In this document: positions 1 to 64,000 of the stretch, one piece after another | Position numbering within the stretch: the stretch's first letter is position 1 | How the letters are laid out: every line of letters starts with the position of its first letter | Origin: Synechococcus sp. PCC 7335 | GTDB taxonomy: Bacteria; Cyanobacteriota; Cyanobacteriia; Phormidesmidales; Phormidesmidaceae | Assembly: GCF_000155595.1 (NCBI RefSeq) | Contig: NZ_DS989904.1 | Span: 4,271,987 to 4,335,986, forward strand | Direction: 5' to 3' | Length of the DNA stretch: 64,000 nt | Notes under the pieces: generated by a model | The model's input: the letters and a program-made list of their open reading frames with translations, nothing else | What the model was told of the DNA's origin: nothing | Databases searched by the model: none | Program-made: the position numbers and the translations under genes

Positions 1-1226
1 TCGACCTCACCAAGTCCATGATCTACGATTCACAGGCTCAGCAGCTTGCGGATGAAAAAGGGCTGCAGATCATGGATATTACCTGGGAAGACACTGGCCG
101 CTACGACAACTCATCTGTCGGCCCCAACATCAGCGATATGACCATTCAAGTCGAGCACCGCGACCCTCGATCTGATCAGTCTCAGCTTCACCTCATGCCT
201 GTTATTCGCTATCCCAACTTTGCTGATCGCACTGCCGATATTCCTTTACAAAACCTCTCTGTGCTTACTGGTAATGAGAAAGGCCAAGACGTAGAACCTA
301 CTCTCCTTGCCGATGTTCTAGAAAATCTGCGCACATACCTGAGCAATCCAGAGTCTTGGGCAGGACGAAAAAATTCCCTACTTGCCGAGCAAGACTCTCA
401 CGTTCTAGTGAGTGCTCAAGCAGCCTTTTTGCCAATTCCTTCAGAAGGCGAAGCAACCTTCAATCCTGTTCTATTCAACTATCAGTCTTACCCTGGCGAT
501 CCGGCTGTTCTAACCATTCTAGCGACCCGTGAAGGCACTAGTGTGACTGTCATCGACAATCAAAGAGATGGGTTTGACGCTGGGCGCACCTGGGGTCAAA
601 GATTGTTCTTTAATCAAAATGGCGATCGCGCTTCGCTTACTGGCAAACGTATGAGTGACTATCGCACAGAGTCAGCTGAAACGCTCGAACTGTCGCCTCT
701 CAATTCTGAAGAAGCTGGACTGAATATGGTCATGTTGATCCAAGTTCCCCTTAAACAAAAAGAACCTTTTGGTAACTTCTTGGGCGCTCAAAACGACGTG
801 ATGATGGAATCTGCCGCGCCCTTATCATCTACGCTTCAAAGCTCTAGCCGAAGCAATGTAGAAGCTGCCGTCATCAGTCATGGCGAGGTCGAAGGGCCGT
901 TCACCGAGATCGACAACCTTGCTATAGAGCGTGATCCTAACTTTCCCATTCGCGCCACCATCCAGTTTTACAAAGCCACTGATAATGGGGTTGTTTCTGA
1001 AGCCGATCTAGCTGAGATCGACGAACAAATTCAGCGAATCTATGCTGATGCTGACTACGTAGGCAGCTTAGTCACTGACAGCCGTACAGGTCGCCCGACC
1101 GAATACGAAGGGAATCACGAACAACCCGAAGATTGGTGGGAAGAATTTTGGCAGCACAGTGAGAACCGTCAGGGAATGAGTCGAGAGGCGGCGCTAGAAC
1201 TACTTAGAAGACTTCGAGGAAGGTAA
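1..1226 (+). CDS. Unknown protein, 5' end outside the window
   Basis: The reading frame is open to the left edge (codons from position 3 encode DLTKS before the first ATG at 18), and that ATG has no Shine-Dalgarno sequence, so the gene probably starts upstream. At least 402 residues are visible. The protein is soluble-looking and acidic, with no signal peptide, membrane helix or family motif I recognise. It has a run near visible residues 25-40 (TGRYDNSSVGPNISD) that looks conserved, and an acidic, Trp-rich C-terminal region (EDWWEEFWQ). Codon use matches the neighbours. It is probably a conserved cyanobacterial protein of unknown function. The next gene is on the same strand after a spacer of about 210 bp, so co-transcription is possible but not shown. 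Confidence 0.75.
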   Translation, partial: DLTKSMIYDSQAQQLADEKGLQIMDITWEDTGRYDNSSVGPNISDMTIQVEHRDPRSDQSQLHLMPVIRYPNFADRTADIPLQNLSVLTGNEKGQDVEPTLLADVLENLRTYLSNPESWAGRKNSLLAEQDSHVLVSAQAAFLPIPSEGEATFNPVLFNYQSYPGDPAVLTILATREGTSVTVIDNQRDGFDAGRTWGQRLFFNQNGDRASLTGKRMSDYRTESAETLELSPLNSEEAGLNMVMLIQVPLKQKEPFGNFLGAQNDVMMESAAPLSSTLQSSSRSNVEAAVISHGEVEGPFTEIDNLAIERDPNFPIRATIQFYKATDNGVVSEADLAEIDEQIQRIYADADYVGSLVTDSRTGRPTEYEGNHEQPEDWWEEFWQHSENRQGMSREAALELLRRLRGR

Positions 1227-1437
1227 GTAATAGGCCAGGCGAACAGGCACTACAGCTCTAGTCACTTGCTAATTCCTTTGCTAGGTACATTGCTAAGATG
1301 TTACATCTTTTAGACGTGGACAGCTAAGTAACACGATATCTATCCCAAAAGTAATAAGAGGGGCGAGCCACGTCGTTCTATAGTCTGTGACAGCTAAATA
1401 CAAAAGACATAAGTACAAAAGACAGTTGAATATAAAC

Positions 1438-3033
1438 ATGAAAGCCTTCTTGGTTGAGCACACTCTTCGCTATCTGCCGCTGACAATGGTGACTCTACTA
1501 AGTGCTGCTATGTCAGCGCACTCTGCTGAAGTAGTGGCCGGCCCAACCGGAACCCAGTTTACGCTCAATCAACTACCTAGCGGCAACTATCGATTCTGTA
1601 GCAAAAAGCCAGATGAAGTAGGCCAAGCGATGGGTGCTTGCTTCCGGTTTAGAAAGGAGGCAGAAAACATTGTTGGCACCTACTACTACCCCAATACAGG
1701 ATCGAGTATTTGTTTAAGAGGACAGATCAATAACAACACTTTTAGCGGTCAGGCAATTGAGCGGTTTTCAACAGGAGAATCACCTCCAGCAGACTTCTCT
1801 CGTCCGCAGCTATCTAACTGGGATGTAGATTTCTTGAAAGTAGGCAATGGTTTGTACGTAGATCGACTTGACCGGCGCGATGCCATCTTGTATCGCAGCG
1901 CCTTACTTAATCTGAACAACTTCTATCAATACAATGCAGGTAGCGTCTCACCGCCTACAACCTGTCCAACTCGGCCAAGCAGTATTGTCAGCGTCGCACC
2001 AGACTTTGACAATTTAAGAGAAGTTGGTACTTCTGAGTATTATGGCCAGCCTATCTATCTTGATTTTAGTAGTATCGAGCCTATCGCCTCTAGCACCTAT
2101 CGCTACACCACGCTTATCGGTAGACCTAATCGTCTCAGTGAGACCGAATATCAGGTGGACTGTCAAAGCTTAGAGAGCGTTCAAGTGCTGCGATCGCGCT
2201 ACTACGATCAAGACGGCGATCTTCAGGAGTTAGAACTAGTTGATAAAGCCGTTCCCGTCGATCAGACTAGCCCTTTTGCCTCGCAGCGCTACAATGCCAT
2301 CCAGCACGTTTGCCAAGAACACGCCCAGCTTGATATCGAACTTTCTAGAGACACCGATAGCTATGAACGCTATCGCAATCAACGCTTTGGCTACAGCCTA
2401 CTCTATCCTAGCGATGTTCTGATCCCACAAGGTGAGTTAGCTGATGGGTCAGGCCAGACATTCTTGAGTGCTGCAGGTGATGTTTTGGTGCGTGTCTATG
2501 GTGAAAGTAGCCAATCAGAGACGCTTGCCCAGCGATACGAACAGGCGCAGGTAGCTCAGCGGGTGACCTACCGAGCGATCAGCGATAACTTCTTTGTTGT
2601 TTCTGGTGTAGATAATGACAAAGTAGTCTATCGAAAAACGCTATTAGAAGACAACATCTTTAAAGTGTTAGAGATTGAGTTCGATCAAGCGCTGCAGCGA
2701 GAGTTTGAACCAGTGGCTCAGGCGATTGCAGATTCCTTTGCCCCGACCGTTCCTGATTCAGGCCTTCGCCAGCTCCCCGAAGCCGTCCAAACTGCAGTTC
2801 TAGAGCTTGCCGCTGCTAATACAGAAGCGGAATCCGCTGTGTTTGAAATTGTTTCTGTCGAGGAAGAAACTTGGTCTAACGGCTGTCTTGATTTGCCGCA
2901 GCCGGATGAAGTGTGTACGCTGGCACTTGTCCCTGGCTGGCGAGTAAAGGTCGCAGCCAATTTACCAGGTGGACTTATTCAATTCACCTATCGAACTGAT
3001 CAGACAGGCGATCGCATTCGTTTTGAGAATTAG
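1438..3033 (+). CDS. Secreted protein of unknown function
   Basis: I chose the ATG at 1438, not the in-frame GTG at 1387, because it begins a good Sec signal peptide: a short N-region, a hydrophobic core (LPLTMVTLLSAAM) and a likely cut after AHSA. The mature protein of about 500 residues is exported. The N-terminal third has paired Cys and short aromatic motifs (YRFCSKKP, GACFRFR). The last 65 residues contain WSNGCLDLPQPDEVCT and PGWRVKV followed by a YRTD motif, a module I associate with several exported cyanobacterial proteins but cannot name. Four Cys in that part could form disulphides. No enzymatic motif is visible. It converges with the DoxX-type gene downstream. Confidence 0.8.
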   Translation: MKAFLVEHTLRYLPLTMVTLLSAAMSAHSAEVVAGPTGTQFTLNQLPSGNYRFCSKKPDEVGQAMGACFRFRKEAENIVGTYYYPNTGSSICLRGQINNNTFSGQAIERFSTGESPPADFSRPQLSNWDVDFLKVGNGLYVDRLDRRDAILYRSALLNLNNFYQYNAGSVSPPTTCPTRPSSIVSVAPDFDNLREVGTSEYYGQPIYLDFSSIEPIASSTYRYTTLIGRPNRLSETEYQVDCQSLESVQVLRSRYYDQDGDLQELELVDKAVPVDQTSPFASQRYNAIQHVCQEHAQLDIELSRDTDSYERYRNQRFGYSLLYPSDVLIPQGELADGSGQTFLSAAGDVLVRVYGESSQSETLAQRYEQAQVAQRVTYRAISDNFFVVSGVDNDKVVYRKTLLEDNIFKVLEIEFDQALQREFEPVAQAIADSFAPTVPDSGLRQLPEAVQTAVLELAAANTEAESAVFEIVSVEEETWSNGCLDLPQPDEVCTLALVPGWRVKVAANLPGGLIQFTYRTDQTGDRIRFEN

Positions 3034-3110
3034 ACCTTCGCTGGCTTTTTCTCCAGTTGCAAGTTAGATCAGTCGCAAGCTAAACTCGCAACTTCTCCTA
3101 TACTCACAAG

Positions 3111-3545
3111 CTAGAGTGAAGATCGACTCTCTTTGTTGAATACTTTGTCGAAAAAATCTGTGTACCAAGCAGCCCAAGCAATCAGTACAAACTGAAACGG
3201 CAGCCGAAAGCCATGTAGCCACCAGCTATCTGGAATATTCTCAATCTTGATATGGTTGAAAGCCATATTCAGGTTGGCCGGATATACCGCTATAAAGAGA
3301 GCAACTAGACCCAGACCGGAGAGCGATCGCGTCGCTGGAACAATCAGGCCTATGCCAAAAATAATCTCAAAAACGCCGCTGATATATACCAACGCTGCTG
3401 GATACGGCATGAATCCTGGAACAATCTTGATAAAAGGATCTGGCGTAGCAAAGTGCAAAACCCCTGCTACCAGCATACAGACCGCCAATATGCCACGCAG
3501 CGTATCTTTGTTCTTTTGAAGGATTTCCTTGATGGCCTCGATCAT
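3111..3545 (-). CDS. DoxX-family integral membrane protein
   Basis: This is a 144-residue protein with four hydrophobic segments, roughly residues 18-36, 52-72, 78-98 and 118-136, separated by short loops. The spacing and the PGFMPYP and VYISGVFEIIFG motifs fit the DoxX/SURF4-like superfamily of small four-helix membrane proteins. Members are linked to quinone-related redox chemistry in some organisms, but the role here is unknown. The ATG at 3545 was chosen because it follows AGAGAAAG in the leader. An extension to 3632 exists but would encode a duplicated ECWIKE peptide derived from a short DNA tandem duplication (3554-3592), and it would overlap the upstream GH13 gene. The GH13 gene lies 74 bp upstream on the same strand, so the two may share a transcript. 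Confidence 0.8.
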   Translation of the reverse strand: MIEAIKEILQKNKDTLRGILAVCMLVAGVLHFATPDPFIKIVPGFMPYPAALVYISGVFEIIFGIGLIVPATRSLSGLGLVALFIAVYPANLNMAFNHIKIENIPDSWWLHGFRLPFQFVLIAWAAWYTDFFDKVFNKESRSSL

Positions 3546-3619
3546 TACTTTCTCTTTTATCCAACATTCAGATTCTTTTATCCAGCATTCAGGCTTGAGT
3601 TTTGATTCAGCGCAGCAGG

Positions 3620-5263
3620 CTAAGACGACCAAACCAGGACCTGTGCCTCATACTCTGGCAAATCCATCATGAGTCGACCGCCCTCAACCGTCACATCAAA
3701 GTTCTTTGTCCACTCGTGCCAGATTCCATCTTCAGGCAAGTTCTCCACTTGATAGCCTGCTAGAAAGTTGTCAGAACAGTTCACAATGACCGCGACTCTT
3801 GCTCCCATCTCATGCCAGCGCATGTATCCTATGACCTGCGTATCAGCATTTTCGTGGAAGATAGAGACATTGTCGGAACGTATCGCCGCATTCTCCTTTC
3901 TCAGTGCAATCAGTCCTTTGTAATACTTGAGCAGTCCAACATTGGGTTCACTATCTAGCAAGGACCAATCCAACGGCGCTGGGTCGAGCGTCTTGTGCTT
4001 ATAGGCGCCAAACTCCTCACCCATCCAGATCATCGGCACGCCCATCGCTGTCATCACTAGGGCAGCGCCAAGTTTGGCCCGCTTGAACGCTCCTTGTTCG
4101 AAAATCTCCATATCCGCTAGATTTGCCATCAAACGGTTTTGGTCGTGGCTAGTGAGATAGTTGATCACATTTTGGGCACTAAGAAAGCCCATTCTCTTTG
4201 GATCAATCAGCTCTTTCACTTTCTCAATCGCGGTGCCCTCTCCCTTCAAAATATCTAGGAAGTTGTAGTGAAAGCTAACTCTCCAGCTACTATCTACAGG
4301 ACCTTCTAGTCCACAGATGTCAGGTTTTTCTGGAATATGTTCAGCGCACGTAAATAGTGGCTTTGGCTTTGCTGCTAACCCTGCCTCATCCACAATCTGG
4401 CCGAGTACTTCTGGATTGTCTAACTGCTTGACCGCATCAAATCGTAGACCGTCAAACTGATATTCCGTGATCCAAAAGTTGACCATGTCCCGCATGAAAT
4501 CCCGAGCGGGGAACCGTTCGTAATTCTCGTCATAGTGGTCATAGTCAAACTCTGGACCCCAGCTCTGATCAGGATCTTTAGGATCTTTTCGATACCAATA
4601 GTTGTAGTCGATTTGGGTGAGCGGAGCCTCGGCTTCGGAATGGTTGAGAACGACATCGAGGATTAGCATAATACCGCGCGCATGACACTCATCGACTAGT
4701 CGCTTTAGATCGGCAGGCTTACCATAGCTTGAGCGCAGGGCAAAGTAGTGGCGCAGGTTGTAGCCCCAGCCAATTTCCATTGGACAAGACTGCACAGGCA
4801 TCAGCTCTAGAGCATTCACGCCGAGATCCTGGAGATAGTCGAGCCTATCGAGAATAGTGTGAAATGATCCTTCACCTTCCGTCTCAGTAAAATCTTGAAC
4901 CAACATTTCGTAGATCACCAGTTCATCTGGCTGAGGCAGTTCTACATCGTGATGCTGCCAGACATAGTCATCAATGATAATCTCGCCATCTTTGATACGA
5001 ATGACGCCCTGCTGATTAGATTCATCTACTTCAGTCGCGTAAGGATCAATCACGTACGTCCATTCGTCTGTATCTAGAAAAGGGCTCTGCGATTTTACAC
5101 GAAACTTATAAGCATACTGACCATCTGCTAGCTCAACCTTCGTTCGAAAGTAGCCATCCTCTCCCTTTTCCATCTCAGCGACTGAGTCCTCTAAGAAATC
5201 ACCAACAAGAGATGCCTTTGGGTTGTAAGGAGCCCAGAGCTTAAATTCGATGGGGTGCGTCAT
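3620..5263 (-). CDS. GH13 alpha-amylase-family enzyme with CBM48-like N-domain
   Basis: This is a 547-residue alpha-glucan-active enzyme. Residues 1-100 resemble a CBM48/isoamylase N-terminal domain (FKLWAPYNPKASLVGDF). The (beta/alpha)8 barrel follows, with all four GH13 signatures: DVVLNH (203-208), GLRFDAVKQ (272-280, nucleophile Asp276), CAEHIP (acid/base Glu308) and TSHD (372-374). A C-terminal beta domain ends the protein. It has no signal peptide, so it should act in the cytosol on glycogen or maltodextrin. The exact specificity (branching, debranching or hydrolysis) cannot be read from the motifs. The ATG at 5263 was chosen because homology begins immediately after it; upstream in-frame starts add a basic tail without family resemblance. 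Confidence 0.9.
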   Translation of the reverse strand: MTHPIEFKLWAPYNPKASLVGDFLEDSVAEMEKGEDGYFRTKVELADGQYAYKFRVKSQSPFLDTDEWTYVIDPYATEVDESNQQGVIRIKDGEIIIDDYVWQHHDVELPQPDELVIYEMLVQDFTETEGEGSFHTILDRLDYLQDLGVNALELMPVQSCPMEIGWGYNLRHYFALRSSYGKPADLKRLVDECHARGIMLILDVVLNHSEAEAPLTQIDYNYWYRKDPKDPDQSWGPEFDYDHYDENYERFPARDFMRDMVNFWITEYQFDGLRFDAVKQLDNPEVLGQIVDEAGLAAKPKPLFTCAEHIPEKPDICGLEGPVDSSWRVSFHYNFLDILKGEGTAIEKVKELIDPKRMGFLSAQNVINYLTSHDQNRLMANLADMEIFEQGAFKRAKLGAALVMTAMGVPMIWMGEEFGAYKHKTLDPAPLDWSLLDSEPNVGLLKYYKGLIALRKENAAIRSDNVSIFHENADTQVIGYMRWHEMGARVAVIVNCSDNFLAGYQVENLPEDGIWHEWTKNFDVTVEGGRLMMDLPEYEAQVLVWSS

Positions 5264-5483
5264 GGGAGTTGCTAGTTCATAGGATGAGCGATCGCCAGCA
5301 AAACGCCTACAAACAGAGCGACTCATCAAAGCGATCTGCACCAAAAACTAGCAGGTTTCTATATGGCCGCACCTCTATCTATAGATGGCTATTAATCCAT
5401 AGAAATCTTCTTCGACTCCTGAAGCAAAACTTTAAGTAAAACTTTGTCCTAAACTCTATCTATCTTGTGTCTTGTAGATAGTT

Positions 5484-7154
5484 CTACGCTTTAGCTAACA
5501 TTGGCGCCGCCTTGAGCAACGTCTTTGTGTAGGGGTGAGCCGGCGCGCTAAATATCTGTTCTGTCGAACCAATCTCTACGATCTTACCGCTGCTCATCAC
5601 AGCAATGCGATCGCACAAATATTTTGCGACCCACAGATCGTGGGTGATAAATAAATAAGTCAGTGCTAACTCGTCTTTAAGCGCTAGCATCAGCTCTAGC
5701 ACTTGGGCCTGCACGCTCGCATCAAGCATACTGACAGGCTCATCGCAGACCACTAGCTTAGGCCGTGTGATTAAGGCGCGGGCGATCGCTACCCTTTGCT
5801 GCTGTCCGCCCGAGATATCTCCTGGATAGCGGTCATAGTAGTCTTCTACAGGCGTCAATCCGACCCGCTTCATCATTTCATGCACCTTCTGCTTAGCATC
5901 TGCTGCACTCGAAAGGCCGTGAATTAGCAGCGGGTCCGCAATCCCTCGGCCGATCGTCATCATCGGGTTGAGACAGGCATGTGGATCTTGAAAGATCATC
6001 TGGATGTCGCGTCGCTTTGCCTGTAGATCCGAACGCGACAGTTTGGCAAAATCCTTTCCCTGAAATATGATTTTGCCAGCAGTAGGCTCTACAATCCTCA
6101 GCAGCGTTCTTGATAAGGTGCTTTTGCCACAGCCTGACTCTCCAACTAATCCTAGAATTTCTCCAGGATAGAGATCTAATGAAATGCAATCTACTGCTCT
6201 AATCGGCTCCGGTGGCTCTTGACGTAGAATTCTACCTAGCAGTCCTTGCTCTAGAGTGTAGTGCTTCGTGAGCTTTCTCAAACTCAAAATCGGCTTGACC
6301 TTGGTGGTGGCCGCTGCCGAATTCTGCGCGCCTGCGGACTGTAGCTGATGTGCCGCTGCCAGCAACATTTGGGTGTACGGCGCCTGCGGATTGTAAAAGA
6401 CGTCTGCTTTCGGTCCGCTTTCTACCAGTTTGCCTTCATACATCACCGCAATGCGATCGCAATACTCTCCTACGAGCGCTAGGTCGTGTGAAATCAAAAT
6501 CAGTCCCATATTCCGCTTTGAACAGAGCGCCGTCAGCATATCGAGAATCTGAGCTGAGACAGTCACATCCAAGCTTGTGGTCGGCTCATCGGCTACGATC
6601 AGCTTAGGATTAAGGATGAGTGCCAGTGCGATCGCTACTCGCTGTCGCATTCCCCCGCTAAACTCGTGTGGATACTGGCTCCATCGTTCTGCAGGAATAT
6701 TCACCGACGCTAGCGTTGCTACTGCAATATCTTTTGCTTGCTTTCTATCTAATTGAGGTTGATGAGCTAGTAGGGTTTCGAGGCAATGCTCTCCAATGGT
6801 CATCAGCGGGTCTAGTCGCGTCATCGGGTCTTGAAAGACTAAAGACACTGCCTCTCCGCGAAATTTGCGCAGGTCCGCAGCTGAAAAGTCAATCACCGAA
6901 CGCCCCTCGAATAGGGCCTTTCCTTCTACCCGTGAGCCATTTGGCAGTAGCCGCATAGCCGCCCGCCCCAGCGTACTTTTCCCACAGCCCGATTCACCGA
7001 CAAGTCCTAGCTTCTCTCCTGGCTGTAGTGAAAGTGAAACGCCATCCACCGCCCAGGATAAAGGTCCAGGGTAAGAAACTTTGAAGTCCTTTACTTCTAA
7101 TAAAGGAGGCTCAATCTGCACAGCGCTATCTAAAGAAGGGGAAGGATTAATCAT
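5484..7154 (-). CDS. Fused double-ATPase oligopeptide/dipeptide ABC protein (DppD-DppF type)
   Basis: This is a 556-residue cytoplasmic protein with two complete ABC ATPase domains. Domain 1 has Walker A GESGCGKST near residue 53, signature SGGMRQR and Walker B LIVADEPTTSLD. Domain 2 has Walker A GESGCGKST near residue 350, signature SGGQQQR and Walker B LVVCDEPVSMLD. The C-terminus has the PAHPYTK motif typical of OppF/DppF. Such fusions energise peptide, nickel or microcin-C-type importers. No permease or binding protein lies nearby, so it is an orphan here. The ATG at 7154 was chosen over an upstream start at 7283, because the extension runs through a short tandem duplication (7225-7263) and has no family resemblance. 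Confidence 0.92.
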   Translation of the reverse strand: MINPSPSLDSAVQIEPPLLEVKDFKVSYPGPLSWAVDGVSLSLQPGEKLGLVGESGCGKSTLGRAAMRLLPNGSRVEGKALFEGRSVIDFSAADLRKFRGEAVSLVFQDPMTRLDPLMTIGEHCLETLLAHQPQLDRKQAKDIAVATLASVNIPAERWSQYPHEFSGGMRQRVAIALALILNPKLIVADEPTTSLDVTVSAQILDMLTALCSKRNMGLILISHDLALVGEYCDRIAVMYEGKLVESGPKADVFYNPQAPYTQMLLAAAHQLQSAGAQNSAAATTKVKPILSLRKLTKHYTLEQGLLGRILRQEPPEPIRAVDCISLDLYPGEILGLVGESGCGKSTLSRTLLRIVEPTAGKIIFQGKDFAKLSRSDLQAKRRDIQMIFQDPHACLNPMMTIGRGIADPLLIHGLSSAADAKQKVHEMMKRVGLTPVEDYYDRYPGDISGGQQQRVAIARALITRPKLVVCDEPVSMLDASVQAQVLELMLALKDELALTYLFITHDLWVAKYLCDRIAVMSSGKIVEIGSTEQIFSAPAHPYTKTLLKAAPMLAKA

Positions 7155-7224
7155 AAGATTAGACAGTGAGTGACTTAGCCGGTGAATAACATAGCCAGTA
7201 AGCAACCTGGCAAGTTGAGGGCAC

Positions 7225-7263
7225 GCTCGATAGTATCTGGCAAAGCTCGATAGTATCTGGCAA
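7225..7263. repeat. Two-copy tandem duplication upstream of the peptide ABC gene
   Basis: GCTCGATAGTATCTGGCAA occurs at 7225-7243 and again at 7245-7263, identical over 19 bases with a period of 20. It lies in the leader of the ABC gene on the minus strand. It is one of many short duplications in the spacers of this window. Confidence 0.95.
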
Positions 7264-7359
7264 CCCTCACTATAGACAATCACCTACGCTCTCAGCGCAC
7301 CTGTCATTGCGTCACATGATTGCGCAATATACGTCAATAAGCGCGGCGCGGCGCAATAC

Positions 7360-7716
7360 TTAGACTTCATCCGCCATGGCGATCGCAAACTGCTGAAGCT
7401 GATTGAGATGAGCCTTTAACTGCTCTCGTATTTGAGTGATAGTTGCTGGCGTTCTAGCTGCTCTCAACTTCATCCCTTCGACTTTCATCAATCGTAGCCG
7501 TCGGTATGCTTCTGTTAAATAAGTTCTCAGCTTTTTCTCGACTGCCGAAGAAAGATCGGCTACCTCAACAGCTTTAATAATGGCCTGAAGCTGAGGCTGC
7601 ATCAAATCAGTTTGCTGCGAAATCATCGTCGCACTCTCAGCTTCGTTAGCAATTAGCTGCTGAAGTTGACCAACTGATTGCACCCATTCGTCTAGCTGAT
7701 CCCCGAGATCCCCCAT
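7360..7716 (-). CDS. Small helical protein, possible PatD-type heterocyst-frequency/FtsZ-associated protein
   Basis: This 118-residue, all-helical, Gln- and Leu-rich protein has no Cys, no signal peptide and no membrane segment. The C-terminal half (KLRTYLTEAYRRLRLMK, then LRAARTPAT, then a final amphipathic helix) follows the pattern I remember for PatD: an RLL-type helix, a QAAR/AAR-P-AT turn and a C-terminal helix. PatD interacts with FtsZ and limits heterocyst frequency in Anabaena, and homologues also occur in non-heterocystous cyanobacteria. The assignment is from memory of the pattern, not a search. Otherwise it is a conserved hypothetical. It is a single gene with about 200 bp on the side towards the ABC gene and a long spacer upstream. 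Confidence 0.6.
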   Translation of the reverse strand: MGDLGDQLDEWVQSVGQLQQLIANEAESATMISQQTDLMQPQLQAIIKAVEVADLSSAVEKKLRTYLTEAYRRLRLMKVEGMKLRAARTPATITQIREQLKAHLNQLQQFAIAMADEV

Positions 7717-8298
7717 AGAAAACCTGTATAGAGCAAACGACTAAAACTGTATTTTCACCGATGTTCTTAAGACTAAAGGGGACAGTTTTGTTTATGATTG
7801 ATTATCTCTGTACTCGTACTCAGGCCTATATAAGACCTGCGCATACATTCTGTATTAAAGAATAAAATTTAAGATAATTATCCACTTCTCTATCACGCTC
7901 TCACTTTATTCTGCTCACCCTCTGCTCATCCTTGGAGGCGTATCTCCTATGGACTCGTGAAAGGCTCACGAAGTACCTTCAGAATATCCAATCACATACG
8001 GTCTTAGCTTTAGGGCTTAGCACGGTCTACAGCAAACCTCTAACAGACCTTTAACTAGAAGATATTCGCCGTAGATACCTCTACTAGTAGCCTTCATTAA
8101 AGAACGCACGCCAGATAGGAAACAAAAACCAAGAGTTAGCAGTTTTATTCTTTAAACACAGTTCAGTTACTAGCTACCACATTGTGGTTTTTATTTCTCC
8201 GTAGTGAATCCTGCTTCAATTAAGTTAACCCTCTTCCCATAGTCAATACTTTACTTAGCCCTCCTGTAAACCTCTACCTGAGACGAGCGTGTGACACT
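7717..8298. other. Long intergenic spacer between divergent genes
   Basis: This 582 bp, AT-rich region separates the small helical protein (minus) from rel (plus), so it must hold both promoters. I found no convincing ORF, tRNA, riboswitch or strong hairpin. The leader of rel may be several hundred bases long. Confidence 0.6.
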
Positions 8299-10614
8299 AT
8301 GAGCGTAACCTCAACCACCGACTTACCTAAAGACTGTTCATTACCAGCCTGGTTGTCCTCTTGTCTGTTAGAGGACAGTGCTGGCGAAGTAGCTTCGGCT
8401 GAGAGGCAGGCGATCGCACCTGAAAGGGTCTCAGGGCAGCCAGCAGAACTTTCTCCTACACCAGCTAGTGGCAATCGGCTTGTTTGCCAGGCGTTCGAAT
8501 ATGCCTATCAGCTTCACAAAGGGCAGATGCGCGCATCCGGTGAACCATACATTGCTCATCCTGTAGCTGTGGCGGGCTTGCTCCGCAGTTTAGGCGGAGA
8601 TAGCGCCATGATTGCCGCAGGGTTTTTACATGATGTGGTTGAAGATACCGAGGTCACTGCCGACGAGATTGGAGCCATTTTCGGCGCTGAGGTTCGCCAT
8701 TTGGTTGAAGGTGTGACCAAACTCTCCAAATTCGAGTTTGATAGCAAGACCGAGCAGCAGGCCGAAAATTTTCGTCGCATGTTCCTAGCGATGGCCAAAG
8801 ATATCCGCGTCATTGTGGTTAAGCTGGCCGATCGTTTGCATAATATGCGCACGCTTCAACATCTGCGCCCAGACAAACAGGTCAGAATTGCGCGCGAGAC
8901 TCTAGAAATATTTGCCCCGTTAGCCAACCGCTTAGGAATTGGTCGATTCAAATGGGAGCTCGAAGATCTCTGTTTCAAGTACTTAGAGCCTGAGGCTTAC
9001 AAAGAGCTAACTCAGCTAATCGTCGACAAGCGCACTGATAGAGAAGCGCGTTTGCAGCAAGTTAGTCATGTCTTGAAAGAAGGTATCAGCAAGCTTGGAA
9101 TCAAATGCAAAGATGTGAGCAGTCGGCCCAAACATCTCTACAGCATTTACAAAAAAATGCAGCGCCAGCAGAAAGAGTTTCAAGAGATCTACGACATCGC
9201 CGCCATCCGCCTGCTTGTCAACACCAAAGACGAATGCTATCGCGCCTTGGCGGTGGCTCACGATCTCTATCGCCCAATTCCTGGCAGATTCAAAGACTAC
9301 ATTGGCCTGCCCAAGCCGAACCGCTACCAGTCGCTGCACACGGTCGTAATGGGTCCTCACGGTCGCCCGATCGAAGTGCAAATTCGCACCGTGGAGATGC
9401 ATCATATCGCTGAGTACGGCATCGCAGCTCACTGGAAATACAAAGAATCTGGTAACAGCCACACGACTATCACTCAAGACGACGAAAAATTCACTTGGCT
9501 GCGTCAGCTACTCGACTGGCAAAACGAACTCAAAGATGCGCAGGAATATCTTTCAGACGTCAAAAACAATCTGTTTGACGAAGAAGTCTACGCTTTCACG
9601 CCCAATGGTGATGTGGTGCCGCTTAGCCGAGGGGCTACGCCTGTGGATTTTGCCTATCGAATTCATACCGAAGTGGGTAATCACTGTGCAGGGGCTAAGG
9701 TCAGCGGCCGCATCGTGCCTCTCAACACTGAACTGCAAAATGGCGATATTGTCGAAATCATTACGCAGAAGAATAGCCACCCTAGCTTAGACTGGCTGAA
9801 TTTTGTCGTCAGTACGGGGGCAAAGAACCGAATCCGCCAGTGGTACAAGAAATTCCACAAAGATGAGAATCGCGATCGCGGACATGCAATGCTCGAAAAA
9901 GTCATGGGCAAAAGTGGCCTTGACGCCATGCTCAAAACTGAGCCAGCCCGGGCTGTCGCTGAACGCTGCAACTATTCTTCGGTCAATGACTTGCTCGCAG
10001 GTCTAGGCCACGGCGAGATCACTCTCAACGCAGTTGTCAATCGACTTCAAGAAGCCATTAAAGAAGCACAGCCAGCCACAGTCGAAGAGCCTGCTTCTTT
10101 AGAAGACGAAATCCCAGCCGTCAAACCACCTGCCAACCGTCGTACGGCCTTAGATCATGCGCCTATTGCTGGCTTAGAAGGCCTGCTACACTACATTGCA
10201 GGTTGCTGTCATCCAATCCCTGGTGAGTCCATCCTCGGAGTAGTCTCAACCGGCGGTAGAGGCATCGCTGTCCATAGACAAGACTGCCCCAACGTCAAAA
10301 GTATTCCAGGCGAGCGATTGATTCCCTTACGTTGGAACAATGCCGAGAGCACTGCCGGCCAGCCAGACACCTACCCTGTTCAGCTTCGCATCGAAGTCAT
10401 TGACCGGGTTGGCGTTCTCAAAGATATCCTCACCCGCTTGTCCGATCTGAAGATCAATGTCCATAAAGCCGGTGTCAAAACCCATCCTGACCAAATTGCC
10501 GAGATCGATCTGGGTATCGACATTCGCGATCATGCTCACCTCAATCAGACCTTCGCGCACATTCGAAAACTCTCTGATGTGCTAAACCTAAAACGTGTCA
10601 CCGCTGTCGATTGA
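8299..10614 (+). CDS. rel: Bifunctional (p)ppGpp synthetase/hydrolase (Rel/SpoT)
   Basis: This is a 771-residue long RSH protein that makes and degrades the stringent-response alarmone. In order it has a variable N-terminal tail (1-60), an HD hydrolase domain with HDVVEDT at 111-117 and KLADRLHNMRTL near 175, a synthetase domain with GRFKDY, RYQSLHT and IEVQIRT, a TGS domain beginning FTPNGDVVPL, a conserved Cys/His zinc-finger-like stretch (IAGCCHPIPG) and a C-terminal ACT domain. The RFKD motif (RxKD class) and intact HD motif indicate that both activities are retained, as expected for the single cyanobacterial Rel. The ATG at 8299 gives the usual length plus a slightly long N-terminal tail. 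It is separated from selO by 60 bp and may be co-transcribed with it. Confidence 0.97.
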   Translation: MSVTSTTDLPKDCSLPAWLSSCLLEDSAGEVASAERQAIAPERVSGQPAELSPTPASGNRLVCQAFEYAYQLHKGQMRASGEPYIAHPVAVAGLLRSLGGDSAMIAAGFLHDVVEDTEVTADEIGAIFGAEVRHLVEGVTKLSKFEFDSKTEQQAENFRRMFLAMAKDIRVIVVKLADRLHNMRTLQHLRPDKQVRIARETLEIFAPLANRLGIGRFKWELEDLCFKYLEPEAYKELTQLIVDKRTDREARLQQVSHVLKEGISKLGIKCKDVSSRPKHLYSIYKKMQRQQKEFQEIYDIAAIRLLVNTKDECYRALAVAHDLYRPIPGRFKDYIGLPKPNRYQSLHTVVMGPHGRPIEVQIRTVEMHHIAEYGIAAHWKYKESGNSHTTITQDDEKFTWLRQLLDWQNELKDAQEYLSDVKNNLFDEEVYAFTPNGDVVPLSRGATPVDFAYRIHTEVGNHCAGAKVSGRIVPLNTELQNGDIVEIITQKNSHPSLDWLNFVVSTGAKNRIRQWYKKFHKDENRDRGHAMLEKVMGKSGLDAMLKTEPARAVAERCNYSSVNDLLAGLGHGEITLNAVVNRLQEAIKEAQPATVEEPASLEDEIPAVKPPANRRTALDHAPIAGLEGLLHYIAGCCHPIPGESILGVVSTGGRGIAVHRQDCPNVKSIPGERLIPLRWNNAESTAGQPDTYPVQLRIEVIDRVGVLKDILTRLSDLKINVHKAGVKTHPDQIAEIDLGIDIRDHAHLNQTFAHIRKLSDVLNLKRVTAVD

Positions 10615-10674
10615 TTTAATTGCCTATTTAACCCCCTACTGAGCCGCTCTACACTTTAAAACTTCAAGTATCTT

Positions 10675-12147
10675 TTGGATTCCAATCCTTTACTGACTCT
10701 CCCCTACGAGTCCGCCTTTGCTGATCTTGGCGTAGATTACTACGACGAAGTGACGCCTGCGAGCTTTCCCAAACATATTTTGCGCTTCCGTAACGATGCA
10801 CTATTGCCTAAAATAGGCCTTTCTGCTGAAGCGGTGAGCGATCGCAACTTCATCGAAGCATTTGGCCAGTTCCAAAGTAAGCAAGCCGATCACTACAGTC
10901 CCTTTCTAGCGCTTCGCTATCACGGCTACCAGTTCCACAGCTATAATCCTTTCCTAGGTGATGGGCGCGGCTTTCTTCACGGTCAGGTTCGCGGCGACGA
11001 CGGCAAGCTCTATGACTTTGGTACTAAAGGATCTGGCCCTACGCCCTACTCTCGCGGCGGCGATGGCAAACTTACGCTTAAAGGCGGTGTGCGCGAGGTT
11101 CTAGCCTCTGAGGCGCTAAATTCACTAGGCGTTAATACCTCTCGTACCCTCAGCCTGATTGAAACTGGCGAAGCGCTTCACCGGGGCGACGAACCCTCGC
11201 CTACGCGCTCGTCGGTGATGGTGCGCTTTAGCCTCTCGCATATTCGCTTTGGCACCTTCGAGCGATTGCACTACATCAAACGTCCAGATCTAGCCAAAAG
11301 TTTATTAGATCACGTCATCGAAATTTACTATCCCCATCTACTCAGCATCGAAACCGAACAAGAACGCTATGGCCAGTGGTTCATCGAACTATCCAAGCGA
11401 TTGGCCACGCTCGTTGCCCAGTGGATGACGGCTGGGTTCTGCCATGCCGTTCTCAATACAGATAATATGTCAATTACGGGTGAAAGCTTCGACTACGGAC
11501 CTTTCGCCTTTATAGAAGAATACGATCCTAGGTTTACCGCTGCTTACTTCGACTATTCGGGCCTCTACTGCTATGGTAATCAGCCCAGCGCCTGCTATTG
11601 GAATCTAGAAAAGCTGGCGGTCGCTTTAGACGGTGTCGTCGAGGCAGCTGTTCTAGAACCCGGGCTAGCACAGTATCAACCCAAATATGCCGAAGTTTAT
11701 TGCGATCGCTTCCTCAAACAGCTAGGTTTTACCACCGACGCTGCTCGTCAGCTCGGCTCAGGCGAAGTCCGCGAGCTAATCAGTCAAACGCTTACACTCC
11801 TTGAAAGAACTCACGTCGGCTACCACGACTTCTTTTCTACCTTGACCCAACAATTCACCTTTGATTGGCAAACCGACTCGACTCATATCCTACAAACTAC
11901 CCTAGAGCGATCCGACCCCCAAGCCGCCGAACAGCTTAGTCAGTGGCGAAGTCTCTATCAGCACGCCCTGATCAGGCTACCTAAAGACACAATGACTAGC
12001 GTGCAACAATGCCTAAAAGCAGCAAATCCTGAGATAGTTTTACATCGCCCAAAGATAGAAGCTGTGTGGGAACTTATCACTGAAGAAGATAACTGGCAGC
12101 CTTTCTACACTCTACTCGAAGCCATCCGAAATCCAATGACAGCGTGA
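10675..12147 (+). CDS. selO: SelO/YdiU protein adenylyltransferase (AMPylator)
   Basis: This 490-residue pseudokinase-fold enzyme transfers AMP from ATP to protein Ser, Thr or Tyr residues and is linked to redox homeostasis. The family core is intact: FLGDGRGFLHGQVR, the nucleotide-site Lys in FGTKGSGPTP, RGGDGKLTLKGGVRE, and the metal/catalytic region NTDNMSITG with DYGPFAF. The reading frame opens only after a TAA at 10657-10659, so the start must be the TTG at 10675; the protein then begins DSNPLLTLPYE, exactly where the family begins. The protein ends about where many bacterial members end and has no Cys/Sec motif at its C-terminus, so the Sec-dependent form is not present. rel lies 60 bp upstream on the same strand. 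Confidence 0.95.
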   Translation: MDSNPLLTLPYESAFADLGVDYYDEVTPASFPKHILRFRNDALLPKIGLSAEAVSDRNFIEAFGQFQSKQADHYSPFLALRYHGYQFHSYNPFLGDGRGFLHGQVRGDDGKLYDFGTKGSGPTPYSRGGDGKLTLKGGVREVLASEALNSLGVNTSRTLSLIETGEALHRGDEPSPTRSSVMVRFSLSHIRFGTFERLHYIKRPDLAKSLLDHVIEIYYPHLLSIETEQERYGQWFIELSKRLATLVAQWMTAGFCHAVLNTDNMSITGESFDYGPFAFIEEYDPRFTAAYFDYSGLYCYGNQPSACYWNLEKLAVALDGVVEAAVLEPGLAQYQPKYAEVYCDRFLKQLGFTTDAARQLGSGEVRELISQTLTLLERTHVGYHDFFSTLTQQFTFDWQTDSTHILQTTLERSDPQAAEQLSQWRSLYQHALIRLPKDTMTSVQQCLKAANPEIVLHRPKIEAVWELITEEDNWQPFYTLLEAIRNPMTA

Positions 12148-12168
12148 TCTACAGCAATTTGCGCTTAC

Positions 12169-12191
12169 CAAAATCTCTATCAAAATCTCTA
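12169..12191. repeat. Two-copy tandem duplication at the end of selO
   Basis: CAAAATCTCTA occurs at 12169-12179 and 12181-12191 (identical, period 12). It spans the short convergent spacer and the last codons of the neighbouring ABC ATPase gene. Confidence 0.9.
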
Positions 12192-13259
12192 CTGTGCGAT
12201 TGCCTTTCCTCTTCCTGGCTGCTTTTTCGCTTTGCTTCTGGCGAGTCTTTCTTGTTCAATGGCTGTAATCGTGCGGCTTTGCTGAATCTGTTCTATAAAG
12301 AACTCTTCTAATGTGGGTTTGGCGACTGCTAACTGAGTAATCTGAGCATTCATCTGCCGCGCTGTAGACATAAACTCAAACGGATCACCGTGCATCGTGC
12401 CATACCAACAGCCATTTTGAAAAGAGATATTCTTTAGCCAGCGCCTAAGGACATCCAAGCTACCGCCACGGCCTTGAACTTTGTAATAGTCTGGGTTGCC
12501 CAGTAGCTCTTTAATGGCCCCAATACAAACAATTTCTCCTTGATCGAGAATGGCGATGCGATCGCAAATCCTCTCCACATCCGACAGCACATGAGAATTA
12601 AAGAACAGCGTTTTTCCTTGCTGTTTTAACGAGAGAATAATCTCCCGCACCTGATAGCGTCCAGTCGGGTCTAGTCCTGACATGGGCTCATCCAAAAAGA
12701 TAATCTCAGGGTCATTCATTAGCGCTTGAGCCATACCCACTCGCTGCAACATCCCTTTGGAATAGCGCCGCATTTGTTTCTTTTTGGCTGAGTGGATATC
12801 TAGCTGTACCAAGTCCAATAGCTGTACAATCCGTCGCTTTTGAACGTTGCCCTTGATGCCAAACAGGCCTGCTGTATAGCTCAAGAACTCCCAGCCGGTT
12901 AGATAGTCATAAAAATACGGATTTTCTGGGAGGTAGCCAATTTTGGCCTTGGTCTGACGATGGCCAGCAGGCTGTCCCATTAAAGTCGCCCCCCCGGCGC
13001 TCGGTCTGATAATGCCCAACAACAGTTTCAGCAGCGTGGTCTTACCCGCACCGTTAGGACCAAGCAGGCCAAACGTTTCGCCCCTGTATATATCTAATGA
13101 GCAGTGCTTCAAAGAAGGCGGTGCTGCCTTCAACCAAAAGCCCGTTCGGTAGACTTTTCTTAGCAGCTCGGTCTGAATGATAATTGGCGGGTGGGCCGGC
13201 TCAAAAGCGCCTCTAGTAGCAGGTAAAATCGAAGATGGGGGAATAGAGGTCACGCTCAT
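12189..13259 (-). CDS. ABC transporter ATP-binding protein (CcmA/NatA type)
   Basis: This 356-residue ATPase of the drug/Na+/lipid exporter type drives an unknown membrane partner. It has Walker A GPNGAGKTT, the Q-loop region GYLPENPYFYDYL, signature YSKGMLQR, Walker B IIFLDEPMSGLD and the H-loop NSHVLSD. After the ATPase core there is a C-terminal extension of about 100 residues ending in a basic Lys/Arg tail. I chose the ATG at 13259 because AGGA lies 9 bases before it; the alternative ATG at 13268 directly abuts the AGGA and adds only three residues. No permease gene is adjacent, so the substrate cannot be inferred. The small membrane-peptide gene starts divergently about 90 bp away. Confidence 0.92.
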   Translation of the reverse strand: MSVTSIPPSSILPATRGAFEPAHPPIIIQTELLRKVYRTGFWLKAAPPSLKHCSLDIYRGETFGLLGPNGAGKTTLLKLLLGIIRPSAGGATLMGQPAGHRQTKAKIGYLPENPYFYDYLTGWEFLSYTAGLFGIKGNVQKRRIVQLLDLVQLDIHSAKKKQMRRYSKGMLQRVGMAQALMNDPEIIFLDEPMSGLDPTGRYQVREIILSLKQQGKTLFFNSHVLSDVERICDRIAILDQGEIVCIGAIKELLGNPDYYKVQGRGGSLDVLRRWLKNISFQNGCWYGTMHGDPFEFMSTARQMNAQITQLAVAKPTLEEFFIEQIQQSRTITAIEQERLARSKAKKQPGRGKAIAQ

Positions 13260-13349
13260 AATAGACATTCCTACAATAAAGGCTCTATCAAAAGAACCTC
13301 TAGTAAACTAAACGCTAGAACACACACTAATCCAAGCTGAGAGAAACAT

Positions 13350-13496
13350 ATGGACCGCTCAAAGACTGTTGCTATCGTCACTGGCGTTGTGTCCATTTTG
13401 TTGGCGATCGCCTATCTAGTGCTTGTACAGATGCTCGATTTTCGCGGTGAAATGCTTCCAGCGCCAGTGAGTTTTCTAGGATTTTGGCTGTCTTAA
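13350..13496 (+). CDS. 48-residue single-span membrane protein
   Basis: This short gene is ATG at 13350 to TAA at 13494-13496, preceded by GAGAGA at a suitable distance. The peptide starts MDRSKTVAIV, has one strong transmembrane helix (about residues 7-28, VAIVTGVVSILLAIAYLVLV), then a short loop FRGEMLPAP and an aromatic end GFWLS. The charged start followed by a single helix suits a small thylakoid or plasma-membrane subunit. I do not recognise the family. The good ribosome-binding site, well-formed helix and position between two divergent or convergent genes argue that it is real. It could be a small accessory subunit of a larger complex. Confidence 0.65.
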   Translation: MDRSKTVAIVTGVVSILLAIAYLVLVQMLDFRGEMLPAPVSFLGFWLS

Positions 13497-13550
13497 ATTG
13501 TTAATCCCTTCTCCGAATTTTCCGATGGGTCAGCTCAACCAGGCGCGAGT

Positions 13551-13570
13551 GCGAATGCCTGCGAATGCCT
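13551..13570. repeat. Perfect 10-bp tandem duplication
   Basis: GCGAATGCCT occurs twice head-to-tail at 13551-13560 and 13561-13570, between the 48-residue gene and the convergent rhomboid gene, just outside the rhomboid stop codon. Confidence 0.9.
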
Positions 13571-14317
13571 CTAGCGGTCATCGCCGGAGATAACCTCGGC
13601 GATCTCTTCTGCCGAATCAGCCGCGTCCTTATCAGTATTGTTGAATAGTCCTAGCCAATAGCCCAACAAAGCTCCGAAGACAAATCCCCCTGCATGTGCC
13701 CAGTACGCTACGCCACCGCCCATCCCAACATCCGCTGACGCACCTAAGCTAGCAAAGCCATAGAGCGCCTGCTCGACAAACCAAAAACCGAGGAAAAGTA
13801 AGGCGGGTACCCGAAAAGCAGTAAAGAAAATAGGAACAAATGTCAGGACTCGAACCTCTGGAAAGCGAAAGATATAGGCGCCCATCACGCCTGCGATCGC
13901 GCCGCTTGCCCCCAACGAAGGCACCGTCGATTCAGGCGCAACATACCACTGACACAAAGACGCCAGTACGCCACACACCAGGTAGAAGCACAGAAACTTT
14001 AGATGGCCTAGCTGATCTTCAACGTTATTCCCAAAGATCCATAGGTAGAGCATATTGCCTCCTACGTGGAAAAACCCAGCATGCAAGAACTCCGCGCTTA
14101 GTAGCGTTCCCCACTCGCTCACATGGGGATAGCCAAGTCCCGTGTTAAAACTTGTGCTCAAATCTCGCGGCACCACCGCAAATGTATTGAACAAAGCCTC
14201 TAGATTAGGTCCGCTGAGCGAGGCTTCGTATAAAAACACCAGCAGGTTGAGGGCAATCAGTCCGTACGTAACGTAGGGCGTCGTGGTGATTGGATTATCG
14301 TCACGGATAGGAACCAC
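13571..14317 (-). CDS. Rhomboid-family intramembrane serine protease
   Basis: This 248-residue polytopic membrane protein cleaves substrates within the membrane. It has the family features: an L1-loop motif HVGGNMLYLWIFGNNVED (residues 84-101), the catalytic Ser in GASG (Ser138) and the catalytic His in YWAHAGG (His208), with six or seven hydrophobic helices. The start is a GTG at 14317, supported by GGAGA about 8 bases upstream and by the typical beginning VPIRDDNP. The C-terminal 20 residues are acidic and cytosolic. It is a single gene, and its substrate is unknown. Confidence 0.94.
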   Translation of the reverse strand: MVPIRDDNPITTTPYVTYGLIALNLLVFLYEASLSGPNLEALFNTFAVVPRDLSTSFNTGLGYPHVSEWGTLLSAEFLHAGFFHVGGNMLYLWIFGNNVEDQLGHLKFLCFYLVCGVLASLCQWYVAPESTVPSLGASGAIAGVMGAYIFRFPEVRVLTFVPIFFTAFRVPALLFLGFWFVEQALYGFASLGASADVGMGGGVAYWAHAGGFVFGALLGYWLGLFNNTDKDAADSAEEIAEVISGDDR

Positions 14318-14507
14318 AATAAATATCTCCAGCGAATGGGCGGCTAATATATGGACGGCCTTGCAGACAGCCTAACGGAACCAAGGATAGACCAGTGAGC
14401 AAGTCCGCAAAGGAGGGCTCTTTTCATGTAAATTTACTAGATTCCATTCCATTGACTCTCTCTCTTTTGAGAGGCAGACCAACTACGCTCACTTCATAGC
14501 AACCCGG

Positions 14508-14858
14508 ATGGCAAACCGAAAAGGCAATCAAAACAAAGCGACCGATCGAAAAGTTTATTCAGAGTTTGGTGCACCCGAAGCCATCGCTCGCCCTGAACTA
14601 GATCTACCGCCCGATCAGCAGAACATTCGTGTCCAGGTCTCTCGTAAAGGCCGTAAAGGTAAAAGTGTCACTATTGCCAGCGGCTTTGTTCACGATGCTA
14701 AGACACTTGGCACTCTGGCCAAAAGCCTAAAGGCTAGCTGTGGCTCAGGCGGTACAGTCAAAGCAGACACGATCGAAATTCAAGGAGAACATGCACCCAA
14801 ACTACTCTCCTTACTAACAGAAAAAGGCTATAAAGCCAAGATTAGCGGAGGTAGCTAG
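14508..14858 (+). CDS. SUI1/eIF1-like translation initiation factor (YciH family)
   Basis: This 116-residue cytosolic protein has an N-terminal disordered basic part (MANRKGNQNK) and a SUI1 fold from about residue 40. It contains VQVSRKGRKGKSVTIASG and the core KSLKASCGSGGTVK, the usual RNA-binding and ribosome-contact region. Bacterial SUI1 proteins may affect start-codon fidelity but are not essential factors. The next gene starts only 3 nt after the stop and in the same frame, so the two are almost certainly co-transcribed. Confidence 0.93.
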   Translation: MANRKGNQNKATDRKVYSEFGAPEAIARPELDLPPDQQNIRVQVSRKGRKGKSVTIASGFVHDAKTLGTLAKSLKASCGSGGTVKADTIEIQGEHAPKLLSLLTEKGYKAKISGGS

Positions 14859-14861
14859 AAC

Positions 14862-16769
14862 ATGAGCCGCGATAGGGATTACAGAACGCGATCGCATGAT
14901 AGACCCAAGCAACTTTCCCGGTTTAGACAGCTCAGCTTGGCTTTCATTATCAGCCTTTTGTGCTCGGCGCTGCTAGGTATCACCGGGCAAGCTAGACTCA
15001 ACCAGGCGTACGCTTCTGCTCCGATTAACGTGGCTGATTATTGGTCAGGCCACTGGGCCGTGCCCTGTATGACTTCGCTGACACTTCAAGGTATCTTTGA
15101 GCCCAGTGTGCTAGAAAATCGCTATCCTCTCGATGCGATTACCCAAATAGAATTTGCCACCGCGGTTCTGAAGGCGTTTCCCGGTGTCTTCGCAGCTAAT
15201 AACGAGTATTTAGGACTTACCTTTGAAGCGGATTCCGAAGCGGAAGCCTTACTGATCTCAGCCCTGGGCGCAGACGCTCGTTCGCAACGGTTTGTCGCCC
15301 GTGACGAAGCATTAGCCATTTTGACCTCAGGCTCGGCAACGCCCCATCAATCTAGAGCGAACCAGCTTCTAGCAGCAACGTTTCTAGATGCTAAATCGAT
15401 TCAAGGGAGTGCTAGAGAAGGTACGGCTGCTGCGTTAGCTGCTGGCTATCTCGTCAAAAAGGAACTATCAGGCTTTCAGAGTAGAGGGGACGCTAACAAT
15501 GATCGAACGCTACTGTTTCCCCGCCTTCGCACAACCGTTGCTGACAGTGCAGCAATCATCTGTAGAGCCAGTCTAAGCCCTAATACCGTGGCGACAGTCC
15601 CCAGCGATCGCATTGTTTTCCCACCTAGTCTGCCAACTGTCGCCACGCCCACGACGGAGCTACGGGGTGTCTGGATGACCAATATTGACAGCGACGTTTT
15701 ATTCTCTCGATCGGCTCTCGAACAGGCACTAGAGACATTGTCGAAGCTTAATTTCAACGTTGTCTATCCCACTGTCTGGAATTGGGGAACGACGCTCTAT
15801 CCTAGCGCTGTGGCAGAAAGGACAATTGGCTACAAGCAAGGGCTGTACCCCGATCTAGATAGAACTGGACGGAAAGTCGAACTAGAAGCAGCTCAGGGCG
15901 ATCGCGACATGCTTCAAGAAATCATTGAACTTGCTCACAGCCGCAATCTCAAAGTAATGCCGTGGTTTGAGTTCGGCTTCATGGCCCCGGCTGACTCTGA
16001 GCTAGCCCGCCGCCATCCTGACTGGCTCACTCAAAAAGCAGACGGTACGCTCACTACGCTTGAAGGAGAGCACGAGCGCGTTTGGCTCAATCCATTCCAC
16101 CTAGAAGTTCAGACCTTTTTATTGCAGCTAATCTCCGAACTGTCAGCAAATTACGACATCGACGGCTTTCAGGTGGACGACCATATGGGCTTGCCCTTCG
16201 CCTACGGCTACGATCCCTACACGATTAACCTCTACCAGCAAGAACACGATGGCAAAAGTCCGCCTGCTGATCCCAAAGATCCCGAATGGACTCGCTGGCG
16301 AGCTGATAAGATCACTGACTTTATGGATCAAGTCTTCACCACTGTTAAAGCGCAGCGCCCGCAAGCGATAATGTCCGTATCGCCAAACCCGCATATCTTT
16401 GCCTACGAATACTACCTGCAAGACTGGGATACGTGGGTAAAGCGAGGGTACGTTGAAGAGCTAATTATTCAGCTTTATCGAACGGATCTCGGACGGTTTG
16501 TTTGGGAGATGGGACAGGAGGCGGCTGAGTATGCTCGAGAGCATATTCCGACAGCCGTGGGGGTGCTGAGCGGGCTCAAGGGGCGTTCGGTGCCGATGCC
16601 TTTGATCGAGGAACAGGTGGAAGCAGTGCGCGATCGCGGTTTTGCAGGTGTCTCCTTCTTTTTCTATGAAACACTGTGGAACCTCAGCAACGAAGGCACG
16701 CCCTCACAGCGTCAGCAAGCCCTGACAGAACTCTTTCCAAATCAGGCCATCCATCCGGTTGCTAGGTAG
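14862..16769 (+). CDS. Exported glycosylhydrolase-like protein (GHL10/DUF187) with SLH-like N-domain
   Basis: This 635-residue protein has an N-terminal signal or anchor helix (LAFIISLLCSALLGITG) followed by an SLH-like region (residues 50-110, VADYWSGHWAVPCM and YPLDAITQIEFATAVLKAF) that could bind the cell wall. From about residue 265 it has the GHL10 domain: TELRGVWMTNIDSDVLF, NVVYPTVWNWG, KVMPWFEFGFM, the DGFQVDDHMG region with acidic residues, and a barrel end with GVSFFFYETLW. Members probably cleave or bind glycosidic bonds in cell-wall or extracellular polysaccharide; the activity is not proven. It is the second gene of a two-gene unit after SUI1. Confidence 0.92.
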   Translation: MSRDRDYRTRSHDRPKQLSRFRQLSLAFIISLLCSALLGITGQARLNQAYASAPINVADYWSGHWAVPCMTSLTLQGIFEPSVLENRYPLDAITQIEFATAVLKAFPGVFAANNEYLGLTFEADSEAEALLISALGADARSQRFVARDEALAILTSGSATPHQSRANQLLAATFLDAKSIQGSAREGTAAALAAGYLVKKELSGFQSRGDANNDRTLLFPRLRTTVADSAAIICRASLSPNTVATVPSDRIVFPPSLPTVATPTTELRGVWMTNIDSDVLFSRSALEQALETLSKLNFNVVYPTVWNWGTTLYPSAVAERTIGYKQGLYPDLDRTGRKVELEAAQGDRDMLQEIIELAHSRNLKVMPWFEFGFMAPADSELARRHPDWLTQKADGTLTTLEGEHERVWLNPFHLEVQTFLLQLISELSANYDIDGFQVDDHMGLPFAYGYDPYTINLYQQEHDGKSPPADPKDPEWTRWRADKITDFMDQVFTTVKAQRPQAIMSVSPNPHIFAYEYYLQDWDTWVKRGYVEELIIQLYRTDLGRFVWEMGQEAAEYAREHIPTAVGVLSGLKGRSVPMPLIEEQVEAVRDRGFAGVSFFFYETLWNLSNEGTPSQRQQALTELFPNQAIHPVAR

Positions 16770-16912
16770 AAATACTCATCTAAAATCAATCAAAGGAGAG
16801 AAGATCCCGTGTTCTCACGAAAATTTCCCCTCTCCTTAATGGAAAAAGTCAACAGCGTTGTTTAAAGTCTTATAGCTGTACGCTGCAACAAGGGATAACC
16901 AAGGAAAATTTT

Positions 16913-18331
<1,419 letters not shown>

Positions 18332-18362
18332 GGCTAAAGCTCTCTTTCCTGACTGCTCCGTA

Positions 18363-18384
18363 GCGGTAGAGATGGCGGTAGAGA
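18363..18384. repeat. Two-copy duplication after gnd
   Basis: GCGGTAGAGA occurs at 18363-18372 and 18375-18384 (identical, period 12), just in front of the hairpin at 18382. Confidence 0.85.
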
Positions 18385-18425
18385 CATAGCAAGCGACCTG
18401 ATGCATTAGGTTACTTGCTATGTCT
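18382..18425. terminator. Long hairpin between convergent gnd and HEAT-repeat gene
   Basis: AGACATAGCAAG (18382-18393) pairs perfectly with CTTGCTATGTCT (18414-18425). An inner ACCT/AGGT stem (18396-18399 with 18408-18411) is separated by a 2x2 internal loop. It sits between convergent genes, so it may stop or stabilise both transcripts. There is no U tract on either side, so intrinsic termination is an inference. Confidence 0.6.
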
Positions 18426-18518
18426 TGCTACATATAGATTGACAGCTTCTATACAACGATAGTGACTAGTTCTATGAGATCTTTTGGGCTTGAGAAGGAT
18501 AAATCAATTAGCTCATCA

Positions 18519-19223
18519 CTAGCTCACCGGAAGCGCGGATTCTAGTCGCTTAAGAGAGATCAGAGCGGCTTCTGAAACTTGAGAATGGTCGTCTTTGACA
18601 AGATAACGAAGAGCAGAAATACTCTTTGGCGTAGGAAGATTACCAAGCGCTTCGGCGAGGCGTTGACGCACTAACCAGTCTTCGGCCTGAGCGAAGTTGA
18701 GAATGTTATCAACGGCCTCGGTATCGCGGATTTCGCCTAGAGCGGCGATCGCAGCTTGCTGAATCACAACTTCTGGACTGTCCAAAGCAGCGACTAACAC
18801 ATCGTGCGCTTTAGGGTTTTTCAGATTGCCCAAAGAAACGGCTGCGCTGAAACGAACTAGCCAATCTACATCTTCATAAAAAGCACGAACGAGGGGATCA
18901 AATGCTCGTGGATCTTCTAGATAGCCCAAGGCGCCTGCCGCATCTGCTCGAATTCCATAGTCGGGATCGCCTTCAAGAATATCAACTAGCAAGGCGTAGC
19001 ACTCCTTGGTCGGCTTTAGTCCAAGAGCAAAAATTGCCATAGAGCGAACCTGATCATTTTGATCGTCTAGCACCTTTTTGATCAAAGGAACTGCTTGCTC
19101 GGCTGGGACATTGCGAAGCGCTGCCAATGCCAGCTTACGTTCAACTAAACTATCTGCTTCTAGCCGCGCAGAGAGAGTATCAAGTTCAAGCTGCGAGATC
19201 ATAGGTAACTCAAACTGAGACAT
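18519..19223 (-). CDS. HEAT-repeat protein (PBS-lyase-type repeats, NblB/CpcE-like)
   Basis: This 234-residue cytosolic protein consists almost wholly of about six HEAT-like helical repeats of around 31 residues (for example VRSMAIFALG, IRADAAGALGYL, VRFSAAVSLGNL, VRQRLAEALGNL). In cyanobacteria such proteins include phycobilin lyase subunits (CpcE/F) and NblB, which aids phycobilisome breakdown. The size fits NblB and its relatives, but repeats alone do not decide the function, and no bilin-lyase partner is adjacent. The ATG at 19223 (MSQFELP) was preferred to a TTG at 19235. Confidence 0.85.
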   Translation of the reverse strand: MSQFELPMISQLELDTLSARLEADSLVERKLALAALRNVPAEQAVPLIKKVLDDQNDQVRSMAIFALGLKPTKECYALLVDILEGDPDYGIRADAAGALGYLEDPRAFDPLVRAFYEDVDWLVRFSAAVSLGNLKNPKAHDVLVAALDSPEVVIQQAAIAALGEIRDTEAVDNILNFAQAEDWLVRQRLAEALGNLPTPKSISALRYLVKDDHSQVSEAALISLKRLESALPVS

Positions 19224-19235
19224 AGGTCGAGGCAA

Positions 19236-19770
19236 AAGAGGGGACTTCCTTCATTATAAGTTCGCCAGCAGAAGCTGAGCGGATGACCTTACTGTTACAG
19301 GTGATCCCCTTTCAGAAATGAGGTAGCAAACGTTCTAAAGTCGCAGTGTCTTGAAGAGAGTTAGTTTTAGTCTCTTGGTCATTAGAGCGTTCACCACTGA
19401 TCCCCACATGACAGTGGATATAGCAATCGCTAGACACATTTAGCGATCACTAATCACTTGCTCGAACGCTTCACTTGCACCTATCGCAGCCCCAACCTGG
19501 TGACCAGTGTGATTAGAGATAGAAGTACCCAGAAAAAAGTACCGAGAATAGAAGTACTAAGAACAAAATTTGTGTGAATCTTTTGTTCAACCCTCTCAAG
19601 ATGAAGATACACTAGCGTTTCAAGAGGGAACGCCTCACTGAAAGATATTTAGCTTTGTGGTAGAAACGCCGCCGCCTTAAAACTGGCGTTTTATCAGAAG
19701 AACAAGTTACCGGAACACTTTCGAATTTCGTTTCTCGAATTCCACTGCTTGCATTATATTTCTAAAATCT
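19236..19770. other. Intergenic spacer with imperfect triplicate element
   Basis: This 535 bp spacer lies between divergent genes. At 19522-19565 a unit of about 15 bases (core AAGTACC/T plus AGAA) occurs three times in tandem with mismatches. It must also hold the promoters of the HEAT gene and the GH57 gene. No ORF or RNA gene was recognised. Confidence 0.55.
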
Positions 19771-22437
19771 ATGAGCCAGCCTCAACCAATTTCTGCTGGA
19801 GAGAGGATCTCTTCGTTTGATCCCCAAAATCTCTACAGGTCTTCTCAAAATTCACCTGAGATCGCGGATGGGGTATACGTCTGCATTCACGGACATTTCT
19901 ATCAGCCGCCCCGTGAAGATCCTTCCCGTGGCGTAGTGAGTAAGCAGCCCAGTGCAGCTCCTTTTCACGACTGGAATGAGCGAATTCTGTACGAGTCTTA
20001 TCGACCGAATGCCTTTGCGCGGATCTTGAATGGCGCAGGTGAGGTGGTGCGCATTGTTAACAACTATGAGTACATTAGCTTCAACATTGGCCCGACTCTG
20101 ATGAGCTGGCTAGAGCGTCATGATTTAGAGACATATCGACGAATCTTAGCTGCAGACAAGATCAGCTGTGATCGCAATCAAGGCCATGGTAATGCGATCG
20201 CTCAGGCCTACAATCACATCATTTTGCCGCTGGCGAACTACCGTGACAAGGTCACACAGATTCGCTGGGGTATTGCCGACTTTCAGCATCGGTTTAGGCG
20301 CGATCCCGAAGGAATGTGGCTGGCTGAAACTGCTGTCGATAACGATACGCTAGCGGTCTTAGTCAATGAAGGAATTCGGTTTATTATTCTAGCCCCGTCG
20401 CAAGCCTCCCGCTGTCGGCGTTTCGGCTTACCCCATGGCTATGACGAGTGGCAAAGCGTAGAAGCAGGAGATATTGATCCCACTCAGCCCTATCGCTGTT
20501 TCATTCCTACCCAGCCGAATGGACGAAACTACATCGATATTTTCTTCTACGACGGGCCTATCTCCGGGGATATGGGTTTTGACGATACGCTTCAATCTTC
20601 TCAACAGTTTGCGGACCGACTAGAACAGGCAGTTAGATCCTTTGAGTCAGAAAATGAATCGCTAGACTGGATCGCATCGGAAAGATTCCGGCGGCGATCG
20701 CAATTAATTTCAGTCGCTACTGACGGTGAAACCTTTGGTCATCACCGGGGCGGCGCTGAAAAAACGCTAGCTCACACCGTTATCAACGAACTACCTGCCA
20801 GAGACAGGCAGATTATTAGCTATGCTCACTACCTAAGTTTGTGCCCGCCTACTTGGGAGGTGCAGCTAAAGCCGGTTACAGCCTGGAGCTGCTCTCACGG
20901 GGTTGATCGCTGGCAGCATGAGTGTGGCTGTGGTGGCGGTGGGCATTGGCAGCAGCAGTGGCGGGCACCTTTGCGACAGGCACTAGACTGGCTACGCGAT
21001 CATCTCATTGTCATCTATGAAAAGCTGGGAACAGCTCTGTTAAGCAACCCTTGGGCCGCTCGTAACGATTACATCAACGTATTGAACCGTTCGTCCGAGC
21101 AGGCGCTAGAACAATTTTTTGTGTCGCATCAAACTCATCCACTTACTCGTGGTGAACGGACAGAGGCGCTACGTTTATTAGAAATGCAGCGACACGCCAT
21201 GCTGATGTACACCAGTTGCGGCTGGTTCTTTGATGAAATTTCGCGACCAGAAGGTACGCAGATTCTACGCTACGCAGCTAGGGCTATCGAGCTAGCAGAG
21301 GCAGTTTCTGGCAAACTGCTTGAAGGTGAATTTGTAGAGCAGTTGGCACAAGCACCGAGTAACGTCGATTACTTTAAAACAGGTGCTGGCGTCTACCAAA
21401 AGCAAGTCAAACCTAGCCAGACTAGCCTAGAGCGAATAGTGGCACACTACGCTATCAGTTCTCTATTCAATTCGTTCAGGCCGGAGGAACAGCTTTACTG
21501 CTACACCTTGCGAAGGCAAGATTACTATCAGCAGCCTTTAGGAGCGCTAACGCTAGCCGTTGGCCGAGTTGAGGTGACCACAGCTATGACTCAAGAGACT
21601 CAGATACTCTCATTTGCGGTGCTGCACTTGGGCGGCTGGGATTTCCAATGCGGTATTCAAGCCTTTCCAAATAGAGGCCATTACACACAGGCTAAAAAAG
21701 TAGTCACTGAAGCATTTAGTACGGCTAGTATCGCTCAAAGTATTTTGGCGATCGACAAGCAGTTTAGTCAGACCTACACACTCAAAGATCTTTCGCAAGA
21801 AGAGCGACAGCAGATTATGCAGCAGCTCAACCAAGAGACCTTGCAGCGGCTCGATAAACTATACGAGCAGGTTTATCGAGAGAACTATAGCGTATTAATG
21901 GCGTTTCACCGTGATTGCATTGCTGTTCCTCAGTCGCTGCAAGTCGCTGCCGATATCACCCTTAGCCAAAGAGCTTTGGCAGTCATTCGCACCTTAGAAC
22001 AAGACATCACTGAACCTAATGGCGACCTGCTCAAAATTACGGTAGGTCGAGTTGCCGAGCTAGAAGGCATTGCTATAGAAGCCCATCACTTTTGTACCCG
22101 TTTGAAGATACCAGATGCTAAACCCGTGCTTGAACGCCTAATCTACCAAGGTCTATCGCAGACGCTACAAGTAGCTAACCTAGAGCAATACATAGAGCTA
22201 GAAGCAGCAATCGAAGGAATAGAGCGATTAATTAAGCTAGGCCAAAAGCTCGATCTAGGATTAGCACTCTACCGGGTTCAAGAGCTTTACTACGACTATC
22301 TCAATCAATATGAGAGTGACGTGATCGCCACTAATCAACCAGCCTCCACCCATCAAACTTCCAGTCACCGGACCTTATTAGTCAGACTAGGTTGGGCCCT
22401 AGCACTAGATACAAACGCTGTGCTCGCATCAGATTAG
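19771..22437 (+). CDS. Glycoside hydrolase family 57 protein with DUF3536
   Basis: This 888-residue cytosolic protein has the GH57 N-terminal signature (HGHFYQPPREDP, residues 40-51). The conserved GMWLAETAVD segment carries the expected catalytic Glu, and a TDGETFGHHRGGAEK region supplies further acidic and His residues of the active site. The C-terminal half is the DUF3536 region characteristic of this GH57 subgroup. GH57 enzymes act on alpha-glucans as amylases, branching enzymes or galactosidases; the substrate of the DUF3536 subgroup is not established, though glycogen metabolism is likely. A CGCGGGG-type Cys cluster (HECGCGGGGHW) is unusual and could bind metal. It is transcribed alone. 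Confidence 0.93.
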   Translation: MSQPQPISAGERISSFDPQNLYRSSQNSPEIADGVYVCIHGHFYQPPREDPSRGVVSKQPSAAPFHDWNERILYESYRPNAFARILNGAGEVVRIVNNYEYISFNIGPTLMSWLERHDLETYRRILAADKISCDRNQGHGNAIAQAYNHIILPLANYRDKVTQIRWGIADFQHRFRRDPEGMWLAETAVDNDTLAVLVNEGIRFIILAPSQASRCRRFGLPHGYDEWQSVEAGDIDPTQPYRCFIPTQPNGRNYIDIFFYDGPISGDMGFDDTLQSSQQFADRLEQAVRSFESENESLDWIASERFRRRSQLISVATDGETFGHHRGGAEKTLAHTVINELPARDRQIISYAHYLSLCPPTWEVQLKPVTAWSCSHGVDRWQHECGCGGGGHWQQQWRAPLRQALDWLRDHLIVIYEKLGTALLSNPWAARNDYINVLNRSSEQALEQFFVSHQTHPLTRGERTEALRLLEMQRHAMLMYTSCGWFFDEISRPEGTQILRYAARAIELAEAVSGKLLEGEFVEQLAQAPSNVDYFKTGAGVYQKQVKPSQTSLERIVAHYAISSLFNSFRPEEQLYCYTLRRQDYYQQPLGALTLAVGRVEVTTAMTQETQILSFAVLHLGGWDFQCGIQAFPNRGHYTQAKKVVTEAFSTASIAQSILAIDKQFSQTYTLKDLSQEERQQIMQQLNQETLQRLDKLYEQVYRENYSVLMAFHRDCIAVPQSLQVAADITLSQRALAVIRTLEQDITEPNGDLLKITVGRVAELEGIAIEAHHFCTRLKIPDAKPVLERLIYQGLSQTLQVANLEQYIELEAAIEGIERLIKLGQKLDLGLALYRVQELYYDYLNQYESDVIATNQPASTHQTSSHRTLLVRLGWALALDTNAVLASD

Positions 22438-22468
22438 CGCTGAGACAGTTTAAGTCAATTTCAGCGCT
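22436..22468 (+). terminator. Hairpin starting in the GH57 stop codon
   Basis: AGCGCTGA (22436-22443) is the inverted repeat of TCAGCGCT (22461-22468). The left arm begins inside the stop codon of the GH57 gene. The loop is 17 nt and no clear T run follows, so terminator function is tentative. Confidence 0.5.
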
Positions 22469-22564
22469 TAGGATGCTTTGCTTAAACTAGTGCAGCGCCA
22501 GACTTGAAAAGATAGCGTGTGGTAGTGTGCCGCACTATCATGCTTAGCCCTAGTCTGCCTAACA

Positions 22565-23575
22565 CTAGAGGAAGAACCCTCTGCGTCGATAGATTACCCG
22601 TGCGTTATAGCCCTGGGCTGCAGCGGTATCGACTCTGGCTTCAGCCGGAGAGCGAGATTCAAAGCTACCAATATTGATAAACCGTCCGCCCCGCTCTCGA
22701 TCGACGTATGCTTCTGGGAAAAGTTCGCGAATGCTATCTAACGCTGACTCATCGGCAATCACTGCTGATATGTATGGTCGGATAGGTTTACTAGAAACTG
22801 AAAAACCCATACTTGAAAGTGTTCTGCGATCGGCAGTGCCAGTTACAGGTAATCGCTGCAGCCTCTGATAAGTACGAACACCTTGCTGGGTTTCAAATCC
22901 ATAAGTACCATCGACAAACACCGGGATACCGAAGTTGTTTAAACGCTCCTGAAGGGCAATCACACTAGAACCCGTACTACCCGGTGCTAGCGTGTCACTT
23001 GTCATAGAACCGTCGTAATTAAAGTCTTCTGAACCAAACTCCTCTGAACCAAACTCCTCTGAACCAAACTCCTCTGAACTAAAGTCTTCTGAACCGAAGT
23101 CCTCTGAACCAAACTCCTCTGAACTAAAGTCTTCTGAACCGAAGTCCTCTGAACCAAACTCCTCTGAACTAAAGTCCGCAGGGGGTAATGAGACCTCATC
23201 GGCTGGTAAGAACTCAAAATCCATATCGCGTAGAGTTTCTTCATCGGCAATGCCAGTTGCCGGAAGGTCGCGAATTCTCTGGTAGGTTACAACGCCATCT
23301 ACTGTCTCCTGGCCATAGATTCCATCTGCTTGATAAGGGAAAAGACCATTTTGACTGAGATATAGCTGCAGAGCGCGAACATCTTCTCCTATATCACCAC
23401 GGCGCAATGCCCTGCGAGTTAGTCCGACTGCCAGCAGATGCGGGTCATCGAATGTGGTAATAGCAGAGTGTCTAACGATCCGATATGCGGGCTCAGTCAT
23501 TGCCAAAACGGGTAACTGAACGAAAGTCATTGTCAGGACTCCCCAGCCTATAGCGCGGATAGTGAGCTGCTTCAT
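22565..23575 (-). CDS. Exported protein with two peptidoglycan-binding domains and SPOR-like C-terminus
   Basis: This 336-residue protein has a Sec signal peptide (KQLTIRAIGWGVLTMTFVQLPVLA, shown in part) and then two PG_binding_1 domains: the first around residues 50-100 (DVRALQLYLSQNGLFPY), the second around 195-250 (LQERLNNFGIPVF). Between them is a low-complexity acidic linker of pentapeptide units (S-E-E/D-F-G/S) encoded by a 15-bp DNA repeat. The last 70 residues look like a SPOR-type domain (RFINIGSFES). It should sit in the periplasm bound to the cell wall. I chose the ATG at 23575, not the GTG at 23596, because it gives the better signal peptide. Confidence 0.88.
   Translation of the reverse strand: MKQLTIRAIGWGVLTMTFVQLPVLAMTEPAYRIVRHSAITTFDDPHLLAVGLTRRALRRGDIGEDVRALQLYLSQNGLFPYQADGIYGQETVDGVVTYQRIRDLPATGIADEETLRDMDFEFLPADEVSLPPADFSSEEFGSEDFGSEDFSSEEFGSEDFGSEDFSSEEFGSEEFGSEEFGSEDFNYDGSMTSDTLAPGSTGSSVIALQERLNNFGIPVFVDGTYGFETQQGVRTYQRLQRLPVTGTADRRTLSSMGFSVSSKPIRPYISAVIADESALDSIRELFPEAYVDRERGGRFINIGSFESRSPAEARVDTAAAQGYNARVIYRRRGFFL
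23020..23175. repeat. 15-bp coding tandem repeat (about 10 units)
   Basis: Units such as AACTCCTCTGAACCA and AAGTCTTCTGAACCG recur about ten times inside the peptidoglycan-binding protein gene. On the minus strand they encode the pentapeptide series FGSEE/D, FSSEE. Several neighbouring units are identical, so the tract probably expands and contracts by slippage in steps of five residues without breaking the frame. Confidence 0.9.
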
Positions 23576-23596
23576 GGTCAACAAAAAAGACTCCAC

Positions 23597-23898
23597 AATG
23601 TATTAAGGGTGGTTTTGATGAGATATTATGACCCATTCATGCATAAAGCAACGCATACAGGCAGTGATCCGGTAGTAATCTGGTAAGGATATGGCGTAGT
23701 GCCTAACTTCTTCGGCTGCACTTACGCAGCCCACTAGAGCCTGCAACCCACTGAGTATAGTTGCTATTGTGTAGATTGACTTAGAGCCCTATGCCCAAGT
23801 CAAAATAGGGCATAGATTCTGACATAGAAACAAAGTCAGCCTCGCTTAGAGTCATATTCATCTATCCGTTTAAGTTCGCAGCTGCTATAGGAGAGACC
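23597..23898. other. Divergent promoter region
   Basis: This 302 bp AT-rich spacer separates the peptidoglycan-binding gene (minus) from the KirBac gene (plus). I see no ORF, RNA gene or strong inverted repeat. Confidence 0.5.
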
Positions 23899-24867
23899 AT
23901 GCTTCGGCCTCAAATTCGACGTGCTTCAAAGAAGTTCTTTGTTGGCAATAGCACCTACCCAGAAATTGAACGTATCGGCGATCCGCACTCTTATTGGGGA
24001 GACATCTATCACCTATTATTGACAATGCCCTGGCCAACATTTATTGGCCTTACTAGCATTTTATATCTGTTAGTTAATGCGCTGTTTGCCCTCGCCTATA
24101 GCCTAGGTAATGGGGTAGCTAAAGTCAGTAATTCTGAACCAGAGCAGCTATTTGATCTGTTCTTTTTTAGTGTGCAGACAATGGCTTCGATCGGCTATGG
24201 GGCTATGTACCCTAATAGCCTATATGCTCATTGGCTTGTGGTGATTGAGTCACTGGTTGGTTTATTTTTTATTGCGATGACAACGGGATTGGTCTACGCT
24301 CGCTTTTCTTTGCCGACGGCGCGAATTCTATTTAGCTCTGTAGCAGTCATTGCTCCATTCAACGGTGTACCAACGCTGATGTTTCGGACAGCGAACAAAC
24401 GAAAGAACTATATTTTAGAGGCCCAACTGTGGGTAACGCTAGTACGCGATGAGTATAGCGATGAGGGTGATTTTATGCGACGCTTTCACGATGTCCCCCT
24501 AGTGCGATCGCATACTCCAATTTTCAGTCTTTCTTGGACCGCCATGCATCAAATTTTGCCCGGTGGCCTGCTCGATGGCGATACCGTAGAAAGCTTGGAG
24601 CGTGATCGCGCCGAAATTATTGTTACGCTCACAGGACTAGACGAAACGTTAGCTCAGACAATCCATGCTCGTCACACTTTTCAAGCTCAAGATATCTACT
24701 GGAACCACCGCTTTGCCGATATCCTCCTGACCAATGCTCAAGGTCGCCGCCAGATCGACTTCAATCGATTTCATCAGATTCAACCTATTAGCGGACCGCG
24801 TCAGCTACCTAGTGGTCGTACCCTTAGCAATGGCAAAGTTACCGCTCAAATAGACGAGGTTCGTTAG
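23899..24867 (+). CDS. Inward-rectifier potassium channel (KirBac type)
   Basis: This 322-residue protein has the bacterial Kir layout: an N-terminal slide helix with HSYWGDIYHLLLTMPW, transmembrane helix 1 (about 47-68), a pore helix and the K+ selectivity filter TMASIGYGAMYP (GYG at 99-101), transmembrane helix 2 (about 108-130), and a C-terminal cytoplasmic beta-sandwich (about 140-300) that gates the channel. It forms a tetramer in the plasma or thylakoid membrane. The start ATG at 23899 is preceded by GGAGAGA. A 13-bp tandem duplication begins over its stop codon. Confidence 0.95.
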   Translation: MLRPQIRRASKKFFVGNSTYPEIERIGDPHSYWGDIYHLLLTMPWPTFIGLTSILYLLVNALFALAYSLGNGVAKVSNSEPEQLFDLFFFSVQTMASIGYGAMYPNSLYAHWLVVIESLVGLFFIAMTTGLVYARFSLPTARILFSSVAVIAPFNGVPTLMFRTANKRKNYILEAQLWVTLVRDEYSDEGDFMRRFHDVPLVRSHTPIFSLSWTAMHQILPGGLLDGDTVESLERDRAEIIVTLTGLDETLAQTIHARHTFQAQDIYWNHRFADILLTNAQGRRQIDFNRFHQIQPISGPRQLPSGRTLSNGKVTAQIDEVR

Positions 24868-24889
24868 TCGGGTAAATTAGTCAGGTAAA
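24864..24889. repeat. 13-bp tandem duplication across the KirBac stop codon
   Basis: TTAGTCGGGTAAA (24864-24876) is followed directly by TTAGTCAGGTAAA (24877-24889), 12 of 13 identical. The first copy contains the TAG stop of the channel gene. Confidence 0.9.
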
Positions 24890-24991
24890 CTTGAAGAAAC
24901 GAATGCTGATAGAAAGAAGTCGTAGCTTCTAGCTGCGATCGCTTCTAAGCGTAGGTATTCAACCGTAGCATTAAGAGGATTAACGCTAGCA

Positions 24992-25564
24992 GTGGCCAAA
25001 AATCAACATCTTATCCTAACTGGGAATCCTACCAACTATCGACTTCCTCGCCTAGTTCCTCACTTAGGCATACAGTTTGGCAAGCTAATACTGCCAACTT
25101 TGAGACTAGTCCTCATAGTTACTCTGCTAAGCTGCATGCTTTTCAATAGCTCTGCCTATGCCGACAACTTTGATCGGATGAATCTTCGCCAGCAGGATTT
25201 TTCTGGTCAAGACCTTACTGACAATGACTATACCAGGGCCGATCTAACCGAGGCGGATCTTAGCCATACTAATCTAGAGCGGGTGCGACTATTTACCACT
25301 CGGCTCAACCGAGCAAACCTAGAAGGGGCTAATTTAACTGGCGCTACTTTGGACGGTGCGAGTCTAGTGGGAGCAAACCTCAAGGATGCTGTTTTAGAAG
25401 GTGCCTACGCCATCAATATTGACTTTCGCGGAATCGATATAGAAGGGGCGGACTTTACTGATGTTCTACTAGATCCTAAAGACAACGACAAACTGTGTGA
25501 GATTGCGACTGGAACTAACCCTACTACGGGTAGAAAGACGAAAGAGACACTATACTGCCCTTGA
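24992..25564 (+). CDS. Exported pentapeptide-repeat protein
   Basis: This 190-residue protein has an N-terminal targeting peptide whose hydrophobic core (LRLVLIVTLLSCMLF) ends at a likely AYA cut site near residue 57. About 17 A(D/N)LXX-type pentapeptides follow (LTEADLSHTN, LNRANLEGAN, LVGANLKDAV), which fold as a right-handed quadrilateral beta helix. The C-terminal 25 residues have two Cys that could form a disulphide. Such proteins are common in the cyanobacterial thylakoid lumen or periplasm, and their function is unknown. The start is a GTG at 24992, with AGAGGA about 14 bases upstream. It converges on riboflavin synthase. Confidence 0.85.
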   Translation: MAKNQHLILTGNPTNYRLPRLVPHLGIQFGKLILPTLRLVLIVTLLSCMLFNSSAYADNFDRMNLRQQDFSGQDLTDNDYTRADLTEADLSHTNLERVRLFTTRLNRANLEGANLTGATLDGASLVGANLKDAVLEGAYAINIDFRGIDIEGADFTDVLLDPKDNDKLCEIATGTNPTTGRKTKETLYCP

Positions 25565-25617
25565 TTCCCTTCTCCACCGTCCCCAGGGGCCGTTGGAATT
25601 AGCACATAAGGTAGTCA

Positions 25618-26343
25618 CTACAAGTAACCATGCTCTGCTAGGAATGTCAAAGATGGGTCTATATCAACCTCATCTTTGACATTTGTTCTCTCCCTGCCAA
25701 GGATCTCCATAGTAGTCTCAGCCGCGGCATTAGCATCAGTATTGAGGCCATATCGAGTAAACTTCTCTACATACTTACCTAGTACATCGCCTTCTAAATT
25801 CACAAGATCGCCCGGCTGAAGGCAGTGCAAATTTGTTTCGGCATAGGTGAGCGGAATAACGGCTGATTGAAACCAATCGCCTGTATTGCTGCAATCTGCC
25901 ACAGTAAGACTGATCCCATTGACGGCAATGCTGCCTTTATGAACAATATAGCGAGCCACTTTCGGACTAATTCCTCGAAAGCAAATTTCCCAGGCATCGC
26001 CAGTTTGTTCAGCGCTTTCTAGCTGACCAGTTCCATCTACGTGACCTGTAACAAAATGACCACCAATTTTGCTGCCCACTCGCAGCGAAGTTTCCAAGTT
26101 TACTTTGCCATTTTCCGACACTTTACCCAAGGTAGATTTGGCTAGGGTTTCTGGAGAAGCGGCGGCGATAAACCCTCTAGTCAGGATTTGCTCGACGGTA
26201 AGGCAAACGCCGTCAACAGCGATGCTATCACCTAGTTCTATCCCTGCTAGTACAGGATCTTGGATCGTAGGACAGGTGATTTTTAGCTGGTACTGGCTGA
26301 GGTGTTGTAGTTGACCAACGCTTTGGACTAAACCTGTAAACAT
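25618..26343 (-). CDS. ribE: Riboflavin synthase, alpha subunit
   Basis: This 241-residue cytosolic enzyme dismutates two molecules of 6,7-dimethyl-8-ribityllumazine to riboflavin and a pyrimidine product in the last step of riboflavin synthesis. It has two lumazine-binding domains: the first starts MFTGLVQSVGQL and has DSIAVDGVCLTV; the second, from about residue 100, has HFVTGHVDGTG and GSIAVNGISLTV. The family start MFTG supports the ATG at 26343. The protein is some 20 residues longer than usual at the C-terminus, and that extension contains a near-perfect inverted DNA repeat (25643-25683). Confidence 0.97.
   Translation of the reverse strand: MFTGLVQSVGQLQHLSQYQLKITCPTIQDPVLAGIELGDSIAVDGVCLTVEQILTRGFIAAASPETLAKSTLGKVSENGKVNLETSLRVGSKIGGHFVTGHVDGTGQLESAEQTGDAWEICFRGISPKVARYIVHKGSIAVNGISLTVADCSNTGDWFQSAVIPLTYAETNLHCLQPGDLVNLEGDVLGKYVEKFTRYGLNTDANAAAETTMEILGRERTNVKDEVDIDPSLTFLAEHGYL
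25643..25683 (+). terminator. 13-bp perfect inverted repeat inside the 3' end of riboflavin synthase
   Basis: AATGTCAAAGATG (25643-25655) pairs with CATCTTTGACATT (25671-25683), and an inner GGT/ACC adds to the stem. Read on the plus strand it lies about 80 bp after the pentapeptide-repeat gene and is followed by TGTTCTCTC. It is well placed to end that transcript while coding for the extra C-terminal residues of the convergent gene. Function is inferred. Confidence 0.55.
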
Positions 26344-26460
26344 AACTCTTGTGAAGATAATTCTACGGCTAACACTTGAAACTAGAGGAAGTTCGATTTA
26401 CTCTAACGCAATCGCCTCACTCGCCGTGGCACAGCGATATCACAGCCTCAAGTTCCTAAT

Positions 26461-26490
26461 AGCTTCGATAAAGTTTTTTTATCTTTAGCT
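26461..26490 (+). promoter_or_regulatory. AT-rich hairpin upstream of the bifunctional nuclease gene
   Basis: GATAAA (26467-26472) pairs with TTTATC (26478-26483) around a 5-nt loop, flanked by AGCT on both sides (26461-26464, 26487-26490). It may be a leader structure of the downstream gene. This is seen only as an inverted repeat; no factor can be named. Confidence 0.3.
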
Positions 26491-26586
26491 GAGTTTTTAC
26501 AGAAATCGCTTTAGCCTAGAGGGACATAACAAAGTTGCTTTTTAGTTTAGAAGATGTTTTACCTGGCAAGCCTAAGGAACTAAGCG

Positions 26587-27078
26587 ATGATTGAGATGAT
26601 GGTTGCGGGGATTGCCATTGACGGAGGCACTCGAAATCCAGTAATTTTGCTACGTGATGCGTCTCAAAGACGGCAGCTACCGATTTTTATATCCGCTGAG
26701 CAATCTCGAACAATTCGCTCAGTTTTAGAGGGCGAAAAAACTGCTCGACCCATGACTCATGATTTAATTGTGAATCTGATGAATGCATGGGAGGTAGATT
26801 TGCAGCGAGTGGTCATTCATTCGCTGAGGGATAGCACGTTCTATGCGGTGATGACGGTCGGACGGGGAAAGAAGAAAAAGGAAATTGATGCACGTCCTAG
26901 TGATGCGATCGCAGTTGCCCTTAGGGTAAATGCACCGATTTGGGTCATGGAAGAGGTCATTCTAGATGCGGCGATGCCTGTTGACCAGGCTGCTGATGCT
27001 GCTGAGTCGAAGGCATTTAGAGCGTTTGTCTCAGATATTAGTCCAGCAGACTTTGCTGAGCGCGGCCGTTCTGTCTAG
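26587..27078 (+). CDS. Bifunctional nuclease family protein (DUF151)
   Basis: This 163-residue cytosolic protein matches the DUF151/BFN family: PVILLRDASQRRQLPIFIS near residues 21-39, an EQSRTIRSVLEG helix, the middle motif HDLIVNLMNAWEVDL and the DARPSDAIAVALR motif near residues 105-117. Plant homologues have RNase and DNase activity; in bacteria the role is unclear. The ATG at 26587 has AAGGA about 10 bases upstream. It is a single gene, about 100 bp before an aldo/keto reductase on the same strand. Confidence 0.93.
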   Translation: MIEMMVAGIAIDGGTRNPVILLRDASQRRQLPIFISAEQSRTIRSVLEGEKTARPMTHDLIVNLMNAWEVDLQRVVIHSLRDSTFYAVMTVGRGKKKKEIDARPSDAIAVALRVNAPIWVMEEVILDAAMPVDQAADAAESKAFRAFVSDISPADFAERGRSV

Positions 27079-27185
27079 CGCTTCGGAGCTTATGCTTCAA
27101 AGTTTGGTGCGAGCATATGGCTCAGATTTCGGATGAGCGCAGTTTAGATTCAATAAAACTAGATCAATAGAGTCTGGTCAAGGTA

Positions 27186-28319
27186 ATGCGCGATCGCCTC
27201 TTTGGCAAGACCCAACGTCGGCTATCGATATTCTCTCTTGGTACCATGCGGTTCGAGTCTGCGGATGCGGCCGAAGCAGTCATCACGGCTGCTATCAAGC
27301 AGGGTATTAACCATATAGAAACGGCTCCAGCCTATGGCCAAAGTGAACGCTATGTCGGCAAAGCCCTAAAGCGTCTTTTTGCCAGAGGGGTGGTCAGTCG
27401 CAATCAGCTCACAATTACCAGTAAGATCGCGCCCACCGTAAAGCAAGTAGACGTTGAGTCTACTGTAAAAGCGTCTCTAGCTCGGCTGAACATCGACTAC
27501 TTAGACTGCCTCGCCATTCATGGCATCAATACCCAGCCACGTTTAGACGCGGTACGAGCCGAAGTACTCGCTGCGATCCCTCCCATACAACAGAAGGGAC
27601 TCATTCGGTACTTAGGGTTTTCGACCCATGCGCCGCTAGATATTATTCAAGAGGCGATCGCTACTGGCGCCTTCAGCTTTATAAATTTGCACTACAGCTT
27701 CTTTTTTCAGCGCAATCAGGCTGCAATTGCTCAGGCCCATCGGCAGAATATGGGGATTTTCATCATTTCGCCAGCCGACAAAGCTGGACTGCTCTATACC
27801 CCACCCGAACGACTCAAGGCACTTTGCGCTCCGTTTGATCCCCTATTGCTCAACTACCGGTGGCTACTGAGTGACCCTCGTATCACTACGCTTAGCATAG
27901 GTCCTGCAGTTCCAGAGGAATTAGACTGGCCGCTGCAAGTTCGAGATCTAGACGGGCCGCTCGATACGAGAGAGCAGCAGGTAATTGAGCAGTTAGAAGT
28001 AGCTCTAGAGACCAGGTTAGGATCTGATCGCTGCGCTCAGTGCCATGCCTGCTTGCCTTGCCCAGAAAGTATCAATATTCCAGAGGCCTTGCGGCTACGA
28101 AACCTAGCAGTGGCCTATGATATGCAAGGCTTTGGGCAATATCGGTACGGCATGTTTGAAAACGCAGGTCACTGGTTTCCAGGTCGACGAGGCGATCGCT
28201 GTACAGACTGCGGAGATTGTTTGCCTCGCTGCCCAGAACAGCTCAATATTCCCGACCTCCTAAGAGACACGCACCGGCGGCTGGCCAAAAAGCACCGCCG
28301 TCGCCTTTGGGAAGAATGA
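27186..28319 (+). CDS. Aldo/keto reductase with C-terminal 4Fe-4S ferredoxin-type domain
   Basis: This 377-residue oxidoreductase has an AKR barrel with the nucleotide and catalytic region ETAPAYGQSERYVG (residues 37-51) and YLDCLAIHGI. It is followed by a C-terminal iron-sulfur segment: one Cys cluster CAQCHACLPCP and a second CTDCGDCLPRCP, of 2[4Fe-4S] type. Fusions like this occur widely in bacteria and may pass electrons between ferredoxin-like clusters and NAD(P)H. The substrate is unknown. The ATG at 27186 overlaps a HIP1-like sequence in the first codons and has AAGGT just upstream. Confidence 0.92.
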   Translation: MRDRLFGKTQRRLSIFSLGTMRFESADAAEAVITAAIKQGINHIETAPAYGQSERYVGKALKRLFARGVVSRNQLTITSKIAPTVKQVDVESTVKASLARLNIDYLDCLAIHGINTQPRLDAVRAEVLAAIPPIQQKGLIRYLGFSTHAPLDIIQEAIATGAFSFINLHYSFFFQRNQAAIAQAHRQNMGIFIISPADKAGLLYTPPERLKALCAPFDPLLLNYRWLLSDPRITTLSIGPAVPEELDWPLQVRDLDGPLDTREQQVIEQLEVALETRLGSDRCAQCHACLPCPESINIPEALRLRNLAVAYDMQGFGQYRYGMFENAGHWFPGRRGDRCTDCGDCLPRCPEQLNIPDLLRDTHRRLAKKHRRRLWEE

Positions 28320-28834
28320 CAAATGAGAAATCAACAGAGCTACGTAAACTTAGACAACAAAAGGAGATAGTTTATACCCAATAGATGGAGAATACTACTT
28401 ATCTTGCTTGCTGTTCCTAGTTACACCCGCAAACACCCGCAAACGATAGGTTTCATAACTAGAAATTAGAGAATACGGAATTAAAGAATACAATTTTGTC
28501 TACTCTTTGTCTGAGGGAGTTTTTTAGAGGCCTAAAATATAGTCCAAGTGATAGGACTCTACTAGCATACGGCCAACTATAAGCGATAAAAAAGATACGT
28601 TAGTTTTACCATCGAATTCTTTTGTTGAGATTGAGATGCTTGTCTGTGTAAGCTATAGATTTTCTTCTCTTTGTTAAGCGGTACAAATAGATCTAATCGT
28701 TAGTATAAAGGAAGCTAAAAGCTTGCGCTGATACAGAGCTACATATCCAGCTTCATCAGCCTTTAAGATCAGCTTTTAAGACAGACAGAATATAGAAAAC
28801 TATGTGACAAAAAGATAGCAACGATTTTTTATAA
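28320..28834. other. AT-rich spacer with a tandem duplication
   Basis: This spacer of about 515 bp lies between two plus-strand genes. ACACCCGCAA is duplicated head-to-tail at 28423-28442, and an AGAATACGGAATTA-type sequence repeats weakly at 28460-28500. No ORF of useful length, tRNA or known riboswitch was recognised. A promoter and a long leader of the ferrochelatase-family gene are expected here. Confidence 0.5.
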
Positions 28835-28912
28835 GTGACTGCTACAAGCGTTCCATCAGCAATCACAACAGACAAAAAAGCAGACCATCGTCCCATAGGA
28901 TTTAGAAACCAT

Positions 28913-29893
28913 ATGACCTTCACTCAAGAACAGTACCTCTCTGGTAACGGTACCCAAACCGATGACCGAGTAGCCGTACTGCTGATGGGTTATGGCGAAG
29001 TCGAAAGCTACGAAGACTTTGCTAACTACAACGAACAAGCCCTTAACCTATTAACGGCCAAATTTGCGCCTGTTCCAACCTGGATTTACCCCCCTTTGGC
29101 TAAGCTATTAGCTATCTTCGACCTGCATGAGTGGAGCCATCAGCACGGCAACTTTGTCTCTCCTCACAACGCTATTTTTGAACAGCAAAGAACCGGGATC
29201 GAAACCTGCTTACAAAATCGCTGGGGCGATCGCGTCAAAGTCTTCAAAGCGTTCAACTTCTGTGCGCCTCACTTACCTGAGCAAGTGTTGGCAACCGTCA
29301 AGGCAGAAGGCTTCACAAAACTGCTGATCTATCCATTGTTAGTTGTAGATTCTATCTTTACCAGTGGTATTGCGGTAGAACAGGTTAACGACGCACTGAC
29401 TAAGCTAGCAGGAACAGGTGAGCACTGGTTAAAAGGAACTCGCTACATTCCCTCTTTCTACAACGAAGAGCGCTACATTAACCTGCTTGCAAACCTGGTC
29501 GAAGAAAAAATTGAGAAAGAGCTAGCAGTCGCCCACCTGCCTTCTCAAACAGGTATTATCTTGCTCAATCACGGCTGTCCTCACAAGGCGAAGGGCTTCA
29601 CCTCTGGGATTGATGAAAGCCAAAAGCTTTACGAGGCCGTTCGTGAAAAGCTAATACGCAAGTATCCTCTGATCTCAATTGGTTGGATGAACCACGACAC
29701 TCCCCTGATCGATTGGACCCAACCTAATATGGCAACGGCAGGTCAAAACATTATTGACTTAGGTGCCACAGCTTTAGTGATGATGCCAATTGGTTTTGCA
29801 ACCGAAAACCATGAGACGCTTCTAGATGTAGACCATATCATCCATAGCCTGCGCCGCAAAAATCCTCAGGTTACCTATGTTCAGATGGACTGA
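28913..29893 (+). CDS. Ferrochelatase-family (class II chelatase) protein, ended by an in-frame TGA
   Basis: The 326-residue open part has the ferrochelatase fold signatures: RVAVLLMGYGEVES at the N-terminus (matching the LLNLGGPE start of HemH), the His motif ILLNHGCPHK (equivalent of the catalytic SAH-x-x-P segment) and TENHETLLDVDHI (the HETL motif with the catalytic Glu). It may insert Fe or another metal into a tetrapyrrole, but it is divergent, so the substrate is open. The normal HemH C-terminal motif (LNdxPeFi) comes only after the stop codon, as VNDHPEFL, in the same frame. The start could also be the GTG at 28835 (26 more residues); the ATG has AGGA 12 bases upstream. Confidence 0.85.
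   Translation: MTFTQEQYLSGNGTQTDDRVAVLLMGYGEVESYEDFANYNEQALNLLTAKFAPVPTWIYPPLAKLLAIFDLHEWSHQHGNFVSPHNAIFEQQRTGIETCLQNRWGDRVKVFKAFNFCAPHLPEQVLATVKAEGFTKLLIYPLLVVDSIFTSGIAVEQVNDALTKLAGTGEHWLKGTRYIPSFYNEERYINLLANLVEEKIEKELAVAHLPSQTGIILLNHGCPHKAKGFTSGIDESQKLYEAVREKLIRKYPLISIGWMNHDTPLIDWTQPNMATAGQNIIDLGATALVMMPIGFATENHETLLDVDHIIHSLRRKNPQVTYVQMD
29891..29893 (+). other. In-frame TGA within a conserved region
   Basis: This codon separates TYVQMD from VNDHPEFLQM. The downstream residues match the ferrochelatase C-terminal motif, so the stop lies inside the family domain, not at its end. One base change would give Cys (TGC/TGT) or Trp (TGG). A selenocysteine codon, readthrough, a recent mutation or a sequencing error are all possible. 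Confidence 0.7.
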
Positions 29894-30226
29894 GTTAATG
29901 ACCACCCTGAGTTTTTGCAGATGGTCGCAGATTGGGCGGATTCAGAGATTCAGGCTCTGCTAGAAGCTGCGCCGCTAAGCGTCAATCCAGCTCTCAAGCA
30001 GGAAAGTGCTGAGCATACCCATCACGGTCATAGTCACCACAGCCACGGACATCACAGCCACGGGCACCATAGCCACCAACGTCATGACCACAGTTCCAAT
30101 GAACATAACCATAGTCACAATCATGACAGCCATAACCACGAACATGGCTCGCACAGTGAAAACGTCAACCCCGATCCTGAAGTAGCGTCTGCGGGGAGAG
30201 CAACCGTGCACGGCCACCCTCACTAG
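29894..30226 (+). CDS. In-frame continuation of the ferrochelatase-family protein: conserved C-terminus plus His-rich tail
   Basis: This is 110 codons in the same frame as the upstream gene with no further stop. Residues 1-25 (VNDHPEFLQMVADWADSEIQ) complete the chelatase C-terminus. They are followed by a tail of about 60 residues with more than 25 His in HSHHSHGHH-type runs mixed with Asp, Asn and Glu, ending VHGHPH. His-rich tails on chelatases and nickel or cobalt chaperones hold metal. If translated separately it would have to start at TTG 29915 or ATG 29921, neither with a good ribosome-binding site, which favours joint translation with the upstream part or a broken gene. Confidence 0.6.
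   Translation, partial: VNDHPEFLQMVADWADSEIQALLEAAPLSVNPALKQESAEHTHHGHSHHSHGHHSHGHHSHQRHDHSSNEHNHSHNHDSHNHEHGSHSENVNPDPEVASAGRATVHGHPH
29899..29927 (+). promoter_or_regulatory. SECIS-like hairpin just after the in-frame TGA
   Basis: GACCA (29900-29904) pairs with TGGTC (29922-29926), and CTG (29907-29909) with CAG (29918-29920). A small CC/A bulge lies between them and a T.G pair closes the outside. The 8-nt loop AGTTTTTG has G in its second position and begins 16 nt after the TGA. Those two features match the published bacterial SECIS pattern. A chance hairpin is possible. Confidence 0.35.
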
Positions 30227-30289
30227 CCGCTAAAATTCACTATCCTGTAGAGAGACTTCTATTTAGAGATATCTACTTTCTCTACATTC

Positions 30290-31633
30290 ATGCGCCTGTC
30301 CCTTTCTCGTCCGATGAAACGTCCGCTGCCTTGGTTAATGGGGCTAGGATTAGTTGGCTTGATAGGGGCAGGCGTAGTGGCATTTTCTGTAGCCAGGCGA
30401 GGGCCTAGCTACGATGTTGAGGCACTGACGGTACCAGTCGTAGCTAGCGAGCTCACGGTGCGGATTACGGCTAGTGGTAGCGTAGAGCCCATACGAACGG
30501 TGAACGTCAGTCCAAAGTCGGCAGGTATTGTAGAAAAGCTCTTTGTTGAACAGGGCGATCGCGTCACGGCAGGTCAGTTAATTGCCCAAATGGATCGCGA
30601 ACAAGTCGAGGCTCAGATGATTCAGAACCAGGCTGGTGTAGCCGAAGCTAGAGCCCAGCTTGAAGATGCACTCAACGGTGCCTCGGATACCGATATTGCC
30701 CAAGCAGAAGCGGCACTAGAGTCGGCCCGGGCTCAGCTACGAGAGGCTCAAGCGCGATTAGAATTGGCAGAAGAAGATCGCGATCGCACTCAAAGTTTGT
30801 TCGAACGAGGGGCCGTTTCGAGAAGTGCTCTAGACTTAGATGTCAGTGAGAGCCGAAGTGCGGCAGCGACTGTAGAGCAACTGGCTGCTCGGGTCAACGA
30901 AGCCGAGCAACGACTAATCGATCAGCAAAATGGTAGCGACGCAGAAGCCATTGCTCAAGCTGAAGCTCGGTTACTCAGAGCACAAGGACAGTTGCAGGGA
31001 ATGCAATCTCAGCTAGCGGATACTAACATTCGAGCACCGTTCGCAGGCATTGTCACTCAGAGATTTGCTTCAGAAGGGGCTTTTGTGACACCGACAGCAA
31101 CAGCTTCAGAAGTAACTTCGGCGACATCGACCGCGATTGTAGCCATTGCCAGCGGTTTAGAAGTCATTGCCGAAGTGCCTGAAGCAGATATTGGCCGTAT
31201 TCAGGTTGGTCAACCTGTTGAGATTCAAGCAGATGCCTTTCTAGGAGAGATTTTTGAGGGTGAAGTCAAACTCATCGCACCAGAGGCGATTGAGAGGCGG
31301 AACGTAACAGTTTTTCAGGTGAAAGTCAGCATACTCACTGGTACAGATCAATTGCGATCAAACATGAATACGACTGTTTCTTTCATTGGAAACAGGTTAG
31401 ATGATGCGATAGTTATTCCAGCTGTTGCTGTCATTACCCAAGCAGGTGAAACAGGTGTGCTAGTGCCGGATAGCTCAGATAGTACGCAGTTTGTACCCGT
31501 TGTTCTAGGGACTCAAGCAGGGGATCGAATTCAGGTTGTCGAGGGACTCGATGTCGGCGATCGCGTTTTTATCGATCTACCCCCTGGTCAAAGCTTAGAT
31601 AACTTGACCTTTGGCCGCAATCGGAGCGAATAA
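30290..31633 (+). CDS. Membrane-fusion (HlyD/MacA-type) periplasmic adaptor of an efflux system
   Basis: This 447-residue protein has an N-terminal membrane anchor (LMGLGLVGLIGAGVVAF) and a split lipoyl domain (GIVEKLFVEQGDRVTAGQLI and TNIRAPFAGIVTQR). Between them is an alpha-helical coiled coil of around 140 residues rich in Ala, Glu, Gln and Arg, and a beta-barrel plus membrane-proximal domain follows. It bridges an inner-membrane ABC or RND pump to an outer-membrane channel. No pump gene adjoins it; a MacB-type permease and ATPase pair lies at 54685-56719 and lacks an adaptor. Normal family length. Confidence 0.93.
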   Translation: MRLSLSRPMKRPLPWLMGLGLVGLIGAGVVAFSVARRGPSYDVEALTVPVVASELTVRITASGSVEPIRTVNVSPKSAGIVEKLFVEQGDRVTAGQLIAQMDREQVEAQMIQNQAGVAEARAQLEDALNGASDTDIAQAEAALESARAQLREAQARLELAEEDRDRTQSLFERGAVSRSALDLDVSESRSAAATVEQLAARVNEAEQRLIDQQNGSDAEAIAQAEARLLRAQGQLQGMQSQLADTNIRAPFAGIVTQRFASEGAFVTPTATASEVTSATSTAIVAIASGLEVIAEVPEADIGRIQVGQPVEIQADAFLGEIFEGEVKLIAPEAIERRNVTVFQVKVSILTGTDQLRSNMNTTVSFIGNRLDDAIVIPAVAVITQAGETGVLVPDSSDSTQFVPVVLGTQAGDRIQVVEGLDVGDRVFIDLPPGQSLDNLTFGRNRSE

Positions 31634-31909
31634 TTTTTTTGGCTTTGTACTTCGCATCCTTTCACAGAATATGAACAACATATGAAGATTTATCGCCATA
31701 GCACGTCTTAAAACAGAGCACTAACTAGGCTGTAAGCATAGGTATAGCAAAGGAAGGATGCATTCTTACTTTGTGGGTAAAGTCTTTGTAGGTAGAGTTG
31801 TCTGTTGCTCTATAGCGGTTTAAGCCGATGAGTATGGCCTAAACAACGCTACGAAAGCTTCAAGTCTCAACCAAGCAGACACTGCACTGTGCAAGAGGTA
31901 GATCAGATC

Positions 31910-32494
31910 ATGCACTCATCTATTCAAACGCTGCTCGAATCAACGTACGCAGCAGAGACAATTGGAGAAGCTAGAGATAGGCTCGGTAAAGTCTTAGAAA
32001 TAGACGGTCCGGCTGCGACATCAGTTACCCTCCGTGTGCTAGCTGATTCTTCCTTCGCTGAGAAGCTTGTCGCAGTTCGCAAGTTTCCTCAGTGGCGCGA
32101 CCAAATCCTCGCCGATCCAACTAATGCAGCATTCGAGCCTATGGATCAGCCAGGCGAAGATCAAGGAAATGCTCGCCCGGTTGCATCCACAGTGGCACTC
32201 GTTAAAAAGAGTAGTGTGGCCCTATTGCGCTGGGGGGCCGCCGGCTTTAAGAAGACAGATCCGGTCACAGCAAAGAAGCGAAGAGCTGCCTGTCTAAACT
32301 GCGATCAGTTAGTAGACTCGCCCAACTCATTTCCATATCAAGTAGCCCAACAGGTCTTTGCAGGCAGCGATCAGCGAATCTGCGCCGCTTGCGGCTGTGT
32401 GGCTGCCAAAAAAGTACTAATGGCAACAGAAGCTTGTCCGCTAAAAGATCCTGAAGATCCAACCCTGACCCGTTGGGGCGAACCTGTTGGCTAG
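31910..32494 (+). CDS. Unknown protein with C-terminal Cys cluster
   Basis: This 194-residue protein has an N-terminal helical part (1-70), a Pro/Gly-rich linker and a C-terminal Cys-rich module: CLNCDQL, then CAACGCVAAKK, then ACPL followed by DPTLTRWGEPV. Six Cys with this spacing suggest a zinc ribbon or iron-sulfur site. The family is unknown to me. The ATG at 31910 was chosen over the GTG at 31889 because AGAGG lies about 11 bases before it. There is no signal peptide. It precedes an MscS-type gene on the same strand, separated by about 135 bp. Confidence 0.75.
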   Translation: MHSSIQTLLESTYAAETIGEARDRLGKVLEIDGPAATSVTLRVLADSSFAEKLVAVRKFPQWRDQILADPTNAAFEPMDQPGEDQGNARPVASTVALVKKSSVALLRWGAAGFKKTDPVTAKKRRAACLNCDQLVDSPNSFPYQVAQQVFAGSDQRICAACGCVAAKKVLMATEACPLKDPEDPTLTRWGEPVG

Positions 32495-32545
32495 CATCAC
32501 TTGCATTGATGCACATGTATGCTCTACCACATTTACCTACGTTCT

Positions 32546-32571
32546 TATGCCTTTTGACCTATGCCTTTTGA
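32546..32571. repeat. Two-copy duplication upstream of the MscS gene
   Basis: TATGCCTTTTGA occurs at 32546-32557 and 32560-32571 (identical, period 14) in the leader of the MscS gene. Confidence 0.9.
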
Positions 32572-32630
32572 AAGTAGACGAAAGAACCATGAAACCGCTC
32601 ATAATTGGTGGCCAGTAGAATGTTTCGTCA

Positions 32631-34058
32631 ATGAAGAAGACTGTGAGAAAAGTTCGCTTTGGAGTTTGCCTTGCGGCTTTAACGATTGCTTTATCGGTTG
32701 CTCCAGTCTGGGCGCAAGATGAAGGTATACAAGAGGGCAGCATAGAGGAAATGCTACCTGTTGAAATAGAAACGGATCAGACAGAAGCAGCAGTCCCCCC
32801 CGATGACGGCGTTTACTTCGCCGACGTTATGGTTCGAGGTCAAAGCGTTTTCCAAGTGGGTAGTTTGGAAGGTGTTTCTGCCAGTCAAAGAGCTGCAGGA
32901 ATCAGCCGCCGCATCGCTAGTTTGTTGGATCGAACTCAAGGTGCAGTAGTGGTTACTGCTGCACCTGCTGATATTGCCGATGTCATCAATATAGAAGCAA
33001 ACGGTCGGATTTTGATGACCGTCACTGAGCAGGATGCGCAAGACTTACGACTGCCTCTAGATGTTGTTGTAGAAGACTGGACTGATGAGCTTGAGCGCAG
33101 CTTTGATAAACCACCTGTTGCTATTGATGTTGTGCAGCGGCTAAACGCCACGGTTCGTCAGCTTAGTCGAGATGCTATCAACAGTATTCCAGCGCTGATT
33201 GGGGTGTTGATTGTTATATTCTTCACGTGGCTCATTGCCAAAGGCGTTCGTTTTAGTGCTTTCCAATGGGCGCAGCGGACAGAGGGCGATCGCAGTACAG
33301 AGATTTTAATCGGTAGGCTAGGCTATGGCGCTGTTTGGGTAGCAGGCGCAGTTGTAGCATTAGGCGTCTGGGGAATCGATTTTGCCACTATGCTAAGCGC
33401 GCTAGGCTTAACTAGTGTAGCCATCGGTTTTAGTTTGAAGGATGTTCTAAGCAACTATATTTCAGGTGTGATCTTGCTAGCAGCTCGTCCTTTTCACATT
33501 GGTGATCAAGTCGTGATTGACGGCTATGAAGGCACTATCACCCAAGTGCAGCTTAGGTCGACTACTATCAAAACCTATAATGGCCGCATGATCTACATTC
33601 CTAATCAGGAAGTTTTCAGCGCCAGCATTACTAACAATACAGCCTCTAAATATCTACGCAGTTCTGTTTTTGTTGGCATAGATTATGAGGCCGATATCAT
33701 TGAAGCTAGAGAAGTTATCGTCAGAGCTATCTCGACCCTAGATAAAGTACAGCCAGAGCCTATCCCTGAAGTCTTAGTTAGCGAGCTGGCAGCTAGTACA
33801 GTTAACCTTGAGGTGCGCTTTTGGGTAGATTCCCGTCGTGCTGGCTTTCTAGAGACTACTTCGATCGTAGCTCAGAAGGTAAAAGAAGCCTTGCAAGAGT
33901 ACGATATAGAGATGCCTACAGAAATCTATACACTGCTACTAAAAGATGTACCTGAAGAGCTAAAGCAAGGCAACGGCAGTATCGTCTCTTCTAACGACGG
34001 GATATCACAGAGAGCCACAATATCTGAAGCTCAAGAGAATCCAGACTCTAGAACGTAG
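32631..34058 (+). CDS. MscS-family mechanosensitive ion channel
   Basis: This 475-residue channel protein has a Sec signal peptide (FGVCLAALTIALSVAPVWA), a periplasmic N-domain of about 150 residues (extra to E. coli MscS) and three transmembrane helices from about residue 185. The pore helix TM3 has an Ala/Gly pattern in LSALGLTSVAIGFSLKDVLSNYISG, followed by the MscS beta domain with PFHIGDQVVIDGYEGTI and a C-terminal alpha/beta domain. It would release osmolytes under membrane tension or act in envelope signalling. The stop lies 4 bp from the convergent AI-2E gene, leaving no room for a separate terminator. Confidence 0.94.
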   Translation: MKKTVRKVRFGVCLAALTIALSVAPVWAQDEGIQEGSIEEMLPVEIETDQTEAAVPPDDGVYFADVMVRGQSVFQVGSLEGVSASQRAAGISRRIASLLDRTQGAVVVTAAPADIADVINIEANGRILMTVTEQDAQDLRLPLDVVVEDWTDELERSFDKPPVAIDVVQRLNATVRQLSRDAINSIPALIGVLIVIFFTWLIAKGVRFSAFQWAQRTEGDRSTEILIGRLGYGAVWVAGAVVALGVWGIDFATMLSALGLTSVAIGFSLKDVLSNYISGVILLAARPFHIGDQVVIDGYEGTITQVQLRSTTIKTYNGRMIYIPNQEVFSASITNNTASKYLRSSVFVGIDYEADIIEAREVIVRAISTLDKVQPEPIPEVLVSELAASTVNLEVRFWVDSRRAGFLETTSIVAQKVKEALQEYDIEMPTEIYTLLLKDVPEELKQGNGSIVSSNDGISQRATISEAQENPDSRT

Positions 34059-34062
34059 TTAC

Positions 34063-35106
34063 TCAAATTGACTCGTCTTCTTCTCCTCCAGCCCCTAATA
34101 GTTCAGCAATTAGCTGAGTCTGGGGGAAAGGTTCTAGTAATAGTTTCTTAACCATGACAGTCAAAGGTAGTGCTAGAAAAGCGCCAATAGGGCCAAGTAT
34201 CCAGGTCCAGATAATAACGGCCAAAAACGTGACTAGTGCTGAAAGATCAAGACCTTCAGAGAGATATTTTGGAGCGATCACTAGATCAAAGAAATTGTTG
34301 ATAGCAACATAGGCGATCGCAAACAGAACTGCCTTTAGCCAGCCTAATTCGATGAGCGACAGCAGCAGCGGTGGAATTAACGCGATGTAGAATCCAATAT
34401 TGGGTACAAAGTTCAACAAGAAAGAGAGAACTCCCCAGAGCACCGCAAAATCCAAACCCAAAATTAGCATCAAGAAGATCTGAACCAGTGCCGTTAGCGC
34501 GCCTAACCACCCTTTGATCAACAGATAAGCACTAGTGCTTTGCGCAAACGCTTGCAATCTTTGAAGTGCAGATGGGTTTTTTCTGAGCCCTTTGCGTAAA
34601 CGAGCAGAGAAGCTAGGTGCTGTTGCCAGCATGTAGATGAAGATAATTAGAGTAAGCCCCACATTAGAGAACAAGCCCAAGACAGTCGTTGTTACGGTGA
34701 CTGACACACGCAGAATTCTCTCTGGCTGAAACCAAGTTAATTCTTGAATATCTTCTGAATCGATACCTCTTGTTCCTAACCACTCCCACAGCTCTTCTAC
34801 CTGGGATTCAATCTGGTTGATATAGGTAGGTAGCACATCTAGAAGTTGATTGAGCGAGGTTGTTAGAAAAAAAGTAAAGAACAATCCAACAATGCCAACG
34901 CCCAGTAGAATAACTAGATAAGAGAGCCATCTAGGTAGTCCCTTTTTCCTAAGCCAGCTCAAAAGTGGCGCGGTTACCAGTACTAAAAACAAAGACAGCA
35001 AGATGGGCGTGAGTAGCCCAGATAGCGCTCTAAGCCCTGAGACGATAAGCACGATACTAGCTAGACTAATTAATAGAAGCACGAGCCTAGGCTGCTGTAA
35101 GGTCAT
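34063..35106 (-). CDS. AI-2E/PerM-family membrane transporter
   Basis: This 347-residue polytopic protein has about eight hydrophobic segments. It has the AI-2E family arrangement: two N-terminal helices, a long soluble middle part (about residues 90-150), then VGLTLIIFIYMLA and the C-terminal motif LNFVPNIGFYIALIPPLLLS with GPIGAFLALPLTVMVK. Family members export AI-2 or act as Na+/H+ antiporters; substrates are unknown for most. The ATG at 35106 (MTLQQPRL) was chosen because the N-terminal 27 residues of the longer reading are polar and unlike the family. It converges with the MscS gene with almost no spacer. Confidence 0.9.
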   Translation of the reverse strand: MTLQQPRLVLLLISLASIVLIVSGLRALSGLLTPILLSLFLVLVTAPLLSWLRKKGLPRWLSYLVILLGVGIVGLFFTFFLTTSLNQLLDVLPTYINQIESQVEELWEWLGTRGIDSEDIQELTWFQPERILRVSVTVTTTVLGLFSNVGLTLIIFIYMLATAPSFSARLRKGLRKNPSALQRLQAFAQSTSAYLLIKGWLGALTALVQIFLMLILGLDFAVLWGVLSFLLNFVPNIGFYIALIPPLLLSLIELGWLKAVLFAIAYVAINNFFDLVIAPKYLSEGLDLSALVTFLAVIIWTWILGPIGAFLALPLTVMVKKLLLEPFPQTQLIAELLGAGGEEDESI

Positions 35107-35430
35107 ATTCGTTTCTCTATCTCTCCTCTCCATAGTAGCCACTGCTGTTCTGTATAGCGTATCAGGATGAGTATCTGGGTGCTCCATAGTGCCTCACATT
35201 GTCCATAAGAAGCCTCAGACTAAACCCAAATAAAGTGCAAGCTAATGAAGTTTCAAATTAAAACTACTTTGTTTCTAATTTAATTCTTATCTAGAACTAT
35301 CTACAGATCGGCGCTCAGCGTAAATTCAGTAGCCTACTACTCTAGACTCAGGCAAGTTCTAGTCCGCTTACTTACTATTAGATAGTAGGAATTAGAGGAC
35401 TGTTTCTTGGATAAACAGAAGCTTGAAACG
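35107..35430. other. AT-rich divergent spacer
   Basis: This 324 bp region lies between the AI-2E transporter (minus) and msrB (plus). It is poor in G+C and holds both promoters. I saw no RNA gene or hairpin of note. Confidence 0.45.
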
Positions 35431-35970
35431 ATGAGAAAGCGTGATTTTTTGAAAATGGGAGTTATTGGGGTCGGAACGATTACGCTGTCTCGCTATGTAC
35501 CTTTTTTTGCGAAGTCAAAAACAAAAGGAAACACGCTGATAGCTGAAAAAAACAATGCAGATACAACTGATTCGAAAACTGATTTTGAGATCACTAAAAC
35601 AGAAGCAGACTGGCGAAAGATCCTTACACCTGAAGAGTTCGCGGTACTAAGACAAGAAAAAACCGAACGTCCCTTCAGTAGTCCACTCGATAAACTTTCT
35701 ACTGCCGGAACCTATAGCTGTGCTGGTTGTGGATTGACGCTATTCTCTTCTGAAGCTAAATTCGACAGTGGTACAGGCTGGCCTAGCTTCTACGCATCAC
35801 TAGACAATGCAGTAGAAACCCGCATTGATCGCTCTTTCTTAATGGAGCGCACCGAGGTACACTGTCGTCGCTGTGGTGGACATTTAGGACACGTTTTTAA
35901 CGATGGGCCTGCCCCTACTAGAAAGCGTTATTGCATGAATGGTGTTTCTCTGAACTTTACACCAGCCTAA
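35431..35970 (+). CDS. msrB: Exported peptide-methionine (R)-S-oxide reductase
   Basis: This 179-residue MsrB reduces methionine-R-sulfoxide in proteins. The catalytic domain is complete: zinc ligands in CAGCG and CRRCGG, SGTGWPSF, the GGHLGHVFNDGP loop and the catalytic Cys in RYCMNG. Unlike ordinary cytosolic MsrB, it starts with MRKRDFLKMGVIGVGTITLSR, a twin-arginine-like signal (Lys-Arg variant of the RRxFLK motif), so it probably works in the periplasm or thylakoid lumen. The ATG at 35431 was chosen over the TTG at 35407 because it starts the signal sequence. It converges with mtnA, 16 bp away. Confidence 0.93.
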   Translation: MRKRDFLKMGVIGVGTITLSRYVPFFAKSKTKGNTLIAEKNNADTTDSKTDFEITKTEADWRKILTPEEFAVLRQEKTERPFSSPLDKLSTAGTYSCAGCGLTLFSSEAKFDSGTGWPSFYASLDNAVETRIDRSFLMERTEVHCRRCGGHLGHVFNDGPAPTRKRYCMNGVSLNFTPA

Positions 35971-35986
35971 GAGATTATTTCGTCAT

Positions 35987-37069
35987 CTAAGGGGAATGAA
36001 CAACATCACTGATCTTCGATGGGTTTCCCATGAGCTTGGCTAAATTTTCTTCGAAGGGTGGATACACAATTCCCTTCTCTGTGATCAGAGCTGTGATGTA
36101 TTTAGAAGGAGTAATGTCAAAGGCAGGGTTGAAAACAGGTGTGTCGTCAGGAGTTATTTGCTGAGCGTTGATATGGGTAATTTCAGTACTGACCCGCTCT
36201 TCAATATTGATTATTGCGCCGCTAGCTAGGCTCAGATCTAGCGTGCTAGTGGGACAGGCGACGTAGAAAGGAACCTGATGAGCATGAGCAATAAGTGCAA
36301 GATTATAGGTACCAATTTTGTTGGCAACATCTCCATTGGCAGCAACGCGATCGCATCCCACAATACAGGCATCAATCTTCTGCGTGCTCATCACATAGCC
36401 GGATGCCCCATCGACAATCACCGTATGCGAAATGCCAGCTGCCTTCATCTCGTAAGCAGATAGGCTAGCTCCCTGAAGGCGAGGCCTGGTTTCGTCTAGA
36501 AAAACGTGAATTTGTTTCCCCTGTTCATGAGCTATGCGAATCACGCCGAGCGCCGTACCATAGTCCACTGCGGCTAGAGATCCGGTGTTACAGTGGTGAA
36601 TCACCCTTACCGGATTAGGAATAAGCGCTTGAGCGTAAGTGCCAAGCTGCTTGCAAGCAGCGATATCGGCTTGATAGAGCAACTGGGCTTCTTTAAGTAG
36701 GTTGGCAGCGATATTGGCCGGTGAACTGCCTTGATTAGCTTGTGTCGTAGCGATCGCTAGCAGCTGATTGACAGCCCAGGCCAAATTTACGGCTGTAGGT
36801 CTAGCCTGGATTAGATACTGACCAGCGCTGTGAAGGTCCGCTAAAAAGCTTTCTGTCGAACTGAGTTGAAACTGTCTAGCAGCGATCGCCACTCCAAAAG
36901 CAGCCGTCACCCCAATCGCTGGTGCTCCTCGGACCACCATGGTCTGAATAGCCTTGGCCACTGACCGATAATCCGAATAACTTTCATAAACTGTTTGGGC
37001 TGGTAGCTTTCTTTGATCTAGCAGTCTTAATTGGTCATCTTTCCATTCAATACTGCGTAAGGCGCTCAT
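35987..37069 (-). CDS. mtnA: Methylthioribose-1-phosphate isomerase
   Basis: This 360-residue cytosolic enzyme of the methionine salvage pathway converts 5-methylthioribose 1-phosphate to methylthioribulose 1-phosphate. It has the family features: the start [32 protein letters not shown] (residues 43-56), [19 protein letters not shown], and [20 protein letters not shown] with the catalytic Cys and Asp. The C-terminus is of normal length. It is a single gene next to a UbiB-like kinase gene. Confidence 0.97.
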
Positions 37070-37168
37070 AGAGTTACCTGAAAAATCAAAGACTCTTTCG
37101 TATTCTATGAGCGTATTCTACGAGAAGGCTGATCAACCTTCCAAGAGATACAACCTAGTAGCGCAAGA

Positions 37169-39184
37169 TTAAGCGGCACGAACAGGTGGCAATGCGGGGA
37201 CAGGAGGCCGCTTTTCTGTCACTAAGAATTCCCGAATCAGCCGAGCGACACCTCTTTGTACGACACCGCTCACAACCCGACGACCTAATCCTCTAGCTTC
37301 TGGCTCCGAAATTAGTTTTGGGATAACCGTAGCTACGGTAGTCGGATTAAATCCTGGTGTATCGCGTAAAATCTTGAGGATTCTGATCGCATGTTCCCAA
37401 GTGGCTTGGGGAGACTGGTAGGCTGTTGTCTGCGCAGCCATTGGTGTTTCTTGCCCTAGGGGTAGACGCAAGGCTTTAGTGATTTGCCGCAATAGACTGT
37501 AGCCCATTTTGTCAATTTCTTTGGCTAGCTCATCAGCAATACGCACTCGAAGGTACTCACCCCGCTCGGAGAACAAAAACTCCAGTGTTTGACTTAGCAC
37601 CTTATCGAGATCGTAGTCGGTGCTATCTTTCGCGTTTCTAAGAAGATTTTCCAATCGATTCCAGCGAAAACTGCCATCTCTAAATAGCAGCTCTTGTAGT
37701 GAAGTTCGTAGCTGCGGCGCTGGATCTGTCAGCAATCGCCGGGCGACGTAAGGATAGGCTTTGCTCAGTACTTTGAAGCTCGGATCAACTGTAATAGCAA
37801 TGCCATCAAGCGTTACGAGCGAACGAATAATCAAGGCATAGTAGGCAGGTACTCGGAAAGGATACTCGTACATCAGCGCCGAGAACTCATCGGTGATGCT
37901 TTTCAAATTTAGCTCGGCAACGCTGGCACCTAGTGCATTGTTGAACACACCTGCTAGCGCTGGAACAATAGGACTAAGGTCGGTTTCTGGCGTCAGAAAT
38001 TCTAAATTCACATAGTCCTGTGCGAGTCCTTCGAAGTCTCGGTTGACCATATGAACAATTGCTTCAATTAGTCCATATCGTTGGTAAGCTTCCACCTGAC
38101 ACATCATGCCAAAATCAAGATAGGCTAGCTTTCCATCTGCCATCACCAGTAGATTCCCAGGATGCGGGTCCGCGTGGAAAAACCCATGCTCTAGTAGCTG
38201 ACGCAAAGAACACTGAACGCCTACTTCGATCACATGGGTTGGATCGATACCACGTCTATCTAGCTCCTCTAGTTCTGTAAGTTTGACACCATCTATCCAC
38301 TCCATCGTCAGCACACGACGGCCAGTATATTGTGTATAAATAGTCGGAACGACAATTTCTGGTAGGTAGCCATACAGATCGGCAAAGCGTTGGGCGTTGG
38401 CACCTTCGTGGTTGTAGTCCATTTCTTCGAAGATGCGATCACCGAACTCATCGACAATGCTGACAAGATCGCTACGAATTTGTTTGATATATTTAGTAGC
38501 CCAAGTGGCTAGGATCCTAATAACGTAGATATCTTTAGTGATTTGATCAGCCAGTCCAGGACGCTGAACCTTGACTGCAACATCTTCCCCGGTTTTCAAT
38601 CTGCCTCTATACACTTGACCAAGAGAAGCCGCTGCAATCGGTGAATCAGATAGATAAGAATAAACAGCTTCTGGCGGCTGACCAATTTCCTCTTCGATAA
38701 ATCTAAATGCTATTTCATTGGAGAAAGGGGGAAGCTGATCTTGTAGCTTCACCATCTCTGCCATAGCCGCTGGCGAAATCAAATCAGGTCGAGTCGAGAG
38801 GGCTTGCCCAACTTTGATGTAGGCAGGACCTAGACGGGTAAGCATAACCCGCAACCCTTCAGCTCGCTTTTGCTCATTTACTTTCTGACGGCCCGTAACC
38901 TTATCCCACAGCAGCCCAAGCACATAGCCAGAAGCAATCCAAAAAATATTGATCAAGCGAAACAATATCTGGAAAGGACGCCTGGAATAGTAAGCAGCGA
39001 TCGCTTCAGGATCGTAGGTCAAGATATCTTCTAGCGATCGCGGTGGCATTGTGCCTGCAACAGGCATCGCGGGGACAGTTACGGTTTGTGGTGCTGCTGT
39101 TTTGGTCGCGGGCGTAGCTACTGGCCCAGGCGGGGTAGAAGACTCAGAAAAGCCGTTAAATAGTTCAGGCGAGGCTGCACTCAT
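37169..39184 (-). CDS. ABC1/UbiB-family atypical kinase
   Basis: This 671-residue protein of the AarF/UbiB group has family motifs KVGQALSTRPDLI (KxGQ, near residue 122), an Ala-rich loop AAASLGQVYRG, the Lys in VAVKVQRPG, HADPHPGNLLV (catalytic loop) and YLDFGMM (metal-binding DFG). It has an N-terminal Pro/Thr-rich leader of 40 residues and hydrophobic stretches near residue 80 and in the C-terminal half. Cyanobacterial and plastid members act in prenylquinone or lipid metabolism in plastoglobule-like sites; the target is not known here. The start ATG at 39184 is clear. Confidence 0.94.
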   Translation of the reverse strand: MSAASPELFNGFSESSTPPGPVATPATKTAAPQTVTVPAMPVAGTMPPRSLEDILTYDPEAIAAYYSRRPFQILFRLINIFWIASGYVLGLLWDKVTGRQKVNEQKRAEGLRVMLTRLGPAYIKVGQALSTRPDLISPAAMAEMVKLQDQLPPFSNEIAFRFIEEEIGQPPEAVYSYLSDSPIAAASLGQVYRGRLKTGEDVAVKVQRPGLADQITKDIYVIRILATWATKYIKQIRSDLVSIVDEFGDRIFEEMDYNHEGANAQRFADLYGYLPEIVVPTIYTQYTGRRVLTMEWIDGVKLTELEELDRRGIDPTHVIEVGVQCSLRQLLEHGFFHADPHPGNLLVMADGKLAYLDFGMMCQVEAYQRYGLIEAIVHMVNRDFEGLAQDYVNLEFLTPETDLSPIVPALAGVFNNALGASVAELNLKSITDEFSALMYEYPFRVPAYYALIIRSLVTLDGIAITVDPSFKVLSKAYPYVARRLLTDPAPQLRTSLQELLFRDGSFRWNRLENLLRNAKDSTDYDLDKVLSQTLEFLFSERGEYLRVRIADELAKEIDKMGYSLLRQITKALRLPLGQETPMAAQTTAYQSPQATWEHAIRILKILRDTPGFNPTTVATVIPKLISEPEARGLGRRVVSGVVQRGVARLIREFLVTEKRPPVPALPPVRAA

Positions 39185-39580
39185 AAGAAATTTTTAGGAA
39201 TATTGTGTCTCGTCTGGCAAAAATCTCTTAGCTGCCAGCGCCAATGCCATTACAGAGCGAAGTCACTGAGAAAGTGGACGCTCTAAGTAGAGGTGTTCCG
39301 AAGAAGAGGCGCTGTAGAATAAGAGCAAACAATTTGTGCTCGACTGAACGCACTAAGCCAAAGTTCAAAATGACTAGATTTCGTTCTGTAAACTATTGTA
39401 TCAACTCGTCGAGAAACATCTTCCATCTAAGGCCATAAGTTCTATTGAAATTGCAAATAGTACGACTACTAGTACAACCATGTAAACTGTTTGCGGTGAC
39501 TATTGCATCAAAATAGCTACCTTTATAGATGCTAGATGCCCTTCTTTTCACGTCATTTTTCCATTTAATTGCTGATCCTT
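39185..39580. other. Divergent spacer upstream of recN
   Basis: This region of about 395 bp lies between the UbiB-type gene (minus) and recN (plus). It contains two TAGTAC elements at 39458-39463 and 39470-39475, 12 bp apart. They resemble half-sites of cyanobacterial LexA boxes but the spacing does not fit the usual form. A 64-codon ORF inside it (39244-39438) looks random and was not annotated. Confidence 0.45.
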
Positions 39581-41494
39581 ATGTTGGTGTCTTTGAAAAT
39601 CGAGAATTTTGCCCTCATCGATCAGCTTGAACTAGAACTTAAGCCTGGTCTAAATGTACTAACCGGAGAAACTGGTGCAGGTAAGTCGATCATATTAGAT
39701 GCGATTGATGCTGTTTTAGGAGGCAAAGCTAGCGGTAGATGGGTTAGAACGGGTACTGAGAAGGCACTTGTGGAAGCGACTTTTCAAGTCGATACCCGAC
39801 TATCCGGCTGGTTGAGCGAGCAAGCGATACCGGATGGAGGCGCTATTATCACCTGCCGACGTGATCTCACAGCGGGTAAAAATTCGGTTCGTAGCAAATC
39901 TAGGCTCAACGGCATACCGGTCAAGAAACCACAAATGGATGCTTTGCGGCAGCTCCTAATTGAGATCACCGCTCAGGGTCAAACGCTACAGCTAGGCGAT
40001 CATGACTTACAGAGAGATTGGTTGGATGGATTTGGCGATCAGAAACTGCTCGAGCAAAAGGGCCAAGTTGCTGCTAACTATGCCGCTGCTAGTTCAGCTA
40101 AGAAGATATTAGATGCGCGCCGCCAAGCCGACCGGCAACGCGCCGAACAAATAGAGATGCTTCAGTTTCAAAATAAAGAATTTAGCGAAGCGGCATTAGA
40201 AGATCCCAATGAGCTAGAAGATTTACAGATAGAACATCAGCGACTAAGTCACAGCGTCGAGCTACAGCAGCAGAGCTATCAGGTCTATCAGATGCTGTAC
40301 GAAAACGACGATGGCTCAGCTTGCTCTGATTTATTAGGTGATGCTGAGACTGTCCTGACGGATATGCTGCGTTTTGATCCTGATATCAACCCGATCATTG
40401 AGATGGTGGCAGAGGCCCTAGCTCAGGTGCAAGAAGCCGGACAGCAGATCAATGCCTATGGAGAGAATATCGAAACCGACCCAGAGCGACTAGATCAGAT
40501 TGAAGCTAGGATCTCTCAGCTAAAGCAGCTTTGTCGGAAGTACAATCGCGACTTACCCGAGCTGATTGAGCATTATCAGACCATCCAAGCTTCGTTAGCT
40601 TCAATGGGAGAAGCTGGGCAGTCAATCGAAGAATTAGAAAAAGCCTATCAGCATAAGCAAGCAAAGCTGTTAGAAAGTTGCGATCGGCTCACTAAGCTAC
40701 GCCAGGCAGCAGCTAAGAAACTCGAGGCGGATCTTGTCACTCAGCTCAAGCCGCTAGCAATGGAGAGAGTAAAGTTTAAGGTAGATATCCAGTCTCAAGT
40801 GCCGACTATACACGGAGGAGATGCGATCGCCTTCCTCTTTAGTCCCAATCCTGGCGAACCGCTTCAGCCGCTAGCCGACATTGCTTCTGGAGGAGAAATG
40901 AGCCGGTTCTTACTGGCGCTTAAAGCCTGCTTTTCTAAGGTCGATCCAATCAGCACCATGGTCTTTGATGAGATTGACGTGGGTGTTTCGGGGCGAGTGG
41001 CCCAGGCGATCGCCGAGAAACTCCACCAGCTTAGCCGTGAGCACCAGGTGCTATGTGTTACTCATCAACCTTTAGTGGCTGCTATGGCCGATGCTCACTA
41101 TCACGTTGGCAAACATGTGATTGCCTCTGCTACAGAGCCTGCCTCTAAGCACAGCCAGAAGCCCAAATCAAAGTCCGCGCAAACTCAGCTGCTAGAAGCT
41201 GTTCCTACCAAAGCTCCTACCAAAGAAGAAGCCAAAGCGCTTGAGAAGATTGCCGCTCAAACTAGAAGGCACGCTAAAGGTCGATCTCAAGATCAAACTA
41301 AAGGCAAGACCAAGGAAGCCAAGGCGCGTACCGATGCAGGCGAGCGTACCATTGTCAGAGTCACACCGCTTGGCAACACCGAAGCACGACGAGATGAATT
41401 AGCTCAGCTAGCCGGAGGCCGCTCTCATAGTGAGGCGATCGCATTTGCCGACTCTTTGTTAGCCCAAGCCGAAACAATCCGAAAGGCAGGGTAA
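39581..41494 (+). CDS. recN: DNA repair protein RecN
   Basis: This 637-residue SMC-like ATPase acts in double-strand-break repair. It has Walker A GETGAGKSIILD at residues 29-40, long coiled-coil arms (about 145-360), signature IASGGEMSRFLLAL, Walker B STMVFDEIDVGVSG and CVTHQPLVAA. It is longer than usual because about 90 Lys/Glu/Ala-rich residues are inserted between HYHVGKH and RTIVRVTPL near the C-terminus, a region that is normally a short loop (see findings). The ATG at 39581 (MLVSLKIENFALI) is the family start; the upstream TTG only adds four residues. Confidence 0.96.
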   Translation: MLVSLKIENFALIDQLELELKPGLNVLTGETGAGKSIILDAIDAVLGGKASGRWVRTGTEKALVEATFQVDTRLSGWLSEQAIPDGGAIITCRRDLTAGKNSVRSKSRLNGIPVKKPQMDALRQLLIEITAQGQTLQLGDHDLQRDWLDGFGDQKLLEQKGQVAANYAAASSAKKILDARRQADRQRAEQIEMLQFQNKEFSEAALEDPNELEDLQIEHQRLSHSVELQQQSYQVYQMLYENDDGSACSDLLGDAETVLTDMLRFDPDINPIIEMVAEALAQVQEAGQQINAYGENIETDPERLDQIEARISQLKQLCRKYNRDLPELIEHYQTIQASLASMGEAGQSIEELEKAYQHKQAKLLESCDRLTKLRQAAAKKLEADLVTQLKPLAMERVKFKVDIQSQVPTIHGGDAIAFLFSPNPGEPLQPLADIASGGEMSRFLLALKACFSKVDPISTMVFDEIDVGVSGRVAQAIAEKLHQLSREHQVLCVTHQPLVAAMADAHYHVGKHVIASATEPASKHSQKPKSKSAQTQLLEAVPTKAPTKEEAKALEKIAAQTRRHAKGRSQDQTKGKTKEAKARTDAGERTIVRVTPLGNTEARRDELAQLAGGRSHSEAIAFADSLLAQAETIRKAG

Positions 41495-41501
41495 TTCGTG
41501 T

Positions 41502-41523
41502 CCCTAACGCTTCCCTAACGCTT
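41502..41523. repeat. 11-bp tandem duplication after recN
   Basis: CCCTAACGCTT occurs twice directly adjacent (41502-41512 and 41513-41523), a few bases downstream of the recN stop codon. Confidence 0.9.
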
Positions 41524-41587
41524 ATAGTGAGGTGGATATTGGCAAAGCTAATATTTCTGTTGACATAGTTAGATTTATTCAAAAAAT

Positions 41588-43168
41588 ATGCCTTGGATAG
41601 TTGCAGCTATAAAGCCCGTCCTCGAAGATCCAGCTATCGAATCAAACCTGCGTCAGTTTTTACTAGTGCTTTCCGTTTCACTAGGTGTCGCTACGCTATC
41701 TCGTGTATTCAGCGTTCTTCGCAACATTCCCTACACGCTACTGCTGCTACTTGTAGGCTTAGGGTTAGCTGTTGTCGATGTTCGCTTAGTCAATCTTTCG
41801 CCAGAGCTAATTTTATTCATCTTCCTACCGCCCCTGCTGTTTGAGGCTGCCTGGAATATTAAATGGAGTCGTCTCAAAAGCGATTTCTTTCCAATCTTGC
41901 TCTATGCCATATTGGGCGTTGTTATCTGCATATTGGGCTTAGTCTTTGGTCTTCAGCAGCTTGCTGGGGCTTCGCTAGCCACTGCTCTTTTGGTAGGTGC
42001 GAGTCTATCGGCAACCGATCCTGTCTCTGTGACAGCCTTGTTTAGAGAGTTGGGGGTCGATAAAAGACTAACGACACTGATGGAAGGCGAGAGTCTATTC
42101 AACGATGGAGTTGCAGTTGTTGCCTTCAATCTTCTACTGGGCATTGCCATCGGGATAGAGCAGTTCGACGTTTCTGTAACGCTGGCCCGGTTTGGCATAT
42201 TTGTTGGTCTTGGTATCAGTCTGGGTGGACTTATTGGCTTTGGAATTTCTTTCTTGACTCAGCGATTTGACATCCCGCTAGTAGAGCAGTCTTTGACCTT
42301 AGTCTCGGCCTATGGCACCTACATTATTGCCGAGGAAGTGGGTGGATCAGGCGTCATCGCTGTAGTCACTACTGGGCTAATTCTAGGTAACTTTGGCTCT
42401 CGAATTGGGATGAACCCTCGCACTCGTTTAGTGGTCTCTGAGTTCTGGGAATTTCTAGCCTTTTTTGTCAATTCCATCGTATTTCTGCTGATTGGTGACC
42501 AAGTGCGCTTTCAAGCCTTGATCGATTATTCAGAGACTATTTTTGTAGCTATTTTGATTATTATCATCGCTAGAGCAGTCAGCGTTTTTGGGCTAGGTGC
42601 TTTTAGTAATTGGGTAACTAAAGGCGAAAATATTTCCATGTCTGGACAAACTATCCTATGGTGGGGTGGCCTACGTGGGTCGGTATCGGTAGCACTGGCA
42701 TTAAGTGTGCCAGAGTCGCTGGCCCAAAGAGAAGAAATCATTGCTGTTGTCTTTGGCGTGATGCTATTTACACTGTTAGTGCAGGGGTTGACAACGCAGC
42801 CGCTACTGTCCTGGTTAAATCTACTAGGCGATCAGCCTACCCGGCAAAGATATACCCAACTGGTTGCCCATAGAGTTGCCCTAAACCGGGTTTTGGATCG
42901 ACTGAAAGAGCTGATTGACCGTCAGGAAGTTGATGAAGAATTTGCAAAATATCAAATTGCTTTGGTAGAAGGCCAGTTAGAAGAACTGAAAGATGACTTA
43001 GTAGAGCTACAGCGATCAAACCCGGATCTGCTTACCTACGCCGCCGAGCAGATCCGCGATGAGCTGCTCGCTATTGAATCTGACACTTACGCTGAATTCA
43101 TCCGGGCAGGACAACTCAAGGATGAACTAGCACCATTACTACAAGATGTGCTTCCTCAGAGTGCCTGA
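41588..43168 (+). CDS. CPA1-family Na+/H+ antiporter
   Basis: This 526-residue protein has some 11-12 membrane helices and the CPA1 signatures LIFLPPLLFEAAW (helix 3), GASLSATDPVSVTALF (acidic Asp of the ion site) and EGESLFNDGVAVV. The last 110 residues form a soluble, coiled-coil-like cytosolic tail (LKELIDRQEVDEEFAKYQ) that probably regulates activity. It exchanges Na+ or K+ for H+ in the plasma or thylakoid membrane and belongs to the NhaS-type group of cyanobacterial antiporters; the exact paralogue cannot be read. ATG at 41588. Confidence 0.94.
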   Translation: MPWIVAAIKPVLEDPAIESNLRQFLLVLSVSLGVATLSRVFSVLRNIPYTLLLLLVGLGLAVVDVRLVNLSPELILFIFLPPLLFEAAWNIKWSRLKSDFFPILLYAILGVVICILGLVFGLQQLAGASLATALLVGASLSATDPVSVTALFRELGVDKRLTTLMEGESLFNDGVAVVAFNLLLGIAIGIEQFDVSVTLARFGIFVGLGISLGGLIGFGISFLTQRFDIPLVEQSLTLVSAYGTYIIAEEVGGSGVIAVVTTGLILGNFGSRIGMNPRTRLVVSEFWEFLAFFVNSIVFLLIGDQVRFQALIDYSETIFVAILIIIIARAVSVFGLGAFSNWVTKGENISMSGQTILWWGGLRGSVSVALALSVPESLAQREEIIAVVFGVMLFTLLVQGLTTQPLLSWLNLLGDQPTRQRYTQLVAHRVALNRVLDRLKELIDRQEVDEEFAKYQIALVEGQLEELKDDLVELQRSNPDLLTYAAEQIRDELLAIESDTYAEFIRAGQLKDELAPLLQDVLPQSA

Positions 43169-43282
43169 TGTCTAAAGGACTTTACTCCCTATATATGAGT
43201 GTGGAGTACTTCAGAAAAGCTATAGAAAGTGTAGCTCCGGCCTGTTTTAAGTCTAAGGTTCAATCTAACTTTTAAAGGATTA

Positions 43283-43322
43283 AGTCTATTCGCTCTAGGG
43301 TCAGTCTTTTCGCTCTGAGGTC
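43283..43322. repeat. 20-bp imperfect tandem duplication over a stop codon
   Basis: AGTCTATTCGCTCTAGGGTC (43283-43302) precedes AGTCTTTTCGCTCTGAGGTC (43303-43322), 17 of 20 identical. The stop codon of the next gene lies at 43301-43303 on the junction. Confidence 0.9.
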
Positions 43323-43732
43323 TCGCGAGCTAGCTTTAAACGTTTTTCCAAATTCTGAATTTCGTCACGTCGAGCAGCCATTTCAAGGGTTCGACGCCGT
43401 ACTTCCTGAGTCTGTAGCGTCAGTGACTGCCGCCACTGTTCTGCCCGCTCAATTTCGCTTTTTAGTTCCTCTGGCGTTAAACCCAAACTTAAATAGTCCT
43501 TAACCAAGCCCAACACCCATTCCGTCGCGTCTGCTACGTTAACTACTTGGTCATCGCCCTCTATCTCGGCTATCAATAGCATCTGCTCGCCAAAGGGAAC
43601 GTCTTTAGAAGTCGAAATCACGCTCTGAGATACTAGTACCTCCCACTGATTCCCAGATGAGTTCCTCGCCAGGAGCTGCAGCTGTGTTTTACTAGAAGAC
43701 CGATTAGAATGAACCTTTGCCAGGTATTGCAT
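43301..43732 (-). CDS. Conserved protein of unknown function with coiled-coil C-terminus
   Basis: This 143-residue cytosolic protein has an N-terminal beta-rich region (residues 1-65, YLAKVHSNRSSSKTQLQLLA and MLLIAEIEGD) and a C-terminal helical part with a coiled coil (residues 85-140, EELKSEIERAEQWRQSLTLQ). I recognise the layout from small cyanobacterial hypotheticals but not a function. The ATG at 43732 has no strong ribosome-binding site. The final 8 codons lie in one copy of a tandem duplication, so its C-terminus may differ from homologues. Confidence 0.72.
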   Translation of the reverse strand: MQYLAKVHSNRSSSKTQLQLLARNSSGNQWEVLVSQSVISTSKDVPFGEQMLLIAEIEGDDQVVNVADATEWVLGLVKDYLSLGLTPEELKSEIERAEQWRQSLTLQTQEVRRRTLEMAARRDEIQNLEKRLKLARETSERKD

Positions 43733-44409
43733 AGGTACGAATTAATAGAAAGCGTAAGAAAAAATGTTGATAACAGCTCACTCTTTCAGGGTACAGCTCT
43801 GGGTGTAGAAATTTCAGTAGGCGAGTCATCATCAAGGTAGATTGACAGATAGATAAAGTTACATCCCTCAACCAGTACATCTTGGAACTTATTCCGTACC
43901 ATTTGTTGTACTACAAGCGGAGCAGCTATCGTGTCAAACTGAGTATAGAACCTAACTCTAACCACCCATCTTTTTCACTAGCTAATATCCTTTATTCTAT
44001 ACATCTCTAACAACAGCTTGTATAGCAAATGTCCTCTCTAAAAGTATTCAGTTCGACAAGAGAGCTAAGTATAGAACGCTAAACCTATCTGTTCAGGTTC
44101 GCCTACCCTTTGCGTTTGGAGTGGGGTGCGTTTGGAGTGAGATTAGCAGGCGCGAGCCGCTATCTATCAACATCAACCTCTAATTAATAGATTTTATTAT
44201 TGTAGAAAATAGAAGTACGTATCTACGAGCACTTTACGCTCTCTTTACCATTGTTTGTACTTTTTAAAAACTTTGGCTGGCAGAGCGTTTTTTAGACCAT
44301 TTATTTGTAGGTAGATTCTCATAAATAAAGTAGGAAAAGTCTAAGGTCGAGCTAACAAATCAATTAGTTTTTTTCTTCTATCGTCTGACTAATTTACTAG
44401 CAGGCTGAA
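43733..44409. other. Long AT-rich spacer
   Basis: This 677 bp region between two minus-strand genes has no supported ORF. It contains TGCGTTTGGAGTG twice (44111-44123, 44127-44139, period 16). No tRNA, riboswitch or clear terminator was seen. A promoter for the small downstream gene is expected in the low-numbered half. An unrecognised small RNA cannot be excluded. Confidence 0.5.
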
Positions 44410-44934
44410 CTAACTATCTACTTTTTCTATACGCCGACGAATTGAGTTGAGGTCGATGTAGCGATCAGTAACATTCCGTAGCTCGCGAGCAATCATACCT
44501 TCTGTCGAAACAACCGTAATATGTGTACTTTTGGAGCGTAGTAATTCAATTGCCCTTTCAAAATCACCATCACCGCTAAACAAAACGACTCGATCATATT
44601 GATCGACTGTATTAAACATATCGACAACGATCTCAATGTCTAAGTTTGCCTTTTGAGAATATCGGCCAGAGGCATCGTCATAATATTCCTTTAAGATCTT
44701 TGTCCGGACGGTGTAGCCCAGGCTAATCAATGCATCTCGAAAGGCTCTTTGATCCTGTGGATCTTTTAAGCCCGTATACCAAAAAGCATTTCCCAGGACA
44801 TTACCTTCTATCTCTTTAAGGAAGTATTCTAATACTCGCTTCGGATCAAAAAACCAGCCGTTCTTTTGCTGGGCATAGAACATGTTGTTTCCATCTATAA
44901 AAATAGATAGCCGGTTCAGCATACGTGCAGCCAT
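44410..44934 (-). CDS. NYN-domain protein (LabA/DUF88-like)
   Basis: This 174-residue protein is a NYN (PIN-like nuclease) domain: LSIFIDGNNMFYAQQ (first Asp at residue 14), then KANLDIEIVVDMF, VVLFSGDGDFERAI and a C-terminal LRNVTDRYIDL. Acidic residues for metal binding are conserved, so it may be a ribonuclease. In Synechococcus elongatus, LabA of this family feeds back on KaiC-driven gene expression, so a circadian or RNA-decay role is possible. The start could also be the second Met at 44922; the longer form adds only four residues. Confidence 0.92.
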   Translation of the reverse strand: MAARMLNRLSIFIDGNNMFYAQQKNGWFFDPKRVLEYFLKEIEGNVLGNAFWYTGLKDPQDQRAFRDALISLGYTVRTKILKEYYDDASGRYSQKANLDIEIVVDMFNTVDQYDRVVLFSGDGDFERAIELLRSKSTHITVVSTEGMIARELRNVTDRYIDLNSIRRRIEKVDS

Positions 44935-45380
44935 AGGAATTAGATAGCATGGGGATATAGAAGATCAGAATAGTAGCAAGGCGAAGTCATATCACAACTG
45001 CTACCCATTTGTTTATAGGGATTACTATAAGAACAATAAAGCCTTTGTTTAAGGAATAACTCGGAAAGACGGCCTGTTCGCATAGAACGACTGAAGACTG
45101 ACTTACATACTCTCTAAAAGCACTTCTAAGCATTAACTTTTTAAGCGATAACCTTGTTAAGCGATAGAGTATAGGCTAGAGCTCATCGTTAATCTTGACA
45201 GTCAAAAACTATAAAGTATGTGTTGCGTTGTTATATTGCCCTAGGGTTAACTATTATAGGCGTTTTCTTCAACAATCAACGTTTTTATACAAACATATAC
45301 TTTCTCATACTGAGTGTGTAACGATGCTGATTGGGGCTTTTCTTCACACCTTATGAAACGATAGAAATATATGATCGGCT
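44935..45380. other. Divergent AT-rich spacer
   Basis: This 446 bp region lies between the NYN gene (minus) and the CHASE2 kinase gene (plus). TTAAGCGATA is duplicated at 45141-45150 and 45157-45166. No gene was recognised. Confidence 0.5.
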
Positions 45381-47936
45381 ATGCCCAAACCCGTTTCAAA
45401 CTCTGAGCGTTTAAAGTCTGCTCAAAAGTCTTCGAGGAAAGCGAGGCGATCGCTATCAACTGATCGGCCCACAGCTACTTTAACCATCCAGGAGCGGCTA
45501 ATTACCTGGCCACATCAGTTGACGGAAAAGCACTGGCGACTGGGGGCTTCTGCGCTACTTACAGCGATCGCGGCAGGGGCAATTGGACTGAATCTAGGCA
45601 TTGTCAATCTATGGGAAAGGCAGGTTCAAAGTCTCTTTTTTGAGCTGCGGGGCCCCATAGAGGCACCTGAAGATATCGTAATCCTAGCAATTGATAAAGA
45701 GTCTCTATCTCAAGGACAGCACTACCGAGTTAACCCCGAGCGGTATGAAGAGTTGAGTGTGATTGAGTCTTGGCCGTGGCGACGTGAGGCCTACGCAAAG
45801 GTGATTTCACGGCTGATGGAAGCGGGGGCCTTGTCCGTATCTTTGGATATATTGTTTACAACCCCAAGTAGCTATGGTAAGACCGACGACGATGTATTCA
45901 CGAACGCGCTAAAACGCTATGGCGATCGCATCGTTCTAGCTGCTGACTACAGCAGGACCTATCTTGACCAAGGGACTATTTATAGTGCAGCGCTACCCCT
46001 TCAGCAGTTTCGAAACGCAGGTATCCGTCTAGGGTCTATCAACTTTCCTAAAGAGCCCAACGATCAAATTCACCAGTTAGGTCAAGCCTTTTTGGCAGCG
46101 CAGGCCCTAGAAAACACTGAAAGCGCTTTTAAAGAGATTTCTTCTGCGACCTTCGATGATTTTTTTGAACCTCAGCCATTAAGTTTTGCCCAGGCAACGC
46201 TAGCTGCTGCTAGAAGACCTTACGCCCAAACGCAAGTAAGCAAGCCCGATAATCACTCCAATAGTTACTTAGCAAGCGAGCAGAAAAAAAGACAGCAAGA
46301 AAATATTTTCTTCTACGGTCCAGGCAAGACATTTGAGCAGATCCCCTTTTGGTATGTCTTGGATAGCAATCTCTGGCGCAGCTATCTAGACTCGGGTGAT
46401 TACTTTAAAAATAAGATGGTCATCATTGGAACTACCGCTCCTGAGCGCCGAGACTTTCACAAGGCCCCTTTTGCGGGAAGTCTGCTATACCCGACTGAGA
46501 TGGCTGGGGTAGAGATTTTAGCAAATACTGTTGCGACCTTAGACCAGACGCTCTCACCCACCCGACTAGTCAAAAGCTCTACTGCGAACGCCTTGGCAGT
46601 ACTTGCTTTAGGCATGGGTGTGGGTATGCTCTTTCATCAGACCAAACGTCACTCTCAGCGAGCGTTAGTGACGATAGGTAGTATAGCTGTATGGGGTGGA
46701 ATCAGCTATGCCGCCTTCACAGGTGCTCAGGTGATACTGATGACGGGTACGCCCATAGTGGCGATCGCTTCGATGGGCCTTGTCAACTTTGGTATTGGCT
46801 TTACCGGAGATCGATTTAAGCGTAACAAGCTGCGTACAACGCTTGCTCGATATGCTACGTCTCCACTGGTACAAGAGATCATTAGTGAACAGGACGATCT
46901 TCAAGATCTACTCGCTGATGTCCATACAGAATTAATCGGTACCTTATTGTGCAATCGCTACAGCATCTCAGCTGTGCTTGGATCGGGTGGCTTCGGGGAG
47001 ACTTATCTAGCTCAAGATACCCTACGCCCTGGCTATCCGGTCTGCGTTGTCAAACAGCTAAAGATTGTCAGTGATAACCCCAAAGCTCATCAGCTTGCTA
47101 GCCGTCTATTCGCCGCCGAAGCCTCAGTTCTAGAACGTCTCGGTACACACAGTCAAATTCCTCGGCTACTTGCCTATTTTGAAGTCAATCAGGTCTTTTA
47201 TCTTGTTCAAGAAATGATAGAGGGCAAACTCTTACGCGATCTCCTCTCTAGCCGACGTCCGTTCCCTCAAAGAGCCGTCGTTACTATGCTACGTGATCTC
47301 TTATCTATTATTAGCTTTGTACATTCGCAAGGTGTCATCCATCGTGATATCAAACCGTCTAATATCATCCGCCGCCATAGTGACAAACGCTATGTCTTAA
47401 TTGACTTTGGCGCGGTCAAAACGATCTCTAATAGGATTTCTGAAGATAAGACTAGTGCGACTTCGACTGTTGGCATCGGTACTCAAGGCTATATGCCTAG
47501 CGAACAGTCAGCTGGAATGCCTACTGTCCGTAGCGATCTTTATGCGCTCGGCATCACAGCAATCGAAGCGCTAACTGGGCACCCCCCCAATGCGCTAAAA
47601 CGCAGTGAAGATGGCGAAGTCATCTGGTCGCATACTGTAAACGACATTTCACCAGAAGTATGTAGGATTATCAATCGAATGGTGCGCTATGACTTCAACA
47701 AACGCTACGAATCTAGCGATCAGTGTCTAGCTGACCTCAATCAGCTGAATATGGATCAGCTTGTAGATGATGTTGTTATCAACGAAAGCGACTTTGGACA
47801 AGCATCCGAGTCTATTTATGGGCAGGGCAGTCAACCTGGCGCGATCGCTCTCAGCTCAGAGCTAGACGAAACTCAGATTCTTCCCGAAGATTGGCTCAAC
47901 AATACTGAAACGAAGCCAGAAGATACCGAGATATAA
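45381..47936 (+). CDS. CHASE2-domain serine/threonine protein kinase
   Basis: This 851-residue membrane receptor kinase has an N-terminal cytosolic basic tail (1-55), a transmembrane helix (about 56-75), an extracytoplasmic CHASE2 sensor (about 85-390, with DIVILAIDKESL and KMVIIGTTAPERRDF), three transmembrane helices (about 400-480), and a cytosolic Hanks-type kinase (about 535-795) with GSGGFGETYLA, the VVKQL Lys, VIHRDIKPSNII and LIDFGAVK. The kinase motifs are complete, so it should be active. The next gene, convergent, encodes a FecR-domain protein; CHASE2 and FecR genes are often neighbours in cyanobacteria, suggesting that the FecR protein acts with this sensor. ATG at 45381. Confidence 0.95.
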   Translation: MPKPVSNSERLKSAQKSSRKARRSLSTDRPTATLTIQERLITWPHQLTEKHWRLGASALLTAIAAGAIGLNLGIVNLWERQVQSLFFELRGPIEAPEDIVILAIDKESLSQGQHYRVNPERYEELSVIESWPWRREAYAKVISRLMEAGALSVSLDILFTTPSSYGKTDDDVFTNALKRYGDRIVLAADYSRTYLDQGTIYSAALPLQQFRNAGIRLGSINFPKEPNDQIHQLGQAFLAAQALENTESAFKEISSATFDDFFEPQPLSFAQATLAAARRPYAQTQVSKPDNHSNSYLASEQKKRQQENIFFYGPGKTFEQIPFWYVLDSNLWRSYLDSGDYFKNKMVIIGTTAPERRDFHKAPFAGSLLYPTEMAGVEILANTVATLDQTLSPTRLVKSSTANALAVLALGMGVGMLFHQTKRHSQRALVTIGSIAVWGGISYAAFTGAQVILMTGTPIVAIASMGLVNFGIGFTGDRFKRNKLRTTLARYATSPLVQEIISEQDDLQDLLADVHTELIGTLLCNRYSISAVLGSGGFGETYLAQDTLRPGYPVCVVKQLKIVSDNPKAHQLASRLFAAEASVLERLGTHSQIPRLLAYFEVNQVFYLVQEMIEGKLLRDLLSSRRPFPQRAVVTMLRDLLSIISFVHSQGVIHRDIKPSNIIRRHSDKRYVLIDFGAVKTISNRISEDKTSATSTVGIGTQGYMPSEQSAGMPTVRSDLYALGITAIEALTGHPPNALKRSEDGEVIWSHTVNDISPEVCRIINRMVRYDFNKRYESSDQCLADLNQLNMDQLVDDVVINESDFGQASESIYGQGSQPGAIALSSELDETQILPEDWLNNTETKPEDTEI

Positions 47937-47951
47937 CGCTGATATAACGCT
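47930..47951. repeat. 11-bp tandem duplication over the CHASE2 kinase stop
   Basis: GATATAACGCT occurs at 47930-47940 and 47941-47951. The first copy holds the TAA stop of the kinase gene (47934-47936). Confidence 0.92.
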
Positions 47952-47975
47952 TGGGCTAGCTCACCTCAAACTAAT

Positions 47976-50264
47976 TTACGGTGACGGATTCACCACGCCA
48001 TTGCTCATCTGCTCACCCGGACCCGAGGGAACAGGTGGCTCCACAGGAACAGGTGGTTCAACAGGAGTCGGTGGCTCCACAGGACCAGGTGGTTCAACAG
48101 GTGGTTCAACAGGAGTTGGTGGCTCCACAGGACCAGGTGGCTCTACGGGTAGTTCAACAGGAACAGGTGGCTCTACGGGTGGTTCAACAGGACCAGGTGG
48201 CTCTACGGGTGGTTCAACAGGAACGGGTGGTTCAACAGGAACAGGTGGTTCAACAGGAACAGGTGGCTCTACAGGTGGTTCAACAGGTGGCTCTACAGGA
48301 ACAGGTGGCTCTACAGGTGGCTCTACAGGAACAGGTGGCTCTACAGGTGCGGGTGGTTCAACAGGTGGCTCTACAGGAACAGGTGGCTCTACAGGTGCGG
48401 GTGGTTCAACAGGTGGCTCTACAGGAGTCGGTGGTTCAATAGGAACGGGTGGTTCAATAGGAACGGGTGGTTCAATAGGCGCGGGCGGCTCTACAGGCGG
48501 CTCTACAGGAACGGGTGGCTCTACAGGAACACCTGGGTCCATGACGGGTACGATAATCTCAATTTGGTCTGTCGGTGACAGTATCTCAATCGGCGGTTCT
48601 TCAGCGGCAGGCGTTATGTCTATGATATTGATAGGTGCCGGCGTGACTGCATCTGGTGCGATAGTATCCGGACTATCTACTGTCGGATTTTCTATATCAG
48701 TGGTAGGGAGTGTCGAATCCTCAGTAGTCGGAACAGCGTTGAGACTATCAACCGATTCTGGACTAGTGTCTGTACTTACACTGCTGTCTAAGTCACCAGT
48801 GAGGTTACCATTGAGTTCGTCAGCACTACTGCTGGTATTGCTGTCAGTTTCTACTGTGTCTTCTATCAAGTTTTCTGTGACTGCTGAGTCATTCGTTGCA
48901 GGCGAATTGTCTTCGATGGTTGGCGCTACTCCACCTTCTACTCCACTATCTAAGTCGCTATCAGTCGAGGCTTCTACATCAGCAGAGCGATCGCTGTTGT
49001 TGCCTACCGCTGACGAGCTACTTTCAGCGTCTTCCGTTGCATCTGCGGTGTTGGGCTGTAAGGAACTATCCGCTTCGAAATCTTGTGAGCTGCTTAGCTC
49101 ACCGGTATCTCCTTCTAAGTATTGCTGAACTGTCTCATTGATCTCTAAGTCATGCACTTCTACGCCATCTGCCTCTAGCTCTAGCTCCAACTCAAGGTCT
49201 TGGGCTACTTGCATTTCCAACTCTTCTGAAGTGTCCAGTATTTCTTGATCAGTAGTGCCATTGCCCACCGTTGCTATATCTGTGCTTTCCACAGACGTGT
49301 CGGAACCCTCAGAAGTATCTGAGATAGTGCCTTCTACGGAATCAGGTTCTGCGGCGCCGTTAGTAGTGACGGGTGTCGATTGTTGAGAATCTGCTGCTGT
49401 GGGTTCAACGGTAGCTGGCTTGGGAACAACTTCTGCTGGTGGAGCTGGTCTGCTAAAGGAATCGGGGTTTTCGATAATACCGTTGCCATTAAGCGGACGT
49501 TGATTTGACAGTGCCTCCCTAATTTCCTGGCGAACGCCTTCTAAAGGATCATTTGCCTCCAAAGAACTACCTGGCTGAGAAGGTGCTGGTAGGTAGTCAA
49601 GACCTTCTGCTAGGCCACTAGTCTGCCAGAACAACTCACCGTCAAACTGATAGACCTGAGTGATTCGATCACCTTCGACCACACCGATCTCATGCGAGCG
49701 TAACGCCTGCTGCTCACTTCCGTCTTCGTTGAACAGAATCATCGGCCCGTTGGGGTTATCTGTCAGCGCACCGACGATTGTCGTTTCCGTCTCTGGTATG
49801 TAGCGTACAAACAGCGCGGAGCCTTGAATGCCTGTCACTGCATTAGGCGTTTGAACAGTGCTACGGCCTCTGCCTGGGGGAATCAACAGCAAAATGGTGC
49901 CATTACTTAGCTGGAAGTTACGAGTGCTTGGAGTAAATCGAAAGGTAGCCCTTTCTCCAATGCGTGCTAAAGAGTCGTCGTTGAAACGTAGCTCAGCGCG
50001 CGATGCTCTAGCGGTCCTTAGAGCATCACCGATGCTTAGGACATCAGCAATTCTTGCACGCCGACTTCTTTGCTCTCTAGGAACAAGCTGTACTCGGTTG
50101 CTCAAGAAATCTACCCTTGCCCACTCAAGCTCCTCAGGCTCTGCAACAGCCGCACAAGGTAGGAGGACAAGACTAGCTAAGGCGAGCCCTATAGACAAAG
50201 TCCACGAGAAGATAGAGCGATCGCGCTTCAGGTTAGGATGATTTGTCAACTGCTTATCACACAT
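47976..50264 (-). CDS. Exported FecR-domain protein with long Pro-rich repeat tail
   Basis: This 762-residue protein has a Sec signal peptide (SIGLALASLVLLPCAAVA). A FecR-like beta domain follows at residues 45-200 (VDFLSNRVQLVPREQ, IGDALRTARASRAELRFND, GTILLLIPPGRGRSTVQTPN, AVTGIQGSALFVRY). Then comes an acidic Ser/Thr-rich linker of some 330 residues, then about 170 residues built from PVEPP/PVEPPVPVEPP units. It is a periplasmic or wall-spanning protein. FecR domains sense or relay signals in iron-uptake systems but also occur with CHASE2 sensors in cyanobacteria, as here. The Pro-rich tail could span the peptidoglycan. The ATG at 50264 has no strong ribosome-binding site. Confidence 0.9.
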   Translation of the reverse strand: MCDKQLTNHPNLKRDRSIFSWTLSIGLALASLVLLPCAAVAEPEELEWARVDFLSNRVQLVPREQRSRRARIADVLSIGDALRTARASRAELRFNDDSLARIGERATFRFTPSTRNFQLSNGTILLLIPPGRGRSTVQTPNAVTGIQGSALFVRYIPETETTIVGALTDNPNGPMILFNEDGSEQQALRSHEIGVVEGDRITQVYQFDGELFWQTSGLAEGLDYLPAPSQPGSSLEANDPLEGVRQEIREALSNQRPLNGNGIIENPDSFSRPAPPAEVVPKPATVEPTAADSQQSTPVTTNGAAEPDSVEGTISDTSEGSDTSVESTDIATVGNGTTDQEILDTSEELEMQVAQDLELELELEADGVEVHDLEINETVQQYLEGDTGELSSSQDFEADSSLQPNTADATEDAESSSSAVGNNSDRSADVEASTDSDLDSGVEGGVAPTIEDNSPATNDSAVTENLIEDTVETDSNTSSSADELNGNLTGDLDSSVSTDTSPESVDSLNAVPTTEDSTLPTTDIENPTVDSPDTIAPDAVTPAPINIIDITPAAEEPPIEILSPTDQIEIIVPVMDPGVPVEPPVPVEPPVEPPAPIEPPVPIEPPVPIEPPTPVEPPVEPPAPVEPPVPVEPPVEPPAPVEPPVPVEPPVEPPVPVEPPVEPPVEPPVPVEPPVPVEPPVPVEPPVEPPGPVEPPVEPPVPVELPVEPPGPVEPPTPVEPPVEPPGPVEPPTPVEPPVPVEPPVPSGPGEQMSNGVVNPSP
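48028..48535. repeat. Pro-rich coding repeat tract
   Basis: Some 30 copies of a short unit (GGTGGCTCCACAGGA and variants of 15 and 18 bases) occur inside the FecR-domain gene and encode PVEPP or PVEPPV units on the minus strand. Unit order is irregular and many copies are identical, which points to repeated slippage or unequal exchange. The opposite strand is open and would read GGSTG repeats. Confidence 0.95.
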
Positions 50265-50673
50265 AGACGATGTATGGAGGAAATCCCACTGAAAAGTTCT
50301 GCTGATCTGCCCTTACCCTGTTCTTCTCTTACTCTATATTTAATGCTTTGCGTCGGCGCTTTAAGCGTTAGTAATTCCATATACTCTATTTTGAAACCTA
50401 ATCAACGCGATTGAGAGCTGTTTAAACTAGACTTGTTCAAATCATGATTATTTGTTCAAACAAGATGAAGTTAGTTGAGAAAAACTGGCAAAAATTCAAT
50501 TTCACTACGTTTTCTGCTGGATAGAGACTTCTGTATACGGATATAGATAGTGTAAGTTAATTTACACGTGTAGATTAGGCTGATTAACTACGGCCTATAT
50601 GTCCTAGTCTAGAATTTGTGTGTTTTTGGTTCGAGGAGAACACACGGGTTTTGCCCCTTCAGGTTAATTGTCT
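50265..50673. other. Divergent promoter region with paired elements
   Basis: This region of about 409 bp lies between the FecR gene (minus) and the barrel-like gene (plus). It contains a direct repeat TTGTTCAAA at 50433-50441 and 50452-50460 (centre spacing 19 bp, near two helical turns) and an inverted repeat at 50550-50567. No ORF was found. Confidence 0.55.
50550..50567. promoter_or_regulatory. Operator-like inverted repeat GTGTAA-N6-TTACAC
   Basis: GTGTAA (50550-50555) and TTACAC (50562-50567) form perfect 6-bp arms with a 6-bp spacer, about 105 bp before the barrel-like gene. The form resembles the CRP-type site TGTGA-N6-TCACA with one change per half-site. A binding protein is inferred, not shown. 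Confidence 0.4.
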
Positions 50674-52182
50674 ATGCAGAACCGGGCTTTGTATGCTTGC
50701 CAGCGGGTTCTCACACTAAGTATCAGTATAGGCGGTGTGCTGAATGTATTATCCGTATCTGCTCTCTCACAAATAGGTACTGAGGGCCGAGTAGGCACTG
50801 AGGCAATAGGAACAGGCGGTAGTGAAACTGCTAATTGGGCAATCCAATCCGAGCAGGTATGGCAACCACAATCGTCACCAACCCAGACACCACCTGCTCT
50901 ACCTAATGCTCAGACTAATACGCAGGCAAAATCTACACCTAGTTCTATCAGCTCGGCGATCGCTGTCGAAGAAACGGTGGTCGAAGGCACTCTCCCTCAG
51001 CTATCCGCTTCTTCCTGTCAGCGAGCTGCCTGTCTGATAGAAAGTGAGCTTGCAGCTCAGCTAGTTACTCAAAGAAACTTGACAGAACTAGAAGCGCTGC
51101 TAGAAGAATCAGCCAGGGATCAGCCGCGACTAGAAGAAACGTCTGCAGAGGAAGCTCTACCGGGAGTGGAACTACCCACAAAATCATCGACTTCCGCTGT
51201 CACTACACAACAGGCTGAAGCGATCGCACTAGAAACAACATTCTTAGATACGGTTACTTCAAAAAAGATGGCTCTCCTAGAGTCAGCAGCGCCGGTCAGC
51301 ACTTCAGATAGAACCAGTTTTCCTTTTGATACCGCTAGTGAGGACCTTGTAGCACAAACGGATCGGGTTCTAGACGACGATTTAGGAACGCTACGGCTAC
51401 AGCAAACGCGATCACGTGAAGATGAAGACCTAGGTGTCCTACGACTCTTGCAGACGACTCAGGCACCACCGCCCCCTCCCAATCCCAAACTACCGATTGC
51501 TTTCCTCGGCGGGCGCTTGGGATTTTTGAATACAGACAATGCGTTTCGGACTGAAACTGCGATAGAAGAGCAAATTTATCAGAGCGGACTGACGCTATAT
51601 CTGTTTCCAAGGCTTTCAGAAAACACAAATTTATACGCGATCGCAGGAACGAGTCTCGCCCGATATGAAATTGATTACAACGAAGTAGAAGTACAAGCTG
51701 GCATACGGCATCGCCTGTTTCGTAGAACATTTGTACAAGTTGGCTGGCGTAACCAAAAGCTATATACCCCAGGCTATCGAGAAAGGCTTCTGGGTGTAAA
51801 TTACTTAGACGCTATGGTCAGCCACCGCAGAATTTTAAGTAAGAGAGCATGGGTAGACGGTTTCTACCAGCTACGGCTTGGCTTTGCCGATCCGGCTAAC
51901 GCTAGCCGACTTCGGCAAACACTCATCTCCTCTGTGAACTATGCACCAACTCCAAATCTTCGTACTAGCTTGCTATACCAGCTAGAATTTGACGACTATC
52001 TTCAAATTGACCGTTTCGACATATCTCACCAGTTTTTAGGCGTCATTAGCTATAACATCACGCCCGAAAGCAGGCTCAGCCTATTTGGCGGTACCCGCTT
52101 AGGCAACTCCTCTGCACCAAGAGTAAATTTGGATGATATTTTCTACGGTGCTGGACTAAATGTGAATATACCGCTGTTTTGA
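50674..52182 (+). CDS. Probable outer-membrane beta-barrel protein
   Basis: This 502-residue protein has a signal peptide (residues 1-30), a low-complexity Ser/Thr/Gln/Glu-rich region (30-265) with two Cys (CQRAACL), an APPPPPNP hinge, and a C-terminal part of about 230 residues made of alternating beta strands (LGGRLGFLNTDNAF, GLTLYLFPRLSENT, HRLFRRTFVQVGWR, ISYNITPESRLSLFGG), ending in NVNIPLF with a terminal aromatic typical of outer-membrane proteins. About 10-12 strands fit a small barrel. The family is unknown. The ATG at 50674 was chosen. Divergence from the FecR gene and nearness to the CHASE2 kinase suggest one envelope system. Confidence 0.82.
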   Translation: MQNRALYACQRVLTLSISIGGVLNVLSVSALSQIGTEGRVGTEAIGTGGSETANWAIQSEQVWQPQSSPTQTPPALPNAQTNTQAKSTPSSISSAIAVEETVVEGTLPQLSASSCQRAACLIESELAAQLVTQRNLTELEALLEESARDQPRLEETSAEEALPGVELPTKSSTSAVTTQQAEAIALETTFLDTVTSKKMALLESAAPVSTSDRTSFPFDTASEDLVAQTDRVLDDDLGTLRLQQTRSREDEDLGVLRLLQTTQAPPPPPNPKLPIAFLGGRLGFLNTDNAFRTETAIEEQIYQSGLTLYLFPRLSENTNLYAIAGTSLARYEIDYNEVEVQAGIRHRLFRRTFVQVGWRNQKLYTPGYRERLLGVNYLDAMVSHRRILSKRAWVDGFYQLRLGFADPANASRLRQTLISSVNYAPTPNLRTSLLYQLEFDDYLQIDRFDISHQFLGVISYNITPESRLSLFGGTRLGNSSAPRVNLDDIFYGAGLNVNIPLF

Positions 52183-52244
52183 TAGCCCTATATTCTAGGT
52201 TATTCTAAGCCTCATCTCAAGCAGCTACGATTGAATTGCCTACA

Positions 52245-53315
52245 CTAAGCGCCGACTTTGGCCGCACTTGACTGTTTTACTGCAGACGCAAGCTGGTCTA
52301 ACATTGCGGCAGTTGTTTCAATGCTCACGCAGGCATCAGTGATACTTTGACCATAGTTCAGAGCCTTCAAATCTTTAGGAATAGGTTGATTGCCTGCGAT
52401 TAGATGGCTCTCGATCATGACGCCCATCAGGTGCTGTGAGCCAAGCCTTACTTGCTCAGCAATGTTCTCTAGCACAGTAACTTGGCGATTGTGATCTTTG
52501 TTAGCGTTAGCATGGCTACAATCAACCATGATGCGTGGATTTAGGTTTTGCTCAGCGAGCGTTTGGGCAGCGCTTTCTACATGGGCGCTTTCGTAGTTAG
52601 GGCCTTGTTTGCCACCTCTTAGAACCAAGTGGCCATCAGCGTTGCCTGTCGTAGAAACGATACTGGCATGGCCATCGCCGTTGATTCCAAGAAAATGGTG
52701 CGGCTGGCTAGCCGCTAGCATGGCATTAGAGGCCGCTTGCAAGCTGCCATCAGTGTTGTTTTTAAAACCGATAGGCATAGAAAGACCTGACGCCATTTCT
52801 CTGTGCGTTTGACTTTCAGTCGTCCGGGCACCGATAGCTGTCCAGGCAATCACATCGGCGATGTATTGTGGCGTGATGGGGTCTAGTAGCTCTGTAGCAG
52901 CCGGCAAACCCAGATCACAGAGATCAAGTAGCAGCTTTCGAGCTAATCGTAATCCTTCATTGATATCGTAGCTACCGTCTAGATGAGGATCGTTAATCAG
53001 ACCCTTCCAACCAATACTTGTCCGTGGCTTTTCAAAGTAGACTCGCATGACAATTTCCAGCTGGTCTGAAAATCTCTCTCTGAGCTTAATCAGCTTTTGC
53101 GCATAGTCATAGGCAGCGTCTACATCGTGCACAGAACAAGGACCGACAATCACCAGCAGGCGGTGATCTTCGTTGTGCATGATATTACGAATGCGATCAC
53201 GCGTTTCTGTGACTAAGGCAGCGGCCGTCTCAGTCAAAGGGAGCTTCGTAAGTAGTTGATTAGGAGCAAGCAAGGGACGATTTTCGACCACGTGAAGGTC
53301 TTGGGTCTTGTACAT
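52245..53315 (-). CDS. 3-deoxy-7-phosphoheptulonate (DAHP) synthase, class I
   Basis: This 356-residue cytosolic enzyme is the first step of the shikimate pathway, joining phosphoenolpyruvate and erythrose 4-phosphate. It has the family motifs LLVIVGPCSVHD, FEKPRTSIGWKGLINDP, LGLPAATELLDPI, AWTAIGARTTESQTHRE and IMVDCSHANANKDH (metal ligands Cys, His), at normal length. It resembles the aromatic-amino-acid-inhibited AroF/AroG/AroH group. The ATG at 53315 (MYKTQDLHVVENRPLL) was chosen; the longer reading to 53384 adds a hydrophobic run unlike the family. No other aro gene is nearby. Confidence 0.97.
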   Translation of the reverse strand: MYKTQDLHVVENRPLLAPNQLLTKLPLTETAAALVTETRDRIRNIMHNEDHRLLVIVGPCSVHDVDAAYDYAQKLIKLRERFSDQLEIVMRVYFEKPRTSIGWKGLINDPHLDGSYDINEGLRLARKLLLDLCDLGLPAATELLDPITPQYIADVIAWTAIGARTTESQTHREMASGLSMPIGFKNNTDGSLQAASNAMLAASQPHHFLGINGDGHASIVSTTGNADGHLVLRGGKQGPNYESAHVESAAQTLAEQNLNPRIMVDCSHANANKDHNRQVTVLENIAEQVRLGSQHLMGVMIESHLIAGNQPIPKDLKALNYGQSITDACVSIETTAAMLDQLASAVKQSSAAKVGA

Positions 53316-53412
53316 AGGTTGGGTATCTATCAATAGGTATGCGGCCGAATAATAGAGAAGACTTTCCCCATTGTGCCAGGTCACCGACCTATTGTGTGTC
53401 AGCGACTACACA

Positions 53413-53703
53413 TCAAAGCAACCTACTTATAAATTCTTCTAGAGAAATTTCCTTCTCAATATATTGTGGTGCTTGCGGCTGATAGGGCCCCTTTAACCTA
53501 TCTATATATGAGATATCAGCCTCCCTAGGCAACACAGGCACCTCTGGGTCGAAGTCGGTAGGACGCATCAGTGAACTAGAAAATCCTCTAAATATGATGA
53601 TTTCGTCCGTTTCTTGTTCGATTTGGGCGTGAACTACTAACACTTCCTGGGGATGCTGAAGCGTGTAGGTTTCCAATCGAGTAGCTATTGTATCTTGGCT
53701 CAT
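53413..53703 (-). CDS. Small conserved cyanobacterial protein (DUF7734-like)
   Basis: This 96-residue acidic cytosolic protein has motifs LETYTLQHPQEVLVV, EIIIFRGFSSSLMRPTDFDP and LPREADISYIDRLKGPY, which match my memory of a small family conserved in cyanobacteria and plants. No catalytic residue is evident, and the role is unknown. The ATG at 53703 was chosen over an upstream TTG. It is preceded, about 70 bp upstream on the same strand, by the DUF3177 gene, so the two could share a transcript. Confidence 0.72.
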   Translation of the reverse strand: MSQDTIATRLETYTLQHPQEVLVVHAQIEQETDEIIIFRGFSSSLMRPTDFDPEVPVLPREADISYIDRLKGPYQPQAPQYIEKEISLEEFISRLL

Positions 53704-53773
53704 CACTGCTTGGATCAAGGTTGCCCAGATCGCGATACTGCAAAAAGCAAACGTCGTTCAGGTAATGCACTAT

Positions 53774-54373
53774 CTATTGATTTAGTGCTGAGCGACCCTG
53801 ACGACCCAGTTTAACAAAGACGAAATAAGCTAGGTAGAGGCTATAGATTACTAGTCCGACGATACCCCAGAAACCTAGGAATCCCCTAGTCAGGCCGCTA
53901 TGTATATAGTCTTTGAAAAATAGTGAAGGCTCTAGCCAAGCCTGGCAAACAGTACTACTAAGCTGAGCGGCAGAAAATGCACAACGAATAAAAAGTATCT
54001 GTAAAATCCCACTTAGTACGCAGTAGGCTGAGATAGCCCAACGCCAGGCATTAAATCCTAGAATGAGCGATCGCTTGGGCTGTTCTCTGATTTCCTCATT
54101 AAGATCTGCCCAAAACCAAACGCTTAGAGGAATTAGAACCTTAGCTAATAGCGCTGTAATAAAGCTAATGCCCCAGCCTCCTATCATCAAGTAGACCGTA
54201 ATTGCCAACAGGCTAGCAACTCGCCAGTAGATTGTCATCAGCGAGCTAATCGCTTCTGATTTCTTTACCCACGACCAGATCAAGATAGTCAGTGGGACAA
54301 AGACAGTAACCAGCAGCGCTAATCGATAATCGGTCCAAACCAAAGGACGCACTGAGGCAGGGTTTATAAGCAC
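53774..54373 (-). CDS. DUF3177-family membrane protein
   Basis: This 199-residue protein has five or six hydrophobic helices and matches the cyanobacterial DUF3177 family: DYRLALLVTVFVPLTILIW, IYWRVASLLAITVYLMIGGW, VWFWADLNEEIREQP, NAWRWAISAYC and a C-terminal helix LVIYSLYLAYFVFVKLGRQGR. Two Cys in the C-terminal half are in positions I associate with the family. Its function is unknown; the family is nearly universal in cyanobacteria. The start is a GTG at 54373. Confidence 0.9.
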   Translation of the reverse strand: MLINPASVRPLVWTDYRLALLVTVFVPLTILIWSWVKKSEAISSLMTIYWRVASLLAITVYLMIGGWGISFITALLAKVLIPLSVWFWADLNEEIREQPKRSLILGFNAWRWAISAYCVLSGILQILFIRCAFSAAQLSSTVCQAWLEPSLFFKDYIHSGLTRGFLGFWGIVGLVIYSLYLAYFVFVKLGRQGRSALNQ

Positions 54374-54684
54374 GCGGCATGCAGGAATAAATAAGCATTA
54401 ATCAATGTAGCACTTGATGAACAGATGCAGCTCTGATCTGTCAAGCCATACTGGTATGAGCTATGTCGTTCTTTCATGACTCTGGGAATTGAAAGGCTGA
54501 AAGTAGTGAAACCTTGTACGAGTTGTTGGTTATTTGGTAACGGGTCTCCGCTATCTCAGCTATTCTCTTTTGAGAACCATCAACGAGCGATATAAGCAAC
54601 CCTCAATTTCATTAGCATTCATTAGCAAAAGTCACAGGAGAAACGATTGAGCGTTTGGTGAGCGCTTGGATAGTCAGAATCTTG
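54374..54684. other. Spacer with tandem duplication
   Basis: This 311 bp region lies between two minus-strand genes. TTCATTAGCA is duplicated at 54608-54617 and 54618-54627. The DUF3177 promoter should lie here. No RNA gene was recognised. Confidence 0.5.
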
Positions 54685-55404
54685 CTATACAGGCATTGCC
54701 GTGACGGTAGCTAGCTCTGCTGGATCTAAATGATGGTTGACAACTTCTCCATCACGAAACCAGATAATTCTATTAGTGAACCGAGCTACTTCGGGTTCGT
54801 GCGTAACCATCACAACAGTGATGCCACTTTTGTTTAGCTCAGAGAAGATATCAATTACGTCCTTAGTCGTCTGGGTGTCCAGGGCTCCGGTAGGTTCGTC
54901 GGCTAGAATCAGCAAAGGATTGTTAACGATGGCACGGGCGATCGCCACTCGCTGCTGCTGGCCCCCCGATAGCTGATTGGGCCGATTGTTCATCCTATTT
55001 TCTAGGCCTACCCTTTCTAGTGCTTCGGCAGCTCGCTGTTTTCGCTGTTTTCCTGAAACGCCGGCGTACATCATCGGCTGTTCCACATTTTCTAAGGCGC
55101 TAAGATGGGGTAACAGATGAAACTGTTGAAAGACAAACCCGATCTTTCGATTGCGAATGTGAGCTAATTCATTTTCGGCTAGCTTCGCAACATCTTGCCC
55201 ATCGAATAAATATTCCCCTGTTGTCGGCTGATCAAGACAGCCAATCATGTTCATTGCCGTGGATTTTCCTGAGCCTGACGGCCCCATAATTGAGCAGTAC
55301 TCACCGCCGTCAATAATCATATTGACATCCCACAGAGCGCGAACTTCGGTATTACCTGTGCCGTAGACTTTGGCAATATTGCGAAACTGAATCAGGGGAG
55401 ACAT
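54685..55404 (-). CDS. MacB/LolD-type ABC transporter ATP-binding protein
   Basis: This 239-residue ATPase has Walker [11 protein letters not shown]-loop [18 protein letters not shown], signature [14 protein letters not shown], Walker [14 protein letters not shown] and H-loop VTHEPEVA. The motifs place it in the group that works with FtsX-like permeases (MacB, LolD, DevA). It is the second gene after the permease (94 bp gap) in the same direction. With the adaptor at 30290, it could form a tripartite efflux pump for a lipid, peptide or antibiotic. Starts at the ATG at 55404. Confidence 0.95.
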
Positions 55405-55424
55405 TAAATAAAAATTGAAACGAT

Positions 55425-55454
55425 TAAGTATGAATCTAGTAAGTGTGAATCTAG
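55425..55454. repeat. 15-bp tandem duplication between permease and ATPase genes
   Basis: TAAGTATGAATCTAG (55425-55439) is followed by TAAGTGTGAATCTAG (55440-55454), 14 of 15 identical. Confidence 0.9.
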
Positions 55455-55467
55455 GTACTTTTTTCTA

Positions 55468-55513
55468 TGCGCTGCGAAGCTCTGTGCGCTACGAAGCTTT
55501 ATGCGCTGCGCAG
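55468..55513. repeat. 17-bp unit in three copies at the 3' end of the permease gene
   Basis: TGCGCTGCGAAGCTCTG (55468-55484), TGCGCTACGAAGCTTTA (55485-55501) and TGCGCTGCGCAG (from 55502) are successive imperfect copies. The last encodes the permease C-terminus and the middle one contains its stop codon (55499-55501). Confidence 0.85.
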
Positions 55514-56719
55514 TGCCACAATTGGGTCTAACTTCGAGGCTTGCCGCGCTGGAACAACGCCAAAGAATAAGCCAATGCTGCCCGAAACGCCGACCGCAAT
55601 GACCACAGCGCTAATTGAGACACCTGCTTCAAAGGGACTGAAAGCCGCAATCAGAAAGATGCTGCCCGCACCAAAAGCAGTTCCGATGAGGCCGCCAAGC
55701 GCAGAGAGAATAATGGCTTCGATTAGGAACTGACTGAGGATATCTTTTTGTGACGCACCAATGGCTTTTCTTAAGCCGATCTCTTGAGTCCGCTCGCGGA
55801 CTGAAACCAGCATGATATTCATGATGCCAATACCGCCAACGAATAAGGATATGGAAGCGATCGCAGCTAGCATCAAAGTCAATGCGCCAGTCACTGTATT
55901 AGCAATATCTAGCAGCGTATCTTGGCTTTGAATATAGAAGTCATCCCCTGCTGTAATTCGATGACGCAGTCTTAGCAAGTTAGTAATTTGAAATTCAGCG
56001 GTCTCCATCGCCTCTTGGCTAACTGCCGAAATAGAGATAAACCCTACTTCAATTCCATAAGGTGAGGTGCGGCCAGCGAGCCGACTCGTCAGTGTCGTAA
56101 TCGGAATCATCACAGAATCATCGTAATCAAGTCCTAGGCTCGATCCCTTTTGTTCTAAGACGCCGATGATTTCAAACGTGATGCCTTTGAGCCGAATCTG
56201 CTTACCTACTGAGCTTTCGTTGTCGAATAGTCGTTCAGCTAGCGTGCTGCCAATTACCGCCACTAGACTGTTTGAGCGCTCGTCTAGATCGGTTAGGAAT
56301 CGTCCTTGAGCTACTTCAAAGTTACGGACACCCAAAAATCCGCTCGTCGTGCCCGTAATGTTTGTACTCGTATTGCGACTACGATAGCTGACAATACCTT
56401 GAGTCGTCTTTTCTGCAGCAACTGCGGCTACAGAAGGGACTTGAGTTGAGATCGCTTTAGCATCTGCGAGCACCAGCGTCCTTGGAATATTGAGATCTCC
56501 TAGCTGCCTAGCCTCACGATTACCCGGAATGACAAACAGTACGTTGGGTCCTAGTGTCTGTAGCTGGCCGTTTACATACTTTTGAGCCCCTTCACCGATG
56601 CCAATCATAGCAATCACAGAGGCGTTGCCGATGATGATACCTAGCATCGTCAGGCCGCTGCGTAGCTTGTTAGCACTGAGCGTTTTGGTCGCCATTTTCA
56701 GGCTTTCAGCAAAATCCAT
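55499..56719 (-). CDS. MacB/FtsX-type ABC transporter permease
   Basis: This 406-residue permease has one N-terminal transmembrane helix (about 20-42), a periplasmic MacB-PCD domain (about 45-260, GPNVLFVIPGNREAR), and three C-terminal helices (about 280-400) with the FtsX motif GGIGIMNIMLVSVRERTQEIGLRKAIGA (in part). The ATPase is separate, at 54685. Divergently placed across 423 bp is an RraA-like gene. MacB-type pumps work with a membrane-fusion adaptor and TolC; no adaptor is adjacent, but one lies at 30290. The ATG at 56719 is normal. Confidence 0.94.
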   Translation of the reverse strand: MDFAESLKMATKTLSANKLRSGLTMLGIIIGNASVIAMIGIGEGAQKYVNGQLQTLGPNVLFVIPGNREARQLGDLNIPRTLVLADAKAISTQVPSVAAVAAEKTTQGIVSYRSRNTSTNITGTTSGFLGVRNFEVAQGRFLTDLDERSNSLVAVIGSTLAERLFDNESSVGKQIRLKGITFEIIGVLEQKGSSLGLDYDDSVMIPITTLTSRLAGRTSPYGIEVGFISISAVSQEAMETAEFQITNLLRLRHRITAGDDFYIQSQDTLLDIANTVTGALTLMLAAIASISLFVGGIGIMNIMLVSVRERTQEIGLRKAIGASQKDILSQFLIEAIILSALGGLIGTAFGAGSIFLIAAFSPFEAGVSISAVVIAVGVSGSIGLFFGVVPARQASKLDPIVALRSA

Positions 56720-57142
56720 GAAGTAAATCTATTCTGTTGATAGCTGATCTTTTGAAGTTTGGCCTTTCGAGTTCTTGAACAGACATCTTCTCTAGACATC
56801 TGACATCTCTAGAGTAACGAATTTAACTTGCCTTGTAAGCGCTATCAGATTCTTCGGTTAATGTCCCAAAGGCACTCAAAGCTAAATTAATCTATGGGTG
56901 GCGATCTATTATTCTGCGTCCTTCTAGCAGATCTCTTTTGTTTCGAAAGAGATCTGCCATAAAGTCCATGAACGGTTGAATCCGAGTCGTGGACAGCAAC
57001 ATAGACAGTTCATTCTTTCAATACTTTCTGGAGTTTGTTGCTAGAACCCCATTGCTCAACGCCATCGTAGAAGCTTTCCAAACACATAGCTGTTGATATA
57101 CTTCTTCAATACTGTTTCCATTCTTCTTTGTAGGATGCTTGT
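56720..57142. other. Divergent spacer with a perfect 12-bp hairpin
   Basis: This 423 bp region lies between the permease (minus) and the RraA-like gene (plus). It holds a strong inverted repeat (56927-56957) and both promoters. No ORF or tRNA was found. Confidence 0.55.
56927..56957. promoter_or_regulatory. Perfect inverted repeat in a divergent promoter region
   Basis: GCAGATCTCTTT (56927-56938) pairs exactly with AAAGAGATCTGC (56946-56957) around the 7-nt loop TGTTTCG. No T run follows on either strand, so a terminator is unlikely. It could be an operator or a leader hairpin of either gene. Confidence 0.5.
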
Positions 57143-57778
57143 GTGGCAAAGACCTTGACGAAGTACCAATCTATCTCTCCAACTGCCTATGCTGATGGAC
57201 TAGGCCGAGAACAGTTCATGGATATCGGCATGCGTGAGCTATGGCCACAAATTCCGCGCATTGCTGGGCCTGCTTATACTGCGCGGTGTATGCCAGGTGA
57301 TAATCTGATGCTGCATGCGGCAATCTACCGGGCTGCGCCAGGAGAGATCATTGTGGTAGAAGCAGGAGATAGTGACTACGCAATTAGTGGCGGCAATGTC
57401 TGCGCGATCGCCCAGAAAAGAGGCATTGCTGGCTTTATCATTGATGGTGCTATTCGAGACATTGCTGAAGTAAGAGAGGCTAGATTCCCTGTTTTTGCTA
57501 GGGGTTGCATTCCTAAACCAGGGAAGAAAGCGCAGTTAGGTGAACTGCAGCAGCCAATCATCTGCGGTGGCGTCAGAGTCTTTCCAAAAGACATTGTGAT
57601 CGCGGATGAGGAAGGGATTGCTGTCGTGCCTCATAGAGAAGCCGAAGCAGTTTGGAAGATTGCCAAAGAGAGAGCAGATAAAGATGCCACGCAGTCGCTG
57701 TCAGAGTGGGAGAGCGCTCACCGCACAAAGATCGAAAAACTGTTATTAGAAAAAGGGTTTGTAGAACCTAGCGAGTAA
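57143..57778 (+). CDS. RraA-family protein
   Basis: This 211-residue protein has the RraA fold motifs: GPAYTARCMPGDNLMLHAAI, PGEIIVVEAGDSDYAISGG, a GIAGFIIDGAIRDIAEVR helix-turn and FARGCIPKPGKK, followed by PKDIVIADEEGIAVVP. RraA homologues are either regulators of RNase E or aldolases acting on 4-hydroxy-4-methyl-2-oxoglutarate; the residues do not decide which. The Arg-Asp (IRD) motif near residue 100 fits the metal-dependent aldolase form. The start is GTG at 57143, with AGGA 8 bases upstream. It converges with the SDR gene (9 bp apart). Confidence 0.9.
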   Translation: MAKTLTKYQSISPTAYADGLGREQFMDIGMRELWPQIPRIAGPAYTARCMPGDNLMLHAAIYRAAPGEIIVVEAGDSDYAISGGNVCAIAQKRGIAGFIIDGAIRDIAEVREARFPVFARGCIPKPGKKAQLGELQQPIICGGVRVFPKDIVIADEEGIAVVPHREAEAVWKIAKERADKDATQSLSEWESAHRTKIEKLLLEKGFVEPSE

Positions 57779-57787
57779 GGTTGGCAG

Positions 57788-58603
57788 CTAATCGCGTGGA
57801 TGTCTAGCAACGATTCTGTCAAAGTAACTATTTAGCAGCGGCGCTATCAAGCTGTGCAATCGAGTCAGAACTTTGACTTCTACCCCTGGAGAAATCTCAA
57901 ATCGATTTTGCTGTACGCCTTGCAAGATGAGCCGTGCAACATCGCCTGCTGTCCACGCTTTAGCGGTTGCCGTAATTGCTTTGGTCGCAGCCGGCTTCGT
58001 TTTGTTTTCCTCGACAAGCTGGGGAGTCTGGGTATCAGGGGGATAAACCACAGAAACACCAACACCTATCGGCTTTAGCTCTGCTCGAAGCGATTCAGCC
58101 AGGCCTCGAACGGCGAATTTGCTAGGACCGTAGGCGCTATAGCCGTAAAGTCCAACTAGGCCAGCAGCAGATGAGATTAGGCATAGATGACCCGAGCGTT
58201 GTTGTTCCATGACGGGCAAGACGGCACGAATACAGTAGAGCGTACCAAAGTAGTTGGTAGACATGGCCGCTTCAAACACTTCTGCAGACAGTGCTTGAAA
58301 GTGTCCCGGTCGCGCAATACCTGCACTAGTCACGAGTAAGCGAGGTGGCCCAAGTTCTTCTATAGCGGTTTGAATCGCTTTTTCAGCCTGAGGGCGATCG
58401 CTTACATCTGCTACCACCGTCACTACCTTCTGCTGGACAGACCTTCTAGCCTGTTCTATTTCTGCTTTTGCCAACTGCAAGCGAGTCTGACTGCGGCCAA
58501 TAATTGAGATGCAGCTACCCTGTTCTGCTAATTGCAGCGCGATCGCCTTACCAATCCCACTCGATCCACCGGTAATGATTGTGTGCTCAAGGTTGCTATT
58601 CAT
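57788..58603 (-). CDS. SDR oxidoreductase similar to 3-ketodihydrosphingosine reductase
   Basis: This 271-residue NADP-dependent short-chain dehydrogenase has a glycine motif TGGSSGIGKA (residues 12-21), NYFGTLY, the active-site Ser in SSAAGLVGLYGYSAYGPSKF with Tyr and Lys, and VSVVYPPDTQTPQL. The SAGIARPGHFQ and YPPDT-TPQL motifs are those of 3-ketosphinganine reductase (KDSR/Tsc10), not of general SDRs. It could reduce a 3-keto long-chain base or a related beta-keto lipid. It lies 5 bp after an SRPBCC gene and downstream of a PKS, which suggests a role in making or modifying the PKS product. Confidence 0.9.
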   Translation of the reverse strand: MNSNLEHTIITGGSSGIGKAIALQLAEQGSCISIIGRSQTRLQLAKAEIEQARRSVQQKVVTVVADVSDRPQAEKAIQTAIEELGPPRLLVTSAGIARPGHFQALSAEVFEAAMSTNYFGTLYCIRAVLPVMEQQRSGHLCLISSAAGLVGLYGYSAYGPSKFAVRGLAESLRAELKPIGVGVSVVYPPDTQTPQLVEENKTKPAATKAITATAKAWTAGDVARLILQGVQQNRFEISPGVEVKVLTRLHSLIAPLLNSYFDRIVARHPRD

Positions 58604-58608
58604 TTGGC

Positions 58609-59310
58609 CTATGGCAGATTAGCAAGCGCTTTTGCTCTCTTCTCAGTTTCCGCCTTAGCTGCAACCAAAGAATCTTCTAGAACCAATCGGTAGGTGCTAA
58701 AAAACAGCCCTCTTGGCGAACTATTACCCGGATCGATATTTACCCGGTGAGTGATCAGAACCTGTTCTGTTCCAGCTTCATCAGTCACTACCGGATCGAG
58801 CTGCCAAACGCCCTGCAAAGCATCTAGATCGCCATCCACCAGCCGAAAGTCTACTGTCTTTGGATAGGCTTCTGTTGATTCAATCACCACTCGGCTGTTA
58901 ATCTCAAGCACCGAAGGAACCACAGAAATCACGTTCCTCTGTTCGAACACTCGGCGATTGTCTTCTGACTCTAAAAGCTCACTGTTCTCAATGTTGGGTA
59001 AGAACTTCTCAAAGTTGTCGTAATCTGTTAGTACTTCCCACGCTTGTGCCACTGGGGCATCAATCAGCACTCGCGCGACAAACTGCCCGCTATCACCATC
59101 TCTGGCTGCACTGACCATCACCTGCCCACCTTCCAAAGCAGCGCGTTCTTGAGCGGTAAGAGCATCGTAAACGCTTTGACTAGATTCGTTTGCAAGTAAG
59201 AGTTGGGTTTGGGCTGAGGCAGTAGTTGCTAGCGGTGTGATCAGAGTAAGCGCGATCGCGGCCAGTTTGCCTAGAGACCGAACGCGCCGGGAAGCATGAC
59301 GAGAAGACAT
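58609..59310 (-). CDS. Exported SRPBCC (START/polyketide-cyclase fold) protein
   Basis: This 233-residue protein has a signal peptide (LAAIALTLITPLATTASA). A hydrophobic-ligand-binding helix-grip domain follows, with the pattern FVARVLIDAPVAQAWEVLTDYDNFEKFLPNIENSEL (in part), then VFEQRNVISVVPSVLEIN and an AlaLys-rich C-terminal helix. Proteins of this fold bind lipids, polyketides or sterols. In the PKS locus it could carry or bind the lipid product in the periplasm, although similar proteins also occur on their own in many cyanobacteria. It starts 96 bp after the KS gene stop in the same direction. Confidence 0.88.
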   Translation of the reverse strand: MSSRHASRRVRSLGKLAAIALTLITPLATTASAQTQLLLANESSQSVYDALTAQERAALEGGQVMVSAARDGDSGQFVARVLIDAPVAQAWEVLTDYDNFEKFLPNIENSELLESEDNRRVFEQRNVISVVPSVLEINSRVVIESTEAYPKTVDFRLVDGDLDALQGVWQLDPVVTDEAGTEQVLITHRVNIDPGNSSPRGLFFSTYRLVLEDSLVAAKAETEKRAKALANLP

Positions 59311-59406
59311 ATATCGCGACTAACCTCACAGATTCTTCAGTATAAGTTACCTTATAGGCTGCCCTATGGTCTGCACCGAAAGTGACACCCGAAGTTTTGT
59401 GTGCTG

Positions 59407-61377
59407 CTAGGCTTGACTGGGTCCATAATACTCTCGCTGGAATGGGTAAGTTGGTAAGGCCAACTTAATTCGCTTTTGTTTCTGATAAAGCACTCTCCAG
59501 TCAATCACTTCCCCTTTGACGTATCGCTTTGCCGTAGCTTCAAGAGAAATTGCCGATAGGGAAGCCCCTGGAGAAGCTGTTGGAGAAGCTACTGAAGGAG
59601 AAACATAAGATGCTTTTGAATCAGAAAAGAGTGTCGGACTACCACTTTTGTAGCTGTCACTGTAATAACAGTCAGACTGAGGTCGGCCTGAGAGCGTCGC
59701 AATCAAAATTTGACGGAGAACCGAGAGAGAAGGAGAGATAATTGCTAGACGGCAGGAAAAGTGCGATCGCCCGGTGCTAGCGGTAAAACACAGATCAGCT
59801 AAGGCAATATCTGGATGAGCTGCCAAATACTGAGCATAGCGTGCAAGTAGCTGCGTTAACGCAGCAGGCGTCCTAGCAGATAGCGGTAGAAGATAAGAGG
59901 AAATAGGCTCGTGACTTGATGAATACGCTATGGGATCTCGATCAAGTCGATTAGAACGTTCATTTTTTGGGCGAGCATCTTCAAACAGTGGCGGCGGTGA
60001 CTGCACAATCAAGTGTGCGTTAGTGCCGTTGAAGCCAAAGGCACTGACACCCGCCGTGCGAGAGTCTGCTTTTGGCCAAGGCGTTGTCTGCCGGGGCAGG
60101 TAAAAAGGTAGCGTCTCCCACGCAATCAGCGGATTAGGACAATCAAGATGCAGATTAGCTGGAATCTGTTCATGCTCAATCGCCAAAACAGCCTTAATCA
60201 GCCCGGCTATTCCCGCAGCGGCTTCCGCGTGGCCAATATTCGTCTTTAAAGCCCCTAGCACTACCGGCGCTGTCCTTTTAGCATCTGCGAACACCTGCTC
60301 TAACGCGCCAACTTCAATCGGATCTCCTAGTGCAGTCCCTGTGCCATGGGTTTCCACATAGTCCACAGCGGCCGGGGTTAGGCGGCTAGCGGTCAGCGCC
60401 TGCTGGATGACAGCGGCCTGGGCTAGTTTGCTGGGCGCAGTTAAACCATTCGTTCGCCCGTTGTGATTAGTCGCAGAACCCAGGATAACCGCCTGAATGC
60501 GATCACCTGCTGCTTGGGCATCGCTTAGCCGCTTTAGCACGACCATTCCACCGCCTTCTGCTCGGCCAAATCCACTTGCGGCTTTGTCAAACGTTCGACA
60601 GCGTCCATCTGCCGAGAGCATTCGTGCCTTAGAGAAATTAATGCTTGCCGCTGGGGTTAAAATTCGATTGACGCCACCTACTAGTGCTAGATTACATTCC
60701 CGTTGGCGCAGACTTTGACAGGCTAGATGCACCGCTACCAAGGAAGAAGAGCAAGCCGTATCAACTGCCAAACTAGGCCCGTTCACCCCTAGTAAAAAGG
60801 ACAGCCGACCTGCCGCTACACTGTGAGAATTTCCCGTTGCCAGATAGGCATCAATTTCCTCTGGCGATCGCTCAAGTAGCTGCTGCCAGTGGTCGATACT
60901 ACTAATCCCTAAAAAAACACCAACAGCGCGTTGATCGTCCGTGCTCAAAGCATCAGGTGCGACTCCGGCATGCTCTAGTGCTTCCCAACCGAGTTCTAGA
61001 GCAAGGCGCTGCTGCGGATCGAGCGTCACCGCTTCCCTTGGAGAAACGCGAAAAAATGCGGCATCAAAGTCATATAGGCTCGGGATAAATCCACCGTTGC
61101 AAGAGATCATTTTCCCAGGAGCAGTGGGTTCGACATCGTGATAGTGTTCGCTCGGCCAGCGATCGCTAGGGACCTTAGAGATCGCGTCAGTTTGTCTTTT
61201 TAGTAGCTTCCAAAATGAATCAGGAGAGTCCACCCCACCTGGAAAGCGACAGCTCATTCCCACAATGGCGATAGGTTCATACTGAGCCTGCTCAAGCGCG
61301 TCGAGTTTTGCCTGAAGCGTCTTGATAGCTAGAAGAGCTCGTTTGGTCGGCGAGAGCGAGGCGGAAGCATCATTCAT
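59407..61377 (-). CDS. Type I PKS ketosynthase protein without an AT domain
   Basis: This 656-residue protein has an N-terminal docking coiled coil (residues 5-32), then a full ketosynthase (35-460) with EPIAIVGMSCRFPGG, catalytic Cys209 in DTACSSS, His344 in VETHGTGTALGD and His383 in NIGHAEAAAG. A KS-to-AT linker (LPLSARTPAALTQLLARYA, FTASTGRSHF) follows. Instead of an acyltransferase it has a short Ser/Pro-rich spacer and then the terminal linker motif VIDWRVLYQ and LALPTYPFQREYYG. It therefore lacks AT, KR and ACP and depends on other proteins. The gene starts 3 bp after the PKS stop, in the same frame. Confidence 0.93.
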   Translation of the reverse strand: MNDASASLSPTKRALLAIKTLQAKLDALEQAQYEPIAIVGMSCRFPGGVDSPDSFWKLLKRQTDAISKVPSDRWPSEHYHDVEPTAPGKMISCNGGFIPSLYDFDAAFFRVSPREAVTLDPQQRLALELGWEALEHAGVAPDALSTDDQRAVGVFLGISSIDHWQQLLERSPEEIDAYLATGNSHSVAAGRLSFLLGVNGPSLAVDTACSSSLVAVHLACQSLRQRECNLALVGGVNRILTPAASINFSKARMLSADGRCRTFDKAASGFGRAEGGGMVVLKRLSDAQAAGDRIQAVILGSATNHNGRTNGLTAPSKLAQAAVIQQALTASRLTPAAVDYVETHGTGTALGDPIEVGALEQVFADAKRTAPVVLGALKTNIGHAEAAAGIAGLIKAVLAIEHEQIPANLHLDCPNPLIAWETLPFYLPRQTTPWPKADSRTAGVSAFGFNGTNAHLIVQSPPPLFEDARPKNERSNRLDRDPIAYSSSHEPISSYLLPLSARTPAALTQLLARYAQYLAAHPDIALADLCFTASTGRSHFSCRLAIISPSLSVLRQILIATLSGRPQSDCYYSDSYKSGSPTLFSDSKASYVSPSVASPTASPGASLSAISLEATAKRYVKGEVIDWRVLYQKQKRIKLALPTYPFQREYYGPSQA

Positions 61378-61380
61378 AGA

Positions 61381-64000
61381 CTACGTTTGGTCTAGCTTGC
61401 TCAATTCTTCTAATAACAACGCTTCTGCTTCGTTATCAGAAAGATCTCTAAAGTTTTCTAAGCTAGCTGCTTTAATCTGTTTGTCGAAAGTTTTGTTAGT
61501 GCCGTGGCTTTCGGTGTGACTTTTTGAAGAGATTAGTAGGCTAGCAATATAGTCTGTTAGCTGGGCCAAGGTTGGATAGTCGTACACGAGTGTTGCTGGT
61601 AACGAACACTTTAAACTAGTCTGTAGCCGGTTGCGAAACTCTACAGCGGTAAGAGAATCGAGGCCAAGATCCGTAAAGTCGGCGCTCTGATCGACAGCTA
61701 TGCCATTGGCTTGTCCTAAAACAATAGCGAGCTGGTCTTGTAAATGCTGAATCAGAGCAGTTGTATTACCGACTTTTAAGTCTGCTTGAATAGTTGATCT
61801 AACATGACTTTTGGAAGATTCTTGAGAAGATGGACGCGGTGATTGTTGAGTGGGCTGGGAGGAGTGTTCTAAAGAACGCTTTGACTTTCGTGACTTTAGA
61901 GCTGTTGACTCTATCGCTGTCAGAAGCGAGGTCTGAACATGGGCCATTTGCCAATTTTGCAGCTTCCCTGGCAAGACACCGATCTGAGCGTCTTCTGTTG
62001 AACTGAGTAGCCAATCAAGAATCTCTAAGGCCGTCTCTGGTTCGATCAGAGGAATACCAGCTCGCTTTAGACGCTGTTCTACTTCAGGAGTATCTGCGAG
62101 CCCTGAACCTGCCCAAGCAGCCCAGTTAATACTCAAGCCAGGCAGTCCCTGCTGACGGCGGAAGTGAGCGATCGCATCCAAAAAGCTATTCGCCGCTGCA
62201 TAGTTTGCCTGCCCTACTGAGCCTAGCAAAGAAGCCACTGAAGAAAACATCACAAAGTAGTCAAGACTCATATCCTGCGTCACTTGGTGGAGGTTCCACG
62301 TTCCGGTGACCTTCGCTGACAGGACGCACTCAAACGTTATCCAGCTTTGTTGTTGAAGCACGCCATCATCGATCTCGCCTGCCAAGTGAAAGAGTCCTTT
62401 CAAAGGAGCACTGGTAGATTGAAGCGTATGCACTAGATCCCGCTGAAGCCGTTCTCTATCTAGAAGATTAGTGTGGAGCATTTTTACATCAACACCAGAT
62501 TGACGCAGTCGGTCGATATGCTGTTGAATCTTCTTGAACTGAGGTTTCATCGACACAGGGCTGCGACATAAAAGGATAAGGGACCGGGCCCCTTGATCTA
62601 CCAGCCACTGAGCAACCTGTAGGCCGAGTGCGCCCGCTCCGCCAGTGATTAAGTAGGTCGCATTAGCACGAATCGCGATAGGTTTAGAAGATGAGGATAG
62701 ATTAGGCGGTGTAATATTGACTTTCCCTATATGTTTCCCCTGCTGCATCGTGCGGAAGGCATCTACTGTCTCTGAGGCGGTATAGAGTCGATGGGATAAG
62801 GGTGATAGGCGGCTATTCTGTATCTCAGTAGCGATTCGGCTTAGCATTGACTGGATAAGCTGAGGCTGGCTGTTCGTTACCGCAACAAGATCAATGATTT
62901 GATAGCTAACATCGGGGCGTTGCTGTCCCATCTGCTCCGCCGACCAGATATCTGATTTACCGATCTCTAGAAATCGACCACCGGTAGTGAGTGTAGAAAG
63001 GCTTTGGGCGATCGCCTCTCCAGAAAGCGAATTGAGCACCATATCCAACCCTCGCCCTTCGGTCTGTTGCATAATCTGGTCGGCAAAGTCTAGAGTACGA
63101 GAATTGAAGATATGCTGTACTCCCTGCTGTCTTAAAAACGCCCACTTGGGTGGAGAGGCGGTTGCAAAAACCTTTGCGCCTAAGCGTTGGGCAATCTGCA
63201 CAGCCGCTTGGCCAACGCCACCTGCCGCCGCATGCACTAGGACACTCTCACCTGCGGTTAATTCGCCTATCTCTACTAGCGCATAGTAAGCGGTGAGAAA
63301 CGCTGTTGGAATAGTCGCGGCCTCGATAGTGCTAAGACCCTTGGGTATAGGTACCGCTAGATCTGCGCAGACTGTGACATATTGGCTAAAGCTAGCAGGA
63401 GCGATCGCCATCACCCTATCTCCTACCGCTATCTTCTTCACTTGCTTCCCAACCGCAACGACCTTTCCAGCACATTCAAGCCCCAAAGGGCCAGCCTCGC
63501 CAGGATACAAATTCAACGCGTTCAACACGTCTCGAAAGTTAAGCCCGGTTGCCTGTACAAGGAGTTCTATTTCGTCAGGCGCTGGCTGTTTGCGAGACGT
63601 CTCCTGCCAGCTAAGGTTCTCTAAAGTTCCTCTTTCTACCGTTTGTAGCTGCAGATTATCAACAGATTGATCACTCTGCTGAATGGGTCGAGTTAGTCTA
63701 GCCACATAGCGCTTTCCGTTTCGATAGGCAACTTGACTCTCTCTAGAATCGTTCTGATAAATTTCGGCGAGCAAACTAGAGAGCACTTGCTGTTCGCTAG
63801 CAGTTGAATCTAAGTCTAAACAGACGCAATTTAATTCAGGATGTTCGAGGGCAACTGTTCTACCGAGTCCCCAAAGCGGCGACTGGGCAACGTTTAGAGA
63901 GTCGTCGCCAAGAACAGCTTGGGCGCGATCAGTAACGAATAGAAGGCGGGTAGATAGATTACAGCTAACTAATGCCTGCGTGATATAAAGCGCGCCTTTG
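61381..64000 (-). CDS. Type I PKS module part (psiKR-ER-KR-ACP), 5' end outside the window
   Basis: The minus-strand frame is open to position 64000, so only the C-terminal 872 residues are seen. In order: the end of a structural ketoreductase subdomain (WGLGRTVALEHPEL); an enoylreductase (GLECAGKVVAVG, HAAAGGVGQAAVQ); a ketoreductase with TGGAGALGLQVAQWL, IDDGVL (the B-type position), and the Ser and Tyr of FSSVASLLGS and GQANYAAANSF; then an acyl carrier protein with the phosphopantetheine Ser in DLGLDSLTAVEF. It ends in an acidic docking helix (NEAEALLLEELSKL). Together this builds a fully reducing module up to a saturated chain. An internal GTG at 63786 is not a true start. Confidence 0.95.
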   Translation of the reverse strand, partial: KGALYITQALVSCNLSTRLLFVTDRAQAVLGDDSLNVAQSPLWGLGRTVALEHPELNCVCLDLDSTASEQQVLSSLLAEIYQNDSRESQVAYRNGKRYVARLTRPIQQSDQSVDNLQLQTVERGTLENLSWQETSRKQPAPDEIELLVQATGLNFRDVLNALNLYPGEAGPLGLECAGKVVAVGKQVKKIAVGDRVMAIAPASFSQYVTVCADLAVPIPKGLSTIEAATIPTAFLTAYYALVEIGELTAGESVLVHAAAGGVGQAAVQIAQRLGAKVFATASPPKWAFLRQQGVQHIFNSRTLDFADQIMQQTEGRGLDMVLNSLSGEAIAQSLSTLTTGGRFLEIGKSDIWSAEQMGQQRPDVSYQIIDLVAVTNSQPQLIQSMLSRIATEIQNSRLSPLSHRLYTASETVDAFRTMQQGKHIGKVNITPPNLSSSSKPIAIRANATYLITGGAGALGLQVAQWLVDQGARSLILLCRSPVSMKPQFKKIQQHIDRLRQSGVDVKMLHTNLLDRERLQRDLVHTLQSTSAPLKGLFHLAGEIDDGVLQQQSWITFECVLSAKVTGTWNLHQVTQDMSLDYFVMFSSVASLLGSVGQANYAAANSFLDAIAHFRRQQGLPGLSINWAAWAGSGLADTPEVEQRLKRAGIPLIEPETALEILDWLLSSTEDAQIGVLPGKLQNWQMAHVQTSLLTAIESTALKSRKSKRSLEHSSQPTQQSPRPSSQESSKSHVRSTIQADLKVGNTTALIQHLQDQLAIVLGQANGIAVDQSADFTDLGLDSLTAVEFRNRLQTSLKCSLPATLVYDYPTLAQLTDYIASLLISSKSHTESHGTNKTFDKQIKAASLENFRDLSDNEAEALLLEELSKLDQT

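Follow-up and report, generated by a model that had tools for sequence, protein, structure and literature searches.

An in-frame TGA at an otherwise invariant cysteine position interrupts a histidine-tailed ferrochelatase paralogue in Synechococcus sp. PCC 7335

In the assembled sequence, a ferrochelatase-family gene spanning positions 28913-30226 of the window (the whole 64,000-nucleotide stretch that was analysed) carries an in-frame TGA at a position where all other compared copies covering it encode Cys. This is most likely an ordinary one-off Cys-to-stop lesion, either a nonsense mutation or a sequence error. On balance we favour the former, namely a recent and real single-base change from Cys to TGA, probably leaving a loss-of-function or reduced-function allele of an accessory paralogue that is tolerated through the canonical ferrochelatase HemH. 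Functional readthrough is unlikely, and selenocysteine is very unlikely.

The frame opens with an ATG at 28913, runs to ...NPQVTYVQMD, meets the TGA, continues as VNDHPEFLQMVADWA... and ends at the TAG at 30224-30226 (Table 1). The 110 codons that stay open after the TGA supply the missing end of the domain and a His-rich tail, in which 26 His fall within the last 73 residues. The original prediction was right about this open frame and tail, but not about its length, which it had counted as 15 + 85 codons. From base composition alone, an open run of 110 codons has a chance of ~0.004; it is nevertheless homology that settles the reality of the frame, since both the Cys and the continuing frame were found in 80 of the 80 loci of the genome-contig search.

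Table 1. Parts of the interrupted gene, in window coordinates.
Feature	Position	Strand	Remarks
PF00762 paralogue part upstream of TGA	28913..29893	+	326 codons plus TGA
TGA at otherwise-Cys position	29891..29893	+	Cys in every other compared copy covering the position
Gene remainder beyond TGA	29894..30226	+	~37 residues of domain end and 73-residue tail, then TAG

The part upstream of the TGA retains the His and Glu motifs (NHGCPHKAKGF and ATENHETLLDVDH) and lacks the end of the domain. PF00762 matches it at 1.7e-30 (106.6 bits) over profile positions 2-285 of 317. As the reference for the closest comparison we used the intact, 98% identical copy of the nearest named relative, Cf. Phormidesmis sp. 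LEGE 11477 (locus L003), which matches over positions 2-314 of 317 with 128 bits, indicating that the stop removes the domain end together with the His-rich tail. In a genome-wide PF00762 search the window copy scored 124.1 bits, with "1 TGA" within a 463-aa frame; it is thus above the cut-off of 27 bits both truncated and read through. Frame, homology and profile score therefore agree with the earlier reading of the site as a single ferrochelatase-family gene cut by a TGA within a conserved domain. Two separate genes were rejected as an explanation: the copies of relatives run through, and scans of the part beyond the TGA gave no Pfam or NCBIfam family at E <= 0.001.

We aligned homologues at the TGA, as the original prediction had proposed, using 110 loci composed of the best 80 of 214 relatives and 30 from a second genome search; one of them is cut off by a contig end before the TGA position. 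Cys was observed in 108 of the 109 loci covering the position, although these are not 108 independent species, since the two locus sets overlap in organisms. The sole exception is the window's own TGA copy. The codon is TGC in 60 loci and TGT in 34; for the 14 reverse-strand rows the reading is at residue level. A second query gave Cys in 80 of 80, 28 of 30 and 29 of 30 loci (the last set being the best 30 loci of the class search); the loci without it are the window's own copy, which occurs in two of the sets, and one cut-off locus. The Cys is followed by the N-D/E-...-F motif in all 80 loci, 68 by a strict pattern scan and 12 more by alignment; homologues ending before this motif, a result named in advance as telling against the prediction, did not appear among them. 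His-rich tails were found in 68 of 68 copies from the strict scan.

Judged from these sequences, the Cys is invariant within the compared paralogue group, which lends weight to a changed Cys codon, one of the causes listed at the outset. It is not general to ferrochelatases: in an alignment of L003 with the ferrochelatase of Bacillus subtilis it faces a Met, so that the statement of the original prediction that many HemH proteins have a Cys here was not confirmed. Together, the window gene and loci L003-L082 make up a group of cyanobacterial ferrochelatase paralogues whose Cys ahead of the N-D/E motif is invariant and whose His-rich tail changes fast. On a contig of Okeania hirsuta (L025), the later part of the gene occurs twice in tandem (3001-4080 and 4356-5075); both copies have the Cys and identical tails in the compared sequence, as a result of duplication or of an assembly effect.

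We also compared constraint on the two sides of the stop. In the comparison with L003, ~17 of the differences in the 30 codons that follow the stop are synonymous and 0 nonsynonymous, and the 300 codons before it have a dS of ~1.05 and a dN of 0.014. If constraint on the remainder had been absent over more than ~8% of the branch leading to the window copy (a rough estimate, in which half of dS is assumed on each branch), the probability of zero nonsynonymous changes would be below 0.05. The lesion would therefore be recent, or else a base error. An old pseudogene was rejected on this evidence, and old decay of the gene appears unlikely from the sequence, in keeping with the initial view that there had been no long-standing decay.

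It should be noted that the clean signal comes from one relative, L003. With L004-L008 as the reference, nonsynonymous changes in these 30 codons number 7.0 to 11.2 (dN 0.107-0.177), and dN after the stop is 1.7 to 3.5 times that of the 300 codons before it (0.043-0.077). Since L003 is identical to the window there, these changes predate the split between the two and are uninformative on the stop. Moreover, the signal is confined to the first 30 codons: from about codon 32 after the stop the tails of the window copy and L003 diverge, with 7.5 nonsynonymous differences over 38 codons, and they differ in length (110 and 121 residues, respectively). Constraint on the remainder is equally expected under a base error or readthrough, so that it does not tell a fresh mutation apart from either.

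The first of these, an assembly base error in a real gene that has the Cys and is intact, was rightly among the causes listed in the original prediction, and we keep it as a serious rival, if a less than probable one. An otherwise invariant position, a lack of decay in the first 30 codons after the TGA and a lone stop are together the pattern expected from a single wrong base. Indeed, over the ~44.4 kb of the window that was matched to ORFs of relatives, the TGA is the only stop in a well-aligned gene. It was seen with seven queries; the second remaining stop (19314) faces a gap in the weak match of a single query. This comparison kept the dominant frame, many stops seen before that step having been put down to shadow frames or to sequence past the ends of genes. 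It drew its ORFs from 24 selected loci, comprising L003-L008, two of five stretches and 16 others (8 of 20 and 8 of 27 matches). Across its first ~12 kb, the window has no matching stretch of over 150 bases on the one contig of genome G002 with which it was compared. Against a base error, no frameshift was flagged within the matched ~44.4 kb, although small frameshifted segments may have escaped notice; errors thus do not seem to be frequent locally, and nothing specific marks the base at 29891-29893 as wrong.

The reading favoured in the original prediction was a Cys-to-Sec exchange, with selenocysteine inserted at the TGA in place of Cys. The TGA does align with an otherwise invariant Cys (108/109), as is looked for in selenoproteins, but any Cys-to-stop change gives the same alignment. 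The suggested search for selA, selB, selC and selD found only the last: selD scored above its cut-off, in an 807-aa frame. The gene for tRNA 2-selenouridine synthase, ybbB, is also present above its cut-off, which gives selD another use. Passages of PMC1273633 describe cyanobacterial selD with an N-terminal NADH-dehydrogenase-like extension, and report ybbB from species that have selD but do not decode Sec, cyanobacteria among them.

In contrast to selD, the other components were not recovered from the genome. A whole-genome search (completeness 95.25%) gave no match to selA. None of the ten matches to selB exceeded the cut-off; the best, which is presumably EF-Tu, reached 186.2 of the required 242.25 bits over profile positions 1-264 of 581, in a 415-aa frame. 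Likewise, none of the eight matches to tRNA-Sec passed the gathering score, and ARAGORN called them as ordinary tRNAs (tRNA-Leu, Ser, Gly, Ser, Tyr, Ser, Lys and Trp). Among 14 control genomes, the cut-offs were passed in 1 for selA, 2 for selB and 5 for tRNA-Sec. At a completeness of 95.25% a missing Sec gene is conceivable, yet selA, selB and selC would all have to be missed.

Nor does the RNA favour selenocysteine. The 61 bases around and after the TGA have no exceptional fold (z -0.20; equalled or bettered by 77 of 200 shuffles), as judged by general folding rather than a SECIS-specific model, and Rfam gave no family at E <= 1 on 29700-30300. Among the matches listed in a literature search combining ferrochelatase with selenocysteine or selenoprotein, no Sec-containing ferrochelatase was visible. 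On the results for selA, selB, tRNA-Sec and the fold, selenocysteine at the TGA was rejected, and we regard it as barely credible.

UGA can in general be read leakily by tRNA-Trp, and a tRNA-Trp with anticodon CCA is present in the genome. A real stop that is usefully read through by this near-cognate tRNA, or by another, so that some full-length protein is made, would agree with the conservation of the first part of the remainder. Against this, RF2 is intact (prfB at 481.8 bits, cut-off 370), the RNA around the TGA shows no folding advantage over shuffled sequences and no Rfam match, and no other compared copy has a stop at this position, which argues against a conserved readthrough site. Thus, we consider such readthrough improbable. 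Even less probable is a real, lineage-specific site of UGA readthrough by which a ferrochelatase-like metal chelatase is produced in two versions; were this true, a short form lacking the His-rich tail would be accompanied by a minor full-length form in which another residue replaces the conserved Cys. Reassignment of UGA or a suppressor tRNA was rejected, prfB being intact and no UCA anticodon being present among the 36 listed tRNAs, from a search that scored 150 of 251 first-look candidates and is therefore not exhaustive.

An intact canonical HemH lies elsewhere in the genome, at G000:C1:48331-49284 (387 aa), scoring 401.5 bits with PF00762 and, above the cut-off, 409.7 bits with TIGR00109, the hemH equivalog. 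Its EVWNGR fits the CAB motif EXXNXR given in a passage of PMC8529089. The interrupted gene shares 25% identity with this HemH, and TIGR00109 scores 71.7 bits on it and 85.2 bits on L003, below the cut-off of 124.6; on these grounds it is a distinct paralogue. A search of the genome for a second intact copy of it found none, the only other match being HemH. The presence of an intact HemH means that the interrupted paralogue may be dispensable.

Under the nonsense reading that we favour, this one genome would have acquired the TGA recently, through a single-base change of an otherwise invariant Cys codon that took place in the organism itself. Translation would then end at the TGA, yielding a 326-residue protein without the domain end and without the His-rich tail, which presumably fails in its function. 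The gene would be a new allele, with lost or reduced function, of an accessory, His-tailed and CAB-less ferrochelatase paralogue, and its loss would be tolerated because the canonical HemH suffices to make haem. This account supposes that the base is real.

The wide retention of the gene runs against the favoured reading. Using its second part as a query (165 residues, Cys included), we found a match at E <= 1e-40 in 175 of the 291 genomes sampled in the class, which suggests that losing the gene usually costs something. The search gave 178 matches by addition of rows; among the 150 matches listed, 148 have no stop, one is the window TGA and one is a TAA in genome G030, which belongs to another family of the class. 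The TAA falls in locus L129 (G030:C1:471837-472763), in the middle of the gene, where the sequence is variable, between ...DQKLA and AYLPSQ...; this locus keeps the Cys, and the rest of the aligned frame is intact. This interruption is independent of the window TGA and adds nothing to the selenoprotein reading. Sporadic interruptions of independent origin agree with a gene that is normally retained yet open to loss, or else with occasional base errors. In the second genome search, stops also occur in two short fragment rows (G036 and G021) and in HemH-paralogue rows of G028, G015 and G005. The latter three have no stop from residue 1 to 350/351 when aligned with the window genome's own HemH, and their stops are accordingly taken to precede the gene start.

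Beyond annotation the lesion matters little: the gene should be flagged as interrupted, neither as a selenoprotein nor as two genes. Should the base be real, the strain would be a naturally occurring mutant that has lost the tail of a cyanobacterial ferrochelatase paralogue on which little work exists, and it could be of use in learning the roles of the His-rich tail and of the conserved Cys.

Concerning family membership, none of the NCBIfam cut-offs was passed by the two members scanned, the window copy and L003. The Glu of ferrochelatase has a catalytic role. Both the catalytic His and Glu positions are kept when L003 is aligned with the B. subtilis ferrochelatase (2h1v, E 1.4e-5), and the window copy has the same motifs; the catalytic role of the His is described in a passage of PMC8529089. 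The gene belongs to the same Pfam family as the canonical cyanobacterial HemH with its CAB domain, but differs from it in having a His tail instead of the CAB motif, in addition to its low identity and TIGR00109 score.

A closer likeness is found in the CAB-less, histidine-rich subset of cyanobacterial ferrochelatases which, in the part of PMC8529089 that treats it, is presented as not previously identified or studied. The ferrochelatase domain, the cyanobacterial origin and the His-rich C-terminal tail are shared, whereas the window copy stops before the domain end; the likeness is one of description. His-tailed cyanobacterial ferrochelatases are thus already in print, on the evidence of that part, and the paralogue is known but little studied. 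Moreover, CbiX-type sirohydrochlorin chelatases include a long form with a C-terminal His-rich region, according to a passage of PMC5816740, which also names a conserved Cys motif for CbiX. The window gene resembles this form in its His-rich C-terminus and in a weak PF01903 (CbiX) score of 20 bits (cut-off 22; 23.8 for L003, with no stretch passing alone), but PF00762 is by far the better match to both. Finally, ordinary recent nonsense alleles, or early pseudogenes, likewise show one stop, in one lineage, with the remainder intact; the sole difference here is that the lost residue happens to be a Cys, either codon of which is one base from TGA.
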